From Methylosarcina fibrata AML-C10 (GTDB lineage: Bacteria; Pseudomonadota; Gammaproteobacteria; Methylococcales; Methylomonadaceae), in assembly GCF_000372865.1 (NCBI RefSeq), contig NZ_KB889965.1, positions 3,927,786 through 3,991,785 on the forward strand: a stretch of 64,000 nt of DNA, read 5' to 3'. The notes under the pieces were generated by a model. It was not told the DNA's origin, did not search any database, and worked only from the letters and a program-made list of their open reading frames with translations. A program made the position numbers and the translations under genes. Below are positions 1 to 64,000 of the stretch, piece by piece (position 1 is the stretch's first letter; every line of letters starts with the position of its first letter).

Positions 1-89
1 GCCCGAAGGAAACGGCCGCCTATCTGGCCAAGCACATGCGGCTGGACGCGGCGAAACTCAGCGAACTTCGACAACCGCTGGCTTATTGA
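1..89 (+). CDS. C-terminal end of an unidentified protein (partial)
   Basis: The reading frame starting at base 3 is open from the window edge to a TGA at 87-89 and gives a 28-residue tail ending in LRQPLAY. It stops 10 bases before the response regulator start, and its end overlaps that gene's GAGGAGG ribosome binding site region, so it is probably the preceding member of the same signalling operon. Too little is present to name a family. The frame is supported by spacing and codon use only. Confidence 0.5.
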   Translation, partial: PKETAAYLAKHMRLDAAKLSELRQPLAY

Positions 90-99
90 GGAGGCCGTC

Positions 100-948
100 A
101 TGTTCTTCAAACACTGGCCGGTGCTGTTGGTCGACGACGAGCCCGACGTGCTGGCGATTTCGCGTCTGGCGATGAAAAATTTCGAAGTCTACGGCCTGCC
201 CCTGAAAATTTATTCCGCGGGCAGCAAGGAAGAAGCGATCCGATTGATCAAGGACGACGTCGAGGTCGGCTGCTCGCTGGCGGTCGCCATGCTCGACGTC
301 GTGATGGAAACCGAGCGCGCCGGGCTCGAACTGTGCGACTACATCCGCAACCACCTCGGCAACAAACTGACCCAGATCTTTATCCGCACCGGCCAGCCGG
401 GGATTGCGCCGGAGCGGGAAGTGATCGACCGTTACGACATCAACGGTTATTTCACTAAAGTCGAGGCGACCGAAGACAAGCTGTATTCGCTGATCAAAAG
501 CAGCATTCGCCAATACCTTTCCTACGGCATGGCGCTGGCGACCGTCGAGCTGTCGAATAACCTGATCGAAGCGGCCGGGTCGCGCAGAAAGTTGCTCTAT
601 GCGCTGTCTCCGATCGGCGGCCTCAGTCCGGAACAAGCCGAAACGCCGCGCTGGCTGATCGTCGACGGCGAGGTGCTGTTTGCCGATGAAATCGACGCGG
701 ACCGCGGCCTGCAATTGATGGAACGCCTCCGTAACAGCGAAGGCAGGCCGATGAATCCTTCCGGAGACCGTTACGTGCTGGACGAACAGGGTTATCGTCT
801 GATCGAAGTGGCGGGCGGGCCTGCCCGCGCGCACGTGGCGTTTTTATTCAAAAGCCGCTTCACTCCCCCCGAATTGATCGTGACCCTGATGCACGGTTTC
901 GTCGGACAACTCGCGGTGATCTGGCGGCAGAGCCGGATGGACTGCTAG
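100..948 (+). CDS. Response regulator, receiver domain with DUF3369-like C-terminal region
   Basis: The 282-residue protein opens with a CheY-like receiver domain: the acidic pair D12/D13 (LLVDDEP), a probable phospho-acceptor D66 (AMLDVVME), T97 (IRTGQ) and K120 (YFTK). The segment from [13 protein letters not shown] onward resembles the linker and sensor-like region of DUF3369 response regulators. That family often carries an HD-GYP output domain, but none is present, so the output is unclear. The start has a strong GAGGAGG site 7 bases upstream. It lies directly before an MHYT histidine kinase and further receiver proteins, so it is probably part of the same phosphorelay. The receiver call is secure; the C-terminal assignment is from memory of the family. 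Confidence 0.85.
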
Positions 949-974
949 TTTTTTCCAGACAACGATCAGCCGCG

Positions 975-2912
975 ATGAATCATTATTTCTACGACGGCAG
1001 GAATCCCGGCGACGCCCTGGAAACCCGCTACGACGCGGGACTGGTGGTGTTGTCGATTGCGATCGTGATCCTGGCGTCCTATGCGGCGCTCAGCGTCGCC
1101 GGGCGCATTCGCGCCGCCGATTCCGGCACCAAACGCCGCAGTTGGCTGCTGGCCGGATCCCTGACGATGGGCGGCGGCGTCTGGGCGATGCATTTCATCG
1201 CGATGCTGGCGTTGAAGCTGCCGATGGCCGTCAGTTACGACGTCTCGATCACGATTTTGTCGACGGTTCCCGTCGTATTCTCCAGCTACGTGATGCTGGA
1301 AGTCATCAGCCGGCCCAAAATCAGCCAGTTGATCCTGCTGGCCAGCGGTTTGATGGGACTCGGCATCGGCGCGATGCACTACATCGGCATGGCCGCGATG
1401 CAGGGTCTCTCCCGCCGCCTGATCATGATGTTCGATCCCGGGCTGGTGGCGCTCTCGGTGCTGACCGCGGTGGTGCTCTCCAGTGTCGCCCTGTCCATCG
1501 ACTTTATCGTGGAGCGCAACAAAAAGGCGCGCAGTATGCTGTGGTCGAAGATCGGCGCGGCCTTCGTGATGGGTTTTGCCGTGTCGGGGATGCACTATTC
1601 GGGCATGGCGGCGACCTATTTTTTTGCCGGCGACGCCTCGCCGGCCGTGACCCACAGTGTTTTAAACACGTCCGCGCTGGTGTTCTGGGTATCGTTCACC
1701 TCCGTGTTGATCGCCTCGCTGGCAATCTTCATCACCATCGTCGACAGCCGGATTCAGCAGGCCACGCTCGAGGAAGCGGTCAGCCGCTTTCGCATGCGCG
1801 AAGCGATCGAAAGCATACCGGACGGTTTCTGTCTGTTCGACATGGAGGACCGCCTGGTCGAGTGCAATCAGCGCTACCGCGAGATCATGAACGTCGGCGT
1901 GCCGATCGTGCCCGGCATGACCTTCGAGTCGATCATGCGCTGCGCCGCCCGGGCCGGCTTGATCCTCGACGCCGAGGACTGTGAAGAAGAATGGCTGGCC
2001 GAAAGACTGACCCGGCACCGCACGCCGCGCGAAAATTTCGTCGAGCATTTCAAGGGCGACCGCTGGATGCGGGTCAGTGAAAGACGGGTCTGGAATACCG
2101 GCACGGTGGCGATCAGAACCGACATCACCGAGCTGAAACAGACCGAAATCGAATTGTCCAAGGCGATTGCGGAGGCGCAAAAGGCGCGCGCGGTGGCCGA
2201 AGAAGCAAACAGCGCCAAGAGCGCTTTTCTGGCGAACATGTCGCACGAACTGCGCACGCCGATGAATGCGATCATCGGCTACAGCGAAATGATGCTTGAG
2301 GAAGCCAGAGAATCGGGGCAGGAGCAGGCGGCCGGCGATCTGCTGAAAATCCATTCCTCGGCGGTGCATCTGCTCGCCATCATCAACGAAATCCTCGATC
2401 TGTCCAAAATCGAAGCCGGCAAAATGGAATTGTGTTTGGAAGAGATCCATTTGCCTTCGGTGATCGACGAGGTCGCCAATACGGTGAAGCCGATCATTGT
2501 CAAAAACGCCAACACGTTGTTCATCGACTGCCCCGACGGGATTCCGGCCGTCAAGACCGATTCCATCAAGCTGCGGCAGATATTGTTGAATCTGCTCAGC
2601 AATGCCGGCAAGTTCACCCATGCCGGGGAAATCAATTTCAGCGTCACCCTGGACGACGCGCCCGAACACGGCTGGATCGTTTTCGCGGTGCAGGATACCG
2701 GCATCGGCATGAGCCGGGATCAGGTCGACAAGGTGTTCGCCGCCTTCACCCAGGCCGACAACTCGACGACCCGCAAATACGGCGGGACGGGTCTTGGCCT
2801 CACCATCACCAGGAAGTTTTGCGAAATGATGGGCGGCACGATCGCGATCGACAGCGAGCCCGGCCAAGGCTCGTTGTTTGTCGTGCGGCTTCCGTTGACT
2901 TTAAGCTGTTGA
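975..2912 (+). CDS. Membrane sensor histidine kinase with MHYT and PAS domains
   Basis: A 645-residue sensor kinase. The N-terminal half is an MHYT integral-membrane sensor with its three diagnostic motifs visible as MHFIAM (72-77), MHYIGM (134-139) and MHYSGM (206-211), on predicted membrane helices; MHYT domains are proposed to bind metal (often suggested copper) and sense O2, CO or NO. A PAS-like domain follows (about 275-385), then a short coiled linker, a HisKA domain with phospho-acceptor H424 in [11 protein letters not shown], and a HATPase_c domain with DTGIGMS and GGTGLGLTI. The receiver gene starts 7 bases after its stop, so the two are almost certainly partners. A copper-responsive sensor would suit a methanotroph, but the ligand is not shown by the sequence. 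Confidence 0.9.
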
Positions 2913-2919
2913 GGTTTCC

Positions 2920-3297
2920 ATGCCCAAAATCCTGCTGGTCGAAGACAACGAACTGAACCGCGACATGCTGTCGCGGCGGCTGGTCAAATACGGCTACGAG
3001 ATCGCGATTGCGGTCAACGGCGAGGAAAGCGTGCGGCTAGCCCAGGAACTTCGGCCCGATTTGATCCTGATGGACATGAGCCTGCCGGTGATGGACGGCT
3101 GGCAGGCGGCTTCGCAGATCAAATCCGATCCGGACGTCCGGCACATTCCGATCATTGCGCTGACCGCCCACGCCATGGGCGAAGACCGGCAAAAAGCGCT
3201 GAACGCCGGCTGCGACGAGTACGATACCAAGCCGATCGACCTGACCCGGCTGCTCGATAAAATTCGACTGTTCGTTAATAATGGAGAGGCCTTATGA
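2920..3297 (+). CDS. Single-domain CheY-like response regulator
   Basis: A 125-residue stand-alone receiver with all catalytic positions: E8/D9 (LLVEDNELN), phospho-acceptor D52 (ILMDMSLPVMDG), T82 and K104 (DTKPID). There is no output domain, so it probably shuttles phosphate or acts by protein contact. It resembles the receivers fused or adjacent to hybrid kinases in phosphorelays. Its TGA overlaps the next start codon (ATGA), indicating translational coupling with the receiver-kinase hybrid. Confidence 0.92.
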   Translation: MPKILLVEDNELNRDMLSRRLVKYGYEIAIAVNGEESVRLAQELRPDLILMDMSLPVMDGWQAASQIKSDPDVRHIPIIALTAHAMGEDRQKALNAGCDEYDTKPIDLTRLLDKIRLFVNNGEAL

Positions 3298-4781
3298 TCG
3301 ATGCCCAAATCCGGCATGAACTGCTCAACGCCTTGAATCAGATCACCGGCTATGCCGAGATGCTGGCCGAAGACGCCGGCAGTGCAGGGCGGCAACAGCA
3401 GTGCGACGATCTGGGCGTCATACGGTGCGCGGCGCATGGCCTGGCGCAGCGCCTGGAGGACATTTTTTCCGCACCGGCCGTTGCTGAGCCGGCCTGTCGC
3501 GAGTGTCGACCGCCGCTGCCGGCCGCCGAGAGCTCCGTTGTTTTCGAAACTTCCGGCGGAAACGCTCTCGCCGGCGCACGCATTCTGGTGGTGGACGACG
3601 ATCCTGCCAATCGGGCGCTGCTGTCCCGACTCCTGCAATGCCAGGGCTGCCGGATGGAAACCGCGAATAACGGCGTCGAGGCGCTGGCGCGTCTGGCCGA
3701 GGAGCCGTTCGATCTGATCCTACTTGACGTCCTGATGCCTGAAATGGACGGACTCACGGTCCTGGCGAAGCTCAAGCAGGACAAAACGCTCGGCAAAATT
3801 CCGGTGATTCTGGTTTCGGCCTGCACCGGAATGGGCCAGGTCGTCAAAGGCATCGAACTGGGCGCGGAAGATTATCTGCCCAAGCCGTTCAATTCGACTT
3901 TATTGAGAGCCCGCATCGGCGCCAGCCTGGAAAAAAAACGGCTGCGCGACCAGGAGATGGCCCTGATCGGCCAGACGGTGCAGGCGGAAGCGGCGCTGGA
4001 GCGCCATCGGACCCTGACCCAGGCGGTGGCCGGGGTCGCCCATGAAATCAATACGCCCCTGGGGATCGTGCGCACCGCGCTGAGCGTGGTCCAGAATCGC
4101 CTGGCGAAGCCGGAAATTCAAGCATTGTTTGGCGAGCACGAGGAATTGCTCGAAGACGTTCTCGAATCCTCCGATTTGATGGTCAAGCACGTCAATGCGG
4201 CGTATCGGTTGATCGAAAACTTTAAAAAAATCGCCGTCGATCAACTGGCCGAACAGCAGCAGATCGTCGATCTGCCCGAATTGGTCAAGGACTCGATCGA
4301 TCTGTTCAAACTGAGCGCCCGCCAGGCCCACCTGGAAGTTGCGCTCGATATGTCCGCCCTTCGAAACGGCCGGGAATGGCAGGGAAATCCCGGACACGTC
4401 AGTCAGATCCTGCTGAATTTTTTACAAAACATCGAGCGTTACGCCTATCCGGACGGACAAGGCGGCAAGGTTGACGTTGCGCTGGCCGACCGGCCGGCCT
4501 CGGCGCAGGTTCCGGAACAATTCGTGCTGACGGTACGCGACTACGGCGCCGGCATCGCCGAAGAGCACGCGGCCCGCATCTTCGAACCTTTTTTTACCAC
4601 AGGGCGAGGCCGCGGCGGCACCGGTCTGGGGCTTGCCGTCGTAAACAATCTGGTGACTTTGGCGATGCGCGGCCAGATCTCGGTGGCTTCGGAGCCCGGA
4701 GCGGGAACCTGCTTTACGGTGATTTTTCCCAAAACCGCCCAAGGCACCGAGATCAAGACTCACGTTCAATCCGGTATATAG
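3294..4781 (+). CDS. Receiver-histidine kinase hybrid, probable phosphorelay component
   Basis: A 495-residue protein without membrane segments. The first 30 residues (RHELLNALNQITGYAEML, H8) look like a second H-box, suggesting a vestigial HisKA or histidine-phosphotransfer segment. A receiver domain follows (ILVVDDD about 97-103, acceptor D145 in LLDVLMPEMDG, K197 in LPKPF). After a coiled linker comes a kinase core with H250 in VAGVAHEINTPLG and an ATPase domain with DYGAGI and GGTGLGLAVV. A receiver ahead of a kinase core is typical of cytoplasmic kinases that are themselves controlled by phosphorylation. It is translationally coupled to the preceding receiver gene. Confidence 0.88.
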   Translation: MIDAQIRHELLNALNQITGYAEMLAEDAGSAGRQQQCDDLGVIRCAAHGLAQRLEDIFSAPAVAEPACRECRPPLPAAESSVVFETSGGNALAGARILVVDDDPANRALLSRLLQCQGCRMETANNGVEALARLAEEPFDLILLDVLMPEMDGLTVLAKLKQDKTLGKIPVILVSACTGMGQVVKGIELGAEDYLPKPFNSTLLRARIGASLEKKRLRDQEMALIGQTVQAEAALERHRTLTQAVAGVAHEINTPLGIVRTALSVVQNRLAKPEIQALFGEHEELLEDVLESSDLMVKHVNAAYRLIENFKKIAVDQLAEQQQIVDLPELVKDSIDLFKLSARQAHLEVALDMSALRNGREWQGNPGHVSQILLNFLQNIERYAYPDGQGGKVDVALADRPASAQVPEQFVLTVRDYGAGIAEEHAARIFEPFFTTGRGRGGTGLGLAVVNNLVTLAMRGQISVASEPGAGTCFTVIFPKTAQGTEIKTHVQSGI

Positions 4782-4865
4782 AAACCGCCACCGGTCCGTT
4801 CTTTCGGCAAATCGAAAAAGATGTCCGTGCTTTAAAATCTTGAGGAAGCCTTATACCGTTTCGGG

Positions 4866-6494
4866 TCAGTACATAGGTTCCCGGTAAAACAGCAGAATCA
4901 TGCCCACTCCCAGCATGGCAAGGCAACCGGCCAGGCCGGCCCTACGGCTTTCCGTGATCTGACCGGCTTGCCTCAGGCGAAGCTCCAGCCAGCGTCCGCA
5001 TGCCATGATAACCGCCAGAAACCCGACCGAGTTGTGCGTGGCCCGGATCAGATATTCGCTTTTCGGCTCGAATCCGGCATGGCCATGCAGGAACAGGATA
5101 ATGGCGCCGAAGGCCATCAAAGCAGGAAACACGTAGGACAGATTGACGCTGCCTTTGCCGCTTCGGGACCGAATTTCTACTGCCGCCATTGCAAATGTGG
5201 CGAGGGTGGCTATGCGGTGCTGCATGATTTCCCCGTCGCCGAACGTACTTTCCCAGAAACCCAACGGCCCCAACGGCCAGGCCTGCGGATCGTTGCGGAA
5301 GAAAAGGAAAAGGCCGAGACCGGCGAAGCCCAATGGCCAGTAGCGAGCCCAAGGGAATCGAGGGTGATAAGACAGTAGTGCGATAAAGGCCATCGCCGTC
5401 AGCAACAAACCGCAGACATTGTGGTTGTAGTCGGACCATGCGGCCGATGCCCAGGACGGAACATAATCCACCACGGCGAGACGGCCGGCTTCACCTGCCA
5501 GAAACTCCGCATGGCTGGGAGAGACCAGACGGGGGAGACCCGGAGCGAACATGCCGGCAACTTCGGAAAGACTTGCCGTGAGTTCCGGAATATCGGCGGC
5601 AGGCGGCTGCGACGACAGGCTGGAAGCGATGAACAGCACCGCCGCCAGCAACAGGAATTCGGTCTCGAGGTAACACGGTACTTTGTGCTCGATCTCGGAT
5701 CGGAGAGATCGCCTTGCGGCCCGATGGTTCAGTAAGGCGAACCCCAGCGCGCCTCCCAGTAAGGCTGTCTTGACTGCAATCAAACTGCCGTAGGCGGTTC
5801 CGACCAGCCCGCCCCAACTGCCTACATAGCTGGAGGCGAGCAGCATTCCGGTCGTAATCAGTACCAGGACGGCCGGAATGCCCATCCGGGCGAACCGGCT
5901 TAAAGCCGTCGGCCAAAAGGCGCGGGCTGCGGCGTCTCGGCGGCCGAGACTGCGCAGCAAGAGAAGCTGAAAGAGACCACCGGCCCAAACTCCGGCAGAG
6001 CATTGATGGATAACTGTGACCGTCATCAACCAGCCCCGGTTTTCGAAACGGCCGACGGCGTGCACCAGCCAGGCACCGCAGATAATCAACGGGAGCGCCA
6101 GAAGGATTGCGACTATCCAGGCAAACTGCCGATGGGGAATCCGAAGCAGGCGGCGAGCACCAACGGCGAGCGCCGACGCCAGCAGAAAGCGCAGCATGCC
6201 GGCTTTGAATTGTACGGTTCCGGAATAGGCCGAAAGCGGAAACTCTCCCAGTGCGGACGCTACGAGCCATCCTTGAACGATCAGCCCCAATAAAGTGGCT
6301 GCCGCCAACACGACCGCTCCGATCAAAACGCCCCAGGCGTTTCGGTGAAGAATTAAAGAGAGGTGCGCGTTTCCGGATTCCGGACCCAGTACGACCGCGC
6401 GCCACAGAAGGCCACCCACGATAAAGCTGAAGCCGAGCAGCGCCACGCCACCGAGTGTGTCGTCGAGAAAATTCGCTAAACCCTGTAAGTACAT
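4866..6494 (-). CDS. CopD-family copper transport/resistance membrane protein
   Basis: A 542-residue polytopic membrane protein, mostly hydrophobic helices. The middle contains the CopD pattern with a membrane His followed by WAGGL (VIHQCSAGVWAGGL), and a second hydrophobic bundle follows a short hydrophilic periplasmic stretch. CopD proteins move copper across the inner membrane or support copper loading. The start at 6494 is the first in-frame ATG before a hydrophobic helix, but the ribosome binding site is weak. It is convergent with the signalling cluster and has no operon partner. The family is clear; direction of transport and substrate are not. Confidence 0.75.
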   Translation of the reverse strand: MYLQGLANFLDDTLGGVALLGFSFIVGGLLWRAVVLGPESGNAHLSLILHRNAWGVLIGAVVLAAATLLGLIVQGWLVASALGEFPLSAYSGTVQFKAGMLRFLLASALAVGARRLLRIPHRQFAWIVAILLALPLIICGAWLVHAVGRFENRGWLMTVTVIHQCSAGVWAGGLFQLLLLRSLGRRDAAARAFWPTALSRFARMGIPAVLVLITTGMLLASSYVGSWGGLVGTAYGSLIAVKTALLGGALGFALLNHRAARRSLRSEIEHKVPCYLETEFLLLAAVLFIASSLSSQPPAADIPELTASLSEVAGMFAPGLPRLVSPSHAEFLAGEAGRLAVVDYVPSWASAAWSDYNHNVCGLLLTAMAFIALLSYHPRFPWARYWPLGFAGLGLFLFFRNDPQAWPLGPLGFWESTFGDGEIMQHRIATLATFAMAAVEIRSRSGKGSVNLSYVFPALMAFGAIILFLHGHAGFEPKSEYLIRATHNSVGFLAVIMACGRWLELRLRQAGQITESRRAGLAGCLAMLGVGMILLFYREPMY

Positions 6495-6973
6495 GAGGAT
6501 TCAAGAGTAAGCGGCGAGCTGAATGCCGATGCCGGTTGTGCCGATCCGGCGGGCCGGTTTAGCCCCGGGTGGGATTCGTACCGACAGACTGTCGTAAGTA
6601 AATTTATTATTCATTGGAAAATTAGAAGAAGGAATTAGAGCTTAAGTTCATTATTCGCAGCGTCGGCAGTCCTAAAAAATCCGCCGGACCGATAGAGTAC
6701 AGAATGAAGAGAGCATGAATAAAAAGAGGAACCGTATTCTGTACGAAAAACCGCATTTCGAGTAATGCAGGAGGCAGACTGACGTAAATCCATAATGGCG
6801 GGCAGTCTGACGGATGCCTGTGATTCGCAGTAATTCGCCTATTTTTTGATGGACAGATAGCCACGAGACCGTTTTCCTGCGGACGATCAAGCGAGAGATT
6901 GGCGGTCTTCCGGTACCCTATGTGCGGCAACGGCCATGCGAGAGACGGAGCCGACGATGGTATTGTCTTCGAA
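6495..6973. other. Non-coding gap of about 480 bases
   Basis: The gap lies between the CopD gene start and the end of the radical SAM gene. A leftward open frame at 6622-7065 overlaps the radical SAM gene's 3' end, has an unnatural composition and matches no family I know, so I do not call it. The 6590-6850 part is AT-richer than its surroundings and may hold the CopD promoter. No convincing terminator was found. Confidence 0.5.
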
Positions 6974-8035
6974 TCAGTTCTTCTCCATTTTCTTCTTGCC
7001 TTTATTGTTGTAGTAATCCTGTATGCCGGGAAAAGACCGGCAGTTGCGGCACGACGGAATCTCACTCTTATCGGTCAGCATCCGGGTTCGAAAGCTTTGG
7101 AATCTTTCTCCGGCCCAGACGCTGGCAACTCCCCCATCGCGAAAGACGTTGCCTTGATCGGGCGGATTCAGGTTGAGAAAGCAGCACGGTTTGACGTCCC
7201 CGTCGTGCTGAATCATCGGCAATGACCACAGCCAGTAACAGTGATTCGAAGCGGGCGGACTTTCTTCGGTTTTCGTTGCCGGCAGGGCGGCGCTTTTGGC
7301 CGTTTGGTATTCTTCCGAGGTTCCGGCCTTGCGGATATTCAAATATTCGATTTTTAACTCGCGGGCCAGCCGCTTGACCTCGTCCAGTTCCGACCGGTTG
7401 TAGTCGAAGACCAGATATCTCAGAATAATCACCGGCGTGCGGCTTTTCAGCTTGTCTTTCGTGTTCGTTATGTTCCGCAGGCTGGCAAGCACGCGCTCGG
7501 CCTTGCCGTTCTTGTGGTACTGAGCGTAAATCTCCTGGGAGACTCCTGAGATCGAGACGGTCATGACGTCCAGCCCGCTTCGAACCAGCTTTTCCGCGTG
7601 ATCTTCGCTGTGAAAAAAATGGCCGTTGGTGCTGGTGACGACCGCCATGCCGTTCGTGGTAGCATAGGCGATCATCTTATAAGCGTCCTTGTGCATGAAA
7701 GGTTCGCCGGAATTGTATAAAACGATCAAAAAGACGTGGGCCTTGACCTCGTCGACGATTCGACAGAAGTCGTCATAACTCATTTCGCCGTTCGCCTTGA
7801 CATGTTCGCCCAATCCCGTAGGGCAGGCAGGGCATTGCAGATTGCAGACGTTATTGACGTCGATCTGAAGGATCGAAGGCAGCCGGGTGACCGCCGGCCG
7901 CCTCAATACGGCATAGCCGAAATTGACGGCAAGATTGAACAGCTTGCCCGCGGTGATCTGACGCTTGAGCACGCTCCTTACGGCAATCTGAAACAATAAG
8001 CTCAGGTAAGCTTTACGATGGTCGAGTATATCCAT
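6974..8035 (-). CDS. Radical SAM/SPASM domain protein
   Basis: With a start at 8035 the protein has 353 residues. The radical SAM [4Fe-4S] motif is C64-x3-C68-x2-C71 (CNLQCPAC), followed by a glycine-rich SAM-binding region (YNSGEPF). The C-terminus carries SPASM-type cysteines (HCYW, KPCCFLNL, CRNC) for auxiliary iron-sulfur clusters. SPASM enzymes mature peptides or modify small molecules; no precursor peptide gene is visible next to it, so the substrate is unknown. I chose the internal ATG because AGAGAGG lies about 8 bases upstream and the N-terminal extension from 8194 is of poor quality. Confidence 0.85.
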   Translation of the reverse strand: MDILDHRKAYLSLLFQIAVRSVLKRQITAGKLFNLAVNFGYAVLRRPAVTRLPSILQIDVNNVCNLQCPACPTGLGEHVKANGEMSYDDFCRIVDEVKAHVFLIVLYNSGEPFMHKDAYKMIAYATTNGMAVVTSTNGHFFHSEDHAEKLVRSGLDVMTVSISGVSQEIYAQYHKNGKAERVLASLRNITNTKDKLKSRTPVIILRYLVFDYNRSELDEVKRLARELKIEYLNIRKAGTSEEYQTAKSAALPATKTEESPPASNHCYWLWSLPMIQHDGDVKPCCFLNLNPPDQGNVFRDGGVASVWAGERFQSFRTRMLTDKSEIPSCRNCRSFPGIQDYYNNKGKKKMEKN

Positions 8036-8472
8036 GATAAAAGCCCTCTCTGCAGTGCGTAGTGAATCAAGAACGACATGCAGGCCGCTCAAGACGTGAA
8101 TTAAGGTGCAATAGAAATGAAACGTCCTGGCATCCCGTGCCGGTTCATCGTTCCGATCCCAGCCTCTTATGTTGCAAGAGGTAAGGCGGGGCATGGCTTG
8201 CTCCGGGCACGCGGAGGCCCTATCCGCCTAAAGGTATTACCGAGTGTTTTAGTATTCTATTCCCTTTTTTCGGCAACTCAAACGAATTAGTTCGACAACT
8301 AGAATTTTTTCTGAAACGAATGCCGCTTTGCCGGCGATCATTGAAATAAAAGTGAGATTTTACTTGCAGGTTTCGGTCCGTTTAGAGCAATCGGAAGGGG
8401 CGGGGAATGGATGGTCTCGAAGAAGATGCTTTCGGTGTGCGCCGGCCGTTTCCGGATGGGTCCGGAAGGTTT
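8036..8472. other. Intergenic region with a hairpin near one end
   Basis: About 440 bases upstream of the radical SAM gene and downstream of a small membrane-protein gene. The stretch at 8240-8310 is AT-rich and may carry the radical SAM promoter. A short hairpin at 8450-8467 directly follows the upstream gene. No coding frame is convincing. Confidence 0.5.
8450..8467 (-). terminator. Hairpin after the small membrane-protein gene
   Basis: TTCCGGA and TCCGGAA form a perfect 7-bp stem around a 4-base loop, 5 bases downstream of the stop at 8473 on the minus strand. There is no strong T-run on the minus strand, so termination is only suggested by position. Confidence 0.35.
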
Positions 8473-8916
8473 TCATTCCTTGTGCCCCTTGGTCAACCAG
8501 AGAAAGATGCCCAGGGCGACCAGCAAAAAACTGCTGCCGAAAAGTATGCTGACCGGATAATAAAGCTTGCCGGCCCATTCCAGTTGGCTGTATTTGATGA
8601 TCATGATGAGCGCTTCCAGAACCAGCATAATACAGACGGTTCCGACGAACCGGGTGATCGTTCTCCGGATATTTAAATAGATGTTTTCGTCGTCGTCCGG
8701 GAATTTGTATTCTTTATTGATGCCGGCGCCCAGTTCGAACATGGCCAGCGAAATGATGTAGGTGTTGATGGAGTCTATGATCGTAGTGATGAAATCTCCC
8801 TGAGGATGAATGATGAATTTAAGAAACTGATAACTTGCCATCACGACCAATAAGACCGACAGGGCGTGAAATATCGAAGAAAAGACGATTGCCATGATCT
8901 GTTTATAATCCAGCAT
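8473..8916 (-). CDS. Small integral membrane protein of unknown function
   Basis: A 147-residue protein with about four hydrophobic helices: near 8-30 (IVFSSIFHALSVLLVV), 45-65, about 90-110 (GTVCIMLVLEALIMII) and 120-140. A charged loop (KYKFPDDDENIY-like) lies between the second and third. I do not recognise a family beyond generic small membrane proteins. The ATG at 8916 was chosen because the longer frame to 9117 adds a basic, non-hydrophobic extension of poor coding quality. It is transcribed in the same direction as the radical SAM gene, but 430 bases separate them. Confidence 0.6.
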   Translation of the reverse strand: MLDYKQIMAIVFSSIFHALSVLLVVMASYQFLKFIIHPQGDFITTIIDSINTYIISLAMFELGAGINKEYKFPDDDENIYLNIRRTITRFVGTVCIMLVLEALIMIIKYSQLEWAGKLYYPVSILFGSSFLLVALGIFLWLTKGHKE

Positions 8917-9290
8917 GCGGATAGCTCTTGTCGTTGGATAGGATATGCAGGCTGCGTGACGCCTCAGGATAGGAAAAAACCCTTTATTTTGAATTAGTCT
9001 TTTGCCGGGGAAATTCGTTCCTCGATTCCGACCGGATCCGGATTTAATAATATTCTCTTCGAGAAGCCTTTCTTTTCGGAAAGAACGGAAAAGCCGGGCT
9101 TGCCATGGGCGAAACAAGACAGGAACCTGTGCGCGGTTTTACAGTCTATGAGCTGGCGCAATCTCCATTTTCTCGTCGGCCTGGTTCTCCTACTTTCCGG
9201 CTTCCACAAATCTTGTACGGCTTCCTGTTTATTGCTATGGTGCCCTTCTTTAGTTTCTCCGTCTGTACAAACTTTTAAAGAGAAGTAGCG
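8917..9290. other. Divergent intergenic region
   Basis: About 370 bases between two divergently transcribed small membrane-protein genes, so promoters for both are expected here. The segment 9220-9280 is AT-rich and precedes the GTG start at 9291. Frames across it look like noise. No repeat or RNA gene was seen. Confidence 0.45.
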
Positions 9291-9935
9291 GTGCTTAAAT
9301 TTTTATTTGGAATCCTCGTAGTTCAACTGGTGACTGCCGTGACCTTGATGGCGGGTCTGAACTGGTTGAAAGAGCCTCAGTTTATCGCGGTCGTCGTCTT
9401 GTTCTCGGTGGTGGTCGCGTTGCTGGCGGCTTTCTGGTTTGTTTACATCGGCCGCGATCTCAATAAGGACGAACTGCGGAAACTTCAGGAGCGGCATGCG
9501 TTTGAACGCGAACGCCTGCTGCTGAATGCCGAACGCGAAAAAGCCAGCATTTCTGCGGAAAGAGCCCGGTTGCAGGAACTGCACGCCCGGGAACGGGAAA
9601 AGATTCTCCTGACGGCGGAGCGGGAGAAAGCCGATCTGGCTTTGCAGGGCTACCGGAATCAGGAAAAAGAAATAAGAAAAGCCTACGCCAAAGCCAATTT
9701 CAAGATGGGCGTGGTTTGCTCGCTGGCGGCGGCGGCCGGCGGCGCTCTGATCTTCAGTCAATTGGTTACGGTCGGGGTGATGGTGCTGGTGGCTTCGGGC
9801 AGCGGCCTTGCCGGTTATCTGGCGCGGGCCCGGTATGAACGGGTGTCGAGAGAGCGGTTGCCTGGAAATAAGACCAAGCTGCTAGAAAACCGGACGATTC
9901 TGCCCGTGCCGTTGGAAAAAGAGTATGAGGAATGA
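9291..9935 (+). CDS. Membrane protein with a repetitive charged coiled-coil between membrane segments
   Basis: A 214-residue protein starting at GTG with AAAGAGAAG about 8 bases upstream. Two N-terminal membrane helices (about 3-23 and 31-52) are followed by a highly charged helix (about 55-135) rich in Arg, Glu and Lys. Two near-copies of the pattern AEREKA, each preceded by LLLN or ILLT, are visible in it. Two further hydrophobic segments (about 145-175) and a basic tail close the protein. This resembles cytosolic coiled-coil stalks on membrane anchors. No known family is recognised. Confidence 0.7.
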   Translation: MLKFLFGILVVQLVTAVTLMAGLNWLKEPQFIAVVVLFSVVVALLAAFWFVYIGRDLNKDELRKLQERHAFERERLLLNAEREKASISAERARLQELHAREREKILLTAEREKADLALQGYRNQEKEIRKAYAKANFKMGVVCSLAAAAGGALIFSQLVTVGVMVLVASGSGLAGYLARARYERVSRERLPGNKTKLLENRTILPVPLEKEYEE

Positions 9936-9983
9936 GCTTCTTGCGAAGCAATGGATCGTTTCCGGCATAGCCCGCGGTGGCCG

Positions 9984-11792
9984 TCATTCCGGCCAGATCA
10001 GCGGCGCCAGTAAGATCACGACCAGACCGCAAAGAATCGTCATCGGCGTGCCGATCCGGATGAAGTCGGCGAAGCGATAGCGGCCGACGCCGTAGATCAG
10101 AAGGTTGCCGTGATGACCCATCGGCGTGAAGCAGGCGGTCACGGAAGCCATCGCCACCGTGACCACGTACGCTTCGGGCGCGTGTCCCAAAGCTTGCGCC
10201 AGAGAGGCGGCGACCGGCGCGAAGACCGCGGTAGTCGCCGCGTCCGACATGAATTGCGTGATGACGGCCACCATGACGAAGATCATCGACAAAATGAGCA
10301 GAAGGGGCCATTCCGCTACCAGATTCTGCAATCCCTGCGCCAGAAGGACGGCCGTACCGCTTTTCTGCATCGCGGCTCCGAGCGGGACTGCGCCGGCAAT
10401 GAATACATAAATGCGCGTGTCGATCGCACGATAAGCCTGGCGTGCGCTCAGACAGCCCGAGAGGACCATCGCCAGGGCGCCTGCCAGCACCACGACGTCC
10501 AGGCGGACGGCGTTAAAGGTTGCGGCGACGATGGTCGCCAGCATGATGGCGGCGGTCAAGCCGGCCTTGCGCCGCGGCTGCAATTCGCCGTGAAACGGGA
10601 CCATCATCAGAAAAGCGCGGTCCTGCGCGATGGCGGCCAGCGCTTCTTCCTCGCCCATCAGCACCAGCACGTCGCCGGCTTCCAGCCGGATGCTCGAGAG
10701 TTCCTGCCGCAAGAAGCCTTCCTGCCGCCACAGGCCGACCACCAGCGCCCCGTAACGCCATAAAAAATCGATTTCCCGAATACTGCTGCCGACGAGTTCC
10801 GAGTTGGGAGCCACCACCGCCTGCACCAATTGCTCCGTGACATCTTTTTGCTCGCCTCCGGGAGAAGGCGCAGCCGCGCCGTACCGGGCAACCGGATGCA
10901 ACTCCACGCCTTTCTCTTCCCGAAAGGCGACCACGTCCTCGGGAGGCGTATTGACCAGCAGCACGTCGCCTTCTTTCACTTTTCGAAGGCTCCGGAGGTC
11001 GTCCATTCTGCGTCCCGAGCGAAGCCAGCCGACGACGATGAAATGATAATGATCGTCCTCGGTGATTTCGCTCATTGTTTTGCCGATGAACGGCGAATTC
11101 GGCAAGATCTTGATTTCGGTGAAATAATTATCCAGGCGAAAGCGGTTGGAAGGCTCTTCCGTTCCTTGTCGCTCCGGCAGCAGAAAACGGCCGACGAGCA
11201 GCATGAACAAAATGCCCGCGGCCGAAAGGCTTAATCCGATCGGGGCAATGGAAAAAATGCCCAGTTCCGGACGTCCGAATCGCTGCAATGTTTCGCTGGC
11301 TACCAGAAAGGCCGGAGCGCCGATGACGGTGATCGTGGTGCCGAGCGATGCGGCAAACGAAAGCGGCATCAGCAGTTTGGATGCCGGAATGTTCCGCTCG
11401 CGCGACAGGTCGAGCGTGATCGGCAACATGACTGCGGTCGTCGTCACGTGATGGGTGACGGCGGAAAACAGCGCCACCGCCGACATCAGCACCGTCACGA
11501 CCCGGCTGTACGCGTCGCCGGCCAGACGCCCGATCCATTGGCCGATTTTCTCGGCCAGTCCGGTCTGCCGGAAAGCCCCGCTCATCACGAAGATGCCGGC
11601 GACAATGATGGCCGGTTCGCTGCCGAAACCGGCGAGCGCTTCGGAAGGCGTTAACACCTCCGTCAGGGTCAGCGCCAAGACGATGAGCATGGCAACGATG
11701 TCGTTGCGGATGCGTTCGGTGATCATCAGGGCGAAGGACAAAACGAGAATGACGATAAAACTCAGCCGAGGCGTATCGAGATTTTCTATCAT
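9984..11792 (-). CDS. SLC13/DASS-family permease with two TrkA-C (RCK_C) domains
   Basis: A 602-residue transporter of the ArsB/DASS type: hydrophobic helices in the first 205 residues, then two cytoplasmic RCK_C domains (about 215-290 and 315-400), then further helices to the end. The ends of the two membrane halves carry the serine/threonine-rich re-entrant patterns of the family (for example VTHHVTTTAVMLP and SDAATTAVFAPVA). Relatives carry dicarboxylates, sulfate or other anions; sequence alone does not decide the substrate. The start has GAAAGGAG about 6 bases upstream. It converges with the coiled-coil membrane protein gene, and a small hairpin (9936-9949) lies between them. Confidence 0.88.
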   Translation of the reverse strand: MIENLDTPRLSFIVILVLSFALMITERIRNDIVAMLIVLALTLTEVLTPSEALAGFGSEPAIIVAGIFVMSGAFRQTGLAEKIGQWIGRLAGDAYSRVVTVLMSAVALFSAVTHHVTTTAVMLPITLDLSRERNIPASKLLMPLSFAASLGTTITVIGAPAFLVASETLQRFGRPELGIFSIAPIGLSLSAAGILFMLLVGRFLLPERQGTEEPSNRFRLDNYFTEIKILPNSPFIGKTMSEITEDDHYHFIVVGWLRSGRRMDDLRSLRKVKEGDVLLVNTPPEDVVAFREEKGVELHPVARYGAAAPSPGGEQKDVTEQLVQAVVAPNSELVGSSIREIDFLWRYGALVVGLWRQEGFLRQELSSIRLEAGDVLVLMGEEEALAAIAQDRAFLMMVPFHGELQPRRKAGLTAAIMLATIVAATFNAVRLDVVVLAGALAMVLSGCLSARQAYRAIDTRIYVFIAGAVPLGAAMQKSGTAVLLAQGLQNLVAEWPLLLILSMIFVMVAVITQFMSDAATTAVFAPVAASLAQALGHAPEAYVVTVAMASVTACFTPMGHHGNLLIYGVGRYRFADFIRIGTPMTILCGLVVILLAPLIWPE

Positions 11793-12183
11793 ACCGCTCT
11801 CCTTTCTGGTGAGTTTGCCGGCTTACTTCCAGCCCCCCATCGCCGGCACTAACGAATGCGGCATTATAAAAAAAAGACCGGAAGGCCGGCTCGATCGTTC
11901 ATATCCTTTCGATTCGATGCCGACCTTTCAAATTTTTTGGTAGAAAAGGAAGAATGAAAAAAACCGATGTACCTGAAGATTTTTCTTGTTTCGCCCCATT
12001 TGTAAGTTTTTTAGTTGAAAACGGCCCGAACAATTGATCGGCGAGCCATTTTTTTATCGACAATCCGGAACCTAACAAATACAATAAGTCTCCAAGAATA
12101 AAGCCTTTTGCGTAGGCCGCACTATTTTTTCCATCGTATCCCACCGGCAAGCCGCGGGGATATGGGAGCGTATCAGTGACACT
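11793..12183. other. AT-rich gap with a leftward terminator and a doubtful 83-codon frame
   Basis: About 390 bases between the permease start and the PAS-like gene. A leftward frame at 11899-12150 encodes 83 residues with a moderately protein-like hydrophobic patch (GFILGDLLYLLGSG), but it would need a TTG start and has no ribosome binding site I trust. A leftward terminator-like hairpin just beyond its stop suggests that something here is, or was, transcribed leftward: a small gene, a decayed gene or a small RNA. Confidence 0.4.
11868..11890 (-). terminator. Leftward intrinsic terminator
   Basis: On the minus strand CCGG-CCTT-CCGG forms a short GC-rich hairpin followed almost at once by a run of eight T (plus-strand A-run 11868-11875). 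It lies upstream of the permease start, so it must end transcription coming from the 11.9-12.15 kb interval. Confidence 0.45.
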
Positions 12184-12819
12184 TTGAGCAGCCGCATGGA
12201 AAGACTGGATCGGGAATTCAAGCCCTTGCTTCGCCCTTATAACCTGGATTATCTGGAGACCTATTCCGGAGCCGTTTACGGCGTCTGGAAGAATTTTCGT
12301 CTCGCTTATCTGAATCCCGGATGGTACCGTTTCGCCCGCGAGAACCGAGGCGGGCCGTACGTTTCCAGAGAATGGAAACTGGGCCGTTCGATTCTGGACG
12401 GTATATCGTCCGACCTAAAGGGATTTTATGCGGCGAAATTCAAGGCCTGTCTGCATTCTCATACCGTATGGAGCCACGATTGCGAGTGTTCGGACCGTAC
12501 GATTTACCGTTGCTGTCATCAGATTGTCTATCCGTTGTCGCAACAGGCCGGTCTGCTGATCGTCAATTCCCTGATTGTCGAAGGAGTTCGAGGTCCAGTC
12601 CCGGCTCTGGAAAGTACGGCCGATCAATCGATTTATCTCGATAAAAACGGTTTTTTCTGCCAGTGCGCTTATTGCCGAAGAATGAAGAACTTTCGCGATA
12701 GGGAACGTTGGGACTGGATTCCCGCCTGGGTAAATCGCTACCCGAAAAATACCAGCCATACTTTTTGCCCGTCTTGTTTTGCCCATTATTTTCCGGCGGC
12801 TGCCGCCAAAGGGGCATGA
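12184..12819 (+). CDS. PAS-like sensory protein with C-terminal CxxC...CPxC cluster
   Basis: About 211 residues. The first 125 look like a PAS domain (GVWKNFRLAYLNPGWYRFAREN, then a long helix and a beta strand region with LLIVNSLIVE). The C-terminus has CAYCRR...CPSCFAHYFP, which matches the Cys-rich tail seen after PAS or receiver domains in some signalling proteins (typical form CxxC-KK-R ... W ... CPxC). A metal-binding or redox role is possible. The start is uncertain: TTG at 12184, or the in-frame ATG at 12196 (207 residues); neither has a good ribosome binding site. No kinase or output domain is present. Assignment is by pattern recognition. Confidence 0.65.
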   Translation: MSSRMERLDREFKPLLRPYNLDYLETYSGAVYGVWKNFRLAYLNPGWYRFARENRGGPYVSREWKLGRSILDGISSDLKGFYAAKFKACLHSHTVWSHDCECSDRTIYRCCHQIVYPLSQQAGLLIVNSLIVEGVRGPVPALESTADQSIYLDKNGFFCQCAYCRRMKNFRDRERWDWIPAWVNRYPKNTSHTFCPSCFAHYFPAAAAKGA

Positions 12820-12978
12820 AAGCCAATGGACGGTTGTACCGGCGACACGGCCCGGTTTTGCTTTTATCCATTCCCGAAGCTCGAAAGTTTTGTGACGTCA
12901 ATTCCGGTCTGAATTAAAACAAGCCCAACAATCTCTAATTAAATCGTACTGTTCGGGATAAAGCGGAAACCGGCTTCT

Positions 12979-13000
12979 GATTTCTCTCAAACGAGAAATC
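12979..13000 (+). promoter_or_regulatory. Hairpin upstream of an unknown gene
   Basis: GATTTCTC and GAGAAATC form a perfect 8-bp stem around a 6-base loop, about 60 bases before the ATG at 13063. It could be an operator or 5' leader structure. There is no T-run, so it is not a typical terminator. Confidence 0.25.
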
Positions 13001-13062
13001 GACACTTATCGACGTATCACTGTAATATTGAGGTTGAATCACTCAACCCCGGGAGAACCGAT

Positions 13063-13566
13063 ATGGCAACAAAAACTGACTTTACTACCGACGAATGGGA
13101 AATGCTGCGTGATGCGCCCAATCTTGTGGTGCTTGCGGTCGCCTTTGCCGGCGCCAGTGGATTTTTCGGCAGCATTGCGGAGGCCATGGCTCCCTCCGGC
13201 GTTATTATGGAAGCCGCGCAGGGCGGCAATCAGCTATTGCGGGAAATTTGCAAGAAAGAAGAAATGACTTCTTCGGTCGATTCGATCAAAAGCATGGCCA
13301 AAGCCGGCGGCGATTTTGCCGTTCTGCAATCGGACTTGCGCCGGGAAGCGATCGCCAAATCCCGTGGCGCCGTCGATCTGCTGCGGCAGAAAGGCAGCCC
13401 TGACGATGTCGTGGCGTACCGGGGATTTCTCCTCACTCTCGGCGACAAGGTCGCCAATGCCGCGAAAGAAGGCGCCTTCCTCGGCTTCGGCGGCGAAAGA
13501 GTCAGCGAACCCGAACGCACTTTGCTGGCGGAACTGGCCGATGCCGTGGGAGCTTTTCAGGCATGA
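13063..13566 (+). CDS. Conserved-looking protein of unknown function
   Basis: A 167-residue soluble, mostly helical protein with GGGAGAACC ahead of the ATG. Features visible: an acidic start (TTDEWEMLRDAP), a small-residue stretch (VVLAVAFAGASGFFG), and a later helix-rich half. Codon use matches conserved neighbours, and the frame is preceded by a clear leader, so I believe it is a real gene. I do not recognise a named family. No partner gene adjoins it. Confidence 0.7.
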   Translation: MATKTDFTTDEWEMLRDAPNLVVLAVAFAGASGFFGSIAEAMAPSGVIMEAAQGGNQLLREICKKEEMTSSVDSIKSMAKAGGDFAVLQSDLRREAIAKSRGAVDLLRQKGSPDDVVAYRGFLLTLGDKVANAAKEGAFLGFGGERVSEPERTLLAELADAVGAFQA

Positions 13567-13993
13567 TTTTTCTTGGATAAAACCTGTTTTTCCTTGCCAG
13601 TCCCGGCGGCGGAGTGCGTGACCGAATGGGCCTCCTTCGTCGGCATCCCCATTTTCCTCTTCCGGGGCGATGACGGCCCGATTCTAACGGCTTCAAACAG
13701 TCGGGGCCCGAAGTCATAACGGATCTGCCGGGTTGCACGGAACCGGCAGGTCTTTCTGCTGGATTTAACCGGAAACCGGGTATTGCCGAATCAGACGCCG
13801 AAGGCGAATGAACCCGTCCCGGTCGCGATAAACGGCGCTTCAACCTTTTCGACGGTAGGTCAAACCGACGGCTTCCGGAGCCGGCATTCCAGCCGTTTTA
13901 TAGAATCGCCCCTGCCTCACGCCGTGATCGGGTTTCACCGACAGGCTCCATAAAATCAGAATCCGAAACCAATCCCTGGCCTGTTTTCAAAGT

Positions 13994-14053
13994 GTCTCCT
14001 TATTGTCTCAAGAGACAGCCGTGAGACGGTTTTTGAGGCATAAATATGTCTCA
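13994..14053. promoter_or_regulatory. Cluster of GTCTC/GAGAC boxes
   Basis: Five copies of GTCTC or its complement occur in 60 bases, at 13994, 14005, 14012, 14023 and 14048. The second and third form TGTCTC-AA-GAGACA (14004-14017). The fourth and fifth can pair as TGAGAC...GTCTCA. This looks like a multi-site operator or a folded RNA, but no regulator can be assigned. Confidence 0.3.
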
Positions 14054-14355
14054 TCACATGCTCCTTCCCTGCAATTTTTTCCGATAGCCGTAGACAAGTA
14101 ATTGACGTAGATAATGAATTTCGTCGACTGCGCTGTTGGCCTGCTTCTTGATTATAAATACATCGGGATGGGTGGCCGAAGAAGTAGGCCTCCAGCTAAA
14201 TTGGCTCAACCGGATCAGAAAATCAACGTGGATTTGAACAAGACGAATTAATTTTGAAGTTTGAAAGTGGCCTCCATTCCAACCTCATCTTTTTCGGGCT
14301 TGATGAAGAACATGAACTGAATTGCAAAAGGCATTCGTTGAAATGCCTCGAACAT
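14054..14355 (-). pseudogene. Possible frameshifted small gene
   Basis: On the minus strand an ATG frame from 14355 reads 35 protein-like residues (containing FFIKPEKDEVGMEATF) and stops at 14248-14250. A second frame overlapping it, open from 14284 to a stop at 14054-14056, continues with plausible sequence ending in ANSAVDEIHYLRQLLVYGY and a basic tail. Joining the two needs one frameshift near 14250-14280. I recognise no family, and chance cannot be excluded. Confidence 0.25.
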
Positions 14356-14578
14356 GCAATCGTTGAGTTACGGCTAATCCTGAAGACGCTGTCGCTCTCG
14401 GCAAGCGGGATGCTTTATCCTTGAAATCGAGAATCGGGGTCAAGGAGCAATAGTGGTCTTAATAAATTTTTAATGTTTGAAAGCGGTTATTTATTTACAT
14501 TAACAAATGCAAGCGGACGCTTTTTATTATATTGACTGTCCGTTTGTTTTTTTCATTTCCTTACCCAGAGAGTAATCC

Positions 14579-15934
14579 ATGAAATATTCTTTGTTAAACC
14601 CACGGAGTAAAAATCAGCTTTCCACGATAATTTTACAAGGATCTGTTGCTCGTTCCCTGACGCTAACTATCGGCATCGGTCTGTCGGGAGCTGCGTATGC
14701 CGCCTCGGGCGATACGACGGCACCTACGGTTCCCCAAGGCCTCGCGGCCGCCTCGACCGCTTCACGGATCAATCTGTCATGGCAGGCCGCCACCGACGAT
14801 GAATCCGTCAAAGGCTATAGGGTGTATCAAAACGGCGCGCTGATAGCCGACGTGAAAGGCACCTCGTTCACCGATACCGGTCTGGGCGCCGCGAAAACCT
14901 ACAGCTACACTGTCTCCGCTTACGATGCGGCGGGCAACACATCGGCATCGTCTTCTCCGGTCAGTGCAACGACTTCGGCGATAGGCAGTTTTGGCGAAAG
15001 CGCTTCGGTTTCGGCCACAGCCGCAGCGCCAACGCTCAGCCGATCCGCCCCGGCCGGCATCTATTCCATTGATACCCTCGTGGACAAGCCGTTCGTGGAT
15101 GGTGTTCTGATTCGCGTTGGCTGGGACCAGATTGAAAAATCGCAAGGCTCTTACGATTTTTCAAAGATAGTGAATACAATCCAGCAAGCCGAAGCGGTGG
15201 GTCAGAGCGTCAGCATCGCCACATTGGTGATGAACGCCCCTACTTGGCTGCTCTCCAAGTGTAAGACGTTCAGTTCCGGGAACTATGGAAAAGTCTGTGT
15301 ACCCTGGGACAGTACCATGCTGTCCGCCCTGCAAAAGCTCGTCAATGCCATGAGCACGACGAAAGTGAATGGAACCGCCTTGAAGGATGACCCTACGGTT
15401 AAGCAAATCGACGCCTCGATCGGCGGCATTCAATCCGTCCGGTTGACTAATATGCCGTCGGGTTACAACGCCACCACGTTTGCCAATGCCGTCTACCAAT
15501 CGGTAGGGTACTGGGCCTCCGCGTTTCCGAACAAGCACTTGTATGTGGGTTTGTTCGGAGTTTCGGATGGAAAGTCGAACCCCTCGACGGCTGAGACCAT
15601 ACGGGACGGCTTGTTGTCCAAATACAAGGTGAACTTTTTTCAGGAGGTATTGACGGGCGACTCCCCTTCTCTGGGCGGAGATTTGGGCGACGTTCTTGCC
15701 GCCGTCAAGAGCAAAACCGGCATCATGTTTCAGGCCTGCGGGGAATGGAAGAACCAAAGAAAATGGTCGCAGTGCGACTGGCTCAAAAACGACTCGCCGA
15801 GTGCGGGTATGAGCAATGGTTTTAACAATTACAATGCCACCTATTTTGAAATTTATCAAACGGATCTGGTGAACAGTGCGTATTCTTCGCAGTTTCAACA
15901 GTGGCATAAAACCTTACAGCCTTACCTGCCGTAA
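14579..15934 (+). CDS. Exported protein with FN3 domain and glycosidase-like C-terminal domain
   Basis: A 451-residue protein. The N-terminus has a long basic leader and a signal peptide ending near SGAAYA-AS (about residue 41). A fibronectin type III domain follows (about 47-133; TVPQGLAAAS, ATDDESVKGYRVYQNG, YTVSAYDAAGN). The remaining 300 residues resemble a TIM-barrel glycoside hydrolase of the beta-galactosidase-like kind (GVLIRVGWDQIEKSQGSYDF, where families of this type describe a 'first-person' barrel strand; FEIYQTDL near the end could hold a catalytic Glu). I cannot confirm active-site residues. The ATG is preceded by AGAGAGT. No membrane anchor or sorting signal is seen at the C-terminus. 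Confidence 0.75.
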   Translation: MKYSLLNPRSKNQLSTIILQGSVARSLTLTIGIGLSGAAYAASGDTTAPTVPQGLAAASTASRINLSWQAATDDESVKGYRVYQNGALIADVKGTSFTDTGLGAAKTYSYTVSAYDAAGNTSASSSPVSATTSAIGSFGESASVSATAAAPTLSRSAPAGIYSIDTLVDKPFVDGVLIRVGWDQIEKSQGSYDFSKIVNTIQQAEAVGQSVSIATLVMNAPTWLLSKCKTFSSGNYGKVCVPWDSTMLSALQKLVNAMSTTKVNGTALKDDPTVKQIDASIGGIQSVRLTNMPSGYNATTFANAVYQSVGYWASAFPNKHLYVGLFGVSDGKSNPSTAETIRDGLLSKYKVNFFQEVLTGDSPSLGGDLGDVLAAVKSKTGIMFQACGEWKNQRKWSQCDWLKNDSPSAGMSNGFNNYNATYFEIYQTDLVNSAYSSQFQQWHKTLQPYLP

Positions 15935-15939
15935 GGTTT
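15909..15939 (+). terminator. Hairpin over the stop codon of the FN3 protein gene
   Basis: AAACCTTAC (15909-15917) and GTAAGGTTT (15931-15939) make a perfect 9-bp stem that includes the TAA stop. There is no T-run after it, so it may be a transcript-end or stability structure rather than a strict intrinsic terminator. Confidence 0.3.
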
Positions 15940-16044
15940 CCGCCTGATTTCGGATTTTGAAAAGGTACGCTGAAAAATTTTTGCCCTTGCTGTCTTTTAT
16001 CAAATGCAATACTTAATTAACGTTTATTTTATGGAGAATATCTT

Positions 16045-17541
<1,497 letters not shown>

Positions 17542-17900
17542 AAAAATCGGCCCGGCTCAAGGTCTTCGGATCTTGAGCCGGACCGGCGACGCCTCTCTTA
17601 TCCTTTTACCGAACCAGCAGAATTTGCTGTTTTAGTGCCTTCTTCGGGTTTCGCCTCAGGTCTGGCCGAAGCCCGATTTCAAATGCTCAGCCAGAGCGGT
17701 TAAACGCTCATTAAAATCACTCGTTATTGAGATAAACTAGAAAATTGTGAATGAAATGAACGAAGATACTCCTCCCTTCCCAGCTCGGTCAGTCTCTTCG
17801 TTATAGCGGGAATTCCGGTATTTCTTCAATAATTCGAGCTTATTTCCAGCTAAGCTAATAAAATTTAAATGCTCTAACTGGATAGAAAACTGGATTCGTC
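17542..17900. other. Intergenic region upstream of the LOV regulator
   Basis: About 360 bases that start with the TTCG hairpin. The second half (17700-17890) is AT-rich and presumably carries the promoter of the LOV regulator. I saw no GG-N10-GC sigma-54 element and no coding frame. Confidence 0.4.
17552..17581. terminator. Strong hairpin with TTCG loop after the YVTN gene
   Basis: A 13-bp stem (17552-17564 with 17569-17581, one G-T pair) encloses a TTCG tetraloop, 10 bases after the stop codon. An A-run precedes it, giving a T-run only for leftward transcripts, so it may act in both directions. Confidence 0.65.
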
Positions 17901-20423
17901 ATGCTCACAACCCATCCTCAAAACATGCCGGAATGGCTTTTCAGAGCGCTGGATTCCGCCAGTTGCGGCATCACGGTCGCCGATGCGCAAGATCCGGACA
18001 TGCCTCTCATTTATGTCAATCCGGCATTTGAAGCCATGACCGGTTATTCAAAAGACGAAATCCTGGGGCGGAACTGCCGGTTTCTTCAGGGGGCGGACCG
18101 TGAACAGTCCGAGCTGGCGGTCATCGGCCGGGCGTTGAAGGAAGGTCGGGAAGCCTCGGCGGTTCTCAGGAATTACCGTAAAGACGGAACGTTATTCTGG
18201 AATGAATTGCGGCTGTCTCCGGTTTTCGACGACCAGGACCGGCTCGCCTATTATGTCGGCATTCAAACCGACGTCACCGCGCAAAAGGAAGCGCAGGCCA
18301 AATTGCAAAGGCAGAACCCGAGTTTTCACGAATGCCTCGAAGCCATCCCTTTCGGCGTACTGGTTCTGGATGTGGAAGGGCGGATCTTCTTTGCCAACAA
18401 AGCGGCAAGTCTCATTATGGGAAGACGCTTCGAGCCGGGCGACAGTATCGAGGATTTCTCCGTCTATTGCCAGGCTACCGTGGTCGGCACCGGCCAGCCT
18501 TATCCGCGGGAAATCCTGCCGATCAGCCGAGCCCTGACGGGGGACGCGGCGTCAGTGAGCGATATGGAGATTCGGTCCGGCCATCGAGCCGTCCCGCTTC
18601 ACGTCAGCGCCTCTCCGATACGTAATCCGCAAGGCGAGGTGACCCATGCGGTGGCGATTTTTGCCGATATAACCGAGATCAGGGAAAAGGAAAACAAGCT
18701 GAAGGAAGAGGAAGCGCGTTACCGCGCCCTTATGAATAGTTCCCTGGATGCGGTCGTTACGACCGATGCGTCCGGAATCATTCAATCCGTCAATCCGATG
18801 GTAAAGTCCATGTTCGGCTACTCTCCCGAAGAGCTGCTGGGACGCAACGTCAATCTGCTGATGCCTGAACCTCAACGGAGTCTGCATGAGCATTATATCG
18901 AGAACTACTTGAAAACCGGGCAATCCAATATCATGGGAGCCGTCCGGGAATTGTCGGCATGCCGGAAGGACGGTACGGTGTTTCCCGTTGATGTCTCGGT
19001 AACCGAGGTAAAGCTTCCCCAAGGGATTTTGTTTAAAGGCATCGTGCGTGATGTTTCCCCGCGCAAGAAAGCCGAGATGCTGGCTGCGCATACCCTGGCC
19101 GAGCTCAAGAGAAGCCAGGAAAATCTGTTGGTTTTGCTTAACCAGTTTCGGGTAGGCACCTTGATGCTGGATGCCGAACATCGAGTCGAATTCGTCAGCA
19201 AGTCCTGCGAACAGTTCGCCGGGATCGATCACCAGAGCGCTCTGGGACAGGCGTGGGATCAGGTGCTGCCTTTCGCGATGCAGTCGAAATTGCAGTTGCA
19301 GCAGATGCTGGATCGCTTACCTTCCGAACGCTATCGCATCACTTTACACTGGGAGGATTCCGACCAACAATCTTACTGGGTCGAATGCGACGTTCGCGAC
19401 GATCCTCAGAACTCCCATCGTCATATCTTGCTGCTGTACGACGTCACCGAAATTCATCGGCTGCGGCAAGCCATCGAGGAAAGCCGCTACGGCCGCATGC
19501 TCGGCAACTCCGAGCCCATGCGGGAGCTGTTCAGTCTCATCAAGGACGTGGCCCGCGGGGACTGGACCGTACTGATCGAAGGCGAAACCGGCGTCGGCAA
19601 GGAACTGGTGGCTCATAATATTCATGCGGCCAGCCCGCGCAAGGACGGGCCTTTTATTGCCGTCAATTCGGCCGGTCTGAGCGAGTCGCTGCTGGCCAGC
19701 CAGCTCTTCGGCCATCGCAAGGGCGCGTTCACCGGGGCCGTGATCGATCAGGAAGGACTTTTCGAGGCGGCGCACGGCGGCACCTTGTTTCTGGACGAGA
19801 TCGGGGATTTGCCGCTGAACATGCAGGCTTCCCTGTTGCGTGTGCTTCAAGAAAAGGAGATCACGCGCCTCGGCGAGACTCGTCCGCGCAAGGTCGACGT
19901 CCGGATTTTGGTGGCGACCCACAAAGACCTGGCCGCAGAGTCACGGGCGGGACGTTTTCGCGAAGATTTGCTCTACCGGTTGCGGGTGGCCCGGCTTTGC
20001 GTGCCGCCCTTGCGCGAACGCAAGGACGACATTCCCCTGCTGGTGGAAGCGTTTCTTCGAAACAGTTACCACTTTTCCAGCAGGATTCAACCTCGATTCG
20101 GCGCCGAGGCCATGCAATGTCTGATGAATTACGACTGGCCGGGCAACGTGCGCGAGCTGAAAGCCTGCGTCGATTATGCCGTCATACACTGCAAGGGCGA
20201 GCGCATCGAGGGTCAGGACCTTCCGCCGGAAATCAGCCGAGCCGCAGCGCCTGCCGTGATTGAGTCGGAGCATTTGCTGTCCGTTGGGGATGAGCGCGAA
20301 CGCATTCGGGAGGCGCTGAAAAAAACCCGAGGCAACCGTCTGCAGGCCGCCAAACTGCTCGGCATCAGCAGGGCAACCTTCTACCGCCGTCTGACGGAAT
20401 TGGACATTGCCAAAGATCAATGA
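17901..20423 (+). CDS. LOV-PAS sigma-54-dependent transcriptional activator
   Basis: An 840-residue enhancer-binding protein. The N-terminal domain (about 15-135) is a canonical LOV domain: the flavin-adduct motif GRNCRFLQ with Cys59, then NYRKDGTLFWNEL and YYVGIQTDVT. Further PAS-like domains follow at about 140-260, 270-390 and 405-520. The AAA+ domain has Walker A GETGVGKE (about 561-568), the sigma-54 contact loop GAFTGA (about 608-613) and Walker B TLFLDEIGD. A Fis-type helix-turn-helix ends the protein (RLQAAKLLGISRATFYRRL). Known family behaviour predicts blue-light control of sigma-54 promoters. The gene stands alone, flanked by exported-protein genes. rpoN is in the same window. Targets are not evident from the sequence. 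Confidence 0.92.
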   Translation: MLTTHPQNMPEWLFRALDSASCGITVADAQDPDMPLIYVNPAFEAMTGYSKDEILGRNCRFLQGADREQSELAVIGRALKEGREASAVLRNYRKDGTLFWNELRLSPVFDDQDRLAYYVGIQTDVTAQKEAQAKLQRQNPSFHECLEAIPFGVLVLDVEGRIFFANKAASLIMGRRFEPGDSIEDFSVYCQATVVGTGQPYPREILPISRALTGDAASVSDMEIRSGHRAVPLHVSASPIRNPQGEVTHAVAIFADITEIREKENKLKEEEARYRALMNSSLDAVVTTDASGIIQSVNPMVKSMFGYSPEELLGRNVNLLMPEPQRSLHEHYIENYLKTGQSNIMGAVRELSACRKDGTVFPVDVSVTEVKLPQGILFKGIVRDVSPRKKAEMLAAHTLAELKRSQENLLVLLNQFRVGTLMLDAEHRVEFVSKSCEQFAGIDHQSALGQAWDQVLPFAMQSKLQLQQMLDRLPSERYRITLHWEDSDQQSYWVECDVRDDPQNSHRHILLLYDVTEIHRLRQAIEESRYGRMLGNSEPMRELFSLIKDVARGDWTVLIEGETGVGKELVAHNIHAASPRKDGPFIAVNSAGLSESLLASQLFGHRKGAFTGAVIDQEGLFEAAHGGTLFLDEIGDLPLNMQASLLRVLQEKEITRLGETRPRKVDVRILVATHKDLAAESRAGRFREDLLYRLRVARLCVPPLRERKDDIPLLVEAFLRNSYHFSSRIQPRFGAEAMQCLMNYDWPGNVRELKACVDYAVIHCKGERIEGQDLPPEISRAAAPAVIESEHLLSVGDERERIREALKKTRGNRLQAAKLLGISRATFYRRLTELDIAKDQ

Positions 20424-20832
20424 CTCTTCATTACGGCGACGACGTTTTTTAACAGGGAGCCATCCTCTGTCTCAACTCTTAAAAAACCGAAATGGCGAGG
20501 GATAGAGATTGCCTGGAGCGATCCCTGGCCATTTGCCGCTACCTTCCGTAGAACATCCCGCGAGAGCTTCGAGGGATTGCCGATTTTGTTCACATCATTG
20601 AACCTTTTTCCCTCATAACGCGATAAATGACTACCGCGCATCCAATGCTGTTTTCCAATTTCGGGTAATTTTCCCGGCCTGTCGTGTGCGATTTATTGAT
20701 CGATTCCAACGCTCTTTCAAAACTCTTCGAATCCAATTCCGAAAAGAAAGCTTTATCCGCTTCCATGGCTAGGTAAGCGGTTCTCTAAGTTCTTTCGGTT
20801 CTCTCTATTTAGTATCTTGCAGGATTAAAAAT
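20424..20832. other. Intergenic gap of about 410 bases
   Basis: Between the LOV regulator and an exported protein. A leftward 74-codon frame (20417-20641) overlaps the regulator's last bases; it is weakly protein-like but lacks a convincing start and family, so it is not called. The 20640-20830 part is AT-richer and probably holds the promoter of the next gene. No sigma-54 promoter of the expected spacing was found. Confidence 0.4.
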
Positions 20833-22698
20833 ATGAAAAAAATAATAATGGTTGGCCTGTTGATAATAAGTTCATCAGTAAATTCATACGTTCTAACGGA
20901 ATGGACGAGCGATCCCGGAGGTACGGCCATCGCCAGGGATGCTTCGGACAACGTCTATACGGTGCATGCGGACATCAATCCAGGAAGCGAAATCAATCTG
21001 ACCAAACGCGACTCCGAAGGCAATATCCTCTGGACGGCCACGGCGCCCAACATCGACACCGGTTATGAAGTCGCCAATTGGGTGTCCGTGGATACGGCCG
21101 GGAATGTTGTCGTGACCGGCAAATTGCAGGGAGGAAGTTTCGAAAACCGCACGAATCGTGCCGGGCTGATCCTGAAATTCGACCCGGCGGGAAAGCTGTT
21201 GTGGTCGCAGAATTTCGATGGCATAGACAATGGCTCCTACACTCAAACCCATCGAGTCGACGCCAATAACAGTATCTACGTTCTCGGCGTGGGCAACAGC
21301 GGTATTGCCAAAGTGAGGAAATACACAGCCGATGGGACGTTAATCTGGACCTACGGCACAAGCGGAACGCTGACCTATCCTTATAACCTGAATATCACTC
21401 CGAATAATGACGTTTTGGTCATGACCTCGGCGTCGGCCATTTCGGGGTCCATTGTCTATGCCAAGCTGGATACCAACGGCAATCCGCTGTGGCGCAAATT
21501 ATTAAACAGCCGTAGCTCGGGCTTTGCCGCGGATGATGCGTTCGGCAATACTTTTCTGGTTCATATGGAATACGGCGTAACCGACGAAGGCACCGTCATA
21601 AAAAAGATCTCGCCGACTGGAACGGTTATTTGGGAAACGATCCGTAAAAGGATGATTTCGCCTTTCGTCGGCGTCGGCAGCGACAACAATCCGGTCGTGA
21701 GCGGGCTTAATACGGGAGTGGGAGCCGCGTTTGCAAAATACGACAGCGATGGCAACGAGCTTTGGGAGAATCTCGACGCGGACGGCGCGTCCATTGTTTT
21801 GCAGCAATGGTCGCCCACGCAAATGGACGAGCAGAATAATGCCTATGTGCAAGGTTTTGGCGCATTGTGCAAAGTCAATAGCGACGGTACGTCCGCGTGG
21901 ACCACAGACAGCAGCAGCAATGATGCGGGATTTTCCGTCGGCAACGATCAGAGCGTTTATACGGTAGGGGCAACCACGGCCAAATTAGTCGAAATACCCG
22001 GTTCGGCGCCCTCGGCGGATCTGGTGTTGAGTCTGAGCGTTACGCCAGGTTCGGCGATGACCGGAGAAACCATCAGCTACCAGGCGACCGTGACCAACAA
22101 TGGCCCATCTTCCGCTACGGGCGTGACCGTTACCGGTTCGGTATCGTCCATGACGTCCTGCAGCATCGGCGCGCTTTCATCAGGCGCTAGCGCGAGCTGT
22201 ACTCTTACCGAGACCGCTTCGACAGCCGGTACGTTCTCCCGTACGGTGACCGTCAGCGGTAACGAGACCGATCCCGTTTTCACCAACAACAGAATCGAGA
22301 CCTTCATTACCGTCGTTGCCGCGTCATCCGGCGCCGATCTGGCTTTGACGATGACCGACGCTCCGGATCCGGTCAGGAGAGGCGCCAACCTGGTGTATAC
22401 GCTGACGGTACAGAACAACGGACCGAGCCAGGCGGGCAATGTTTCACTGAGCGACGTGTTACCGGCCAACGTCACCCTGGTCGGCGCCGTTCCTGCGCAA
22501 GGCACCTGCACCGGCAGCGCCACGGTCAACTGCACTTTGGGGACCTTGAACAACGGCGCCAAAACAACGGTAAAAATTACCGTCCGGCCCAGAGTAACCG
22601 GCACGATCAGTAACAGTGCCAGCGTCGGCAGCGCATCGGTCACCGATCCCAACTCGGCCAACAATAGCGCAACGGCTACGACCACAGTCAGAAGGTAA
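20833..22698 (+). CDS. Exported SBBP-like propeller protein with two DUF11 domains
   Basis: A 621-residue protein with a short signal peptide (MKKIIMVGLLIISSSVNSYV). Residues about 20-390 are a repetitive beta-propeller-like region with repeated patterns such as LTKRDSEGNILWT, LKFDPAGKLLWSQ and YDSDGNELWE, typical of SBBP/PQQ-like surface repeats. Two DUF11 immunoglobulin-like domains follow, starting near 397 (SADLVLSLSVTPGSAMTGE) and 500 (GADLALTMTDAPDPVRRG), both with the TNNGPS or QNNGPS signature. The protein is probably at the cell surface or in the matrix. It lacks a visible C-terminal sorting signal. Function beyond that is unknown. Confidence 0.8.
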   Translation: MKKIIMVGLLIISSSVNSYVLTEWTSDPGGTAIARDASDNVYTVHADINPGSEINLTKRDSEGNILWTATAPNIDTGYEVANWVSVDTAGNVVVTGKLQGGSFENRTNRAGLILKFDPAGKLLWSQNFDGIDNGSYTQTHRVDANNSIYVLGVGNSGIAKVRKYTADGTLIWTYGTSGTLTYPYNLNITPNNDVLVMTSASAISGSIVYAKLDTNGNPLWRKLLNSRSSGFAADDAFGNTFLVHMEYGVTDEGTVIKKISPTGTVIWETIRKRMISPFVGVGSDNNPVVSGLNTGVGAAFAKYDSDGNELWENLDADGASIVLQQWSPTQMDEQNNAYVQGFGALCKVNSDGTSAWTTDSSSNDAGFSVGNDQSVYTVGATTAKLVEIPGSAPSADLVLSLSVTPGSAMTGETISYQATVTNNGPSSATGVTVTGSVSSMTSCSIGALSSGASASCTLTETASTAGTFSRTVTVSGNETDPVFTNNRIETFITVVAASSGADLALTMTDAPDPVRRGANLVYTLTVQNNGPSQAGNVSLSDVLPANVTLVGAVPAQGTCTGSATVNCTLGTLNNGAKTTVKITVRPRVTGTISNSASVGSASVTDPNSANNSATATTTVRR

Positions 22699-22710
22699 CG
22701 GCAGTGCAAT

Positions 22711-22754
22711 AAGCGGCATCGGCTTTCTGACGGATCATCGAAAAAGCCGCTTTT
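22711..22754 (+). terminator. Terminator after the DUF11 protein gene
   Basis: AAGCGGC (22711-22717) pairs with GCCGCTT (22746-22752), and TTTT continues through 22754. An alternative inner stem (GGCTTT with AAAGCC) is possible. It lies 12 bases after the stop codon. Confidence 0.5.
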
Positions 22755-22978
22755 GATTATTGCGGTTAAATCGGATTCCGGGATTAACCCGCGGAGTACG
22801 GAATAGCATCCGCGCGTATTGTGCCGTATGATTGAACTCCATTCGGTGCAGTACGCGACCAGTCTATCAGGATTACGATCCCTATGCGCCGAAAAGTCGA
22901 ATGCGGACGGTTACGATTGAGTGCAAGAAAACAATTTGCTACTGTGCCTGTCATTGACCTCACCCACGGGATTTTATT

Positions 22979-23261
22979 ATGATCGGCACCATTACCGCAT
23001 TCCTGATCACCTACCGGTTTTCCAAAAGCGCCAAAGCGACCGGCAAGGACCCGTTGTTTTCGGCTATCCTGGATTTTCTGGCTTATCTGGTTCCCTGCCT
23101 CGCCTGAACCCTTATCGTCACCCCGGGCCTTGCTCGATGCAGTCGAACACGATCCCGGCATCCTGTCCGGCTTGTTCGTCAATTACGCTGATATTCTGGT
23201 GGGCATCGCCTGCGCCATCGGGATTAAATTGATGCATTTCAAGCGGGTTAAAACGGAGTAG
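22979..23261 (+). pseudogene. Broken copy of a 93-residue membrane protein gene
   Basis: This is a clear duplicate of the intact gene at 24895-25176, including about 90 bases upstream (homology begins near 22880). It has two lesions: an in-frame TGA at 23105-23107 where the intact copy has TGG, and a one-base insertion near 23130 (CCTTGCTCGATG versus CCTTCGCGATG) that shifts the remaining frame. The start and last third are otherwise nearly identical. The total length of 283 bases against 282 agrees with a single insertion. Confidence 0.85.
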
Positions 23262-23277
23262 AAATTTGCATAGGCTG

Positions 23278-23355
23278 TAGGTTGGGTTGGCGAAGACAAC
23301 CCAACAAATCGGAGCAGGAATGTTGGGTTGCCAAAAAACAGGCAACCCAACCTAC
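23278..23355. repeat. REP-like palindromic repeat (double unit)
   Basis: GTAGGTTGGGTT (23278-23289) and AACCCAACCTAC (23344-23355) are inverted. Inside them TTGGGTTG and CAACCCAA recur, so the element can fold as one long or two short hairpins. The same core appears at 24026, 25200 and, degraded, near 25680. Confidence 0.7.
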
Positions 23356-23471
23356 GGTGCTTGACCTGAACGCCAGGCAAGGTGTATGGTCCGAAGCCGA
23401 AGCTTTTCGTTTGCTGACTTCAGGAAATCTTCGAATATACCTAAATTTCCATTAGAAAAAGGAGACAGATC

Positions 23472-23918
23472 ATGAGTTTGTTCGACTTTGTCAGTAATAT
23501 CGGGACCAAACTGTTTGGCGACGAAAATGACGCCCCTGCTGCAATTAAAAAACGGATTGATGAAGATAACCCGGGCCTGGAGAATTTTCAGGTGCAAGTG
23601 AAGGATGGGCGCGCCGTCTTGAGCGGCACCGCGAAATCCGCCGAAGCTCTGGAGAAAGCGGTGCTGATCGTGGGGAATACCCAGGGCATCGAAAAAATCA
23701 ATATCGATGCCGTCACTGTCGCGGACGGAGGCAAAATCGGGAGCGACGATGAATTTTATACGATCGAAAAAGGCGATACGCTGTGGAAAGTCGCCGAAAA
23801 AGCATACGGAAACGGCGCCCAGTATCAAAAAATCTTCGAAGCAAATCGCGAAGTGATCAAAGACGCGGATAAAATCTTTCCGGGCCAAAAAATCCGTATT
23901 CCTAAAAATATCCAATGA
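23472..23918 (+). CDS. kbp: BON-LysM domain protein (YgaU/Kbp family)
   Basis: A 148-residue protein, the same length as E. coli YgaU (Kbp, 149 residues). A BON domain occupies about 25-90 (VQVKDGRAVLSGTAKSAEALEKAV), followed by a LysM domain at about 97-146 (YTIEKGDTLWKVAEKAYGNGAQY, ending in PGQKIRIP). In E. coli the protein is a cytoplasmic potassium-binding protein induced under osmotic or envelope stress. AAAAAGGAGACAG gives a strong ribosome binding site. A decayed copy of this gene lies at 24607-24702. Confidence 0.9.
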   Translation: MSLFDFVSNIGTKLFGDENDAPAAIKKRIDEDNPGLENFQVQVKDGRAVLSGTAKSAEALEKAVLIVGNTQGIEKINIDAVTVADGGKIGSDDEFYTIEKGDTLWKVAEKAYGNGAQYQKIFEANREVIKDADKIFPGQKIRIPKNIQ

Positions 23919-24025
23919 AAGACTGATAGGTTAGTCAACCGCTTGCCGGCGACTGCTTCTTAGTTCGTAGCCTCTCGGGGCGATATCCATGCAGTTGTCG
24001 TTAACCGAATATATTGCAAGATGAG

Positions 24026-24056
24026 TGTTGGGTTGCGAAAAGCATGCAACCCAACC
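24026..24056. repeat. REP-like palindrome
   Basis: TGTTGGGTTGC (24026-24036) and GCAACCCAACC (24046-24056) form a hairpin of the family seen at 23278 and 25200. It lies downstream of the kbp gene. Confidence 0.65.
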
Positions 24057-24156
24057 TTGTATCTACGCAGTTTATAGAGTTTTTGAGCAGGCTCTTCGAC
24101 AAGCTCGGCGTAAGGTAAATTTATGGCTGGGATTAATAGCCTGTAAATCTTTATCT

Positions 24157-24465
24157 TTAGGAAAAAAATGATTTCACGGAAGACGTAAAATTGTCCCAGC
24201 CTTTTTCTAATTTGGCTGAAGCTTCATCCCAACCTTCCTCTAGGGAATCTTTTACATCATCCCATTTATCATCCGCGGTGTCGGCAACTTCCTGTGCTTT
24301 CGCTTTGGCTTGCTCGAGTTTGGGTTCCAAATCATCAATAGCCGCGCGAATATCGCTCATCCTTTCCTCTGATTCGTCCTTTACTTTATCTTTCAGCGCG
24401 GACAGCTGTGCTTGCCGTTCATCAATGGAGGATTGGATTTTAGAAAGCAGTTCATCTTTGGTCAT
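24157..24465 (-). CDS. Small acidic coiled-coil protein
   Basis: A 102-residue helical protein without a signal peptide. It is rich in Asp, Glu, Lys and Ala, with heptad-like spacing and repeated Trp-Asp motifs in the C-terminal half (DDKWDDVKDSLEEGWDEASAKLEKGW). It resembles small coiled-coil proteins found near stress genes, but no family is certain. A GGAG site sits 8 bases before the ATG at 24465 and only 2 bases before the ATG at 24471, so the second start is preferred. Confidence 0.7.
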   Translation of the reverse strand: MTKDELLSKIQSSIDERQAQLSALKDKVKDESEERMSDIRAAIDDLEPKLEQAKAKAQEVADTADDKWDDVKDSLEEGWDEASAKLEKGWDNFTSSVKSFFS

Positions 24466-24606
24466 CGTCATATCTCCGGAAAGTAGGCTTGAGAGAGCAT
24501 AACTATCAATTCGGTATCAAAAATTGATCATGGATAAATTCCACAAATTAACGACTTTGAGCTCGTGTAATAGTTCATTGGAGTACCAAAGATTTAATGT
24601 TTAGGT

Positions 24607-24702
24607 CATGGAAAAAATTCATATCAATGACGTTACTGTCGCGAATGGCAGCAAAACCCGGGCAACGTGAGTTTGATACAATCAAGAAAGACGATACGTA
24701 AT
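24607..24702 (+). pseudogene. Remnant of a second kbp (BON-LysM) gene
   Basis: This segment aligns with bases about 23687-23782 of the intact kbp gene: GAAAAAAT-CATATC-ATGA--TACTGTCGCG is shared with interruptions, and the end reads GATACAATCAAGAAAGACGATACG against GATACGATCGAAAAAGGCGATACG. Translation shows EKI-HIN-VTVANG and DTIKKDDT with frame breaks and a stop right after. Only the junction between the BON and LysM domains survives. Confidence 0.7.
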
Positions 24703-24894
24703 TTATAGGCTAGTTTGGCGAGGCCCCTCAAGCCAGTCAATGCAACAGAGTAGGGGATTGCCGAAAGTGGACAAACAACCTAAACAGCTATGCAGCCGAT
24801 ACGCTGAAAAGTCGAATGCGGACGTTGCGCTTGAGTGCAAGAAAACAATTTGCTACTGTGCCGCTGCCACTCACCTCACCCACGGGATTTTATT

Positions 24895-25176
24895 ATGATC
24901 GGCACCATTACCGCATTCCTGATCACCTACCGGTTTTCCAAAAGCGCCAAAGCGACCGGAAAGGACCCGTTGTCTTCGGCTATCCTGGGTTTTCTGGCCT
25001 ATCTGGTTCCCTGCCTTGCCTGGACCCTTGCCGTCACTCCGGGCCTTCGCGATGCGGTGGAACACGATCCCGGCACCCTGTCCGGCTTGTTCGTCAATTA
25101 CGCTGATATTCTGGTGGGCATCGCCTGCGCCATCGGGATTAAATTGATGCATTTCAAGCGGGTTAAAACGGAGTAG
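24895..25176 (+). CDS. Small membrane protein, intact paralogue of 22979
   Basis: A 93-residue protein starting at ATG 24895 with three likely membrane segments: near 4-14 (short), about 32-50 (AILGFLAYLVPCLAWTLAV) and about 68-83 (YADILVGIACAIGIKLM), and a basic end (HFKRVKTE). The duplicated upstream sequence and the ATG are conserved with the broken copy, supporting this start over the longer frame from 24835. Function is unknown. It ends just before the REP-like hairpin at 25200. Confidence 0.7.
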   Translation: MIGTITAFLITYRFSKSAKATGKDPLSSAILGFLAYLVPCLAWTLAVTPGLRDAVEHDPGTLSGLFVNYADILVGIACAIGIKLMHFKRVKTE

Positions 25177-25199
25177 AAATTTGCATAGGCTGTAGATTT

Positions 25200-25237
25200 G
25201 TAGGTTGGGTTGCCAAAAAGCAGGCAACCCAACCTAC
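25200..25237. repeat. REP-like palindrome, perfect 15-bp arms
   Basis: GTAGGTTGGGTTGCC (25200-25214) and GGCAACCCAACCTAC (25223-25237) form a perfect 15-bp stem with an 8-base loop. It lies between convergent genes and may also serve as a bidirectional terminator. Confidence 0.8.
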
Positions 25238-25270
25238 GCGGCTATTTTCGACGCGGGTAAAAGCTGCCTG

Positions 25271-25603
25271 TCATTTTTTCTTATAAAAATTATTGGTATA
25301 GCAGGACATCAGCGCCCCCCTGACCAAGGTAATATCATCCTGCTGATAGATCCGGCTGCCCTTATCGCTCAGAGTCGGCATGAGATTTTTGGTTTCGTCG
25401 GAAATATCGCCATCGCCGAACACCTCATCTGCCACGCAACTACAGTAAGCGCTAGCCTGATCTATAGGACGTGAGGTACTCTCCTGTTGTACACAACCAT
25501 TGATGAAAACTGATTTAACCCCGGCAGCCTCGCCATTCCCGCCGCCGCATCCCGCCAGACCGATAAATAGCACCGTTAAAAACCTCAAAATTTGTTTGTT
25601 CAT
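25271..25603 (-). CDS. Small lipoprotein of unknown function
   Basis: A 110-residue protein with a signal peptide and a clear lipobox (GLAGC, Cys19), followed by a Gly-rich linker and a domain with four further cysteines (INGCVQQ, YCSCVADEV, LMSCYTN) that could form disulfides in the periplasm. The spacing of CSC-V and the closing C suggests a small compact domain. It is a single gene between the REP-like palindrome and the AT-rich operon. Confidence 0.7.
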   Translation of the reverse strand: MNKQILRFLTVLFIGLAGCGGGNGEAAGVKSVFINGCVQQESTSRPIDQASAYCSCVADEVFGDGDISDETKNLMPTLSDKGSRIYQQDDITLVRGALMSCYTNNFYKKK

Positions 25604-25678
25604 TTTTATTTCTTATTATCGATTAAAGTTATGGAACTATTTTATTTATCAAAACGTAAAGCGCGGCCGATCAATTCT

Positions 25679-25735
25679 CAGGTCGGTTTGGCAAAGACAA
25701 CTTAATAACGGAAGCTGACAACCCAACCTTTGGTG
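25679..25735. repeat. Degraded REP-like element
   Basis: GGTCGGTTTGGCAAAGACAACTT near 25680 and CAACCCAACCTTTGGTGC near 25718 resemble the two-hairpin arrangement at 23278 with several mismatches. Its end, GGTGC, matches the sequence following the 23278 element. Confidence 0.4.
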
Positions 25736-25753
25736 CTACGATATTTAGCAGAG

Positions 25754-26320
25754 TCAAAATATTGATTTAATAATTCGAGGCTCGCATAAGTATTGCCCAG
25801 AATTATTAGACCAGCGAAGTGATGAATATCCACCTAAAAGCCTATGTCCAATCCATCGGTTATCAATAATTTCAAGGTCTTTTTTATTAACCAATAATAG
25901 TCTTCCCATAAACTCTATCCATTGCTTAGGAGAAATTAGAGTTGTTGAATAAGCGTGTAATGATCTACCGCTATCATAAAAAGCCATGTTTTTAAATATA
26001 TTTATTGGTAACAATTTTTTTAATCTATAAATTGTATCAGCCGTTAATGAGTCTTCAATTGAAAAATCAATCATCGGTATGTGCATGAAGCGTCCATTTA
26101 CATGCACTTTAGAATGTATAGCTAGTTCTTGATCACTGTTAAGTGAATTGATTAATTTGGCAATATATTCCTCAGAAAGATTGTCAGAAACAATATCGAT
26201 GTATTCTCTCTCGTCGAAAAGAGAGTCTGGCTTATATATATATTTGCTAAGTTGAAAAACTATGTTTTTTTTGTCTCTTAATTTTTCAACAAAAAAATAT
26301 GGGTGATCTTTATTAATCAA
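25754..26320 (-). CDS. Protein with archaeo-eukaryotic primase-like motifs
   Basis: A 188-residue protein with a TTG start that overlaps the stop of the dGTPase-like gene (TTGA), so the two are translationally coupled. Motifs resemble the AEP primase core: an Asp in a hydrophobic strand (PMIDFS, D85), an s-x-H motif (SGRSLHAY, H122), and a late region DNRWIGHRLLGGYSSLRWS (D153) reminiscent of the D-x-R...G-S-x-R of AEP enzymes. The first acidic motif has only one clear Asp, so polymerase activity is uncertain. It is far smaller than a full primase and has no helicase. The gene is AT-rich like its two partners. The identification is inference and needs a profile search. Confidence 0.5.
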   Translation of the reverse strand: MINKDHPYFFVEKLRDKKNIVFQLSKYIYKPDSLFDEREYIDIVSDNLSEEYIAKLINSLNSDQELAIHSKVHVNGRFMHIPMIDFSIEDSLTADTIYRLKKLLPINIFKNMAFYDSGRSLHAYSTTLISPKQWIEFMGRLLLVNKKDLEIIDNRWIGHRLLGGYSSLRWSNNSGQYLCEPRIIKSIF

Positions 26321-27633
26321 TGAATTCTAATTCCTTCAAGAATTTGATATGTTTCCAGTGCAAAATCGTCCGTCATTCCAGATATATAGTCTACAATTAA
26401 ATGCGCGCGCCTCGTTGCCTCACAGCCAGCCTTTGATTTATATTTTTTGATATAATTTGGAGGAATTCGACGCAGTAATCTTATATGGTAATCTAAATGA
26501 TGTTTTGTTATTAAATTAGCATCGCCATTTACTAAAGCATTAAAATGATTTTCTTCCAAATCCAATAATATTCCAAAATGCTTTAATAACCCTGTTATTA
26601 CGCTCCTACCCGCAAGCTCCACCTGTTCTGCAGAAATATGCGAGTATATATTCTTCCTTGCATAACTTTTGACTTCTTTGATCAGTCCACCTACTTCTGA
26701 TGTTTCTGGTAATAGATTTACTTTTTCACCATCGAAGATTTCTTCCATCTGATTTATAAAGCTTTCAGAAACAACCCCAACAGCATCTGTAATTGTTTTT
26801 GTCTTAAATGCGATAAATGGATCAATATACGAAGAATTCATATCGATACTCTTAAATTTGATTTTTAATTGCTCCAAAGAAACAATATTCTTTTCTAAGC
26901 CATCTTCAAGATCACTCATTGAATAGGCGATATCATCTGCAGCATCCATTAAATACATTAATGGAAATTTATTTTTAGAACTCCAACTTAATTTCTCGCA
27001 TGCCTGCAGATAGTAATTGTATTCGCTCTTAAATAAACCAATTTTTTTGATCTCGGGGTCATTTTTTTTATCTTCGCTGATATAAGGATACTTAACCATA
27101 GACAACAGCAAAGTACATGTTAGATTAAATCCATATTCATCAGCTCCACTAAGAAATGATGCAAGACGAAAACCTTGTGGATTACCATCAAAATTTATTA
27201 AATCATCTGGAACAGTTTCGCTATTCTTTTCTCTATCTTTAAACCAATCTCGAATAGCTGACTCGCCAAAGTGACCAAATGGAGGATTACCTATGTCATG
27301 CAATAAACAAGCGGTTTCGATAGTATTTACAAAAGCGGCTAATTGCTTGTAATTAGAAGAGTCAAAAGCATCTAATTTCTCGATTATCTTTTGACAAATA
27401 TAACGACCAATTTGACTTACTTCTATCGAATGCGTCAACCTGGTTCTGACTGCGGCGTTCGGCTCTAAAGGAAAAACTTGTGCTTTTTGTTGCAACCTAC
27501 GAAAAGCTGGAGAGTTAACAACTCTTCCTTTATCACTTTCAGAAGCTATTAATATTCCTGGCCTTCCACTAGTTGAAGTCCTTAAACGATCTTCTTTAAG
27601 CAAAGCTAATAGTCTTTCAAAATTTGAATTCAT
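26317..27633 (-). CDS. dGTPase-like HD-domain triphosphohydrolase
   Basis: A 438-residue protein of the dGTPase family. Conserved positions: RLQQKAQVFPLE and RTRLTHSIEV (H68), the HD pair in LLHDIGNPPFGHFGE (H112, D113, H121), and a later acidic motif MDAADDIAYSMSDLEDG. Family enzymes hydrolyse dNTPs, chiefly dGTP, to the nucleoside and triphosphate, and some act in phage defence by depleting dNTPs. It is the middle gene of a leftward operon: the yfbR-like gene ends 16 bases upstream, and the primase-like gene overlaps its 3' end. GC content is much lower than in the flanking regions, suggesting acquisition. Confidence 0.88.
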   Translation of the reverse strand: MNSNFERLLALLKEDRLRTSTSGRPGILIASESDKGRVVNSPAFRRLQQKAQVFPLEPNAAVRTRLTHSIEVSQIGRYICQKIIEKLDAFDSSNYKQLAAFVNTIETACLLHDIGNPPFGHFGESAIRDWFKDREKNSETVPDDLINFDGNPQGFRLASFLSGADEYGFNLTCTLLLSMVKYPYISEDKKNDPEIKKIGLFKSEYNYYLQACEKLSWSSKNKFPLMYLMDAADDIAYSMSDLEDGLEKNIVSLEQLKIKFKSIDMNSSYIDPFIAFKTKTITDAVGVVSESFINQMEEIFDGEKVNLLPETSEVGGLIKEVKSYARKNIYSHISAEQVELAGRSVITGLLKHFGILLDLEENHFNALVNGDANLITKHHLDYHIRLLRRIPPNYIKKYKSKAGCEATRRAHLIVDYISGMTDDFALETYQILEGIRIH

Positions 27634-27649
27634 ATTCTTTAATTGTTCC

Positions 27650-28246
27650 CTACTTAACTAGGTCGTCGAGTGTCAATTCGCAATCTGGCGCAAAGGTCTG
27701 CATAAAAAACAATACTTCTGGCTGTTCAACCATACTGAATATTATTTTTTCAAGCTGCTTGGTTGCAACTTCAAACTCAGTGTTACCAGCTTTTAGTTCT
27801 GCCTGACATTTTAAATAAGCTGAGATTTTATCTGCAGCTTTGATAATTTGTTGTAGCTCTATTGGTAAATGTTCGTGATCAAGCAATTGCCGGTAATCTT
27901 CTTTTAGATCTTTAGGAAGTATACTTAATAATGTCTGTTCAGCTTGATGTTCGATCTGCTTATAAGCATCAAGAATCGCCGATGAATGATATTTAATAGG
28001 AGTTGGCAAATCTCCGGTAATAACTTCGGTGACATCATGATATAAAGCTGCCGTTGCAATGGCATTTGCATCAACTTGACCATCAAAATAACGATTTTTA
28101 ATGAGCGCCAAGGCGTGCGCAATTACAGCGACATCCCAACTATGCTCCATTACGTTCTCTTCGTGCGCATTACGCATTAGGCCCCAACGTTTAATCCATT
28201 TCAGCCGTGAAAGATAGGCATAAAAGCTACTAGTACTATCAGTCAT
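27650..28246 (-). CDS. yfbR: 5'-deoxynucleotidase, YfbR family
   Basis: A 198-residue HD-domain protein that aligns over its whole length with E. coli YfbR (199 residues). Shared features include FxAxLSRLKxIxRWxLMRN, the metal ligands H35 (EHS), H70/D71 (YHDVTEV), the motif TGDLPTPIKYH, and AADKISAYLKC. E. coli YfbR removes the 5' phosphate from deoxynucleoside monophosphates. As first gene of the operon it would work with the dGTPase-like enzyme to drain the dNTP/dNMP pools, or salvage nucleosides. The codon use is AT-rich like its neighbours. Confidence 0.88.
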   Translation of the reverse strand: MTDSTSSFYAYLSRLKWIKRWGLMRNAHEENVMEHSWDVAVIAHALALIKNRYFDGQVDANAIATAALYHDVTEVITGDLPTPIKYHSSAILDAYKQIEHQAEQTLLSILPKDLKEDYRQLLDHEHLPIELQQIIKAADKISAYLKCQAELKAGNTEFEVATKQLEKIIFSMVEQPEVLFFMQTFAPDCELTLDDLVK

Positions 28247-28405
28247 TAGAGTTTTATCTATAATTTGCAGTTACTTTTAGTCTGTAGGATTTGCTAAATT
28301 TCTGCAAATCAAGATGAAGCGTTGCATTATCTTATTTATTTTTGATCATGACCGCCGATGATTTTCTTTGGAAAACTTAACAATCGTACATAGTTAAAGT
28401 TAGGC

Positions 28406-28437
28406 TGAAAAAGCCTATTCCTTGCGATAATAGGCTT
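28406..28437 (-). terminator. Intrinsic terminator of the fhc operon
   Basis: On the minus strand AAGCCTATT and AATAGGCTT pair over 9 bp with a 9-base loop and run directly into TTTTT. It lies 19 bases beyond the fhcC stop codon. A second small hairpin (AGGCT with AGCCT) follows. Confidence 0.8.
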
Positions 28438-28455
28438 CATGAATGAGATCTTTTT

Positions 28456-29268
28456 CTACAATTTGACCAACACCTCACCTCGCCCCATCTCCGCCATATC
28501 CCCAGCATAGCGCCGCACGCGATTAAATCCAGCCGCTGTATCGGCAAAGCGCGAGTTCAGGCTTTTGAACGAAGCGAAAAGCATCGGCAAAAATCCCAAC
28601 GTATGCGCGCCGCAGTCGTTGAAGCTGGCTGGAAACTGCGGCGGGTTCCACAAGAGCAGGGTGCCGCGGCGCATCGCGTAGCCGAGGTAGCGGCCGGTCT
28701 GGCCCATGACGGCGATGGTGCCGGCGGTCATTCTGGAACCGCAGTAGTCGCCGGCGTTGCCTTCGATCAGGATCGTGCCGCGGCGCATGTGGTCGCCGAC
28801 GCGCTCGCCGACATTGCCCCGGACCAGGATCAGCCCGCCTTTCATGCCCATTTTGTTGCCGGGCAAGGCGCCGCCGAGAAAGTCGCCGGCGTCGCCATCG
28901 ATTTCGAGCGTGCCTTTTTTCATTTCGCAGGCGGCGTAGAGGCCGGCATTGCCGGTAACGCGGATATTGCCGGCCTTCATGCCCATGCCGAGATAGGCGC
29001 CGGCGTCGCCTTCGACTTTAATGCGGCCGCCGTTCAGCTCCTTGCCGATGAAGTCGAGCTTGCCGAAGCTGTTTTTGATCACGATGTTCTGAGCATCCCC
29101 GCCGGTTATGCTGAACAGCGCATCGACGCGCAGTCTGACCTTGCCGGATTGCAGTTCGAGCGCCGCGATTTCGGAAATTTCCTTGCCTTCGAGGTTCTGG
29201 CAGACCAGAGGCGACAGATCGACGCGCTGGTCGGGACGGTGTTTCAACGTAAACGTCAATGCGCTCAT
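28456..29268 (-). CDS. fhcC: Formyltransferase/hydrolase complex subunit C
   Basis: A 270-residue protein of the formylmethanofuran dehydrogenase subunit C family. It consists largely of a repetitive glycine-rich beta helix with the recurring pattern AGxxxGxxMxxGxIxVxGxAG (for example GDAGAYLGMGMKAG, GDAGDFLGGALPG, GNAGDYCGSRMTAG), as in the glutamate synthase GXGXG fold. In methylotrophs Fhc hydrolyses the formyl carrier after transfer from tetrahydromethanopterin, releasing formate. Its start overlaps the end of fhcD by 4 bases. Confidence 0.95.
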   Translation of the reverse strand: MSALTFTLKHRPDQRVDLSPLVCQNLEGKEISEIAALELQSGKVRLRVDALFSITGGDAQNIVIKNSFGKLDFIGKELNGGRIKVEGDAGAYLGMGMKAGNIRVTGNAGLYAACEMKKGTLEIDGDAGDFLGGALPGNKMGMKGGLILVRGNVGERVGDHMRRGTILIEGNAGDYCGSRMTAGTIAVMGQTGRYLGYAMRRGTLLLWNPPQFPASFNDCGAHTLGFLPMLFASFKSLNSRFADTAAGFNRVRRYAGDMAEMGRGEVLVKL

Positions 29269-30161
29269 GCCATGATCTCCTGCAGATGAAAATGAAACGG
29301 TCCGAGTTTGCCTCCGTAATTGCCAGCGCTGATGCGGGTGATGCCGTGTTCCGCGCCGAGATCGCAGACGGCCTGGATGCCGACGCGCATCGCCTTATTG
29401 ATATCCTCCTTGGTCAGGCCGTCGATGACGATTTCCATCACCGATTCGACTTCCGGGGACAATTCTGTCTGGGTCATGCCTTTCAGGGTTGGGCAGAACG
29501 CATCATTGGTCGAGGCGCCGAGCGCCTTGTATTTGGAGCCGACTTTCGAGCCGGAACGCACGACTCCGCCAGGGAACGGCATGATCACGTTCGGTACCTG
29601 GCGCATCGCCTCGATCGCCGCTTCGCAGGCGGCCAGAGCTTCGGGTTGCGATTTGGCCAGCACCAGGAAGTTGCCGCCGCCGATCGCATCGACCTGAGCT
29701 GTGGTCGCTTCGGCCAGGAATTCGCCGTCCATCACCGGGATGCGCCAGTAACGCTTGCCGCCGATCTGTTTCGAGACCTGAAAGCCGTCGCCGAAATAGC
29801 GCAGGTTTTTGCCCAAAGGAATCGGCTTGCCGCCTTCGATGCCGGCGAACAGCGCCGAAGTCGGGGAGGTCAGCACGCATTGCCCGGCGCGGGTTTCGAG
29901 TTGCTTCGCGAGACCCTTGCCGCCCATCGCGAAGATCATGATCGAGACGCCGGGCCGTCCGTCCGGCGTCTCGGACGGATCGAGCACCCGTTCGATGCCG
30001 GCCTCGCAGCCGCAGGCGATCACCGAGGTCGCGAAACCGGTCATCGCCTGGGCGGAAATCATCGCCCATTTTTCGTTCTGCGCGGTGATGATCGCGCGCG
30101 TCGCCTTCATCGGAAATGCTTCCGCGAAGGTTGCATCTATCGTTACGCCGTTAATAATCAT
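29265..30161 (-). CDS. fhcD: Formylmethanofuran-tetrahydromethanopterin formyltransferase
   Basis: A 298-residue protein, the normal length for Ftr/FhcD. Recognisable family sequence includes the N-terminus MIINGVTIDATFAEAFPMKA, the stretch SVIACGCEAGIE, FPGGVVRSGSKVGSKYK and the end GKLGPFHFHLQEI. It moves the formyl group between tetrahydromethanopterin and the methanofuran-type cofactor, within the Fhc complex. Its start overlaps the end of an inserted DUF2442 gene by 4 bases (ATGA), so its translation may now be coupled to that gene. Confidence 0.96.
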   Translation of the reverse strand: MIINGVTIDATFAEAFPMKATRAIITAQNEKWAMISAQAMTGFATSVIACGCEAGIERVLDPSETPDGRPGVSIMIFAMGGKGLAKQLETRAGQCVLTSPTSALFAGIEGGKPIPLGKNLRYFGDGFQVSKQIGGKRYWRIPVMDGEFLAEATTAQVDAIGGGNFLVLAKSQPEALAACEAAIEAMRQVPNVIMPFPGGVVRSGSKVGSKYKALGASTNDAFCPTLKGMTQTELSPEVESVMEIVIDGLTKEDINKAMRVGIQAVCDLGAEHGITRISAGNYGGKLGPFHFHLQEIMA

Positions 30162-30454
30162 GCTTGATACTCTTTTTCAGTGTTCTTTTCATTGTATTGA
30201 ACCCAATCGATGCGTTTTCCGGTCGCTCTTTCATACAGAGTTTCCGGCGAAACATCGAAACCGCAATCCCAGACGACAGTTGCCCATTCATCCAAAGTGA
30301 AGGATTTGAAACGATTGATATCCCTTAATGGCGCGGCGGCATCGTACTTGAAAACCAGATCCTGTAGATCGACATCGCCCGATTCACCGGTATTGAAAAC
30401 CAGTCTCAAACGATATGCATCAAGATATGTGGCTGTTTTTACGCTGACAATCAT
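30158..30454 (-). CDS. DUF2442 domain protein
   Basis: A 98-residue protein matching the DUF2442 pattern (ATYLDAYRLRLVFNTGESGDVDL, then FKSFTLDEWATVVWDCG and DVSPETLYE). The family is small, often paired with DUF4160, and often suspected to be part of toxin-antitoxin-like or mobile pairs; no function is established. The DUF4160 gene ends 4 bases upstream, and its own stop overlaps the fhcD start. Confidence 0.85.
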   Translation of the reverse strand: MIVSVKTATYLDAYRLRLVFNTGESGDVDLQDLVFKYDAAAPLRDINRFKSFTLDEWATVVWDCGFDVSPETLYERATGKRIDWVQYNEKNTEKEYQA

Positions 30455-30458
30455 ATTC

Positions 30459-30707
30459 TTACACTAATGGTTTGATTTTATGGAAATCCTTGGTATGCCA
30501 CATTTTCAATAATTCGGGTTGATGAAGCTCCGCCCATTCTTCAACCAATCCGCGAACTTTTCCCGGCAGATGGCCCGCCAGGATATTCAACGATTCGATT
30601 GCCACCACAGCCTTGTATTCGTTGTATTTGACGTGAAAATGCGGCGGATTGTGTTCATCAAAATACATAAAAATGACAATGCCAAGAAATCGGCTTATTT
30701 CGGGCAT
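30459..30707 (-). CDS. DUF4160 domain protein
   Basis: An 82-residue protein typical of DUF4160: MPEISRFLGIVIFMYFDEHNPPHFHVKY with the conserved His-rich HNPPHFH segment, then a helix ending VEEWAELHQPELL. The family normally precedes DUF2442, as here. The pair sits between fhcA and fhcD, in the same direction and without an evident promoter. Confidence 0.88.
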   Translation of the reverse strand: MPEISRFLGIVIFMYFDEHNPPHFHVKYNEYKAVVAIESLNILAGHLPGKVRGLVEEWAELHQPELLKMWHTKDFHKIKPLV

Positions 30708-30733
30708 GTAACGTTCTCGAGTCTCCTAAAGCC

Positions 30734-32398
30734 CTAAACACGTTCTTTCAACGGATGCGCGCTAATACTGCCTCGCCCGTCTTCGGTGATTTCGTCGTCG
30801 CTGATCTTGAAATTGCCGAGCTTCATCGTCAGATAGCGGTCGAAATAGTCCTTCAGGCCCTTCTCGACCGACGGGTCGAAATCGGGCTTGACCACGTGAG
30901 TGGTTCCCCACTTCGTAGCGATCACCTTGCCGTCTTGGACAACCAGATCGCCATCCTTGAATACGTAATCGGGCTTTTCGAACATCTTTTCCCGGTCGGC
31001 ATTGTCGGTGTAGACCGTGACGTCGGCCCAGTTGCCGGGGCTGAGTCCGCCGCGATCGTGCAGTCCGATCAACCGGGCCGCGCCGGCGCGGGTCATGATC
31101 GCGATTTCCTGCATTGTGTATTCGCGGTCGATCGAGGCCAGCGTCGTCATTTTCTGCGCTTCGGGATGAATCGTCGCCAGCATGTCGTTACGGAACGACT
31201 TGTCCATCAACAGGCGGATCAGGTGCGGGTAGCTGGTGAACGGCGCGCCGTTCGGATGGTCGGTGGTCAGAAAGATGCGCCATGGATCGTCGACGAGCAA
31301 AAAGGTTTCGAGGCCGATCGCCCATTGCAGCGCGTTGACGAAGTTCTGGTCGCGGTATTTGAACGGCACGACGCCGCAGCCGGCGTCGCACTCGATGTCC
31401 ATCGTGACCCACTTGTTCGGATTCGCGAACTTGTGATTCGCGTGCTGACGCATGTTGTCGCCGGACGCCGTGACGGTCTGCCCGAACAGGATCTGACCGA
31501 CGTCGATCGTGATGTTCTTGTGCTTGTTCACCGCTTCGGCGATCTTTGCCGCGCCGGAGGAAAATTTGAAGTCGCCTTCGGTGCCGTAGCTATGGAACTG
31601 GATGTGCGTCAGGTGCATCGGCAGGCCGCCGATCCCTTCGATCGTGTTCAGCGTCGTTTCCATGTTGCCGGGCACTCCGAGGTTGCAGCCGTGCACGTGC
31701 AAAGGATGCGGCACGCCGAGCTCCTTGACCGCGGTCGCCAGCGTTTGCAGAATCTGCCTCGGGGTCACGCCGTAATGGCTGTTTTGCTCGTCCAGATCAA
31801 GCTTGCGTTGATTGAACTTGAACGCGCTGATGCCGCCGGGATTCACGACCTTGATGCCGATCGCTTTGGCGGCCTGCATCGTCCAGGCGACATAGTCGTT
31901 GACGGCTTTCTGATCTTTCCTGGCGGTCAGCAGGCGCAAGAGGTAATCGTCGCTGCCGAGCATGACGTAGCCGCCTTTGTCCAGAATCGGGATGTCCGCC
32001 ATTTCCATGTGTGCCTGGCGCGCGTTGACCGGCAGCACCGCCGGTTCGAAGCCGGCCGTGTAGCCCATTTCGGCGTAGCGGTAGCCGGTCACGAAGGTGC
32101 TCGGCATCGCGTGGCCGCAGCCGGATCTTGTGCATTCGGTGCGGGCGATCGGGTCCTGACGGTGGTCTTCGGGCAGCATCGTCCGGGCGATGGTGCCCTT
32201 GCCGCCGCCGATGTGCGTGTGCATGTCGATCGCGCCGGACATGACCACCTTGCCTTTCAGATCGTATTCCCGGTCGATCGGGACGTCCTTCGCGGGCTTC
32301 TTGACGATGCGCCCGTCCTGAATGTAAATGTCTTGTTTTTTTCCCTCGATCCCGGCGGCAGGATCATAGATGGTTCCGCCAGTGAGTTTGATCAGCAT
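30734..32398 (-). CDS. fhcA: Formyltransferase/hydrolase complex subunit A
   Basis: A 554-residue amidohydrolase-fold protein of the FmdA/FwdA/FhcA family. The metal motif DMHTHIGGGK is near residue 60, with later conserved segments HVHGCNLGVPGN, HLTHIQFHSYG, LTTDHPNGAPF and ARLIGLHDRGGLSPG. It is the probable hydrolytic subunit that releases formate. I chose the ATG at 32398 because GAGG sits 7 bases upstream. A longer form from 32413 adds five residues. The chosen start overlaps the fhcB end by 7 bases. Confidence 0.95.
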   Translation of the reverse strand: MLIKLTGGTIYDPAAGIEGKKQDIYIQDGRIVKKPAKDVPIDREYDLKGKVVMSGAIDMHTHIGGGKGTIARTMLPEDHRQDPIARTECTRSGCGHAMPSTFVTGYRYAEMGYTAGFEPAVLPVNARQAHMEMADIPILDKGGYVMLGSDDYLLRLLTARKDQKAVNDYVAWTMQAAKAIGIKVVNPGGISAFKFNQRKLDLDEQNSHYGVTPRQILQTLATAVKELGVPHPLHVHGCNLGVPGNMETTLNTIEGIGGLPMHLTHIQFHSYGTEGDFKFSSGAAKIAEAVNKHKNITIDVGQILFGQTVTASGDNMRQHANHKFANPNKWVTMDIECDAGCGVVPFKYRDQNFVNALQWAIGLETFLLVDDPWRIFLTTDHPNGAPFTSYPHLIRLLMDKSFRNDMLATIHPEAQKMTTLASIDREYTMQEIAIMTRAGAARLIGLHDRGGLSPGNWADVTVYTDNADREKMFEKPDYVFKDGDLVVQDGKVIATKWGTTHVVKPDFDPSVEKGLKDYFDRYLTMKLGNFKISDDEITEDGRGSISAHPLKERV

Positions 32399-33669
32399 TG
32401 AGTTGCCTCGCATAAAGCGTGTTCAATCGCATGGAGCGCGTCGGCCGTGCTGGGCAGGCCCGAGTCGCGCAATTTTTTCAGACGTATCGCCACGACGTTG
32501 TCCATCCGGTAGGCGTGTCCGGCATGATCGATGCCGGGGGTGCCCACCGGAATGAAGACGTCGGGTTCTTTGGCAAAGGTCATGCCGGAGCGGCCGATCA
32601 CGATCGTCGGCAGATGGTCGGTCGGGGGGACGGCTTGGGCGTTGAACGCCTGCACCCAGACCAGCGCATCGGCCTCGCCGCCGGCGATCAGCTCGTTGGC
32701 GTCGTTCAGGAAAGGGTCGTATTCGGGATAGCCGCGCGAAAAACGGAGGCGCGCGGGATAACCGGTAGTCCAGCCGCAAACCTGGTTCGCGGTCTGGTCG
32801 CCTTCCTTGCCGCCCAGAGGCAATCCGGAGCAGCGGGTATTCATGTCGTTGAGTTCCTTGATCATCTCCGACAGCGTCTGAACGGTCAGTTCGGCCTGGC
32901 GGAACGCCAAGGCTCCCGCCGCCCAGGTTACGACGCTGTAGCGCGCGGCCTTCAATTGCTCGGCAATCGTCTTCAACTCGGAGACCGCGATGCCTGCAAC
33001 CGATTCCGCCTGAACGGGACGGCCTTTGACCAGGGCCCGAAGGACCGAGGTGACTTCCGGAAGGTCCGCATCATTGCAGCTCAGGACTTTCGGAGCCTGG
33101 CCTTTCGGCGAAGTCGACGCATTGCCGGAAGGCGACTTGCCCAGATAAATCACCTGCCGGCCTGCGGTGTCGTCGAGAAACATCGCTTCGGAATTCCACA
33201 GGTGGCGCTCGAAAAAACGCGGCGCGAACGCTTCCGGATCGGTGCCGACGACCAATAGAAGATCGCAGCGGTTTTTGACTTCGGCCAGCGTAGTGTTCAT
33301 CCAGCCCGAATCCTGCACTACCAGAAGATTGTTGCGGGCGGCCGAGAAATTCATGTTGTCGACCACGGCTCCGCAGCGGTCCGCCAGCGCCAGCAAGGCC
33401 CGCATGCCGTTGACGTCGGTCGCGCAGCCGCCGATCACCGGCAGCCTGGTATTTTTCAGCAGGGCCGCGGCTTTTTGCGCCGCCGCTTCCAGACTGACTT
33501 CCTTGCCGCCGGCACGGGGGCTGATATCGGTAATGGGCTGTTCGAATGCGGGCGTATTCACTGCGCAACCGTTGGCCGTCACTTTCACCGTCCGGCCGTC
33601 GATCCGGACCGCCAGATCGTCGGTGCCGATTCCGCAAAAAGGACTCGGTACTTCTTTTATCTCAGTCAT
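32392..33669 (-). CDS. fhcB: Formyltransferase/hydrolase complex subunit B
   Basis: A 425-residue protein related to the molybdopterin-enzyme-like subunit B of formylmethanofuran dehydrogenase. Family features include the start CPFCGIGTDDL-like segment (PSPFCGIGTDDLAVR), CATDVNGMRALLALADRCGAVVD and TVQTLSEMIKELNDMNTRC. In aerobic methylotrophs this subunit lacks the redox cofactors and serves as a complex scaffold. It is the first gene of the leftward operon; the 170 bases before it (33670-33839) should hold the operon promoter. Confidence 0.94.
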   Translation of the reverse strand: MTEIKEVPSPFCGIGTDDLAVRIDGRTVKVTANGCAVNTPAFEQPITDISPRAGGKEVSLEAAAQKAAALLKNTRLPVIGGCATDVNGMRALLALADRCGAVVDNMNFSAARNNLLVVQDSGWMNTTLAEVKNRCDLLLVVGTDPEAFAPRFFERHLWNSEAMFLDDTAGRQVIYLGKSPSGNASTSPKGQAPKVLSCNDADLPEVTSVLRALVKGRPVQAESVAGIAVSELKTIAEQLKAARYSVVTWAAGALAFRQAELTVQTLSEMIKELNDMNTRCSGLPLGGKEGDQTANQVCGWTTGYPARLRFSRGYPEYDPFLNDANELIAGGEADALVWVQAFNAQAVPPTDHLPTIVIGRSGMTFAKEPDVFIPVGTPGIDHAGHAYRMDNVVAIRLKKLRDSGLPSTADALHAIEHALCEATQC

Positions 33670-33839
33670 TCGATATCTCTCTTGCTAATTACTGTAGACA
33701 GGATCAATGGATTTACGTAATCGATCTAACCTATTATTCTAACCCGAATGACGGCCTCTGTCCCAATAAACAGAGCCTGCCGCCATCTGATTTTTGGCCT
33801 GAATGAAAAAGATTTTTCCCTATCCTGAGAGTCCCGCCG

Positions 33840-34320
33840 TTGCAAAAATATCCTGTTTCGCTCTTTATTTTCCGCCGGGATCTGCGGCTTTACGACAATA
33901 CGGCCTTGAACGAAGCGCTCAGAGCGTCCGGTCAGGTCGTTCCCTGCTTCATCTTTGATCCTCGCCAGATCGAGCCTTATCCCTATCAAAGTGCGCCCGG
34001 ATTGCAGTTCATGCTGCAAAGTCTTCAAGATCTGCGGGAGCAACTTCAGGCGCGGGGAGCGGAGCTCACCATCCGGCACGGCTTGCCGGAAGAAGTCGTT
34101 CGGCAGGCTGTAATCCAATCAAAGATCGCTGCCGTTTTTTGAATCGGGATTATACGCCGTTCAGCCGGCAACGGGATGAGGCCATTTTGCAGTTGTGCCG
34201 CACGCTCGGCATCGATTGCCATGTTCTGTCCGATGCGCTGCTGAACGAGCCGGAAGAAGTTCTCAAGAGCGATCAAACTCCGTACCAGGCGGGCTTTCAA
34301 AGGATTTTAAAGCCGGTTGA
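33840..34320 (+). pseudogene. phr: Truncated, frameshifted deoxyribodipyrimidine photolyase
   Basis: The first 100 residues match the photolyase N-terminal antenna domain (LFIFRRDLRLYDNTALNEAL, FDPRQIEPYPYQSAP). At 34138 the frame stops just where the family reads VFWNRDYTPFSRQRD: one base has been lost from TTT-TGG-AAT. The next frame continues NRDYTPFSRQRDEAI and runs to about 34310. There the sequence ends in the cobU 3' end. A full photolyase has about 470 residues, so some two thirds are missing. The first frame opens at TTG. Confidence 0.85.
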
Positions 34321-34321
34321 T

Positions 34322-34819
34322 TTATTTCATCGCGATTTTGCAGCCGGCGCTGCAAAAGAACACCCGGTCGCAATAACGGCCCATCAGTTGCGCAGCCTTG
34401 CCGGATAAATCGACGAAGCGCCGGGCCAACGGATTGTCGGGAATGATGCCGAGCCCGACGTCGTTGTGCACCAGCACCATCGGGCACGGCAGATGCATCA
34501 CCGCGTTCAGCTCCTGCAGAATCTCGGCGTCGGAGGACTCGTGATACAGCCGGTTGTTCAGCCACATCGAGACGCATTCGACCAGGACCGGGCCGGGGCA
34601 ACGCTCGATCGCGGCAAACAGCCGAAGCGGCTCCTCGACGGTGACGAACCGGTCCCGGCGCCGTTCCCGATGGACCCGGATCCGTTCCCTCATTTCGTCG
34701 TCGATGAACTCGGTCGTCGCCAGATAATACGGCTTGTTCTCTCCGGCGTTTTCCAGAATGTAGGCTTCCGCCAGACGCGACTTGCCGCTTTTGATGCCGC
34801 CGGTAAACAAGGTCTTCAC
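34322..34819 (-). CDS. cobU: Adenosylcobinamide kinase/guanylyltransferase
   Basis: A 165-residue protein with the CobU P-loop GGIKSGKSR at residues 7-15, and the family motifs HRERRRDRFVTVEEP (GMP-acceptor His region) and VLVECVSMWLNNRL. It phosphorylates adenosylcobinamide and transfers GMP, to make adenosylcobinamide-GDP in the nucleotide loop pathway. The start is GTG, overlapping the cobQ stop (GTGA). It closes the leftward cobS-cobC-cobQ-cobU run. Confidence 0.94.
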   Translation of the reverse strand: MKTLFTGGIKSGKSRLAEAYILENAGENKPYYLATTEFIDDEMRERIRVHRERRRDRFVTVEEPLRLFAAIERCPGPVLVECVSMWLNNRLYHESSDAEILQELNAVMHLPCPMVLVHNDVGLGIIPDNPLARRFVDLSGKAAQLMGRYCDRVFFCSAGCKIAMK

Positions 34820-36210
34820 AACGCCTCCAGAATGCGGGCGACGTCGACGTGGGCTTCGACCATCGCGGTGAACCGGTCGATTTCCGCTTCCCGGTACGCT
34901 TTATAGGCATAGCCCCGGTACTCGGGATGGAGGCTCCCGAAATACTCGCCGCGAAAGGCGTCGTCGTCGAACACGCCATGGACGTGCGTGCCGGCGATGC
35001 GGCCCCGCTGGTAAAACAGAGGGTATTTTTCCAGCCGTCCACAGTGAATTTCATAACCGGGAATGGTCAGGCCGGAAAACAGCGAATATTTTCCGCGCGC
35101 CAGAATTTTCGGAGTCCGGTACACCACCGTGTCGTCGATCAGGCCCAGACCGGCCTCGCTGCCCGGCGTGTCATGCTCGACGGCGTCCGGATCGTGCAGG
35201 GTTTGGCAGAGCATTTGGTAGCCGCCGCACAGCCCGAACACAGGCTTGCCGAATTGTCGTATCGCGTCGAACAGACCGTTTTGCTTCAGCCAGCGGAGAT
35301 CGCGGATAACCGTTTTGCTGCCGGGCAGGAGGACCATGTCGAAGCCCTCCAGAGGATGGTAGCCGTCGATCAGCTCGATGCGCAGCTCGGCATCGCTCAT
35401 CAGCACGTCGAGATCGTTGTAATTGCTGAGCCCCGGATAAGCGATCACGGCCACGCGGATCAACGCGCGGCCGAGGCGCTGCCGGTAATTGCAGAGCGAC
35501 TGGGAGTCTTCCATGTCGATGTTGAGCGGCCGATAGGGCACGACGCCCAGTACCGGCACGCCGAAGCGCTCCCGGATGATTTTTTCCCCGTCCTCGAAAA
35601 AGCGGCGGTCGCCCCGGAATTTATTGACGATGACGCCGATCGTATTCGCCCGTATGCCGGGCTCCATCAAGGCCAGCGTGCCGTAGATCGAGGCAAATAC
35701 GCCGCCGCGTTCGATGTCGGCGACCAGAATGTTCCGAGTATCGTACGTCTTGGCAATGAAAGTATTCGACAGATCCTTGTGCAGCAGATTCAGCTCGACC
35801 GGCGAGCCCGCGCCTTCGGCGACGACCAGATCGTAGTCTTGCAGCAGGCGGGAAAACGCGATTTTAACCTGCGCTTCGAGCAATCCGATCCGCCGGTAAT
35901 AATCGGCGATCGACTGGTTCTGATGGACCTGGCCGTTGACGATGACCTGCACCGAGCCCTCGCCGTGCGACTTCAGCAATATCGGGTTGAACAGATGGCT
36001 GGGCTCGAGCCGGGCGGCTTCCGCCTGCAGGCACTGCGCTCTCGAAATCTCGCCGCCTTCGACGGTGACTCCGGAATTGTTCGATACGTTTTGCGCCTTG
36101 AACGGGGCCACTTTCAGCCCCCGGTCGGCGAAAAGCCGGCACAGGGCCATGACCAGCGTGGTTTTTCCGGCGTCCGAACCGGTGCCGAAAACGGCCAAGG
36201 GTTTCTTCAT
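34816..36210 (-). CDS. cobQ: Cobyric acid synthase
   Basis: A 464-residue glutamine-dependent amidotransferase. The N-terminal ATPase domain has FGTGSDAGKTTLVMALCR and PFKAQNVSNNS, and the C-terminal class I-like glutaminase domain has VFGLCGGYQML with the catalytic Cys, and HCGRLE and THVHGVFDDD toward the end. It amidates cobyrinic acid diamide to cobyric acid. Since the early corrin-ring genes are not in this window, the pathway cannot be judged complete here. It is coupled to cobC by an ATGA overlap. Confidence 0.95.
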   Translation of the reverse strand: MKKPLAVFGTGSDAGKTTLVMALCRLFADRGLKVAPFKAQNVSNNSGVTVEGGEISRAQCLQAEAARLEPSHLFNPILLKSHGEGSVQVIVNGQVHQNQSIADYYRRIGLLEAQVKIAFSRLLQDYDLVVAEGAGSPVELNLLHKDLSNTFIAKTYDTRNILVADIERGGVFASIYGTLALMEPGIRANTIGVIVNKFRGDRRFFEDGEKIIRERFGVPVLGVVPYRPLNIDMEDSQSLCNYRQRLGRALIRVAVIAYPGLSNYNDLDVLMSDAELRIELIDGYHPLEGFDMVLLPGSKTVIRDLRWLKQNGLFDAIRQFGKPVFGLCGGYQMLCQTLHDPDAVEHDTPGSEAGLGLIDDTVVYRTPKILARGKYSLFSGLTIPGYEIHCGRLEKYPLFYQRGRIAGTHVHGVFDDDAFRGEYFGSLHPEYRGYAYKAYREAEIDRFTAMVEAHVDVARILEAL

Positions 36211-36770
36211 CGGTTTAAATAGTCGATATGAGTGTAATCGGACTGATGTTGCAATTTGTGCACCGAGCCCGGATTGATGCGCAGTTGAAAGGCATTAGCC
36301 AAAGGCAGGGTCAGCACCCGTGCCAGCAAGGCCCGGATCGCGCCGGCGTGGGTGACGATCACGACCCGCTCGTAGGGCCGGGCCAGAAGCTCCTGCCAGA
36401 AGCTGCCGGTGCGCCGGTACAGATCGGTAAAGCTTTCGCCGCCCGGCGGCCCGACTTCGACAAAATGCTCGGTCCAGTAGCGCAGCCGGTCGGGCTCGAC
36501 GTCGTCGAACCGGCGCCCTTCCCAATCGCCGAAGTTCAGTTCCAGCAGACGGTCGTCGAGCGTCACGTCGTCCGACAGGGCTACGGCCAGTTGCCGGCAG
36601 CGGCTCAGCGGACTGCTGAAAACGGGCCAGTCCGAAGCGATTTCCGGCAATTTCGCCGAAAGTTGCCGGGCGTCTTCGGCAAAACTCTCCGCCAGCGCCA
36701 TGTCGGTCTGCCCGTAGCAAAGTCCGGATTCGGCCGCGGTGCGGGTATGCCGTATCAGATAAATGTCCAT
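36207..36770 (-). CDS. cobC: Alpha-ribazole phosphatase, histidine phosphatase family
   Basis: A 187-residue member of the phosphoglycerate-mutase-like family. The catalytic motif IRHTRT lies at residues 6-11, with LNFGDWEGRRFDDV and VVIVTHAGAIRALL typical of the family. In the cobalamin context it dephosphorylates alpha-ribazole phosphate or adenosylcobalamin phosphate. The ATG at 36770 starts the domain exactly and lies 16 bases inside the cobS 3' end. Confidence 0.92.
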   Translation of the reverse strand: MDIYLIRHTRTAAESGLCYGQTDMALAESFAEDARQLSAKLPEIASDWPVFSSPLSRCRQLAVALSDDVTLDDRLLELNFGDWEGRRFDDVEPDRLRYWTEHFVEVGPPGGESFTDLYRRTGSFWQELLARPYERVVIVTHAGAIRALLARVLTLPLANAFQLRINPGSVHKLQHQSDYTHIDYLNR

Positions 36771-37501
36771 AAGGCGCTGATGCTGAGATAAAACACGGAT
36801 TCTGCGACCTGCTGGCAGGCGCCGAGGCAATCGCCGGTATAGCCGCCGATGTGGCGGTGGCAATACCGGCCGAGCCACAAGGCGGCGATCAACACCGGCG
36901 GAACGGCCGCGAGGCTGGCTGCCGGCAGCCAGGCGAAAGGGATCAGTGCGAGGCCGGACGCGAAAACGAGATCGGAAAGTGCCGGGCGATAGGCCGCGGC
37001 GCCGCCTTTGCTGGTTTCTTCGCGGGCATAGCGGTAACGGTGCATCAGCAGCAACGGCATCAGCCGGCTGAGGCTGTGCCCCGCCAATAAAATCGACGGA
37101 ACGGCGGCGGACGGCATCGAGCCGAGCAGGCTGATTTTCAGCAGAAGCAGCAACAGAATCCCCAGCGTGCCGTAAACGCCGATCGCCGAATCCTTCATGA
37201 TTGCCAGAATGCGCTGCTTGCCGTAGCCGCCGCCGAAGCCGTCGCAGACGTCGGCGAAGCCGTCCTCGTGAAAAGCGCCGGTGAGTAAAATGCCGGCGAT
37301 CAGAGCGGCAAGGACCGCGACCGTTTGCGGCCAGACGAGGTCGGCCAGAGCAAAGGCCGCGGCCGAAAGTCCGCCGACCAGCCAGCCGATTGCGGGAAGA
37401 AAAACCGAGGCTTCCGGCAGCCTTCGATAATCCGGGGCCGGAGGACACGGCAGGCGCGTATAGTAACCCAGCGCCAGGAAAAACAGTTTCGGATGAGGCA
37501 T
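36755..37501 (-). CDS. cobS: Adenosylcobinamide-GDP ribazoletransferase
   Basis: A 248-residue inner-membrane enzyme, usual length for CobS. It has the signature GAFHEDGFADVCDGFGGG, several membrane helices and GGYTGDCLGACQQ near the end. It joins adenosylcobinamide-GDP with alpha-ribazole to complete the nucleotide loop. The ATG at 37501 (MPHPKLFFLALGYYTRLP) fits the family N-terminus; the longer frame to 37666 overlaps the AlbA_2 gene and is rejected. Confidence 0.94.
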   Translation of the reverse strand: MPHPKLFFLALGYYTRLPCPPAPDYRRLPEASVFLPAIGWLVGGLSAAAFALADLVWPQTVAVLAALIAGILLTGAFHEDGFADVCDGFGGGYGKQRILAIMKDSAIGVYGTLGILLLLLLKISLLGSMPSAAVPSILLAGHSLSRLMPLLLMHRYRYAREETSKGGAAAYRPALSDLVFASGLALIPFAWLPAASLAAVPPVLIAALWLGRYCHRHIGGYTGDCLGACQQVAESVFYLSISALWTFI

Positions 37502-37512
37502 CGTCGGCGAAT

Positions 37513-38346
37513 TTATTTGAGCCGTTTCCACCGGCCCGGGACATAATCCAGCGCTTCCTGAATGTTCAGGTCGCGGGTGGCGCCTCCGGTTCGTACGTAG
37601 AATTTGGGACCGTTGCCCTGGTCGAGAAATACGGGCCGGCGCGACGGCGAAACGATCAGCCGGCACACGTCCTTGCGGTCGATCACGTGGAACAGCACAT
37701 GGACGAAAGAACAGAGATCGGCGCCCAGATTGCTGGAAATGGAGGTCATCAAGGCCTGCTCGAAGCCGTCCTGATCGGGCCGTTTCAGCGTCTGATAGTC
37801 TTTTTCCAGACCCAGGATCTCGCCGTTGTCGGCGACACCGATCAGCAGCGTGCCTCCGACATGGCTGTTCAGAAAACCCGCCAGGGTCTTCAGGACCACG
37901 CCCTCGAGGGCGCGGTTGATGCGCGATTCGGCCAGATCCCAGCGAAACGTCGATTTGAATTCCAGATAGGGACCTTCGCCCTGCCGAATGATCGACGGCA
38001 GGTCCTTGTCCAGTTCCGACTTCAGGCGGTCGATCGGCATGAAGCGGTGATGGATGACCTTGTAGAGCCCGAGCGACAACACGCCGATCATCGCCCCGAT
38101 TTCGGCATAGAAGATGATCAGCAGCAAATTGTTCTGGGAAATCCGTCCCATCAGCAGGTCCTTGACCTGGCTCAGCATGTATTCGATCGAGGACAGCGCA
38201 TCGGCGTCCTGTTCACGTGCGTTGATGTAATCGTAGCTCGGGGCGAGCACGAGTATGCCGATGACGGCTCCGGCCAGGGCGGCGATCAAGTAAAGTTTTA
38301 ACTGCTGACGCCAGATCAGCATCATCAACAAGAGAAGTCTTTTCAT
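37513..38346 (-). CDS. Membrane-anchored AlbA_2 (Schlafen-like) domain protein
   Basis: A 277-residue protein. Two N-terminal membrane helices (about 15-37 and 70-95) precede a cytoplasmic AlbA_2 domain (about 115-225) with EGPYLEFKSTFRWDL, ALEGVVLKTLAGFLNSHVGGTLLIGVADNGEI and a closing beta region. AlbA_2 domains occur in ATP-binding or nucleic-acid-associated proteins and in membrane-anchored forms of unknown role. It lies 11 bases upstream of cobS in the same direction, so it may be co-transcribed with the cobalamin genes, with no known link to them. Confidence 0.8.
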   Translation of the reverse strand: MKRLLLLMMLIWRQQLKLYLIAALAGAVIGILVLAPSYDYINAREQDADALSSIEYMLSQVKDLLMGRISQNNLLLIIFYAEIGAMIGVLSLGLYKVIHHRFMPIDRLKSELDKDLPSIIRQGEGPYLEFKSTFRWDLAESRINRALEGVVLKTLAGFLNSHVGGTLLIGVADNGEILGLEKDYQTLKRPDQDGFEQALMTSISSNLGADLCSFVHVLFHVIDRKDVCRLIVSPSRRPVFLDQGNGPKFYVRTGGATRDLNIQEALDYVPGRWKRLK

Positions 38347-38460
38347 TAAGCGTTTTCGGTCATATCGTAAAAAATGATTCGCAAATATTTCCAGTAGAGT
38401 ATCCCGGATACTTTAATAAAAAATTAACTGAGATTCTGCCGTTCCCTTTTTTCCAGCAGC

Positions 38461-39522
38461 TCATGGTAGTGAAGTTTGCCCCAATGTGCGGGAATCGACG
38501 CCGGCCTCTGCGAACGTGGCCATCTCGTTCAGAAAGCCGGTAGCCGATCGCAGCAAGGGGAACGCCAGAGCGATGCCCGAGCCTTCGCCCAGGCGCAGGT
38601 CGAGGTTGAGCAAAGGCCGAGCCCCAAAATGATCCAGCAAAGCGCGATGGCCCTGCTCGCAGGAGACATGGCTGAAGATGCAGTAGTCGAGCACGTCCGG
38701 ATACAGTCCGGCAGCGACGAGCAGGGCGCTGCAGGCGATGAAACCGTCCACCGGAATCACCATCTTCAACTCGGCGGCTTTTAGAAAAGCGCCCGTCATC
38801 ATCGCGATTTCAAATCCGCCGAAAGTCGCCAGGGCCTCGAAAGGGCCGGAGACGTCGGGATGGCGCCGGACGGCCTGGCGCAATACCTCGAGCTTGTGCT
38901 TGAATTGCCCGTCCGAAAGCCCGGTGCCGCGTCCTGTGCACTGTTCCAGCGGCAGACCGGTCAGACAGTGCATCAACAGGGCGGCCGACGAGGTATTGCC
39001 GATGCCCATTTCGCCGAAACCGACGCAGTTGCAGCCGGTCCGGTAGAGACTCAGAACCTGTTCGGCGCCTGTCTGCACGGCGGCGAGGCATTGATCCGAG
39101 GTCATGGCCGGCTGTGTTAAAAAATTCCGGGTGCCTCGGCCGACCTTGGCGTCGATCAGGCCGGAGCAAGAGCCCAAATCCGCGTTTACTCCGGCATCGA
39201 CGATCCGCAAGGCGATGCCGTGCTGGCGAGCAAAGACGTTGATCGCGGCGCCCCCCGCCAGAAAATTGGCGACCATCTGCGCCGTCACCGACTGGGGATA
39301 GGCGCTGACGCCCGAGTCGGCGATGCCGTGATCGCCCGCGAACACGATAATGTGCGGATTATTCAATGAAGGCGTCAGGCTGTTCAGAATCAGACCGATT
39401 TGCAGCGCCAGCGCTTCCAGTTGGCCCAAGGCGCCCAGCGGTTTGGTTTTCTGATCGATTTTGGCCTGGAGAGCCGGAGCCAGGTCCTCCGGCAACGGCG
39501 TAATGTCGAACGCTAGCGGCAC
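38461..39522 (-). CDS. cobT: Nicotinate-nucleotide-dimethylbenzimidazole phosphoribosyltransferase
   Basis: A 353-residue protein of normal CobT length. Family sequences visible include KTKPLGALGQLEALALQIG, VFAGDHGIADSGVSAYPQ, GFGEMGIGNTSSAALL and the C-terminal LRLGEGSGIALAFPLL, whose Glu is the catalytic base in the family. It activates the lower ligand dimethylbenzimidazole to alpha-ribazole phosphate. The start is GTG and lies inside the bluB 3' end, so the two are probably co-translated. Confidence 0.96.
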   Translation of the reverse strand: MPLAFDITPLPEDLAPALQAKIDQKTKPLGALGQLEALALQIGLILNSLTPSLNNPHIIVFAGDHGIADSGVSAYPQSVTAQMVANFLAGGAAINVFARQHGIALRIVDAGVNADLGSCSGLIDAKVGRGTRNFLTQPAMTSDQCLAAVQTGAEQVLSLYRTGCNCVGFGEMGIGNTSSAALLMHCLTGLPLEQCTGRGTGLSDGQFKHKLEVLRQAVRRHPDVSGPFEALATFGGFEIAMMTGAFLKAAELKMVIPVDGFIACSALLVAAGLYPDVLDYCIFSHVSCEQGHRALLDHFGARPLLNLDLRLGEGSGIALAFPLLRSATGFLNEMATFAEAGVDSRTLGQTSLP

Positions 39523-40166
39523 GGGGTATTCCAGTCATTCTCGAACAGCAGGGCATCAAGCTCCTTGCGTTCGGCCCAACGTTCCTGTTCCAGCATCGGC
39601 CGGTCGTAAAATCGGGCGACGTGGCCGAGGCACAAAATGGCCGCAGGATGGCTGCCGGCCGGCATCGCCAGCAAAGTCTTCAATTCTTCCGGATCGAACA
39701 GAGACACCCAGCCCAGGCCCAATCCTTCCGCCCGCGCGGCCAGCCACATGTTCTGGATGGCGCAGGCCAAGGATGCAAGATCCATTTCCGGCAGCGTACG
39801 GCGCCCGAACACGGCCTTCTCTCGTCCGTCGGCCAAGGCGGCCACGAGCACCACCGCGCATTCGCTCAAGCCTTCGACCTTCAATTTCATGAATTCGTCT
39901 TCGCGCTCGCCCAGGGCTTTGGCCGTGCGCCGGCGTTCCTTCTCGACCAGCGCATGAATCCGCCGGCGCAGGTCGGCGCAGGTGATGCGGATGAACCGCC
40001 AGGGCTGCATGAAGCCGACGCTGGGCGCACGGTGCGCGGCCTCGAGCAAACGTCTCAACTGTTCGGGATCGACCGGATCGGGCAGGAAATGGCGCATGTC
40101 GCGCCGCTCGTAAATGGCCCGGTAGACCGCGGCGCGCTCCGCGTCGGAGAAACGGTGCCGGGTCAT
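39513..40166 (-). CDS. bluB: 5,6-dimethylbenzimidazole synthase
   Basis: A 217-residue flavin enzyme of the nitroreductase fold. BluB-type features include AVYRAIYERRDMRHFLPDPVD, LLEAAHRAPSVGFMQPWRFIRI, ARAEGLGLGWVSLFDPEEL and ETLEWA-type C-terminal region (MLEQERWAERKEL). It cleaves reduced flavin with O2 to make dimethylbenzimidazole, the lower ligand used by CobT. It overlaps cobT and follows a rubredoxin/reductase pair in the same direction. Confidence 0.94.
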   Translation of the reverse strand: MTRHRFSDAERAAVYRAIYERRDMRHFLPDPVDPEQLRRLLEAAHRAPSVGFMQPWRFIRITCADLRRRIHALVEKERRRTAKALGEREDEFMKLKVEGLSECAVVLVAALADGREKAVFGRRTLPEMDLASLACAIQNMWLAARAEGLGLGWVSLFDPEELKTLLAMPAGSHPAAILCLGHVARFYDRPMLEQERWAERKELDALLFENDWNTPCR

Positions 40167-40211
40167 GGGCTCAGGCAGCTCGGCGATTCATCCAGCCGCA
40201 GCCAACGGTAA

Positions 40212-41231
40212 TCAAAGATGATAGGGATGCACGGCTTCGAATCCATGAACCTTGGCTTTGGTGGTGAAGGCCGGCGGAGTCCAGTTCGAGTCTTCCCGGC
40301 CGGCCAGACGGCCGGCCAGCCACTGGGCCTGGCTCCGTATCGGCAGGATATAGGCGTACAGTTTGCCGTTCGGCAGTTCGGCCAGGTCGCCCAGTGCGAA
40401 AATATCGGGATCGCCGGTCTGCAATCTTTCATCCACCTTGATGCCTCGGCCCACGTCAAGTCCTGCCTGTTGCGCCATTTCCGTGCGCGGCTTGAAGCCG
40501 CAGGCCACGATCACGCCGTCGAATTCGGCGGCGGCACCGTCCGTGTTCGTCAGGCTGATTTTGTCGCCGTCGCGGGCGAGGCTTTGCGCGGACTGGTTCA
40601 GCAACACTTCGACGCCCGATGCCGTCAGGATCTCCAGCAGGCGCTGAGAATCCTCGGCTTCCAGTTGGCGCTCCATCAGGCGGTCCATGACGTGGAACAA
40701 AGTCACCGGGTCTCCGGACACGGCCAGATCCGAGGCTACTTCGCACCCGATCAGGCCGCCGCCGACGATGGCCCAGTGCGGACGGCGGTTCCGGTCCAGA
40801 AAACCCTGGCGGAACGTTCTCAAGACTTTCAAATCGGCCAGGCTGTTCAGACAAAAAAACAGCGGCCGGTAAGGCCGGAGCGGCGGCGGAATGAAGGCGG
40901 CCGACCCCTGGGCGATAATCAGCTTGTCGTAAGACAGCGGCGTCTGCCGGCCGGCGTCTTTCCATTCGATAGTCCGGTCGCTGCGGTGAATCGCGGTGAT
41001 CTCGGCGCCGCAGAGCACGTCGATACGATTGCCGCGCAGCGCTTCGAAGGGCTTCAGGATGATGGATTGCTCGATGTCGTTCTTGCTGAATCCCCGCGAC
41101 AGCAGCGGCCGGGAATAATAGCCGTCGGTTTCGCGGGTGACCAGCGTAATGTCGGAATCGGCCGCCAGCGCGCGATATTTTTCGGCAAAAGTAACCCCGG
41201 CGACGCCGGAGCCGATAATGACCACATGCAT
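40212..41231 (-). CDS. FAD-dependent rubredoxin reductase-type oxidoreductase
   Basis: A 339-residue pyridine nucleotide-disulfide oxidoreductase-like flavoprotein without redox cysteines. It has the FAD-binding start VIIGSGVAGVTFAEKYRAL, a second nucleotide-binding motif AIVGGGLIGCEVASDLA and a closing FAD motif DIFALGDLAELPNG. Proteins of this type reduce rubredoxin using NAD(P)H. The rubredoxin gene lies 21 bases upstream, which supports that role. It is shorter than the roughly 380-residue forms, ending in VHPYHL. Confidence 0.88.
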   Translation of the reverse strand: MHVVIIGSGVAGVTFAEKYRALAADSDITLVTRETDGYYSRPLLSRGFSKNDIEQSIILKPFEALRGNRIDVLCGAEITAIHRSDRTIEWKDAGRQTPLSYDKLIIAQGSAAFIPPPLRPYRPLFFCLNSLADLKVLRTFRQGFLDRNRRPHWAIVGGGLIGCEVASDLAVSGDPVTLFHVMDRLMERQLEAEDSQRLLEILTASGVEVLLNQSAQSLARDGDKISLTNTDGAAAEFDGVIVACGFKPRTEMAQQAGLDVGRGIKVDERLQTGDPDIFALGDLAELPNGKLYAYILPIRSQAQWLAGRLAGREDSNWTPPAFTTKAKVHGFEAVHPYHL

Positions 41232-41252
41232 ATGTTTCGCCTGAACCGGGGA

Positions 41253-41423
41253 TTAATCGATTAATTCGTAATCGCTTTTTACCGTGCCGCATTCGGGGCA
41301 GCGCCAGTCTTCCGGCACATCTTCCCAACGCGTTCCGGGGGCAATGCCGGTATCCGGGTCACCGTCTTTCTCGTCATAGATGTGGCCGCAAACAGTGCAT
41401 TGATATCTTCTGTATTCAGACAT
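41253..41423 (-). CDS. Rubredoxin
   Basis: A 56-residue rubredoxin with the four iron ligands in CTVCG and CPECG, plus the family sequence YDEKDGDPDTGIAPGTRWEDVPEDW. The ATG at 41423 has AGAGGTG about 6 bases upstream; the longer frame is not needed. It carries single electrons, here probably from the adjacent reductase to an unidentified oxidase or peroxide/superoxide-reducing partner. Confidence 0.97.
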   Translation of the reverse strand: MSEYRRYQCTVCGHIYDEKDGDPDTGIAPGTRWEDVPEDWRCPECGTVKSDYELID

Positions 41424-41499
41424 GGTTTCACCTCTTTTTGTCATCAGAGACGGCTCCGCCGGGGAGCCGGGTTGGCCCGGCTTATTTTTCTGTCCATTT

Positions 41500-42648
41500 T
41501 CAATCCGGGCTCGGCATTTTATGTTTAAATGGCAAATGGCTTGCCGCTTCCTGCCGGTAATTATGCACGGCTTTTCTCTCCCGCGCTAAAAAATGTTCGA
41601 TGGCTTTGGCAAAACCGGGGTCTTTAATCCAGTGCGCAGAGCAGGTAGCGACCGGCGTAAACCCGCGTGCGATCTTGTGCTCTCCCTGAGCGCCGGAATC
41701 GAAGCGTTGCAGGCCCTGCTCGATGCAATATTCCAGGCCCTGATAATAGCAGGCTTCAAAATGCAGAAAAGCGAATTCTTCCAGGCAGCCCCAATAGCGG
41801 CCGTACAAGGTATCGGCGCCGATGAAGCTGAGCGCGGCGCCGACATGGGATTTTTCTTTGACGGCCAGCACCATCAGCATTCTGTCGCCCATCGTTGCCG
41901 CGCATTTCAGAAAAAAGTCGAGATTCAAATAAGGGCGCATGCCTTTTTTCAGGTAGGTCATCTGATAGAACCGGAAAAATGCCCGCCATTCGGCCTCGCC
42001 GATGTTGCTGCCGGCGAGGCGGATCAATTCGATGCCGGCCTCCTTGACTTTCCGGCGTTCCCGGCGGATCATCTTGCGCTTGCCGGAAGTGCAATTCTGG
42101 ACAAAATCCTCGAAATCGCGGTAGTTTTCATTAAACCAGTGAAACTGCACGTCTTCGCGGAGCAGAAGGCCGGAGGCTTCAAGCCCGGCCGCCTGGGCCG
42201 CGCTCGGAAACAGACAGTGCCACGAGGAGACGGCATGGGTTTCCGGATGATCCTTGAGCGCGTTCAACAGCAACGGGAGCAAATCCGCTTCCGAACGAAA
42301 GCCGTCGCACGCGAGTCGGGGACCCTGGCAGGGGGTAAAGGGAATCGCCGTCAGCCACTTGGGATAATAGGAAAAACCATGCCGCTGATAAGCTTCCGCC
42401 CACGGCTGATCGAAGACAAATTCGCCGGCGGAATGGTATTTCAGATACAACGGCATCAAGGCGGTCAGCCGGTCTCCGTCGAAAACCAGCATATGCCTGG
42501 CGATCCAACCGGTTTGTTCGGAGACCGAGCCGCTGTCCTCGAGCGCCGATAGAAACTCATGGCGCAGGAAAGGATAACGTTCCCCGGCCAGACGGTTCCA
42601 GGCCGACGCGTCGATCCGGGAAAGGCTATCGATCAGTTTTACATCCAT
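41500..42648 (-). CDS. FemAB-like GNAT-fold protein (PF04339-type)
   Basis: A 382-residue protein of the peptidoglycan-biosynthesis-related GNAT group, with family sequences ERYPFLRHEFLSALEDSGSV, YLKYHSAGEFVFDQPWAEAY, GLLLREDVQFHWFNENYRDFEDFV and GRYWGCLEEFAFLHFEACYYQGLEYCIE. Related proteins are annotated as N-acetyltransferases or peptidogalycan synthesis proteins, but substrates are not established. It stands alone and diverges from the DUF938 methyltransferase gene. Confidence 0.88.
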   Translation of the reverse strand: MDVKLIDSLSRIDASAWNRLAGERYPFLRHEFLSALEDSGSVSEQTGWIARHMLVFDGDRLTALMPLYLKYHSAGEFVFDQPWAEAYQRHGFSYYPKWLTAIPFTPCQGPRLACDGFRSEADLLPLLLNALKDHPETHAVSSWHCLFPSAAQAAGLEASGLLLREDVQFHWFNENYRDFEDFVQNCTSGKRKMIRRERRKVKEAGIELIRLAGSNIGEAEWRAFFRFYQMTYLKKGMRPYLNLDFFLKCAATMGDRMLMVLAVKEKSHVGAALSFIGADTLYGRYWGCLEEFAFLHFEACYYQGLEYCIEQGLQRFDSGAQGEHKIARGFTPVATCSAHWIKDPGFAKAIEHFLARERKAVHNYRQEAASHLPFKHKMPSPD

Positions 42649-42721
42649 AGGTCAAAACGTTACCGTTCAATCTGCGGAATACGAAATTCATAGAATATCA
42701 TCAACCGGCGGAGATTCGCCA

Positions 42722-43351
42722 ATGAAGCTCGGCAAACCGTTTTCACAAGCTTGCGAAAACAATAAGGATCCGATCCTGCAAGTCATTCACACCGTATTCG
42801 ACCGGCCGGCGACGGTTTGGGAGATCGGCAGCGGCACCGGACAGCACGCCTGTCATTTTGCCCGTAGCCTGCCTCACATTCAATGGCAGCCGACCGATCT
42901 GGAAGAGCGGCTTCCGGGCATGCGCCTCTGGCTGGAAGAAGCGCAATTGGCCAACATCCGTCCGCCGCTGAGCCTGAACGTGGCCGACTCCGAATGGCCC
43001 TGCCGGACCATCGAGGCAGTGTTTACCGCGAACACTCTGCACATCATGAGCTGGGAAAAGGTCGGGCTGTTCTTCCAAGGGCTGTCGACGCGTTTGATTC
43101 AGAGCGCGCCGGTGTGCATTTACGGCCCGTTCAATTACCGGGGAGCTTATACCAGCGACAGCAATGCGCGCTTCGACCGATGGCTCAAGGAGAACGATCC
43201 GGCCAGCGGCATCCGGGACTTTGAAGCAGTCGCACGGCTGGCGTGGCAAAGCGGGTTGACGCTGATCGACGACGTTGCCATGCCCGCCAACAATCGGCTG
43301 TTGATTTTCAGAAAAACCGGAATGGCGGAGCTTCCGGACGCGCCGTTATAA
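42722..43351 (+). CDS. DUF938 class I SAM-dependent methyltransferase-like protein
   Basis: A 209-residue protein of the DUF938 family: KPFSQACENNKDPILQVI, the SAM-binding glycine motif VWEIGSGTGQHACHFA, WQPTDLEERLPGM, and FTANTLHIMSWEKVGLFFQG and YGPFNYRGAYTSDSN. The methyltransferase role is predicted by fold, and the substrate is unknown. Its end overlaps the convergent fructosamine kinase gene by 6 bases. Confidence 0.92.
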   Translation: MKLGKPFSQACENNKDPILQVIHTVFDRPATVWEIGSGTGQHACHFARSLPHIQWQPTDLEERLPGMRLWLEEAQLANIRPPLSLNVADSEWPCRTIEAVFTANTLHIMSWEKVGLFFQGLSTRLIQSAPVCIYGPFNYRGAYTSDSNARFDRWLKENDPASGIRDFEAVARLAWQSGLTLIDDVAMPANNRLLIFRKTGMAELPDAPL

Positions 43352-44224
43352 TTCGGACAGCAACTGGTCGATCATGTTTTCCGCCTGCCTCAGATAGCCG
43401 CCGCCGAACAGGTTCAGATGGTTCAGGATATGGTAGAGGTTATAAAGGGTTTTCCGGGTTTTGTAATCCGGATCCAGCGGCCAGGCTTCCCGGTAGGCCG
43501 CATAAAAATCCTGGCTGTAGCCGCCGAATAATTCGGTCATGGCCAAATCGGTCTCGCGGTCGCCGTAATAGCAGGCGGGATCGTAAACGACCGGACGTCC
43601 CGACTTGTCGACCGCGCTGTTGCCTGCCCATAAGTCCCCGTGCAACAGCGAAGGCTCCGGCCGATAACGATCAAAGAAACAAGCCAATTGCGAGCACAGG
43701 CGCTCGCCGTTGAGCTGCAGGCGTCCCCGATAGCCGTTTTGATGAGCCAGTTTCAACTGAAAGGCCAGGCGGTTGTCGCGCCAGAACGAAGGCCAGTCGT
43801 CCTGGGGACTGTTGATCTGCGGCGTGCTGCCGATGGTATTGTCCCGGCTCCAGCCGAAGTAAGAGCGGGTCTGGCGGTGCATTTGAGCCAGTTGCCGGCC
43901 CAGCAGGCGGCAGGAGGATTGGCTCGACGGGCCGAATTCCAGATGCTCGAGCACCAGAAAGGCGTGCTCTTCGGAGGCGCCGAAAGCGACGGGCGCCGGA
44001 ACCATGACCGTTTGCGTGCCGGCAATTTCCTGGAGGCCCAGGCATTCGGCCTCGAACATCGGCAACGTACTGGCATGGTTGAGTTTGACGAAATAAGCGG
44101 CGTCGTTCCCCTGGAGCCGGTACGAGGAATTGATGTCGCCTCCGGCGAGCGCTTGCGCCGCCACGACCTTGAAAGGCCGGCCGGTAGCCGATTCGATTTG
44201 TCTGGACAGGGCTTCCCAATTCAT
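43346..44224 (-). CDS. Fructosamine kinase family protein
   Basis: A 292-residue kinase-fold protein. Conserved segments are GGDINSSYRLQG near the start, FVKLNHASTLPMFEAECLGL, LVLEHLEF and the catalytic motif SLLHGDLWAGN, with PVVYDPACYYGDRETDLAMTELFGG after it. Bacterial members (YniA type) phosphorylate sugar-amine adducts of proteins and are regarded as repair enzymes. The ATG at 44224 matches the family start; an upstream extension to 44311 is ignored. Confidence 0.92.
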   Translation of the reverse strand: MNWEALSRQIESATGRPFKVVAAQALAGGDINSSYRLQGNDAAYFVKLNHASTLPMFEAECLGLQEIAGTQTVMVPAPVAFGASEEHAFLVLEHLEFGPSSQSSCRLLGRQLAQMHRQTRSYFGWSRDNTIGSTPQINSPQDDWPSFWRDNRLAFQLKLAHQNGYRGRLQLNGERLCSQLACFFDRYRPEPSLLHGDLWAGNSAVDKSGRPVVYDPACYYGDRETDLAMTELFGGYSQDFYAAYREAWPLDPDYKTRKTLYNLYHILNHLNLFGGGYLRQAENMIDQLLSEL

Positions 44225-44341
44225 AACAGTTCGGTATTTCGGTTTAAAGCAGGTCGAAACCAGATCCATGCATGGCCCGGCTCTTTTCCTGACGCGCCTT
44301 TGCGCCGTCAAGCCGAGGACGGCGGCATTCTCCTTTTTTTG

Positions 44342-44908
44342 TTACTGAGAGCCGAAAAAGGCCGCCAGCGCCTTCATGTCTTCTTCGGAAAGATTGCCGG
44401 CCACCGCCTGCATGGGGCCGCTTTTCCGCTCGCCCGACTTGAAGTTCTTCAGTTGTGCGATCAGGTAATCCGGATGCTGGCCGGCCAGCCTTGGAAACTG
44501 GCCGTTGCCTGCCCCCTTTTGCCCGTGGCAGCCCATGCAGATGGCGGATTTTTTCTCGCCCTCCTTGGCCAGTTCCTGGTTGCCGCCGGCTTTGGCCGCG
44601 GGCTGAGCGGAATAATAGGCGGCAAGGTTGTCCATGTCCTCGCGGCTCAAATTGGCGGCCATTCCCTGCATCATCGGGTTTTTACGAGTTTCCGATTTAA
44701 ACGCTTCCAGTTGATTTACAATATAAGCCGGCTGTTGCTTGGCCAGGCTGGGCCATTGCGGATTGCTGCTTTTGCCGCCCTGTCCATGGCAGCCGGCGCA
44801 AACGGCCGATTTTTGTTCGCCGGCTCCGGCATCGGCTGCAAAAGCCGGCATTCCCCACAAACACGAAAACATCAGAGTCGCTGCAATGAATGGCTTCTTA
44901 TTATTCAT
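44342..44908 (-). CDS. Di-heme cytochrome c4-type protein
   Basis: A 188-residue periplasmic cytochrome with a signal peptide ending PAFAADA and two tandem class I cytochrome domains. Heme c sites are CAGCH (Cys37-His41) and CMGCH (about residues 132-136), with the distal Met segments MMQGMAAN and GPMQAVAGN. Cytochromes c4 carry electrons from the bc1 complex to terminal oxidases; a bc1 operon lies 3 kb away. AGGTGAAAT precedes the ATG. Confidence 0.93.
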   Translation of the reverse strand: MNNKKPFIAATLMFSCLWGMPAFAADAGAGEQKSAVCAGCHGQGGKSSNPQWPSLAKQQPAYIVNQLEAFKSETRKNPMMQGMAANLSREDMDNLAAYYSAQPAAKAGGNQELAKEGEKKSAICMGCHGQKGAGNGQFPRLAGQHPDYLIAQLKNFKSGERKSGPMQAVAGNLSEEDMKALAAFFGSQ

Positions 44909-45056
44909 TTATTTCACCTCAACGAAAATAACGACGGACAAGTTCCTGAAGGATGAGCGAAAGGCCGCGTAAGATCCGGTCTCTTGATTTCTGTGGAGAG
45001 TAATATACAACTTAAAGCCTCCGGTGATAATAAAAAGTTCTTCAGTCGAGTAAGAT

Positions 45057-45551
45057 ATGCACCACAATGAAGCCCATTCGGTTCCCGAGCCGGCCATCGG
45101 CATCGGCGGCATCGTCTTCAACAGCCGCAACCAGGTTCTGCTGATCAAGCGGGACAAGCCGCCCGCGCAAGGATTTTGGTCCGTTCCCGGCGGCAAGCAG
45201 GAGGCGGGAGAGTCGATGGCGGAAGCCTGCCGCCGGGAAATCCTCGAGGAAACCGGCCTGATTACGGAAGTAAGACAAATCATGGCGGTCGTCGAAAGAC
45301 GAGTCGAAAATTTTCATTATGTCATCATCGATTTTCTGGCTCAGCTCATGGACCAGCCGACGGTCCTGCCGGTGGCCCAAAGCGATGCCAGCGAAGCCCG
45401 CTGGATCGACGTCGCCGATCTTGCCGATTATCCGCTGGTGGAAGGCCTGGCGGAAATCATCCGGCGCAGTCATGCCGTGCACGTCGGCACGGGCTCGGAC
45501 GGGCTTGTGGATCTTCAGGCCCGGGCGACCGATTTTGTGGTCCGCGGCTGA
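45057..45551 (+). CDS. Nudix hydrolase
   Basis: A 164-residue protein with a complete Nudix box, [24 protein letters not shown], in which the REILEE acidic residues bind metal. The N-terminal [22 protein letters not shown] and the downstream sequence fit ADP-ribose/CTP-type Nudix enzymes, but the substrate cannot be given. It diverges from the cytochrome c4 gene. Confidence 0.9.
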
Positions 45552-45738
45552 CTTTGCCCGGGCAAGCGGCGCGCACCCCCCTTTTGTTTTTTGTCCCCGC
45601 ACCCCATATCGCCAGGGAGTCGGCCGTTTCAGGGGTATCCTGTCCCATAGGAAGCCGGCTTTTACCTGGCCGATCGAGCGCTGATCGGCCTCGCCAATGG
45701 ATATCAATCCATTACACTTCAATCACAGAATAGTTCGC

Positions 45739-46071
45739 ATGTCGGAAAAACATATCTATAAAGTTGTTTTCGTTAATCAGGAACAGGTCTACGAAGTCTA
45801 TGTCGGGAACGTCTATCAGGGCGACTGGTACGGATTTGTCGTGATCGAGGACTTTATCTTTGGCGAAAAAAGCACGATTGTGGTCGATCCGACGGAAGAA
45901 AAACTGAGGCACGAATTTGCCGGCGTCGATCGCTGCTTTATTCCTATGCACCGCGTGGTTCGGATCGACCAGGTTAAAAAACGGGGAACGGCTAAAATAG
46001 TCGCGCTCGGCAAGGACGGAGCGGAACGTTGCGACAAGGTGGCTCCCTTGTATTCGCCGGATAAGAAATGA
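45739..46071 (+). CDS. DUF1820 family protein
   Basis: A 110-residue protein matching DUF1820 proteins of gammaproteobacteria: KHIYKVVFVNQEQVYEVYV, QGDWYGFVVIEDFIFGEKSTIVVDP and AGVDRCFIPMHRVVRIDQVKK. No function is established. The ATG at 45739 matches the usual N-terminus; the longer frame from 45697 is not favoured. Confidence 0.9.
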   Translation: MSEKHIYKVVFVNQEQVYEVYVGNVYQGDWYGFVVIEDFIFGEKSTIVVDPTEEKLRHEFAGVDRCFIPMHRVVRIDQVKKRGTAKIVALGKDGAERCDKVAPLYSPDKK

Positions 46072-46081
46072 GCACGTGCTG

Positions 46082-46113
46082 ATCCTTCCGATCGTGCGGT
46101 GATCCGGAAGGAT
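46082..46113. terminator. Hairpin between convergent DUF1820 and sspB genes
   Basis: ATCCTTCCG (46082-46090) and CGGAAGGAT (46105-46113) form a perfect 9-bp stem that extends with a bulge (ATC/GAT). It lies between the two stops and may terminate both transcripts; T-runs are weak. Confidence 0.55.
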
Positions 46114-46114
46114 G

Positions 46115-46495
46115 CTACTTTACAATGCGTAAATTGGGTTTCTCGGAAGGTTTTTTCGGCGTGGAATCGCCTTCGGGACCCGAGTCGTCTTCAGGATCGA
46201 AAATCATGCCCTTGCCGTTTTCCTTGGCGTAAATGGCCAGCACCGCAGGCACGGGGACGACCAGATGCATCGCCTTGCCGCTGAAACGGGCATTGAATTC
46301 GATCGCCTCGTTGCCCAGGGACAGGGCGTCGACGGCTTCGGGCCTGATATTCAGGATAATCTTGCCGTTTTCCGCAAACTGGAGCGGCAAAACGGCGTTG
46401 TTGTCCTCGGCGTTGACCAGGAGATGAGGGGTCAAACGGTTGTCGACAATCCACTCGTACAACGAACGGATCAGATACGGTTTAAGCGGCGTCAT
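46115..46495 (-). CDS. sspB: ClpXP specificity-enhancing factor SspB
   Basis: A 126-residue protein with the SspB core (PYLIRSLYEWIVDNRLTPHLLVNA, AVLPLQFAENGKIILNIRPEA, AIEFNARFSGKAMHLVVPVPAVLAIYAKENGKGM) and an acidic linker ending in the ClpX-binding-like tail PNLRIVK. It delivers ssrA-tagged proteins to ClpXP. The start at 46495 overlaps the sspA stop by 4 bases, the common gammaproteobacterial sspA-sspB pairing. Confidence 0.95.
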   Translation of the reverse strand: MTPLKPYLIRSLYEWIVDNRLTPHLLVNAEDNNAVLPLQFAENGKIILNIRPEAVDALSLGNEAIEFNARFSGKAMHLVVPVPAVLAIYAKENGKGMIFDPEDDSGPEGDSTPKKPSEKPNLRIVK

Positions 46496-47127
46496 TTGGG
46501 CAGCACACCCATGTCTTTCTCGGCATCGCTCAGGCTGCGCTTGAATGCCGGCCTTCTGAAAATACGCTGCGCATAATTGGTGATGACCTCGTTGGGCGTC
46601 GATACGTCGATGCCGATGCTGGGCAGACGCCATAAGAGCGGCGCCAGCGCGCAGTCGATCAGGGAAAATTCGTCGCTCATGAAGAACGGCCGGGCGGCAA
46701 AAACGGGGGCGGCCGAAAGAAGGCTTTCCTTGAGCATTTTTTTGGCACGGGCCGATTTTTTTTCGCCTGAAAACAATATCTCGTCGAGCAACTGATACCA
46801 GTCCTGATCGATTCGTTTGATCACCATCCGGGCGTTGGCTCTGGAAACCGGATCCATCTGATGCAGCGGCGGGTGCGGGAAGCGTTCGTCCAGATATTCC
46901 ATAATGATCCGGGAGTCGTACAATACCAGATCCCGTTCTATCAGGGTCGGGGAAACGCCCGTAGGATTCAGTTCAAGCAGATCTTCGGGCGGGTTGGCCG
47001 GGTCATAATATTCAACATCGGCAACGACCGCTTTCTCGTGTAATACAAAGCGGGCCGAGTGGCTCATCGCACAGGTTGGAGAAGAAAATAGCGTCATCAC
47101 GGATTTACGGGTAATAACATTGGCCAC
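46492..47127 (-). CDS. sspA: Stringent starvation protein A
   Basis: A 211-residue glutathione S-transferase-fold protein that binds RNA polymerase: SVMTLFSSPTCAMSHSARFVLHEK, LNPTGVSPTLIERDLVLYDSRIIMEYLDERFPHPPL and RIDQDWYQLLDEI. I prefer the GTG at 47127, which has AGAGG about 9 bases upstream. A TTG at 47136 would add three residues but sits on top of that site. It is followed by sspB and lies downstream of petC, as in many gammaproteobacteria. Confidence 0.94.
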   Translation of the reverse strand: MANVITRKSVMTLFSSPTCAMSHSARFVLHEKAVVADVEYYDPANPPEDLLELNPTGVSPTLIERDLVLYDSRIIMEYLDERFPHPPLHQMDPVSRANARMVIKRIDQDWYQLLDEILFSGEKKSARAKKMLKESLLSAAPVFAARPFFMSDEFSLIDCALAPLLWRLPSIGIDVSTPNEVITNYAQRIFRRPAFKRSLSDAEKDMGVLPK

Positions 47128-47259
47128 GAATAACAACCTCTTTGAACAGATAGAACGGTAAATTTCGCCATTGTATCATGTATGAGGCGTTTTTTTGATG
47201 GGGCGCTGTAGCCCAAACCCAGCCCGCTCGTTACGGGCCGGCCGGGTCGTCGGGCAGGG

Positions 47260-47982
47260 TTAAAGGACATCCTTCCAGTATTCCTTTTTCAGCAAATAAG
47301 CAATGGTCAAAAGCATGAACAGGAAAAACAGCACGTATTTGCCCATGCTTTGCCGTTCCAGTTGCACGGGCTCCCCGACGTAGACAAGGAAGTTGACCAG
47401 GTCGTTGACCCAGGCATTGAACTCCTTGGGCGAAAGCGTGCCGGGTTCTTTCAGAATGAGCTGTTCGACCACCTGTTTCCCTTCGACCATCTTCACGACC
47501 GATTCCTGCTGGCCCTGGAGCTGCCAGAGTACGTTCGGCATGCCGACGTCCGGAAACACGACGTTATTGACGCCTAGCGGAGCTTTGGGTTCGAGATAAA
47601 ATCCCTTCAAGTAGCTGTAAAGCCAGTCGGCGCCGCGTGAACGCGCAATCAGCGACAAATCCGGAGGCTGCGTGCCGAACCATTTGGTCGAATCGTGCGC
47701 ATTCATGGCGGTGTGCATCTGGTCGTAGATGCTGGCCCCTTCCGGCGCGATCTCCTTCAGGAACTTCTTTTCATCGATGTCCAGATCCTGAGCGATTCGC
47801 TTGTAGCGCATGTACTTGATCGAATGACAGCCCAGGCAGTATTTGACGAAATGATGCGCTCCGCGCAGCAGCGACTCGTTGTCGGTTATGTCGATGCTGG
47901 CGTGTTGCAGCTTGATGCCTTCTGTAGCGGCCGCCCCGAAAGACAGAGTTAAAGTAATTATCAATGTAATAAATTTTTTCAT
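47260..47982 (-). CDS. petC: Ubiquinol-cytochrome c reductase, cytochrome c1 subunit
   Basis: A 240-residue protein with a signal peptide, the heme-binding motif CLGCH (Cys49-His53) within YCLGCHSIKYMRYKRI, and a C-terminal membrane anchor (YVLFFLFMLLTIAYLLKKEYW). Met ligand candidates lie in the region VVFPDVGMPNVLW. It is the last gene of the leftward petABC operon, 1 base after petB. Confidence 0.95.
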   Translation of the reverse strand: MKKFITLIITLTLSFGAAATEGIKLQHASIDITDNESLLRGAHHFVKYCLGCHSIKYMRYKRIAQDLDIDEKKFLKEIAPEGASIYDQMHTAMNAHDSTKWFGTQPPDLSLIARSRGADWLYSYLKGFYLEPKAPLGVNNVVFPDVGMPNVLWQLQGQQESVVKMVEGKQVVEQLILKEPGTLSPKEFNAWVNDLVNFLVYVGEPVQLERQSMGKYVLFFLFMLLTIAYLLKKEYWKDVL

Positions 47983-47983
47983 G

Positions 47984-49390
47984 TCAATCGAGGCTCGCTT
48001 TCAGGTTTTTTGCAAATCGAGTGATGATCTTGACGATGCCTTTGGGATTGGGCCGTCTTCTCAAGGTGGCCGATCCGGGCCCGGACGAAGCGGTTGCCGG
48101 CACTTGTATGGTGGCTTCATCCAGGAGCGTCTTCAGTTCCGCCAAACGGTATTCGAGACTGGGTGTTTTCGTCGTGCGCTTCGGTACGGGTTTGGTCTTT
48201 TCCCAGCGGGTATAGATGGGCATCAGCAGGAAAAAGCCGAAATAGATCGAGGTGCAGATTCTTGCGACAATCGTTGCAACCGGAGTAGGGGGCTGCGTGC
48301 CGAGATAACCCAGGATGAGGAAGCTGACGACGAAAAGGAACAAGCCCTTTTTATAAATGCCCCCCCGGTAACGGATTGATTTGACCGGGCCGCGGTCCAG
48401 CCAGGGCAGCAGAAACAGGACGAAAATGGAGCCGCCCATCGCAATGACGCCGGCGAATTTATCGGGAATAGCCCGCAATATCGCATAGAACGGTGTAAAG
48501 TACCAGACCGGCGCGATATGCTCGGGCGTTTTCATCGGATCGGCCGGGATGAAATTGGCGTGCTCGAGAAAGTAGCCGCCCAATTCCGGCATGTAGAAAA
48601 TGATCGTCGAGAAAAAGATTAAAAACACCGCCACGCCGACAATATCCTTTACCGTGTAATAAGGATGGAAAGGAATGCCGTCGAACGGAATCCCCTTGGC
48701 GTCTTTGAGTTTCTTGATTTCGATGCCGTCGGGATTGTTGGAACCCACTTCGTGCAGAGCGACGATATGCAGGAACACCAGCATCACCAGGACCAGAGGC
48801 ACTGCGATGACGTGAAACGCAAAAAACCGGTTCAGAGTGGCATCGGAGACGACATAATCTCCTCTGATCCACAAGGATAAGTCATCGCCAATGACCGGTA
48901 TCGCGCTGAACAGCGAGATGATCACCTGCGCGCCCCAATAGGACATCTGGCCCCAGGGCAGCAGGTAACCCATGAAGGCCTCGGCCATCAACGCAACGAA
49001 CAGAAACATGCCGAAAATCCAGATCAGTTCGCGCGGATGTTTGAACGAGCCGTACAGCAGAGCCCTGAACATGTGCAGATAAACCACGATAAAAAAGGCC
49101 GAAGCGCCGGTCGAATGCATGTAGCGCACCAGCCAGCCCCAGTTGACGTCGCGCATGATGTACTCGACCGAATCGAAGGCCAATTTGGCATCGGGCTTGT
49201 AGTTGATGGTTAACATGATTCCGGTGAGTATCTGGATAACTAAAACCAGCAGGGCCAATGAGCCGAAGTAGTACCAGAAGTTGAAGTTTTTTGGCGCATA
49301 ATAATGCGTCATGTGCTCATTCCAGACTTTAGCCAGAGGAAACCTTTCTAAAATCCAGTTGCCGAACGAAGTTAAACGGGACGGTTTCAT
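47984..49390 (-). CDS. petB: Ubiquinol-cytochrome c reductase, cytochrome b subunit
   Basis: A 468-residue multi-helix membrane protein with the cytochrome b heme-ligand helices (VRYMHSTGASAFFIVVYLHMFR, FFAFHVIAVPLVLVMLVFLHIVALHEVGSNNPDG), the quinol-site loop with PEHIAPVWYFTPFYAILRAIP, and about eight membrane helices. Typical bacterial cytochrome b has about 400-430 residues; here about 65 extra C-terminal residues form a basic, Pro-rich tail. It starts inside the petA end (ATGA overlap). Confidence 0.96.
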   Translation of the reverse strand: MKPSRLTSFGNWILERFPLAKVWNEHMTHYYAPKNFNFWYYFGSLALLVLVIQILTGIMLTINYKPDAKLAFDSVEYIMRDVNWGWLVRYMHSTGASAFFIVVYLHMFRALLYGSFKHPRELIWIFGMFLFVALMAEAFMGYLLPWGQMSYWGAQVIISLFSAIPVIGDDLSLWIRGDYVVSDATLNRFFAFHVIAVPLVLVMLVFLHIVALHEVGSNNPDGIEIKKLKDAKGIPFDGIPFHPYYTVKDIVGVAVFLIFFSTIIFYMPELGGYFLEHANFIPADPMKTPEHIAPVWYFTPFYAILRAIPDKFAGVIAMGGSIFVLFLLPWLDRGPVKSIRYRGGIYKKGLFLFVVSFLILGYLGTQPPTPVATIVARICTSIYFGFFLLMPIYTRWEKTKPVPKRTTKTPSLEYRLAELKTLLDEATIQVPATASSGPGSATLRRRPNPKGIVKIITRFAKNLKASLD

Positions 49391-49986
49391 GCGCTTGCCT
49401 CATTGGTGGATTCGCCGATGACCAGCAAGGTATCGGTCACGTAACGGTAAGGAGGAATTTCCAGATTGGTCGGGGCGGGAACGCCGCGGTAGACCCGCCC
49501 TGCCAGATCGAACCAGGAGCCGTGGCAGGGACAGAAAAAGCCGCCTTTCCATTTGTCGCCCAAATCGGCCGGAGCGATTTCCGGACGGAAAGTCGGCGAG
49601 CAGCCCAGATGAGTACAGATGCCGATCGCCACGAAAATTTCCGGTTTGATCGAGCGGACAGGATTTTTAGTGTAAGAAGGCTGAATGGATTCTTCGGATA
49701 GAGGATCCCGAAGTTCGCTGTCCAGGGTTTGTAACGTCGCAAGCACTTCGGGCGTCCTGTTCAGGATCCAGACGGGTTTGCCGCGCCAGGCAACGCGGAG
49801 CAACTGGCCGGATTCCATTTTGCTGATGTCAACTTCCACCGGCGCTCCGGCAGCCATGGTTTTTACGCTGGGCTGCATCTGAGCAAGAAAAGGAACGGCC
49901 AGATAGCCGGTTCCCACTGCGCCAACCACGGTCAAGGCCGAGGTTAAAAACTGGCGTTTGGACTTATCGACGCCTTCTTTATTCAT
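49387..49986 (-). CDS. petA: Ubiquinol-cytochrome c reductase, Rieske iron-sulfur subunit
   Basis: A 199-residue Rieske protein. An N-terminal membrane segment with a Tat-like context (KSKRQFLTSALTVVGAVGTGYL) is followed by the cluster-binding motifs CTHLGC and CPCHGSWFD. It forms the [2Fe-2S] subunit of the bc1 complex. The GAGAATTC context ahead of the ATG gives GGAG at a good distance. The 220 bases before it separate it from hisC and should contain the pet promoter. Confidence 0.97.
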   Translation of the reverse strand: MNKEGVDKSKRQFLTSALTVVGAVGTGYLAVPFLAQMQPSVKTMAAGAPVEVDISKMESGQLLRVAWRGKPVWILNRTPEVLATLQTLDSELRDPLSEESIQPSYTKNPVRSIKPEIFVAIGICTHLGCSPTFRPEIAPADLGDKWKGGFFCPCHGSWFDLAGRVYRGVPAPTNLEIPPYRYVTDTLLVIGESTNEASA

Positions 49987-50205
49987 TAGAGAATTCTCCT
50001 GGTTTGGTCTTTGCCATTATTAAGTGCGCTTAATTTTCGGGCAAATATACCACTAGAACCTAGTGAATTTGAAGAGCTTGAATTGAATTGTTTAGGTGCG
50101 CCTTCAGGAGCCGGAATTGTTTCAGTGGCGTATGCCTGTCGGCTGAGGCCTAAAGTCATGAACTTGTAAGGGATTATTGCGAACCGGACCGAACGCAACG
50201 GTGCT

Positions 50206-51291
50206 TCATGCGCTCAGGGTTTTTGTCAACGCCGACAGGAACCGGGCATTTTCTTCGGGCTTGCCTACGGTCACCCTCAAGCAGTCGGTCAGTGCTCCGC
50301 CTTGCGGATTGAGATTCTTGATGAGCACGCCCTGGCGCAGCAGCGAGGCGAAAATGCCGTCGGCCCGACCGGGCTGCGTCCTGAACAGGATGAAATTCGC
50401 GGCGCTGGGGTAGGGCGTGATGCCGTCCAGTTGCTTCAGCCGATCGAAAACGATCTTTCTTTCGGCGCAGATCTTCTGTGTTTGCTCGTCGAACAGCGCT
50501 TTATGGGTCAGCGCGAACCGGGCGCTGGCCTGGGTAAGAATGTTGATGTTATACGGCAGGCGGATTTTGTTGAGCTGTTCGATCCAGTCCGGATGGCCGG
50601 CCATGTAGCCCAGCCTGAGGCCTGCCAGCCCCAGTTTCGATACCGTGCGCATGACCAGAAGATTGTGCCGGCGCCCTGCTTCCGGAAGAAAACTGGCTCC
50701 TGCGAACGGCTCGTAGGCTTCGTCGATGACGACCAGACCGGGCGCGCTGCGGATGATCTCGTCGATCGAGGCGGCGTTGAACAAATTGCCGGTGGGATTG
50801 TTCGGGTAGGCCAGAAAAATGATCGAAGGCCGATGCCGTTCGACGGCGGACAGCAGTGCCGGCAGGTCCAGTTCGAAGCTGTCCGGCTGCAGGGGCACGC
50901 CGATGTAGTTCAGGCCCAGACAGCGGCTGATCTGCCGGTACATGACGAAGCCCGGATCCGGCGACAGCACGCCGGCGTTCGGTGGCAGCGCCATCAGCAG
51001 CAACTGGATCAGTTCGTCCGAGCCGTTGCCGAGGAGCAGAGCCGATTCGGCCGGTATCCGATACACGGACCGGAGCGTTGCGGCCAGCTCCGCCGCTTCC
51101 GGATCGGGATAACGGTTGAGCTGGCACTCGGCGAGGGTCGCCAGCCAGCTTTTTTTAACGTCTTCCGGCCAACTGTAGGGATTCTCCATCGCATCCAGCT
51201 TGATCAAGCCGTGAGCATTGGCCACTTTATAGGCGGACAGAGCCAGCACTTCCTGGCGAAATACTGAGGAAACGGGATCGGTTTGCGTCAT
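50206..51291 (-). CDS. hisC: Histidinol-phosphate aminotransferase
   Basis: A 361-residue PLP enzyme of fold type I. Family sequences include LDAMENPYSWPEDV, NRYPDPEAAELAA, GNGSDELIQLLL, FLAYPNNPTGN and the PLP-lysine region MRTVSKLGLAGLRLGYM. It converts imidazole acetol-phosphate to histidinol-phosphate. It belongs to the leftward murA-hisG-hisD-hisC block, 83 bases after hisD. Confidence 0.95.
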   Translation of the reverse strand: MTQTDPVSSVFRQEVLALSAYKVANAHGLIKLDAMENPYSWPEDVKKSWLATLAECQLNRYPDPEAAELAATLRSVYRIPAESALLLGNGSDELIQLLLMALPPNAGVLSPDPGFVMYRQISRCLGLNYIGVPLQPDSFELDLPALLSAVERHRPSIIFLAYPNNPTGNLFNAASIDEIIRSAPGLVVIDEAYEPFAGASFLPEAGRRHNLLVMRTVSKLGLAGLRLGYMAGHPDWIEQLNKIRLPYNINILTQASARFALTHKALFDEQTQKICAERKIVFDRLKQLDGITPYPSAANFILFRTQPGRADGIFASLLRQGVLIKNLNPQGGALTDCLRVTVGKPEENARFLSALTKTLSA

Positions 51292-51374
51292 GGTTTATTT
51301 TAAATCGGTGGGATGGGAATGCGTCGGGGCGGCCGATGGAAAACCGTCGGCCTGCCGCCGCCTTGATCTTTCCT

Positions 51375-52679
51375 TTATTCGGTCCGGTATTCGGCCGAGC
51401 GGGCATGCGCGGTCAATTGTTCGCCCCGGGCCAGGATCGAAGCGGCCCGGCCCAGGGTTCTGGCGCCCGCCGGCGAGCAGTTGATGAGACTGGTCCGTTT
51501 TTGAAAATCGTAAACTCCAAGGGGCGACGAGAAACGCGCGGTTCCGGACGTCGGCAGCACGTGATTGGGACCGGCGCAGTAATCGCCAAGAGCCTCGGCG
51601 GTGTAACGCCCCATGAAGATCGCACCGGCGTGGCGAATGTGCCGGCTCAGGGCTTCCGGCTCCGCCACCGAGAGTTCCAGATGTTCCGGAGCAATCCGGT
51701 TGGCGACCGAGGCCGCGACAAGCAGATGGTCGACCCGGATCAGGGCGCCGCGTTCCGTCAGTGAGGCGCGGATGATGTCGGCGCGCTCCATCGTCGGCAG
51801 CAACCGTCGGATGCTCGCCTCGACCGCATCCAGAAAGCCCGGATCGTCGCTGATCAGAATGGCCTGGGCGTTTTCGTCGTGTTCCGCCTGCGAGAACAGG
51901 TCCATGGCGATCCAGTCGGGATCGGTTTTGCCGTCGCAGATAATTAAAATTTCGGAAGGGCCGGCGATCATGTCGATGCCGACTTGTCCGAACACCAGTT
52001 TTTTGGCAGTCGCCACGTAAATGTTGCCGGGGCCGACAATTTTGGCGACGGGAGGGATGGTCCCGGTGCCGTAGGCCAGCGCGGCCACGGCCTGAGCGCC
52101 ACCCACGGTAAACACCCGGTCGACGCCCGCCAGCCAGGCGGCCGCGAGCACCATGGAATTGGCTTCTCCCCCGGGCGTCGGCACCACCATGATCAGTTCG
52201 GCGACGCCCGCGACCTTGGCGGGGATGGCGTTCATCAGCACGGAAGACGGATAGGCGGCCTTGCCGCCGGGGACGTAGAGACCGACCCGGTCCAGCGGCG
52301 TGATTTTCTGCCCCAGGACGGTGCCGTCCGCCTCGGTAAACTCCCAGGAGGCCATTTTCTGATGTTCCGCGTAGGCCCGGATGCGGTCCGCCGCGGTTTG
52401 CAGGGCCTTGGCCTGATCCTGCGGCAGGCCGTCCCACGCCTGTTTCAGCACGGCCTTCGGCATTTCCAGTTCGCCGGCCTGGGTGATTTGGCGCCGGTCG
52501 AAGCGATTGGTGTACTCGACCAGAGCCTGGTCGCCGCGGCTGCGGATATCGGCAAGGATGTCGATCACCCGGCGATGGACGTCGAGATCCTCGGATTCGT
52601 TCCAGGCGAGCAACTGCTCCAGTTGCCGGTCGAAATCGGGTGCCGCCGCATCGAGGCGGGTCATGCGTAGTTCGGTCAT
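51375..52679 (-). CDS. hisD: Histidinol dehydrogenase
   Basis: A 434-residue zinc enzyme. Visible motifs are [40 protein letters not shown], the NAD-region [28 protein letters not shown] and [13 protein letters not shown], with the metal ligand region [13 protein letters not shown]. It oxidises histidinol to histidine. Four bases separate it from hisG upstream. Confidence 0.97.
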
Positions 52680-52683
52680 GGCG

Positions 52684-53310
52684 TTACCTTTGCGCTAAAG
52701 TGGTTTCGAATTGCTCCAGCAGGGTTGCAATCGCCTGGTTCTTCATTTTCATCGCGGCTTTATTGACGACCAGCCGGGAGCTGACGTTCATGATCAGGTC
52801 GCGCGGTTCCAGATTGTTGGCCCGCAATGTATTGCCGGTGTCGACCAGGTCGACGATGCAGTCGGCGAGTCCTACCAGAGGCGCCAGCTCCATCGATCCG
52901 TACAGCTTGATGATCTCGGCCTGGATGCCCCGGTCGGCAAAATAACGCTGGGCGGTCTTGACGTATTTGGTCGCCACCCGCAGCCGGCCCTGGGGCGGCG
53001 GAGCGTCCTTGGGCACGGCGGTCATCAGTCGGCAGCAGGCGATGTTCAGGTCCAGCGGTTCGTACAGACTTTCGGCGCCGTGTTCCAGCAGGACGTCCTT
53101 GCCGGCGATGCCGAGATCGGCGGCGCCGTATTCGACGAACGTGGGCACGTCGGTGGCCCGGATAATGACCAACTGGACGTCTTCCCGCGTGGTTTGCAGA
53201 ATCAGCTTGCGGCAGGTTTTCGGATCGTCGACGGGCATGATGCCGGCATCGGCCAGGAAAGGCAGGGCTTCTTCGTAAATTCTGCCCTTGGAGACGGCGA
53301 TGGTAAGCAT
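52684..53310 (-). CDS. hisG: ATP phosphoribosyltransferase, short form
   Basis: A 208-residue HisG of the short (hetero-octameric) type, lacking the C-terminal regulatory domain: [46 protein letters not shown] and the PRPP loop [17 protein letters not shown]. Short HisG needs the HisZ regulatory subunit, which is not in the window. It lies 10 bases after murA. Confidence 0.96.
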
Positions 53311-53320
53311 AAATTACACC

Positions 53321-54604
<1,284 letters not shown>

Positions 54605-54635
54605 CTATTGAAATTGAAAAAACGGCCGTCCGGAG

Positions 54636-54947
54636 TCAATCGGCATGGCTTTGGAAATGGCTGGTTTTATCGAAGCCGCTCAGTTTGGCCAGCGTGAGGA
54701 GTTGCTGTGGAATATTGCGGAAATGCAGATGAGTTCGGCGAGCGCGGGCGCGTTTCAACCATTCGATCAATAAGGCCAAGCCGGCGCTGTCGGTACAGGC
54801 CACCTGAGCCAGGTCGATCGTGACGTCCTTTCCCGAATTCAGGAATGAAGAAGCCTTCAGGGTCCGTTTGTCGATCGTCGCGAAAGTCAGATCGCCGTCG
54901 ATCAGAAACAGCCCGCCCCCTTTGTCGATGATGTTGAGTTTGCTCAC
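54636..54947 (-). CDS. mlaB: STAS-domain phospholipid transport protein MlaB
   Basis: A 103-residue STAS-domain protein with GGGLFLIDGDLTFATI, VTIDLAQVACTDSAGLALLIEWLKRAR and a C-terminal helix. It is the cytoplasmic regulator of the MlaFE transporter. The GTG start overlaps the mlaD stop (GTGA). No mlaC gene lies between mlaD and mlaB. Confidence 0.9.
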   Translation of the reverse strand: MSKLNIIDKGGGLFLIDGDLTFATIDKRTLKASSFLNSGKDVTIDLAQVACTDSAGLALLIEWLKRARARRTHLHFRNIPQQLLTLAKLSGFDKTSHFQSHAD

Positions 54948-55414
54948 TTCTTTTTTTCTTCCGCGGATTTGAACAGAAACTGGCCGATCGCCTTTTCCAG
55001 GATGATGGCCGACTGGGTAATCTCGATGTTGCTGCCTTCTTTCAGGTATTCTTCGGAGCCACCGGGTTCAAGGCTGACGTATTGTTCGCCGAGCAGGCCG
55101 GCGGTGAAGACGCTGGCGGTGGTGTCGCTGGGCAGGTTGTCGTATTGCGAATAAATCGACATTTTGACCACCGACTGATAGGTTTCCGGATCGAAGCCGA
55201 TCGAGCTGACCTGGCCTATTTTGACGCCGGCGACGGACACCGGGGATTTCACTTTCAACCCGCCGGAATTATCGAAGCGGGCAATGACCGTATAGCTGTC
55301 CTGCTCGATGAAGGTGCTCAAATTGCTCACCTGAAGGGCCAGAAAAAACAGCCCGGCGATGCCGGCGGCGACAAAAAGCCCGATCAGGGTGTCCTGAGTG
55401 GTGGTTGACTGCAT
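54944..55414 (-). CDS. mlaD: Outer membrane lipid asymmetry protein MlaD (MCE domain)
   Basis: A 156-residue MCE protein with an N-terminal membrane helix (LIGLFVAAGIAGLFFLALQV) and an MCE domain with RFDNSGGLKVKSPVSVAGVKIGQVSSIGFDP, ASVFTAGLLGEQYVSLEPGG and a closing region. It forms the periplasmic hexamer of the MlaFEDB complex. It lies 3 bases after mlaE. Confidence 0.95.
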   Translation of the reverse strand: MQSTTTQDTLIGLFVAAGIAGLFFLALQVSNLSTFIEQDSYTVIARFDNSGGLKVKSPVSVAGVKIGQVSSIGFDPETYQSVVKMSIYSQYDNLPSDTTASVFTAGLLGEQYVSLEPGGSEEYLKEGSNIEITQSAIILEKAIGQFLFKSAEEKKK

Positions 55415-55417
55415 AGA

Positions 55418-56200
55418 TTAATCGTCTCCAAACATGAGTGCGGTCAGGATGAAATCGAGACCCAAGATACTAAAAGCGGAATTGACCACGGTGCGCGTGG
55501 TGGCCCGGCTGACGCCCTCGGAAGTCGGAACCGAATCGTAGCCTTCGAACAGAGCGATCCAGGTGGTGACGAAACCGAACACGAGGCTTTTGATGACGCC
55601 GTTGACGATGTCGTCGTAAAAATCGATGTTGGCCTGCATCTGCGACCAGTAGGAACCTTCGTCGACGCCCAAAAGGCCGGTGCCGACCAGTTCGCCGCCG
55701 ATGATGCCGACCGCGCTGAACAGGGCGGCCAACAGCGGCATCGCCAGAAGCCCGGCCAGAAAGCGCGGCGTGATGATCCGCTTGACCGGATCCACCGCCA
55801 TCATTTCCATGCCGGACAGTTGCTCGGTCGCTTTCATCAGGCCGATCTCGGCCGTCAATGCCGAGCCGGCGCGACCGGCGAACAATAGGGCCGAAACGAC
55901 CGGGCCGAGTTCCCTGACCAAGGAGGCCGCAACCATGAGTCCCAGCGTTTCTTCGGCGCCGAAGTCGGACAGAATGTAATAACCCTGAAGGCCCAGAACC
56001 ATGCCGACGAACAGGCCCGAAATGACGATGATCAGAAACGACAGCACGCCCACCGAATACATCTGGTTGACCAGCAGGCGGAGCCGGGGCAATACCGTGG
56101 GAATGCCGGACACCGTATGGAACAGAAAGCGGGTCCCCCGGCCCAGTTTGGTAAAGCCGGCGCGGGTGTTTTTGCCTAGGAACTGCAGAAATTGAGTCAT
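55418..56200 (-). CDS. mlaE: Phospholipid ABC transporter permease MlaE
   Basis: A 260-residue permease with about six membrane helices and the family sequence [72 protein letters not shown]. It pairs with MlaF as the inner-membrane part of the lipid transporter. It is in the same operon, 12 bases after mlaF. Confidence 0.96.
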
Positions 56201-56212
56201 ATCGAGTTGTCG

Positions 56213-57040
56213 TTAATAACGCTTTCCGGTCGACAGCAGATCGTCCAGATAGTCTCTGGCCGGATAATGAAAATGCACGGGGCCGTCGGCGGAGCCGTTC
56301 ATGAACTGCTGCACCCAGGGCGAGGCGGAATGGGCAATTTCCGACGGAGTTCCCTGGCCGACCACTTTGCCGTCCGAAATCAGATAGATGTAATCGGCAA
56401 TGGCCGAGGTTTCCTGCACGTCGTGCGAGACGATGACGCTGGTCAGGTTCAACGTGGTGTTCAACGATTTGATCAGATGCACCAGCGCTCCCATCGAAAT
56501 CGGATCCTGGCCGGTAAACGGCTCGTCGTATAGGATCATCATCGGGTCCAGCGCAATGGCGCGGGCGAGCGCAATGCGCCGGGCCATGCCGCCCGACAGT
56601 TCGTTCGGCATCAGGGTGCGGGCGCCGCGCAGTCCTACGGCCTGCAATTTCATCAGCACCAGCGTGCGGATCATCGATTCGGGCAGGTGCGTGTGTTCCC
56701 GGAGCGGGAAGGCGACGTTGTCATAAACGCTCATGTCGGTTAGCAGAGCGCCGCTCTGGAACAACATGCCCATCCGCTTGCGCAGTTCGTACAATTCGGC
56801 CCGGCGCAGACGATGCACGTTTCGGCCGTCGACCTCCACCGTGCCGGCGTCGGGCGTTAGTTGTCCGCCGATGAGTTTGAGCAGAGTGGTTTTGCCGGTG
56901 CCGCTGGGACCCATGATTGCGGTGATTTTGCCGCGCTGGAGGTCAAGCGAAATGTCGTCGAAAATTTTCTTGTCCCCGCGCGAAAAAGACAAATTTCGAA
57001 CCGAAACCAGAGGATTTTGTGAGTTGACGCTGTTTTCCAT
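56213..57040 (-). CDS. mlaF: Phospholipid ABC transporter ATP-binding protein MlaF
   Basis: A 275-residue ABC ATPase with Walker A GPSGTGKTT, the signature ELSGGMARRIALARAIALDP, and Walker B MMILYDEPFTGQDP, followed by the H-loop SHDVQETSAI. It powers phospholipid movement between the membranes with MlaE, MlaD and MlaB. It is the first gene of the leftward operon, divergent from kdsD. Confidence 0.96.
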   Translation of the reverse strand: MENSVNSQNPLVSVRNLSFSRGDKKIFDDISLDLQRGKITAIMGPSGTGKTTLLKLIGGQLTPDAGTVEVDGRNVHRLRRAELYELRKRMGMLFQSGALLTDMSVYDNVAFPLREHTHLPESMIRTLVLMKLQAVGLRGARTLMPNELSGGMARRIALARAIALDPMMILYDEPFTGQDPISMGALVHLIKSLNTTLNLTSVIVSHDVQETSAIADYIYLISDGKVVGQGTPSEIAHSASPWVQQFMNGSADGPVHFHYPARDYLDDLLSTGKRY

Positions 57041-57254
57041 GCGGCGATCGGAATATCGATAAAAGACAATCTAAACCCGCTATTTTGAATGAATATTCCT
57101 TATAAAGTCAATAAATTGCGGCAATTTTTATAAATCCCCCGAAACTATGAAGGGCGGCGGACCGGAACGGAAGCGGCGATTTCTCTCGTACCGGTCCCGC
57201 CCGGTCATTCCGGGAGCGCTTCGGCGGATTCCCCCTGGCCGCGGCGTTGAATTT

Positions 57255-57284
57255 AGGACATAACCCGGATAAACATGTCATAAT
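57255..57284 (+). promoter_or_regulatory. Possible sigma-70 promoter of kdsD
   Basis: AGGACA (57255-57260) and CATAAT (57279-57284) are 18 bases apart and lie 14 bases before the kdsD ATG. The -10 box matches five of six positions, the -35 four of six. Because of the short leader the real start may lie elsewhere in the 257-base divergent region. Confidence 0.3.
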
Positions 57285-57297
57285 GTGCATTTTTTGA

Positions 57298-58344
57298 ATG
57301 TTATTTCAGGATTATCAAGGGCATGATCCCGCCATGCCGGAGCTTGACGCGACGAGCCAGCCGATGATGAAACTACACGACTCAAAGCTACGCGAGCTGG
57401 GCCTGGCGGTTATCCAGGTCGAGGCTCAGGCCGTGGCGGCCCTGGCCGAGCAGGTGGACGACCATTTTATCTCGGCCTGCAAGCTGATGTTCAATTGCCC
57501 GGGCCGGGTCGTCGTCACCGGAATGGGTAAGTCGGGGCATATTGCCGGCAAGATCGCCGCCACCCTGGCCAGTACCGGAACGCCCGCGTTTTTCGTCCAT
57601 CCGGGCGAAGCCAGCCACGGCGATCTGGGAATGATTACCAAGCAGGACGTCGTGCTGGCGTTGTCGAATTCCGGCGAAACCGAAGAAGTGTTGACCATCC
57701 TGCCGATCATCAAACGGCTGGGCGTGCCGCTGATCGCGATGACCGGCAATCCGGCGTCCACTCTCGCCCTCGCCGCGACTACCCACATCAACGTCGGCGT
57801 CAAACAGGAAGCCTGCCCGCTCGGTCTGGCCCCGACCTCCAGTACGACGGCGGCGCTGGTAATGGGCGATGCACTGGCGGTCTCGCTGCTGGAAGCGCGA
57901 GGTTTTACCCGCGACGACTTTGCCTTGTCGCATCCGGGCGGGAGCCTCGGCAAGCGCCTGTTGTTGAGGGTCTGCGACCTCATGCACGTCGGCGATAAAA
58001 TGCCCTCGGTTCCGAAATCGGCGCTGGTCACCGAAGCCCTGCTGGAAATGACCGAAAAAAAGCTGGGAATGACGGCGATTGTCGATTCCTTCGGGAAAGT
58101 CGCGGGCATTTTTACCGACGGCGATCTGAGGCGCATGCTGGGTAAAAATCTGGACGTCGGCAAAACTTCGATTGCCGAGGTGATGACGGCGAACTGCACC
58201 GTCATTCCGCCCGACATTCTGGCCGCCGAGGCCATGGAGATCATGGAGCGGAAAAGAATCAACGCCCTAATCGTGACCGACGCCGGGCATCGGGCGGTCG
58301 GCGCGTTGAATATGCACGACCTGATTCGCGCGGGAATACGGTAA
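57298..58344 (+). CDS. kdsD: D-arabinose 5-phosphate isomerase
   Basis: A 348-residue protein with a SIS sugar-isomerase domain (VVVTGMGKSGHIAGKIAATLASTGTPAFF, ALSNSGETEEVLTILP) followed by two CBS domains (about 218-345, ending GALNMHDLIRAGIR). It makes arabinose 5-phosphate for Kdo synthesis. The ATG at 57298 adds about 20 residues relative to E. coli KdsD; ATG at 57334 or 57364 are alternatives. It heads the rightward kdsD-kdsC-lptCAB-rpoN-hpf-rapZ block. Confidence 0.95.
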   Translation: MLFQDYQGHDPAMPELDATSQPMMKLHDSKLRELGLAVIQVEAQAVAALAEQVDDHFISACKLMFNCPGRVVVTGMGKSGHIAGKIAATLASTGTPAFFVHPGEASHGDLGMITKQDVVLALSNSGETEEVLTILPIIKRLGVPLIAMTGNPASTLALAATTHINVGVKQEACPLGLAPTSSTTAALVMGDALAVSLLEARGFTRDDFALSHPGGSLGKRLLLRVCDLMHVGDKMPSVPKSALVTEALLEMTEKKLGMTAIVDSFGKVAGIFTDGDLRRMLGKNLDVGKTSIAEVMTANCTVIPPDILAAEAMEIMERKRINALIVTDAGHRAVGALNMHDLIRAGIR

Positions 58345-58361
58345 CGACTGACACGGACAAC

Positions 58362-58886
58362 ATGCAAGCTATTATCGAAAAAGCTAAAAAAATCAAATTA
58401 TTGATTCTGGACGTCGACGGTGTTTTGACCGACGGCAAACTGTTTTTTGACAATCAGGGCAACGAATACAAGTCGTTTCACGTCCGGGACGGTTTCGGGC
58501 TCAAGCTGCTGCGCACGACCGGCGTGGAAGTCGCCGTAATTTCAGGCAGGACATCGGCCTCGGTGAACTTGCGGATGAAGAATCTGGACATCGAGCACGT
58601 CTATCAAGGCCATGAAAACAAGCGGGCGGCTTTCGAGGACATTATCGGAAAAATGCAGGTAACGCCCGAAGAGGTCGCCTTCGTGGGCGACGATTTGATC
58701 GATTTGTCGATCATGAGCCGGGTCGGTCTGGCCGTTGCGGTGGACGATGCCAATACGGCGGTCAAACAGCGCGCCGACTGGTGCACCCGCCTGCCGGGCG
58801 GCCAGGGGGCGGTCAGGGAAGTCTGCGATCTGATCATGCAGGCGCAAGGGCATTTCGAGGGTCTGGTTGCCGCCTACCTGCAATGA
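58362..58886 (+). CDS. kdsC: 3-deoxy-D-manno-octulosonate 8-phosphate phosphatase
   Basis: A 174-residue HAD-type phosphatase of the KdsC family: nucleophile motif LDVDGVLTDG (D17, D19), FHVRDGFGLKLL, VAVISGRTS, and EEVAFVGDDLIDL with AVAVDDANTAVKQRADW. It dephosphorylates Kdo 8-phosphate. Its stop overlaps the lptC start (ATGA). Confidence 0.96.
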   Translation: MQAIIEKAKKIKLLILDVDGVLTDGKLFFDNQGNEYKSFHVRDGFGLKLLRTTGVEVAVISGRTSASVNLRMKNLDIEHVYQGHENKRAAFEDIIGKMQVTPEEVAFVGDDLIDLSIMSRVGLAVAVDDANTAVKQRADWCTRLPGGQGAVREVCDLIMQAQGHFEGLVAAYLQ

Positions 58887-59449
58887 GATTACGGGATTTC
58901 AAAGTTTACCTCTATCTGGGAGGAATTGCTCTTTTAAGCTGGCTTCTGGTTAAATTGACCGGTTTCGAGCTGATCGCGCCGGGCGCCGTTCCGCCCCACA
59001 GTCCGGATTTTTTCAGCGCGGGTTACACCAAGAACGAAATGGACGCCTCCGGCCGACTGAAAAGTAAACTGATTGCCGACAGAATGATCCATTACAGCGA
59101 CGACGGCACCACTCATCTGGAGAACCCTTTGATGTATTTCTATAACGAAGCCGCTCCGCCCTGGAGGGTTCGCTCGGAAAAGGGCGTGATGTCTGCGGAC
59201 GGCAAGAACCTGATTCTGAACGGCAAGGTTTCGGTGGTGCGCGATGAAGCCGAAGGCGTCAAGCCGGTCACGATCAATACGTCCAACGTCAGAGTCAAAC
59301 CGGAAACCAGCTATGCCGAAACCGACGAATGGGCGGAACTGATCAGCGCCGCGAACAGAACGACCGGAATCGGGATGAAACTGTTTTTCGCCGAGCCGGT
59401 TCGAGTGGAGCTGCTGGCTAACGTCAAGGGGCAATATGAATCAAAATAA
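58883..59449 (+). CDS. lptC: LPS export protein LptC
   Basis: A 188-residue protein with a single N-terminal membrane helix (VYLYLGGIALLSWLLVKLTG) and a periplasmic beta-jellyroll with DFFSAGYTKNEMDASGRLKSKLIAD, DGTTHLENP and ILNGKVSVVRDEA. It links the LptBFG complex to LptA. The ATG at 58883 is coupled to kdsC. Confidence 0.94.
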   Translation: MRLRDFKVYLYLGGIALLSWLLVKLTGFELIAPGAVPPHSPDFFSAGYTKNEMDASGRLKSKLIADRMIHYSDDGTTHLENPLMYFYNEAAPPWRVRSEKGVMSADGKNLILNGKVSVVRDEAEGVKPVTINTSNVRVKPETSYAETDEWAELISAANRTTGIGMKLFFAEPVRVELLANVKGQYESK

Positions 59450-59951
59450 ACCGACCCGTTTCTTTCGTACGGGACTTTGGCTGTCCGTTTTTTACAGTGC
59501 CGCCGTGCTTGCGCTGGAGAGCGACGCCGATCAGCCGATCACGATCGATTCCAATACCGCCACCTACGACGACAAGGCGCAAGTCAGCATTTACACCGGC
59601 GACGTGATCTCGATTCAGGGCAGCATCCGCGTGAACTCGGATAAACTGACCGTCTATTTCGTCAACGGCGAAGCCGACAAACTGGTCTTTACCGGCGATA
59701 AGGCCAAGTTCAAACAAACTCCCGAGGTAGGCAAGGAAGACATTACCGGCGAGGCGCTGATCGGCGAATATTATCCGAAAAAGAATTTGTTGATATTGAA
59801 AAACCAGGCCGTCGTCTGGCAAGGCACCGGCACGTATGCCAGCGATTACATCCAATACGACATCAAGACCTCGCTGGTCAAGGCCGGAGAAAAAGACTCG
59901 GACGACAAACGGGTGCGCGTCGTCATCAAACCGAAACCGAAACAGCAGTAA
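59436..59951 (+). CDS. lptA: LPS periplasmic bridge protein LptA
   Basis: A 171-residue secreted protein of the OstA/LptA family. A signal peptide ends near SAAVLALES, and the beta-jellyroll has [41 protein letters not shown] and [28 protein letters not shown]. It forms the periplasmic bridge for LPS transport. It overlaps the lptC end by 14 bases. Confidence 0.95.
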
Positions 59952-59955
59952 TAGC

Positions 59956-60681
59956 ATGGCCACACTAGCGGCAAACCAGCTTGTCAAAACCTTCAATCAC
60001 CGCAACGTCGTCAACGGGGTGACCATGCACGTCAATACCGGCGAAATCGTCGGCCTGCTGGGACCCAACGGCGCCGGAAAAACCACCAGCTTCTACATGA
60101 TGGTCGGTTTGATCAAGGCCGATTCCGGCAGTATTACGCTGGATTCCCGGGACATTACCCACCATCCGATGCATCTTCGGGCGCAACTGGGCGTCGGCTA
60201 TCTGCCGCAGGAGCCCTCGGTCTTCCGGAAACTGAGCGTTGCCGACAACCTCCGGGCGGTACTGCAAATCCGGCCGGATCTGACCCGTGGCCAGATCGAG
60301 CTGGTGATTGAAGAATTGCTGCAGGAGTTTCACATTCTGCATCTGCGCGAACAAAAGGCGTTGAGCCTGTCGGGAGGCGAGCGGCGGCGCGTGGAAATCG
60401 CCCGGGCACTGGCGACCAATCCCCATTTTATCCTGCTGGACGAGCCTTTCGCGGGCGTCGATCCGATCTCGGTCGACGACATTAAAAAAATCATAGAGCA
60501 TTTGAAATATCGGGGAATCGGCATCTTGATCACCGAGCACAATGTCCGGGAGACCCTAGGCATTTGCGACCGGGCGTATATACTAAACGAAGGCCGGGTG
60601 ATCGCCGAAGGCGGCGCCGACGCCATTGTTGCCAATGAAGAAGTGCGCAAAGTATATTTAGGCAGCAACTTCAGTTTGTAA
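59956..60681 (+). CDS. lptB: LPS export ABC ATPase LptB
   Basis: A 241-residue ABC ATPase with Walker [10 protein letters not shown], the LptB-type signature [22 protein letters not shown] and Walker [20 protein letters not shown], then the switch His in [18 protein letters not shown]. It drives LPS extraction with LptFG. The ATG at 59956 lies 4 bases after the lptA stop. Confidence 0.97.
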
Positions 60682-60713
60682 AACACAACCGACAATCGAT
60701 TTATTTTTCCGCA

Positions 60714-62159
60714 ATGAAACAATCTTTCCATCTTCGGCTCGGCCAGCAGATGACGATGACGCCTCAATTGCAGCAGGCGATCAAGCTGCTGCAAATGTCG
60801 ACATTGGATTTGCAGCACGAAATAGAGCAAGCCCTCGAATCCAATATGATGCTGGAGATAAGCGAGGAGGAGAGCGGCTTTCAAACGCTCGAGCCGGTTC
60901 CCGAGAAAAGAACCGAACTTTCGGATCAGGTCACCAGCGAAGGATCGCAGACGGAAATTCCCGATGAATTGCCGATCGATTCGTCGTGGGAGGACGTTTT
61001 CGAGTTTTCGCCCGAATTCGGCGCCGCGAACTCCGAAGAGGTCGAATTCGAAACGCAAAGCAGCAAAACCTCGAGTTTGCTCGACCATCTCTTGTGGCAA
61101 CTGGATTTGACCAAGTTTAGCGAACGCGATCATGCCATTGCGGTGGCGATCATCGATTCCATCGACGAAGACGGTTATTTGATCGGTTCGCTCGAAGACG
61201 TTTATCAGGGGCTTAAAGGCCAACTGGACGATCTCGATCTCGACGAAGTCCAGGCGGTGCTGCATCGAATTCAGCACTTCGATCCGCCGGGCGTTGCGGC
61301 GGCCGATTTGGGCGATTGCCTGCGCCTGCAACTGTCGCAGCTTCCGGAGTGCACACCCTACCGGGAGGAAGCGCTGACGCTGGTGACGCGCCATCTGGAC
61401 CTCCTGGCTCATCATGAGCGGAGCAAACTGATGCGCCGCCTGGGTCTGAACGAGCATGCCCTGAACGAGGTGGTGGCTTTAATCCGGACGCTGGATCCCA
61501 AACCCGGCGCGCGCTTGAAAAGCGAAAGCTCCGAATACGTGATTCCCGACGTCTACGTCGTCAAGAAAAACGGAAAATGGCAGGTCAACCTGAATCCCGA
61601 CATTGCTCCGAAACTGCGCATCAATCCTTTTTATTCGTCGATGATCAAAAGGGCGGACGACAGCAAGGACAACGTCTGCATGAAAGATCACCTGCAGGAA
61701 GCCCGATGGTTCATCAAAAGTCTCAACAGCCGCAACGATACGTTGCTGCGGGTGGCGCGAAGCATTGTCGAAAAGCAGGCCGGTTTTCTCGAACACGGCT
61801 CCATCGCCATGAAGCCGATGGTATTGAAGGAAATCGCCGAAGAGCTGGAATTGCACGAGTCCACGATCTCCCGCGTGACCACGCAAAAATACATGCATAC
61901 GCCGCAAGGCATCTACGAATTCAAGTATTTTTTTTCCAGCCACGTCTCGACCGAAGGCGGCGGCGAGTGCTCGTCGACCGCGATCCGTGCCTTCATCAAG
62001 GAATTAATCGCCAACGAAAATCCCATCAAACCGTTAAGTGATAGTAAAATAGCCGATTTATTAAATGAAAAAGGCATCAACGTGGCTCGCAGAACCATAG
62101 CCAAGTATCGGGAAGCCATGCTCATCCCGCCTTCAAGCGAAAGAAAGCGCTTTCTATAA
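60714..62159 (+). CDS. rpoN: RNA polymerase sigma-54 factor
   Basis: A 481-residue sigma-54 protein with region I (SFHLRLGQQMTMTPQLQQAIKLLQMS), the acidic region II, the core-binding and helix-turn-helix region, and the RpoN box ARRTIAKYREAM near the end. It starts the N-dependent transcription needed for the LOV enhancer-binding protein at 17901. Order and orientation match the lptB-rpoN-hpf block of proteobacteria. Confidence 0.97.
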   Translation: MKQSFHLRLGQQMTMTPQLQQAIKLLQMSTLDLQHEIEQALESNMMLEISEEESGFQTLEPVPEKRTELSDQVTSEGSQTEIPDELPIDSSWEDVFEFSPEFGAANSEEVEFETQSSKTSSLLDHLLWQLDLTKFSERDHAIAVAIIDSIDEDGYLIGSLEDVYQGLKGQLDDLDLDEVQAVLHRIQHFDPPGVAAADLGDCLRLQLSQLPECTPYREEALTLVTRHLDLLAHHERSKLMRRLGLNEHALNEVVALIRTLDPKPGARLKSESSEYVIPDVYVVKKNGKWQVNLNPDIAPKLRINPFYSSMIKRADDSKDNVCMKDHLQEARWFIKSLNSRNDTLLRVARSIVEKQAGFLEHGSIAMKPMVLKEIAEELELHESTISRVTTQKYMHTPQGIYEFKYFFSSHVSTEGGGECSSTAIRAFIKELIANENPIKPLSDSKIADLLNEKGINVARRTIAKYREAMLIPPSSERKRFL

Positions 62160-62209
62160 GCCCGCCCATTGATAAAAACCAGTCATCAACACCAACAGGA
62201 GTTTATTCC

Positions 62210-62500
62210 ATGCACGTAATCGTAACAGGCCATCATCTTGAAATTACCGAGGCGCTCAAGGCGCACATCGACGCAAAATTTGAGAAATTGGCGCGTCATT
62301 TTGATAATGTTACCGACGTCCACGTTATTCTGACCGTAGAAAAATTGGTTCAAAAAGCCGAAGCCACACTGCAGATCAGCGGCGCCAAACTGTTCGCCGA
62401 GGATTCCCAGGAGGACATGTACGTAGCCATCGACAATATGGTCGACAAGCTGGATCGTCAGATCACCAAATACAAAGAGAAAAACTGGGGACACAGATAA
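62210..62500 (+). CDS. hpf: Ribosome hibernation promoting factor, short form
   Basis: A 96-residue HPF/RaiA-family protein: MHVIVTGHHLEITEALKAHIDAKFEKLARHF, LTVEKLVQKAEATLQISGAKLFAEDSQEDMYVAIDNMVDKLDRQITKYKEK. It inactivates ribosomes as 100S dimers in stationary phase. AGGAGTTTA precedes the ATG. It is followed by a hairpin. Confidence 0.96.
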   Translation: MHVIVTGHHLEITEALKAHIDAKFEKLARHFDNVTDVHVILTVEKLVQKAEATLQISGAKLFAEDSQEDMYVAIDNMVDKLDRQITKYKEKNWGHR

Positions 62501-62516
62501 AATAAGGATGCGCCTG

Positions 62517-62546
62517 GGAACAGGTCCGGCGTAGTCCCCCTGTTCC
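62517..62546 (+). terminator. Hairpin between hpf and rapZ
   Basis: GGAACAGG (62517-62524) and CCTGTTCC (62539-62546) form a perfect 8-bp stem with a 14-base loop, 17 bases after the hpf stop. Only short T-runs follow, so it may attenuate rather than fully stop transcription into rapZ. Confidence 0.45.
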
Positions 62547-62577
62547 TGTTGTCTTTAGTTTTATAGACCGGTGGATT

Positions 62578-63435
62578 ATGAAGCTATTGATTATCAGCGG
62601 CCTTTCCGGCTCGGGCAAAAGCATCGCGCTGGAGACGCTCGAAGACTGCGGTTATTTTTGCATCGACAACTTGCCGGTGACGCTGCTCGAGGACTTCATC
62701 AATCGTGTGATGCTGGAGGACTCCAAGACCTACGCCAAAACGGCCATCAGCATCGATTCCCGGAATCAGTTGGAAAAACTTCCTTATTTTTCCGACAGCA
62801 TGAACCTGATCCGCAGCAAAAAAATAGATTGCGAAGTCGTTTTCATGCAGGCGGAAGAATCCACTTTGCTGAAGCGCTACAGCGAAACGCGCCGTAAACA
62901 TCCGTTGACCGATTTCAATGTTCCGCTGTCGGAAGCATTGAAAATCGAAAAGGAAATGCTGGCTCCGATTTCACGTTACGCCAGCGTTGTTATCGATACC
63001 AGCCGGACGCACTATCATCAGTTACGCGAGCTGATCCGAGAGCAGTTCCATGAGCGGGACATCAAACACATCTCGCTGCAATTCCAGTCGTTCGGTTACA
63101 AGCACGGCATCCCGCTGGACGCCGATTTCATTTTCGACGCCAGAAGCCTGCCCAACCCGCACTGGGTTCCCGAATTGCGCCCCAAGACCGGCAAAGACCA
63201 GGACGTCGTCGAATTCCTTAAAGCGCAGCCTCTGGTCGCCGAATTTTTTCAGGACGTCAGCCATTTTCTCGAACGCTGGATTCCCCGATTCGAAGCCGAA
63301 GGCCGAAGTTATCTGACCGTGGGTATCGGCTGCACCGGCGGCCAGCACCGCTCGGTCTATCTGGTCGATGCCCTGGCCCGGAAATTCAGAAGCCCCGTGC
63401 TCAACGTGATCGTCCGCCATCGTGAATTGCATTAA
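62578..63435 (+). CDS. rapZ: RNase adapter protein RapZ
   Basis: A 285-residue protein with the P-loop GLSGSGKS at residues 8-15, then YFCIDNLPVTLLEDF, the TRRKHPLT segment and the conserved C-terminus SYLTVGIGCTGGQHRSVYLVDALA. In E. coli RapZ guides RNase E to the GlmZ RNA and controls GlmS levels. In many proteobacteria a ptsN gene lies between hpf and rapZ; here it is absent. Confidence 0.96.
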   Translation: MKLLIISGLSGSGKSIALETLEDCGYFCIDNLPVTLLEDFINRVMLEDSKTYAKTAISIDSRNQLEKLPYFSDSMNLIRSKKIDCEVVFMQAEESTLLKRYSETRRKHPLTDFNVPLSEALKIEKEMLAPISRYASVVIDTSRTHYHQLRELIREQFHERDIKHISLQFQSFGYKHGIPLDADFIFDARSLPNPHWVPELRPKTGKDQDVVEFLKAQPLVAEFFQDVSHFLERWIPRFEAEGRSYLTVGIGCTGGQHRSVYLVDALARKFRSPVLNVIVRHRELH

Positions 63436-63466
63436 TCCGCCGGCCGGCTAAAACCGTCTTCTTTCC

Positions 63467-64000
63467 TTATCGATCGTTTTCTTCCGGCGGACGGATTGTT
63501 GCAGAACCGGTCTTCCGGGTCGGGCCAAGGGCTTTTTTTATCGTGGCGAACTGCGCCAGTTGAGCTTCGACCCGTCCGTTAAAGGTGTCCGGCGGATAGT
63601 TGCCCCGGTCGTCGGGACGGCCGGCGGCCATGCCGGTCAGCAGTTCCAGCGCTTGATCGACGGTGCTTACCGCATAAATGTGAAATTGCCCGGTTTGCGC
63701 CGCATGGACCACGTCCCAGCGCAGCATCAAGTGTTTGAGGTTGGCGGACGGGACGATCACGCCCTGGCTGCCGCTCAAGCCCTGTTTGGCGCAAATGTCG
63801 AAAAATCCTTCGATTTTTTCGTTGACGCCGCCGATCGGCTGAACCTGGCCCAATTGGTTCAGAGAACCGGTGATTGCCAGATCCTGCCGCAAAGGAACCT
63901 GCGTCAACGAGGACAGAATGACGCACAGTTCCGCCAGGGAAGCGCTGTCGCCTTCGACCTGGCCGTAGGATTGTTCGAAAACGACGCTGGCCGAGAGCGA
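63467..64000 (-). CDS. Lon-family ATP-dependent protease, C-terminal part (partial)
   Basis: The frame runs from beyond the window edge to a stop at 63467. The visible 177 residues are a S16 (Lon) protease domain of the LonB-like/AAA_32 type: VVFEQSYGQVEGDSASLAEL with the catalytic Ser in EGDSAS, and QPIGGVNEKIEGFFDICAKQG with the catalytic Lys. The tail after the protease domain is short and basic. It converges with rapZ. Confidence 0.9.
   Translation of the reverse strand, partial: SLSASVVFEQSYGQVEGDSASLAELCVILSSLTQVPLRQDLAITGSLNQLGQVQPIGGVNEKIEGFFDICAKQGLSGSQGVIVPSANLKHLMLRWDVVHAAQTGQFHIYAVSTVDQALELLTGMAAGRPDDRGNYPPDTFNGRVEAQLAQFATIKKALGPTRKTGSATIRPPEENDR

What the first reader, a model, noticed from the sequence alone, without database searches (positions are those of the whole stretch)
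25754..28246. AT-rich operon: YfbR-type nucleotidase, dGTPase-like enzyme and a primase-like protein
Three leftward, tightly packed genes (16-base gap, then a TTGA overlap) are far more AT-rich than all flanking genes, suggesting acquisition. The first two encode HD enzymes with intact metal motifs that would strip phosphate from dNMPs and triphosphate from dNTPs. The third, 188 residues, shows s-x-H and other motifs like archaeo-eukaryotic primases. Two dNTP-removing enzymes plus a nucleic-acid- or nucleotide-binding partner is a combination I do not know as a described system. It could be a nucleotide-depletion phage defence in which the third protein is a sensor, or a dNTP-pool control unit.
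Basis: partly seen in the sequence, partly recalled or inferred. Interest (0 to 1): 0.72.

Follow-up and report, generated by a model that had tools for sequence, protein, structure and literature searches.

The report
Mobile dGTPase gene with primase-like partner
A small mobile pair of bacterial genes couples an enzyme that destroys a DNA building block to a small primase-shaped protein that has probably lost normal primase chemistry; it looks like an undescribed relative of known anti-virus systems that starve phages of DNA precursors.

Summary
In detail: three tightly packed leftward genes at 34% GC in a 56% GC window encode a YfbR-type deoxynucleotidase, a dGTPase and a 188-residue protein. 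The primase guess holds for the fold: the third protein passes Pfam PF24387 (AEP-like), and its model aligns with primases (best Z 10.2; all 50 entries shown are AEP-superfamily proteins), although Foldseek alone found nothing significant. The "triad" does not hold: YfbR was found at 0 of 6 other readable loci, and this genome has a second copy. The real unit is the pair dGTPase + AEP-like protein. It occurs at 8 of 8 cellular loci found (dGTPase interrupted in one), mostly with a 4-base overlap, at lower GC than its surroundings (marginally so at one locus), patchily distributed, and next to a known defence system at 2 (BREX, IetAS). The AEP-like protein lacks the second acid of motif I in 9 of 9 sequences, so ordinary primase chemistry is doubtful. 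The closest described system is Clover (dGTPase plus Pol-beta nucleotidyltransferase); this pair is built alike with a different second protein. Most likely it is a nucleotide-depletion phage defence in which the AEP-like protein controls the dGTPase. Function is inferred only.

The parts
25754..26320 (-). AEP-like protein, 188 aa (PF24387); probable nucleotide-binding regulator of the dGTPase
   Evidence: PF24387 152.8 bits, cut-off 27; AlphaFold2 model pLDDT 84, pTM 0.81; VIA-align: the 50 entries shown are all AEP superfamily, top Z 10.2
26317..27633 (-). dGTP triphosphohydrolase (HD domain), 438 aa, complete active site; the only TIGR01353 match in this genome
   Evidence: TIGR01353 311.7 bits, cut-off 152.35; own-genome search 1 match; residues invariant in A5
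26317..26320 (-). TTGA overlap of dGTPase stop and AEP-like start (likely translational coupling)
   Evidence: 4-base overlap at 6 of 8 loci, 1-base overlap at 1, 5-base gap at 1
27650..28246 (-). YfbR-type 5'-deoxynucleotidase, 198 aa; accessory, not a conserved part of the unit
   Evidence: NF003009 280.4 bits, cut-off 122; found at 0 of 6 other readable pair loci; second copy in this genome at G000:C1:3722188-3722814

Best explanation
The unit is a mobile two-gene module: a dGTPase effector and a translationally coupled AEP-fold partner; in this genome a YfbR gene has joined the front of the operon. Most likely it is an anti-phage nucleotide-depletion system. The dGTPase would be held in check, or switched on, by the AEP-like protein, which binds nucleotides or short DNA in its primase pocket and so reads the state of the dNTP pool during phage replication; once released, the dGTPase removes dGTP. 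YfbR, where present, would push depletion further by removing dNMPs. Shown here: families, fold, pairing, overlapping genes, patchy low-GC insertions, complete dGTPase active site, loss of one acidic residue of the primase site. Inferred: defence role, nucleotide binding, direction of control, any role of YfbR.
For: Pair at 8 of 8 cellular loci, always dGTPase first. Overlapping genes at 7 of 8. Identity matrices of the two proteins correlate, r 0.70, Mantel p 0.001 over 8 pairs. The linked dGTPases form one group, 80/87 support. GC below surroundings at 8 of 8, by 1.6 (L014) to 26 points. Rare and patchy: 3 of 398, 3 of 151 over cut-off, 2 of 298 and 1 of 48 genomes, each count including the genome at its centre. 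Next to BREX genes BrxL and PglZ in L006 and IetA/IetS in L015. All 8 linked dGTPases carry the longer stretch before N-L-T that, in CloA, holds contacts to both dTTP and p3diT; 5 of 5 E. coli-type Dgt comparators lack it (CloA alignment; roles from PMC12265719). PADLOC scores the window's dGTPase as 'dGTPase' at 3.9e-69.
Against: At 6 of 8 loci the immediate neighbours tested gave no PADLOC hit (both sides at L007, L009, L037; one side at the window, L008, L014). The group support for the dGTPases is moderate and several branches are long. The longer stretch is also in the Listeria, Phaeobacter and Klebsiella comparators, and the pattern did not match the Nitrosococcus one, so it is not a mark of this system. 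Both nucleotide pockets of CloA are only partly kept in the window enzyme. No direct evidence of interaction, nucleotide binding or phage resistance. Not all bacterial Dgts protect from phage: a passage in PMC12186491 says so.
Confidence: 0.5

Rival explanations
1. The AEP-like protein is a signal maker, a primase-fold counterpart of CloB: it joins two or a few dNTPs into a short oligodeoxynucleotide that binds the dGTPase and keeps it off until phage changes the dNTP pool.
For: Same operon logic as Clover, where CloB makes the inhibitory dinucleotide p3diT (PMC12265719). AEP primases make dinucleotides as their first product (recalled). D85, H122, D153, R155, H159, R160 and R169 are invariant in 9 of 9 sequences.
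Against: The second acidic residue of motif I, which in known AEPs helps hold both metals (PMC8065100, section 7), is S, N, C, G or A in 9 of 9. Of the CloA p3diT contacts, the window equivalents of R34, D37, F41 and N75 differ, and those of Q311 and R314 differ in a weakly aligned part.
Confidence: 0.2
2. The AEP-like protein is a non-catalytic sensor of single-stranded DNA or replication forks that activates the dGTPase directly when phage DNA replicates.
For: Incomplete catalytic site but fully conserved pocket residues. The two best structural matches are RepB' entries, 3h25 being RepB' bound to DNA. Overlapping genes fit a physical complex.
Against: No test of DNA binding. The Z values support a fold, not a function.
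Confidence: 0.2
3. A dNTP-pool or cell-cycle control unit without a defence role.
For: The window dGTPase is the only one found in this genome. One pair lies beside ribonucleotide reductase genes (L009) and one right after polA (L008; polA judged from the sequence). The Caulobacter Dgt FssC acts in the cell cycle and does not affect phage CbK (PMC12186491 title and passages).
Against: Patchy and rare occurrence, lower GC than the surroundings at 8 of 8 loci, and different genomic places. The flank downstream of the neighbouring gene lacks these genes in 11 of 11 relatives looked at, out of 32 with that gene.
Confidence: 0.15
4. The YfbR-dGTPase-AEP triad is itself a functional system and other triads were missed.
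For: In the window the three genes are co-directional with a 16-base gap, and YfbR is also AT-rich (GC 0.39, GC3 0.32).
Against: YfbR was found at 0 of 6 other readable loci, with 2.9-10.5 kb upstream of the dGTPase held; the YfbR relatives fetched from 9 related genomes have no dGTPase in their loci.
Confidence: 0.05

Closest known systems
Clover anti-phage system (CloA dGTPase + CloB nucleotidyltransferase), PMC12265719
   Same: Two-gene operon of an HD-domain dGTPase and a small nucleotidyl-transfer-type protein, found with defence genes; the dGTPase keeps the stretch before N-L-T that in CloA contacts the effectors.
   Different: The partner is AEP fold (PF24387), not Pol-beta with [D/E]h[D/E]..h[D/E]h. 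The p3diT and dTTP pockets are only partly kept. The dGTPases group apart from a Phaeobacter dGTPase that sits beside a Pol-beta-like gene, itself on a long branch.
Stand-alone anti-phage dGTPase (NF041026; PADLOC dGTPase)
   Same: dGTP hydrolysis as the predicted effector; the PADLOC dGTPase model hits at 3.9e-69.
   Different: Scores 192.6 bits against a cut-off of 400 for NF041026; comes with a partner gene at every locus found.
E. coli-type housekeeping Dgt (NF003429)
   Same: Nearest by profile (396.1 bits against a cut-off of 405); best PDB sequence hit 4x9e (E. coli Dgt, recalled); complete active site.
   Different: Forms a separate group; five comparators of this type lack the extra 5-6 residues and have no AEP-like ORF in the 2.5-4 kb flanks held.
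AEP primases and PrimPols (RepB', S-2L PrimPol, PriS, LigD Pol)
   Same: Fold, S-x-H motif II, motif III Asp.
   Different: Second acid of motif I missing in 9 of 9; a 184-212 aa protein on its own, not fused to a helicase, and tied to a dGTPase (one pair does lie after polA).

Membership tests
PF24387 AEP-like (archaeo-eukaryotic primase superfamily) | Curated profile score | tested here: met
   152.8 bits against cut-off 27
PF24387 AEP-like (archaeo-eukaryotic primase superfamily) | AEP fold | tested here: met
   VIA-align Z 10.2 to RepB' 3h20 over 154 residues, rmsd 3.4; the 50 entries shown (of 123 chains with Z 2 or more among 1000) are all AEP superfamily. Foldseek alone gave nothing at E 0.001 or better and no primase in its 50 rows shown. 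Model from 3 sequences; the best of five is used, the others are poor
Catalytic AEP primase/polymerase | Motif I with two acids (D/E-x-D/E) | tested here: not met
   First Asp 9 of 9, second acid 0 of 9
Catalytic AEP primase/polymerase | Motif II S-x-H and motif III Asp | tested here: met
   H122 and D153 invariant in 9 of 9; S or A at the first place of S-x-H (A in L014)
Catalytic AEP primase/polymerase | Nucleotidyl transfer activity | not testable with these tools
   needs purified protein
Clover | Effector is an HD-domain dGTPase with complete active site | tested here: met
   TIGR01353 and residues
Clover | Partner is a Pol-beta-superfamily nucleotidyltransferase (CloB) | tested here: not met
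   Partner is PF24387/AEP fold
Clover | p3diT pocket residues of CloA (R29, R34, R38, D37, F41, N75, N181) | tested here: not met
   By the alignment with 9p8t, taken here to be CloA because its residues fit the paper's numbers with an offset of 2: R38 and N181 kept; R34, D37, F41, N75 changed; R29 falls beside a gap
Clover | dTTP-activated, p3diT-inhibited dGTPase | not testable with these tools
   enzyme assay needed
dGTP triphosphohydrolase (TIGR01353) | Curated score and HD/HE residues | tested here: met
   311.7 vs 152.35 bits; invariant residues
5'-deoxynucleotidase YfbR (NF003009) | Curated score | tested here: met
   280.4 vs 122 bits
Conserved YfbR-dGTPase-AEP triad | YfbR next to the pair in other genomes | tested here: not met
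   0 of 6 readable loci; L006 contig starts inside the dGTPase
Phage defence system | Protects from phage | not testable with these tools
   Genomic context only: 2 of 8 loci beside PADLOC defence genes

The most novel reading that the evidence does not exclude
A primase-fold protein with a single motif I Asp has become a signalling enzyme: it makes a short oligodeoxynucleotide that gates a dGTPase, an independent evolutionary invention of the Clover principle by the archaeo-eukaryotic primase superfamily. A stand-alone copy without any dGTPase, seen in an IMG/VR record, could then be a counter-measure or a decoy.
Probability: 0.17. Interest if true: 0.85.

Novelty: new variant of a known kind. 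Interest (0 to 1): 0.57.

Why it matters
dNTP depletion is a shared antiviral strategy of bacteria and animals (PMC12265719, abstract and opening), and how such dangerous enzymes are kept off in healthy cells has been worked out for Clover. A second, unrelated control protein, drawn from the primase superfamily, would show that this regulation arose more than once. It would also give primase-fold proteins a role outside DNA synthesis. The module is small and its genes overlap, so both steps can be tested directly.

Tried and rejected
Triad as unit: rejected. Pantoea as a second triad: rejected. The annotated 131-aa 'HD domain protein' there is the front part of the same dGTPase, cut by an in-frame stop, not YfbR.

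G441 match (22.9 bits, under the cut-off of 27, no dGTPase found in its locus): dropped before counting. The Bacillus subtilis control 'rings' under the cut-off; I could not see which protein and left it out.

Close PDB relatives by sequence: none for the AEP-like protein, single or as profile. Foldseek against PDB: nothing at E 0.001 or better, best row an unrelated protein; the fold rests on the profile, the motifs and VIA-align. PADLOC and NCBIfam: no family for it (NCBIfam only a salactin row at E 0.11); PHROGs: nothing under E 0.2. Phage collection: no match; plasmids: one record. Genome contigs: one relative, from a single-protein query that reaches close relatives only. A class-level genome search with the seven-sequence alignment gave only the window's own genome, 1 of 369. 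Promoter and terminator scan: 13 promoter-like sites against 12.2 in shuffles, no terminator. No tRNA in the window; no inverted repeats of 25 nt or more at 22500-29000, and no direct repeat there brackets the operon.

Literature: ten searches listed no paper that by title or abstract start is on a dGTPase-AEP pair. I saw listings only, cut at 20 of 53, 20 of 69 and 15 of 180, and the library is open-licence PMC, so absence is weak. Clover paper PMC12265719: parts 1-3 of 8 of the text read. PMC8065100: section 7 whole and passages. PMC12186491, PMC7824862, PMC12839542, PMC10853773: passages only. Other papers: search listings only.

The IMG/VR record L017 as proof of a virus: not accepted. Its sampled stretches are full of one repeated protein family and hold a lipoprotein-like ORF, judged by eye.

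Full report
What is there. On the minus strand at 25754-28246 three genes follow each other: a YfbR-type 5'-deoxynucleotidase (198 aa), a dGTP triphosphohydrolase (438 aa) and a 188-aa protein. The stretch has 34.4% GC in a 55.5% GC window; of 1132 sliding windows of that length outside it none is as low, the lowest being 46.5%. Curated profiles confirm the first two. The third passes Pfam PF24387, 'Archaeo-eukaryotic primase 1D-like', with 152.8 bits against 27. It has no NCBIfam or PADLOC family.

The primase-like fold. An AlphaFold2 model from three sequences has pLDDT 84 and pTM 0.81; the other four models were much poorer (66 to 45). Foldseek alone found nothing at E 0.001 and showed no primase in its 50 rows. 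VIA-align on Foldseek's top 1000 chains ranked RepB' (Z 10.2, 154 residues, rmsd 3.4), archaeal PriS, S-2L PrimPol and human Pri1 first. The 50 entries shown all belong to the AEP superfamily by their titles: primases, PrimPols, poxvirus D5/E5 with primase domain, LigD polymerase and HP0184 (HP0184, 2atz, is counted among AEP structures in PMC8065100; for some others recalled). With the profile hit and the motifs S-x-H (H122) and motif III (D153) this is good evidence for the fold.

Is it a working primase? In S-2L PrimPol two acids of motif I and one of motif III hold the two metals (PMC8065100, section 7). In nine AEP-like sequences (eight cellular, one IMG/VR) the first motif I Asp (D85), H122 and D153 are invariant, but the second acid is S, S, N, C, G, A, S, S, A: never acidic. 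The pocket is kept, the standard two-metal site is not. Nucleotide or DNA binding is therefore likelier than ordinary polymerisation; a changed chemistry is not excluded.

The true unit is a pair. Searches found the AEP-like gene in 3 of 398 genomes sampled from the phylum, in 3 of 151 of the family over the cut-off (4 at E 0.001, one dropped), in 2 of 298 and 1 of 48 in the families of two hits, in 1 of 369 of the class with an alignment query (only the window's genome), in 1 plasmid record and in one metagenome-assembled genome. Counts include the genome at the centre of each search. That makes eight cellular loci: window, L008, L009, L014, L015, L037, L006, L007. At all eight the gene directly follows a dGTPase gene on the same strand. 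In the Pantoea plasmid that dGTPase gene is interrupted by an in-frame stop; in L006 the contig begins inside it. The genes overlap by four bases at six loci and by one base at one; one has a five-base gap. The loci were found through the AEP-like gene, so how often this kind of dGTPase occurs without it was not measured. Among nine dGTPase loci taken from the plasmid and phage collections for comparison, none held an AEP-like ORF in the 2.5-4 kb flanks. The eight linked dGTPases form one group with 80/87 support (the Pantoea row is the rear piece only, L006 is partial, and several comparators have long branches). The two identity matrices correlate (r 0.70, Mantel p 0.001, eight pairs; two close pairs probably drive much of this).

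YfbR is accessory. A search of all held loci found YfbR only in the window's own copies, the second copy of this genome and the loci fetched for it from nine relatives. None lies in L007, L008, L009, L014, L015 or L037, where 2.9 to 10.5 kb upstream of the dGTPase is held. The YfbR gene here is less AT-rich than the pair (GC 39% vs 33%), so it may have a separate history.

Mobility and context. The pair's GC is below that of its surroundings at 8 of 8 loci, by 1.6 points at L014, 6.5 at L006 and 10 to 26 at the others. Downstream of the neighbouring GXGXG-domain gene, probably fhcC (name recalled), 11 relatives fetched of 32 with a match show no dGTPase, AEP-like or YfbR gene in the flank held (about 1.3-1.5 kb, only 0.2 kb in L052). 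Defence genes recognised by PADLOC are direct neighbours at two of eight loci: BrxL and PglZ of BREX in L006, and IetA/IetS in L015. The neighbours tested at the other six gave none: both sides at L007, L009 and L037, one side at the window, L008 and L014. One pair is beside a HigB-like toxin with its helix-turn-helix partner (L014), one beside ribonucleotide reductase genes (L009), and a HipA-like gene is about 4 kb from the pair in L037.

Mechanism. The window dGTPase keeps every catalytic residue and is nearest in profile score to E. coli Dgt. Unlike five E. coli-type comparators it has 5-6 more residues before N-L-T, as do all eight linked enzymes, CloA, and the Listeria, Phaeobacter and Klebsiella comparators; the pattern did not match the Nitrosococcus enzyme. 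In CloA this part includes residues that contact dTTP (Q172) or p3diT (N181) and a loop that moves between the two states (PMC12265719; numbering matched to 9p8t by me with an offset of 2). That fits an allosterically controlled enzyme but does not single out this system. In the window enzyme the p3diT contacts R38 and N181 are kept, and R34, D37, F41 and N75 are changed. Of the dTTP contacts R47 and T449 are kept, Y452 is Phe, and D61, K256 and Q172 are changed (my reading). I conclude that the AEP-like protein most likely controls the dGTPase as a nucleotide- or DNA-responsive partner in a phage-defence module (0.5). A CloB-like signal maker (0.2) and a DNA sensor that activates (0.2) are sharper versions that overlap with this broad statement. 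A pool-control role without defence has 0.15.

Comparison with the known. Clover is the nearest system in logic, but its defining partner is a Pol-beta nucleotidyltransferase and that test fails here. So the module 'works like' Clover perhaps, and is not a member. Pfam already knows the AEP-like family; the listings of ten paper searches, some cut short, showed no description of the pair (see Tried and rejected). I rate it a new variant of a known kind.

Noticed in passing
window 22881-23283 and 24796-25198: A stretch of about 400 nt is duplicated about 1915 nt apart, its pieces 90-95% identical, with related short repeats (GTTGGGTTGCC...) near 24003-24065, 25199 and 25677.
   Followed up: no
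L017 4986-5555 (IMG/VR record, 180.8 kb): AEP-like gene with no TIGR01353 match in the whole record, among arrays of one repeated protein family; 27% GC in the two other stretches sampled. Whether the record is a virus is unclear.
   Followed up: partly
L042 2405-4635 (Phaeobacter plasmid NZ_CP010683.1): dGTPase followed after 8 bases by a 259-aa protein with a G-G-x(n)-D-x-D pattern like Pol-beta nucleotidyltransferases (pattern recalled; no Pfam or PADLOC hit): a likely Clover-type pair.
   Followed up: partly
L033 (Nitrosococcus watsonii plasmid NC_014316.1): A dGTPase gene without AEP partner lies between toxin genes (PemK/MazF and RelE/ParE family) and near a Druantia DruA gene.
   Followed up: no
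L009 and L008: Pairs inserted beside ribonucleotide reductase genes and directly after polA, both nucleotide or DNA synthesis genes; may be chance.
   Followed up: no
L008 10217-11500: A 427-aa protein with several Cys/His clusters, with only a weak rubredoxin match in Pfam and none in PADLOC, faces the pair.
   Followed up: no
G000:C1:3722188-3722814 (L010 7189-7815): Second YfbR gene of this genome, 52% GC over the matched part, probably the housekeeping copy.
   Followed up: partly
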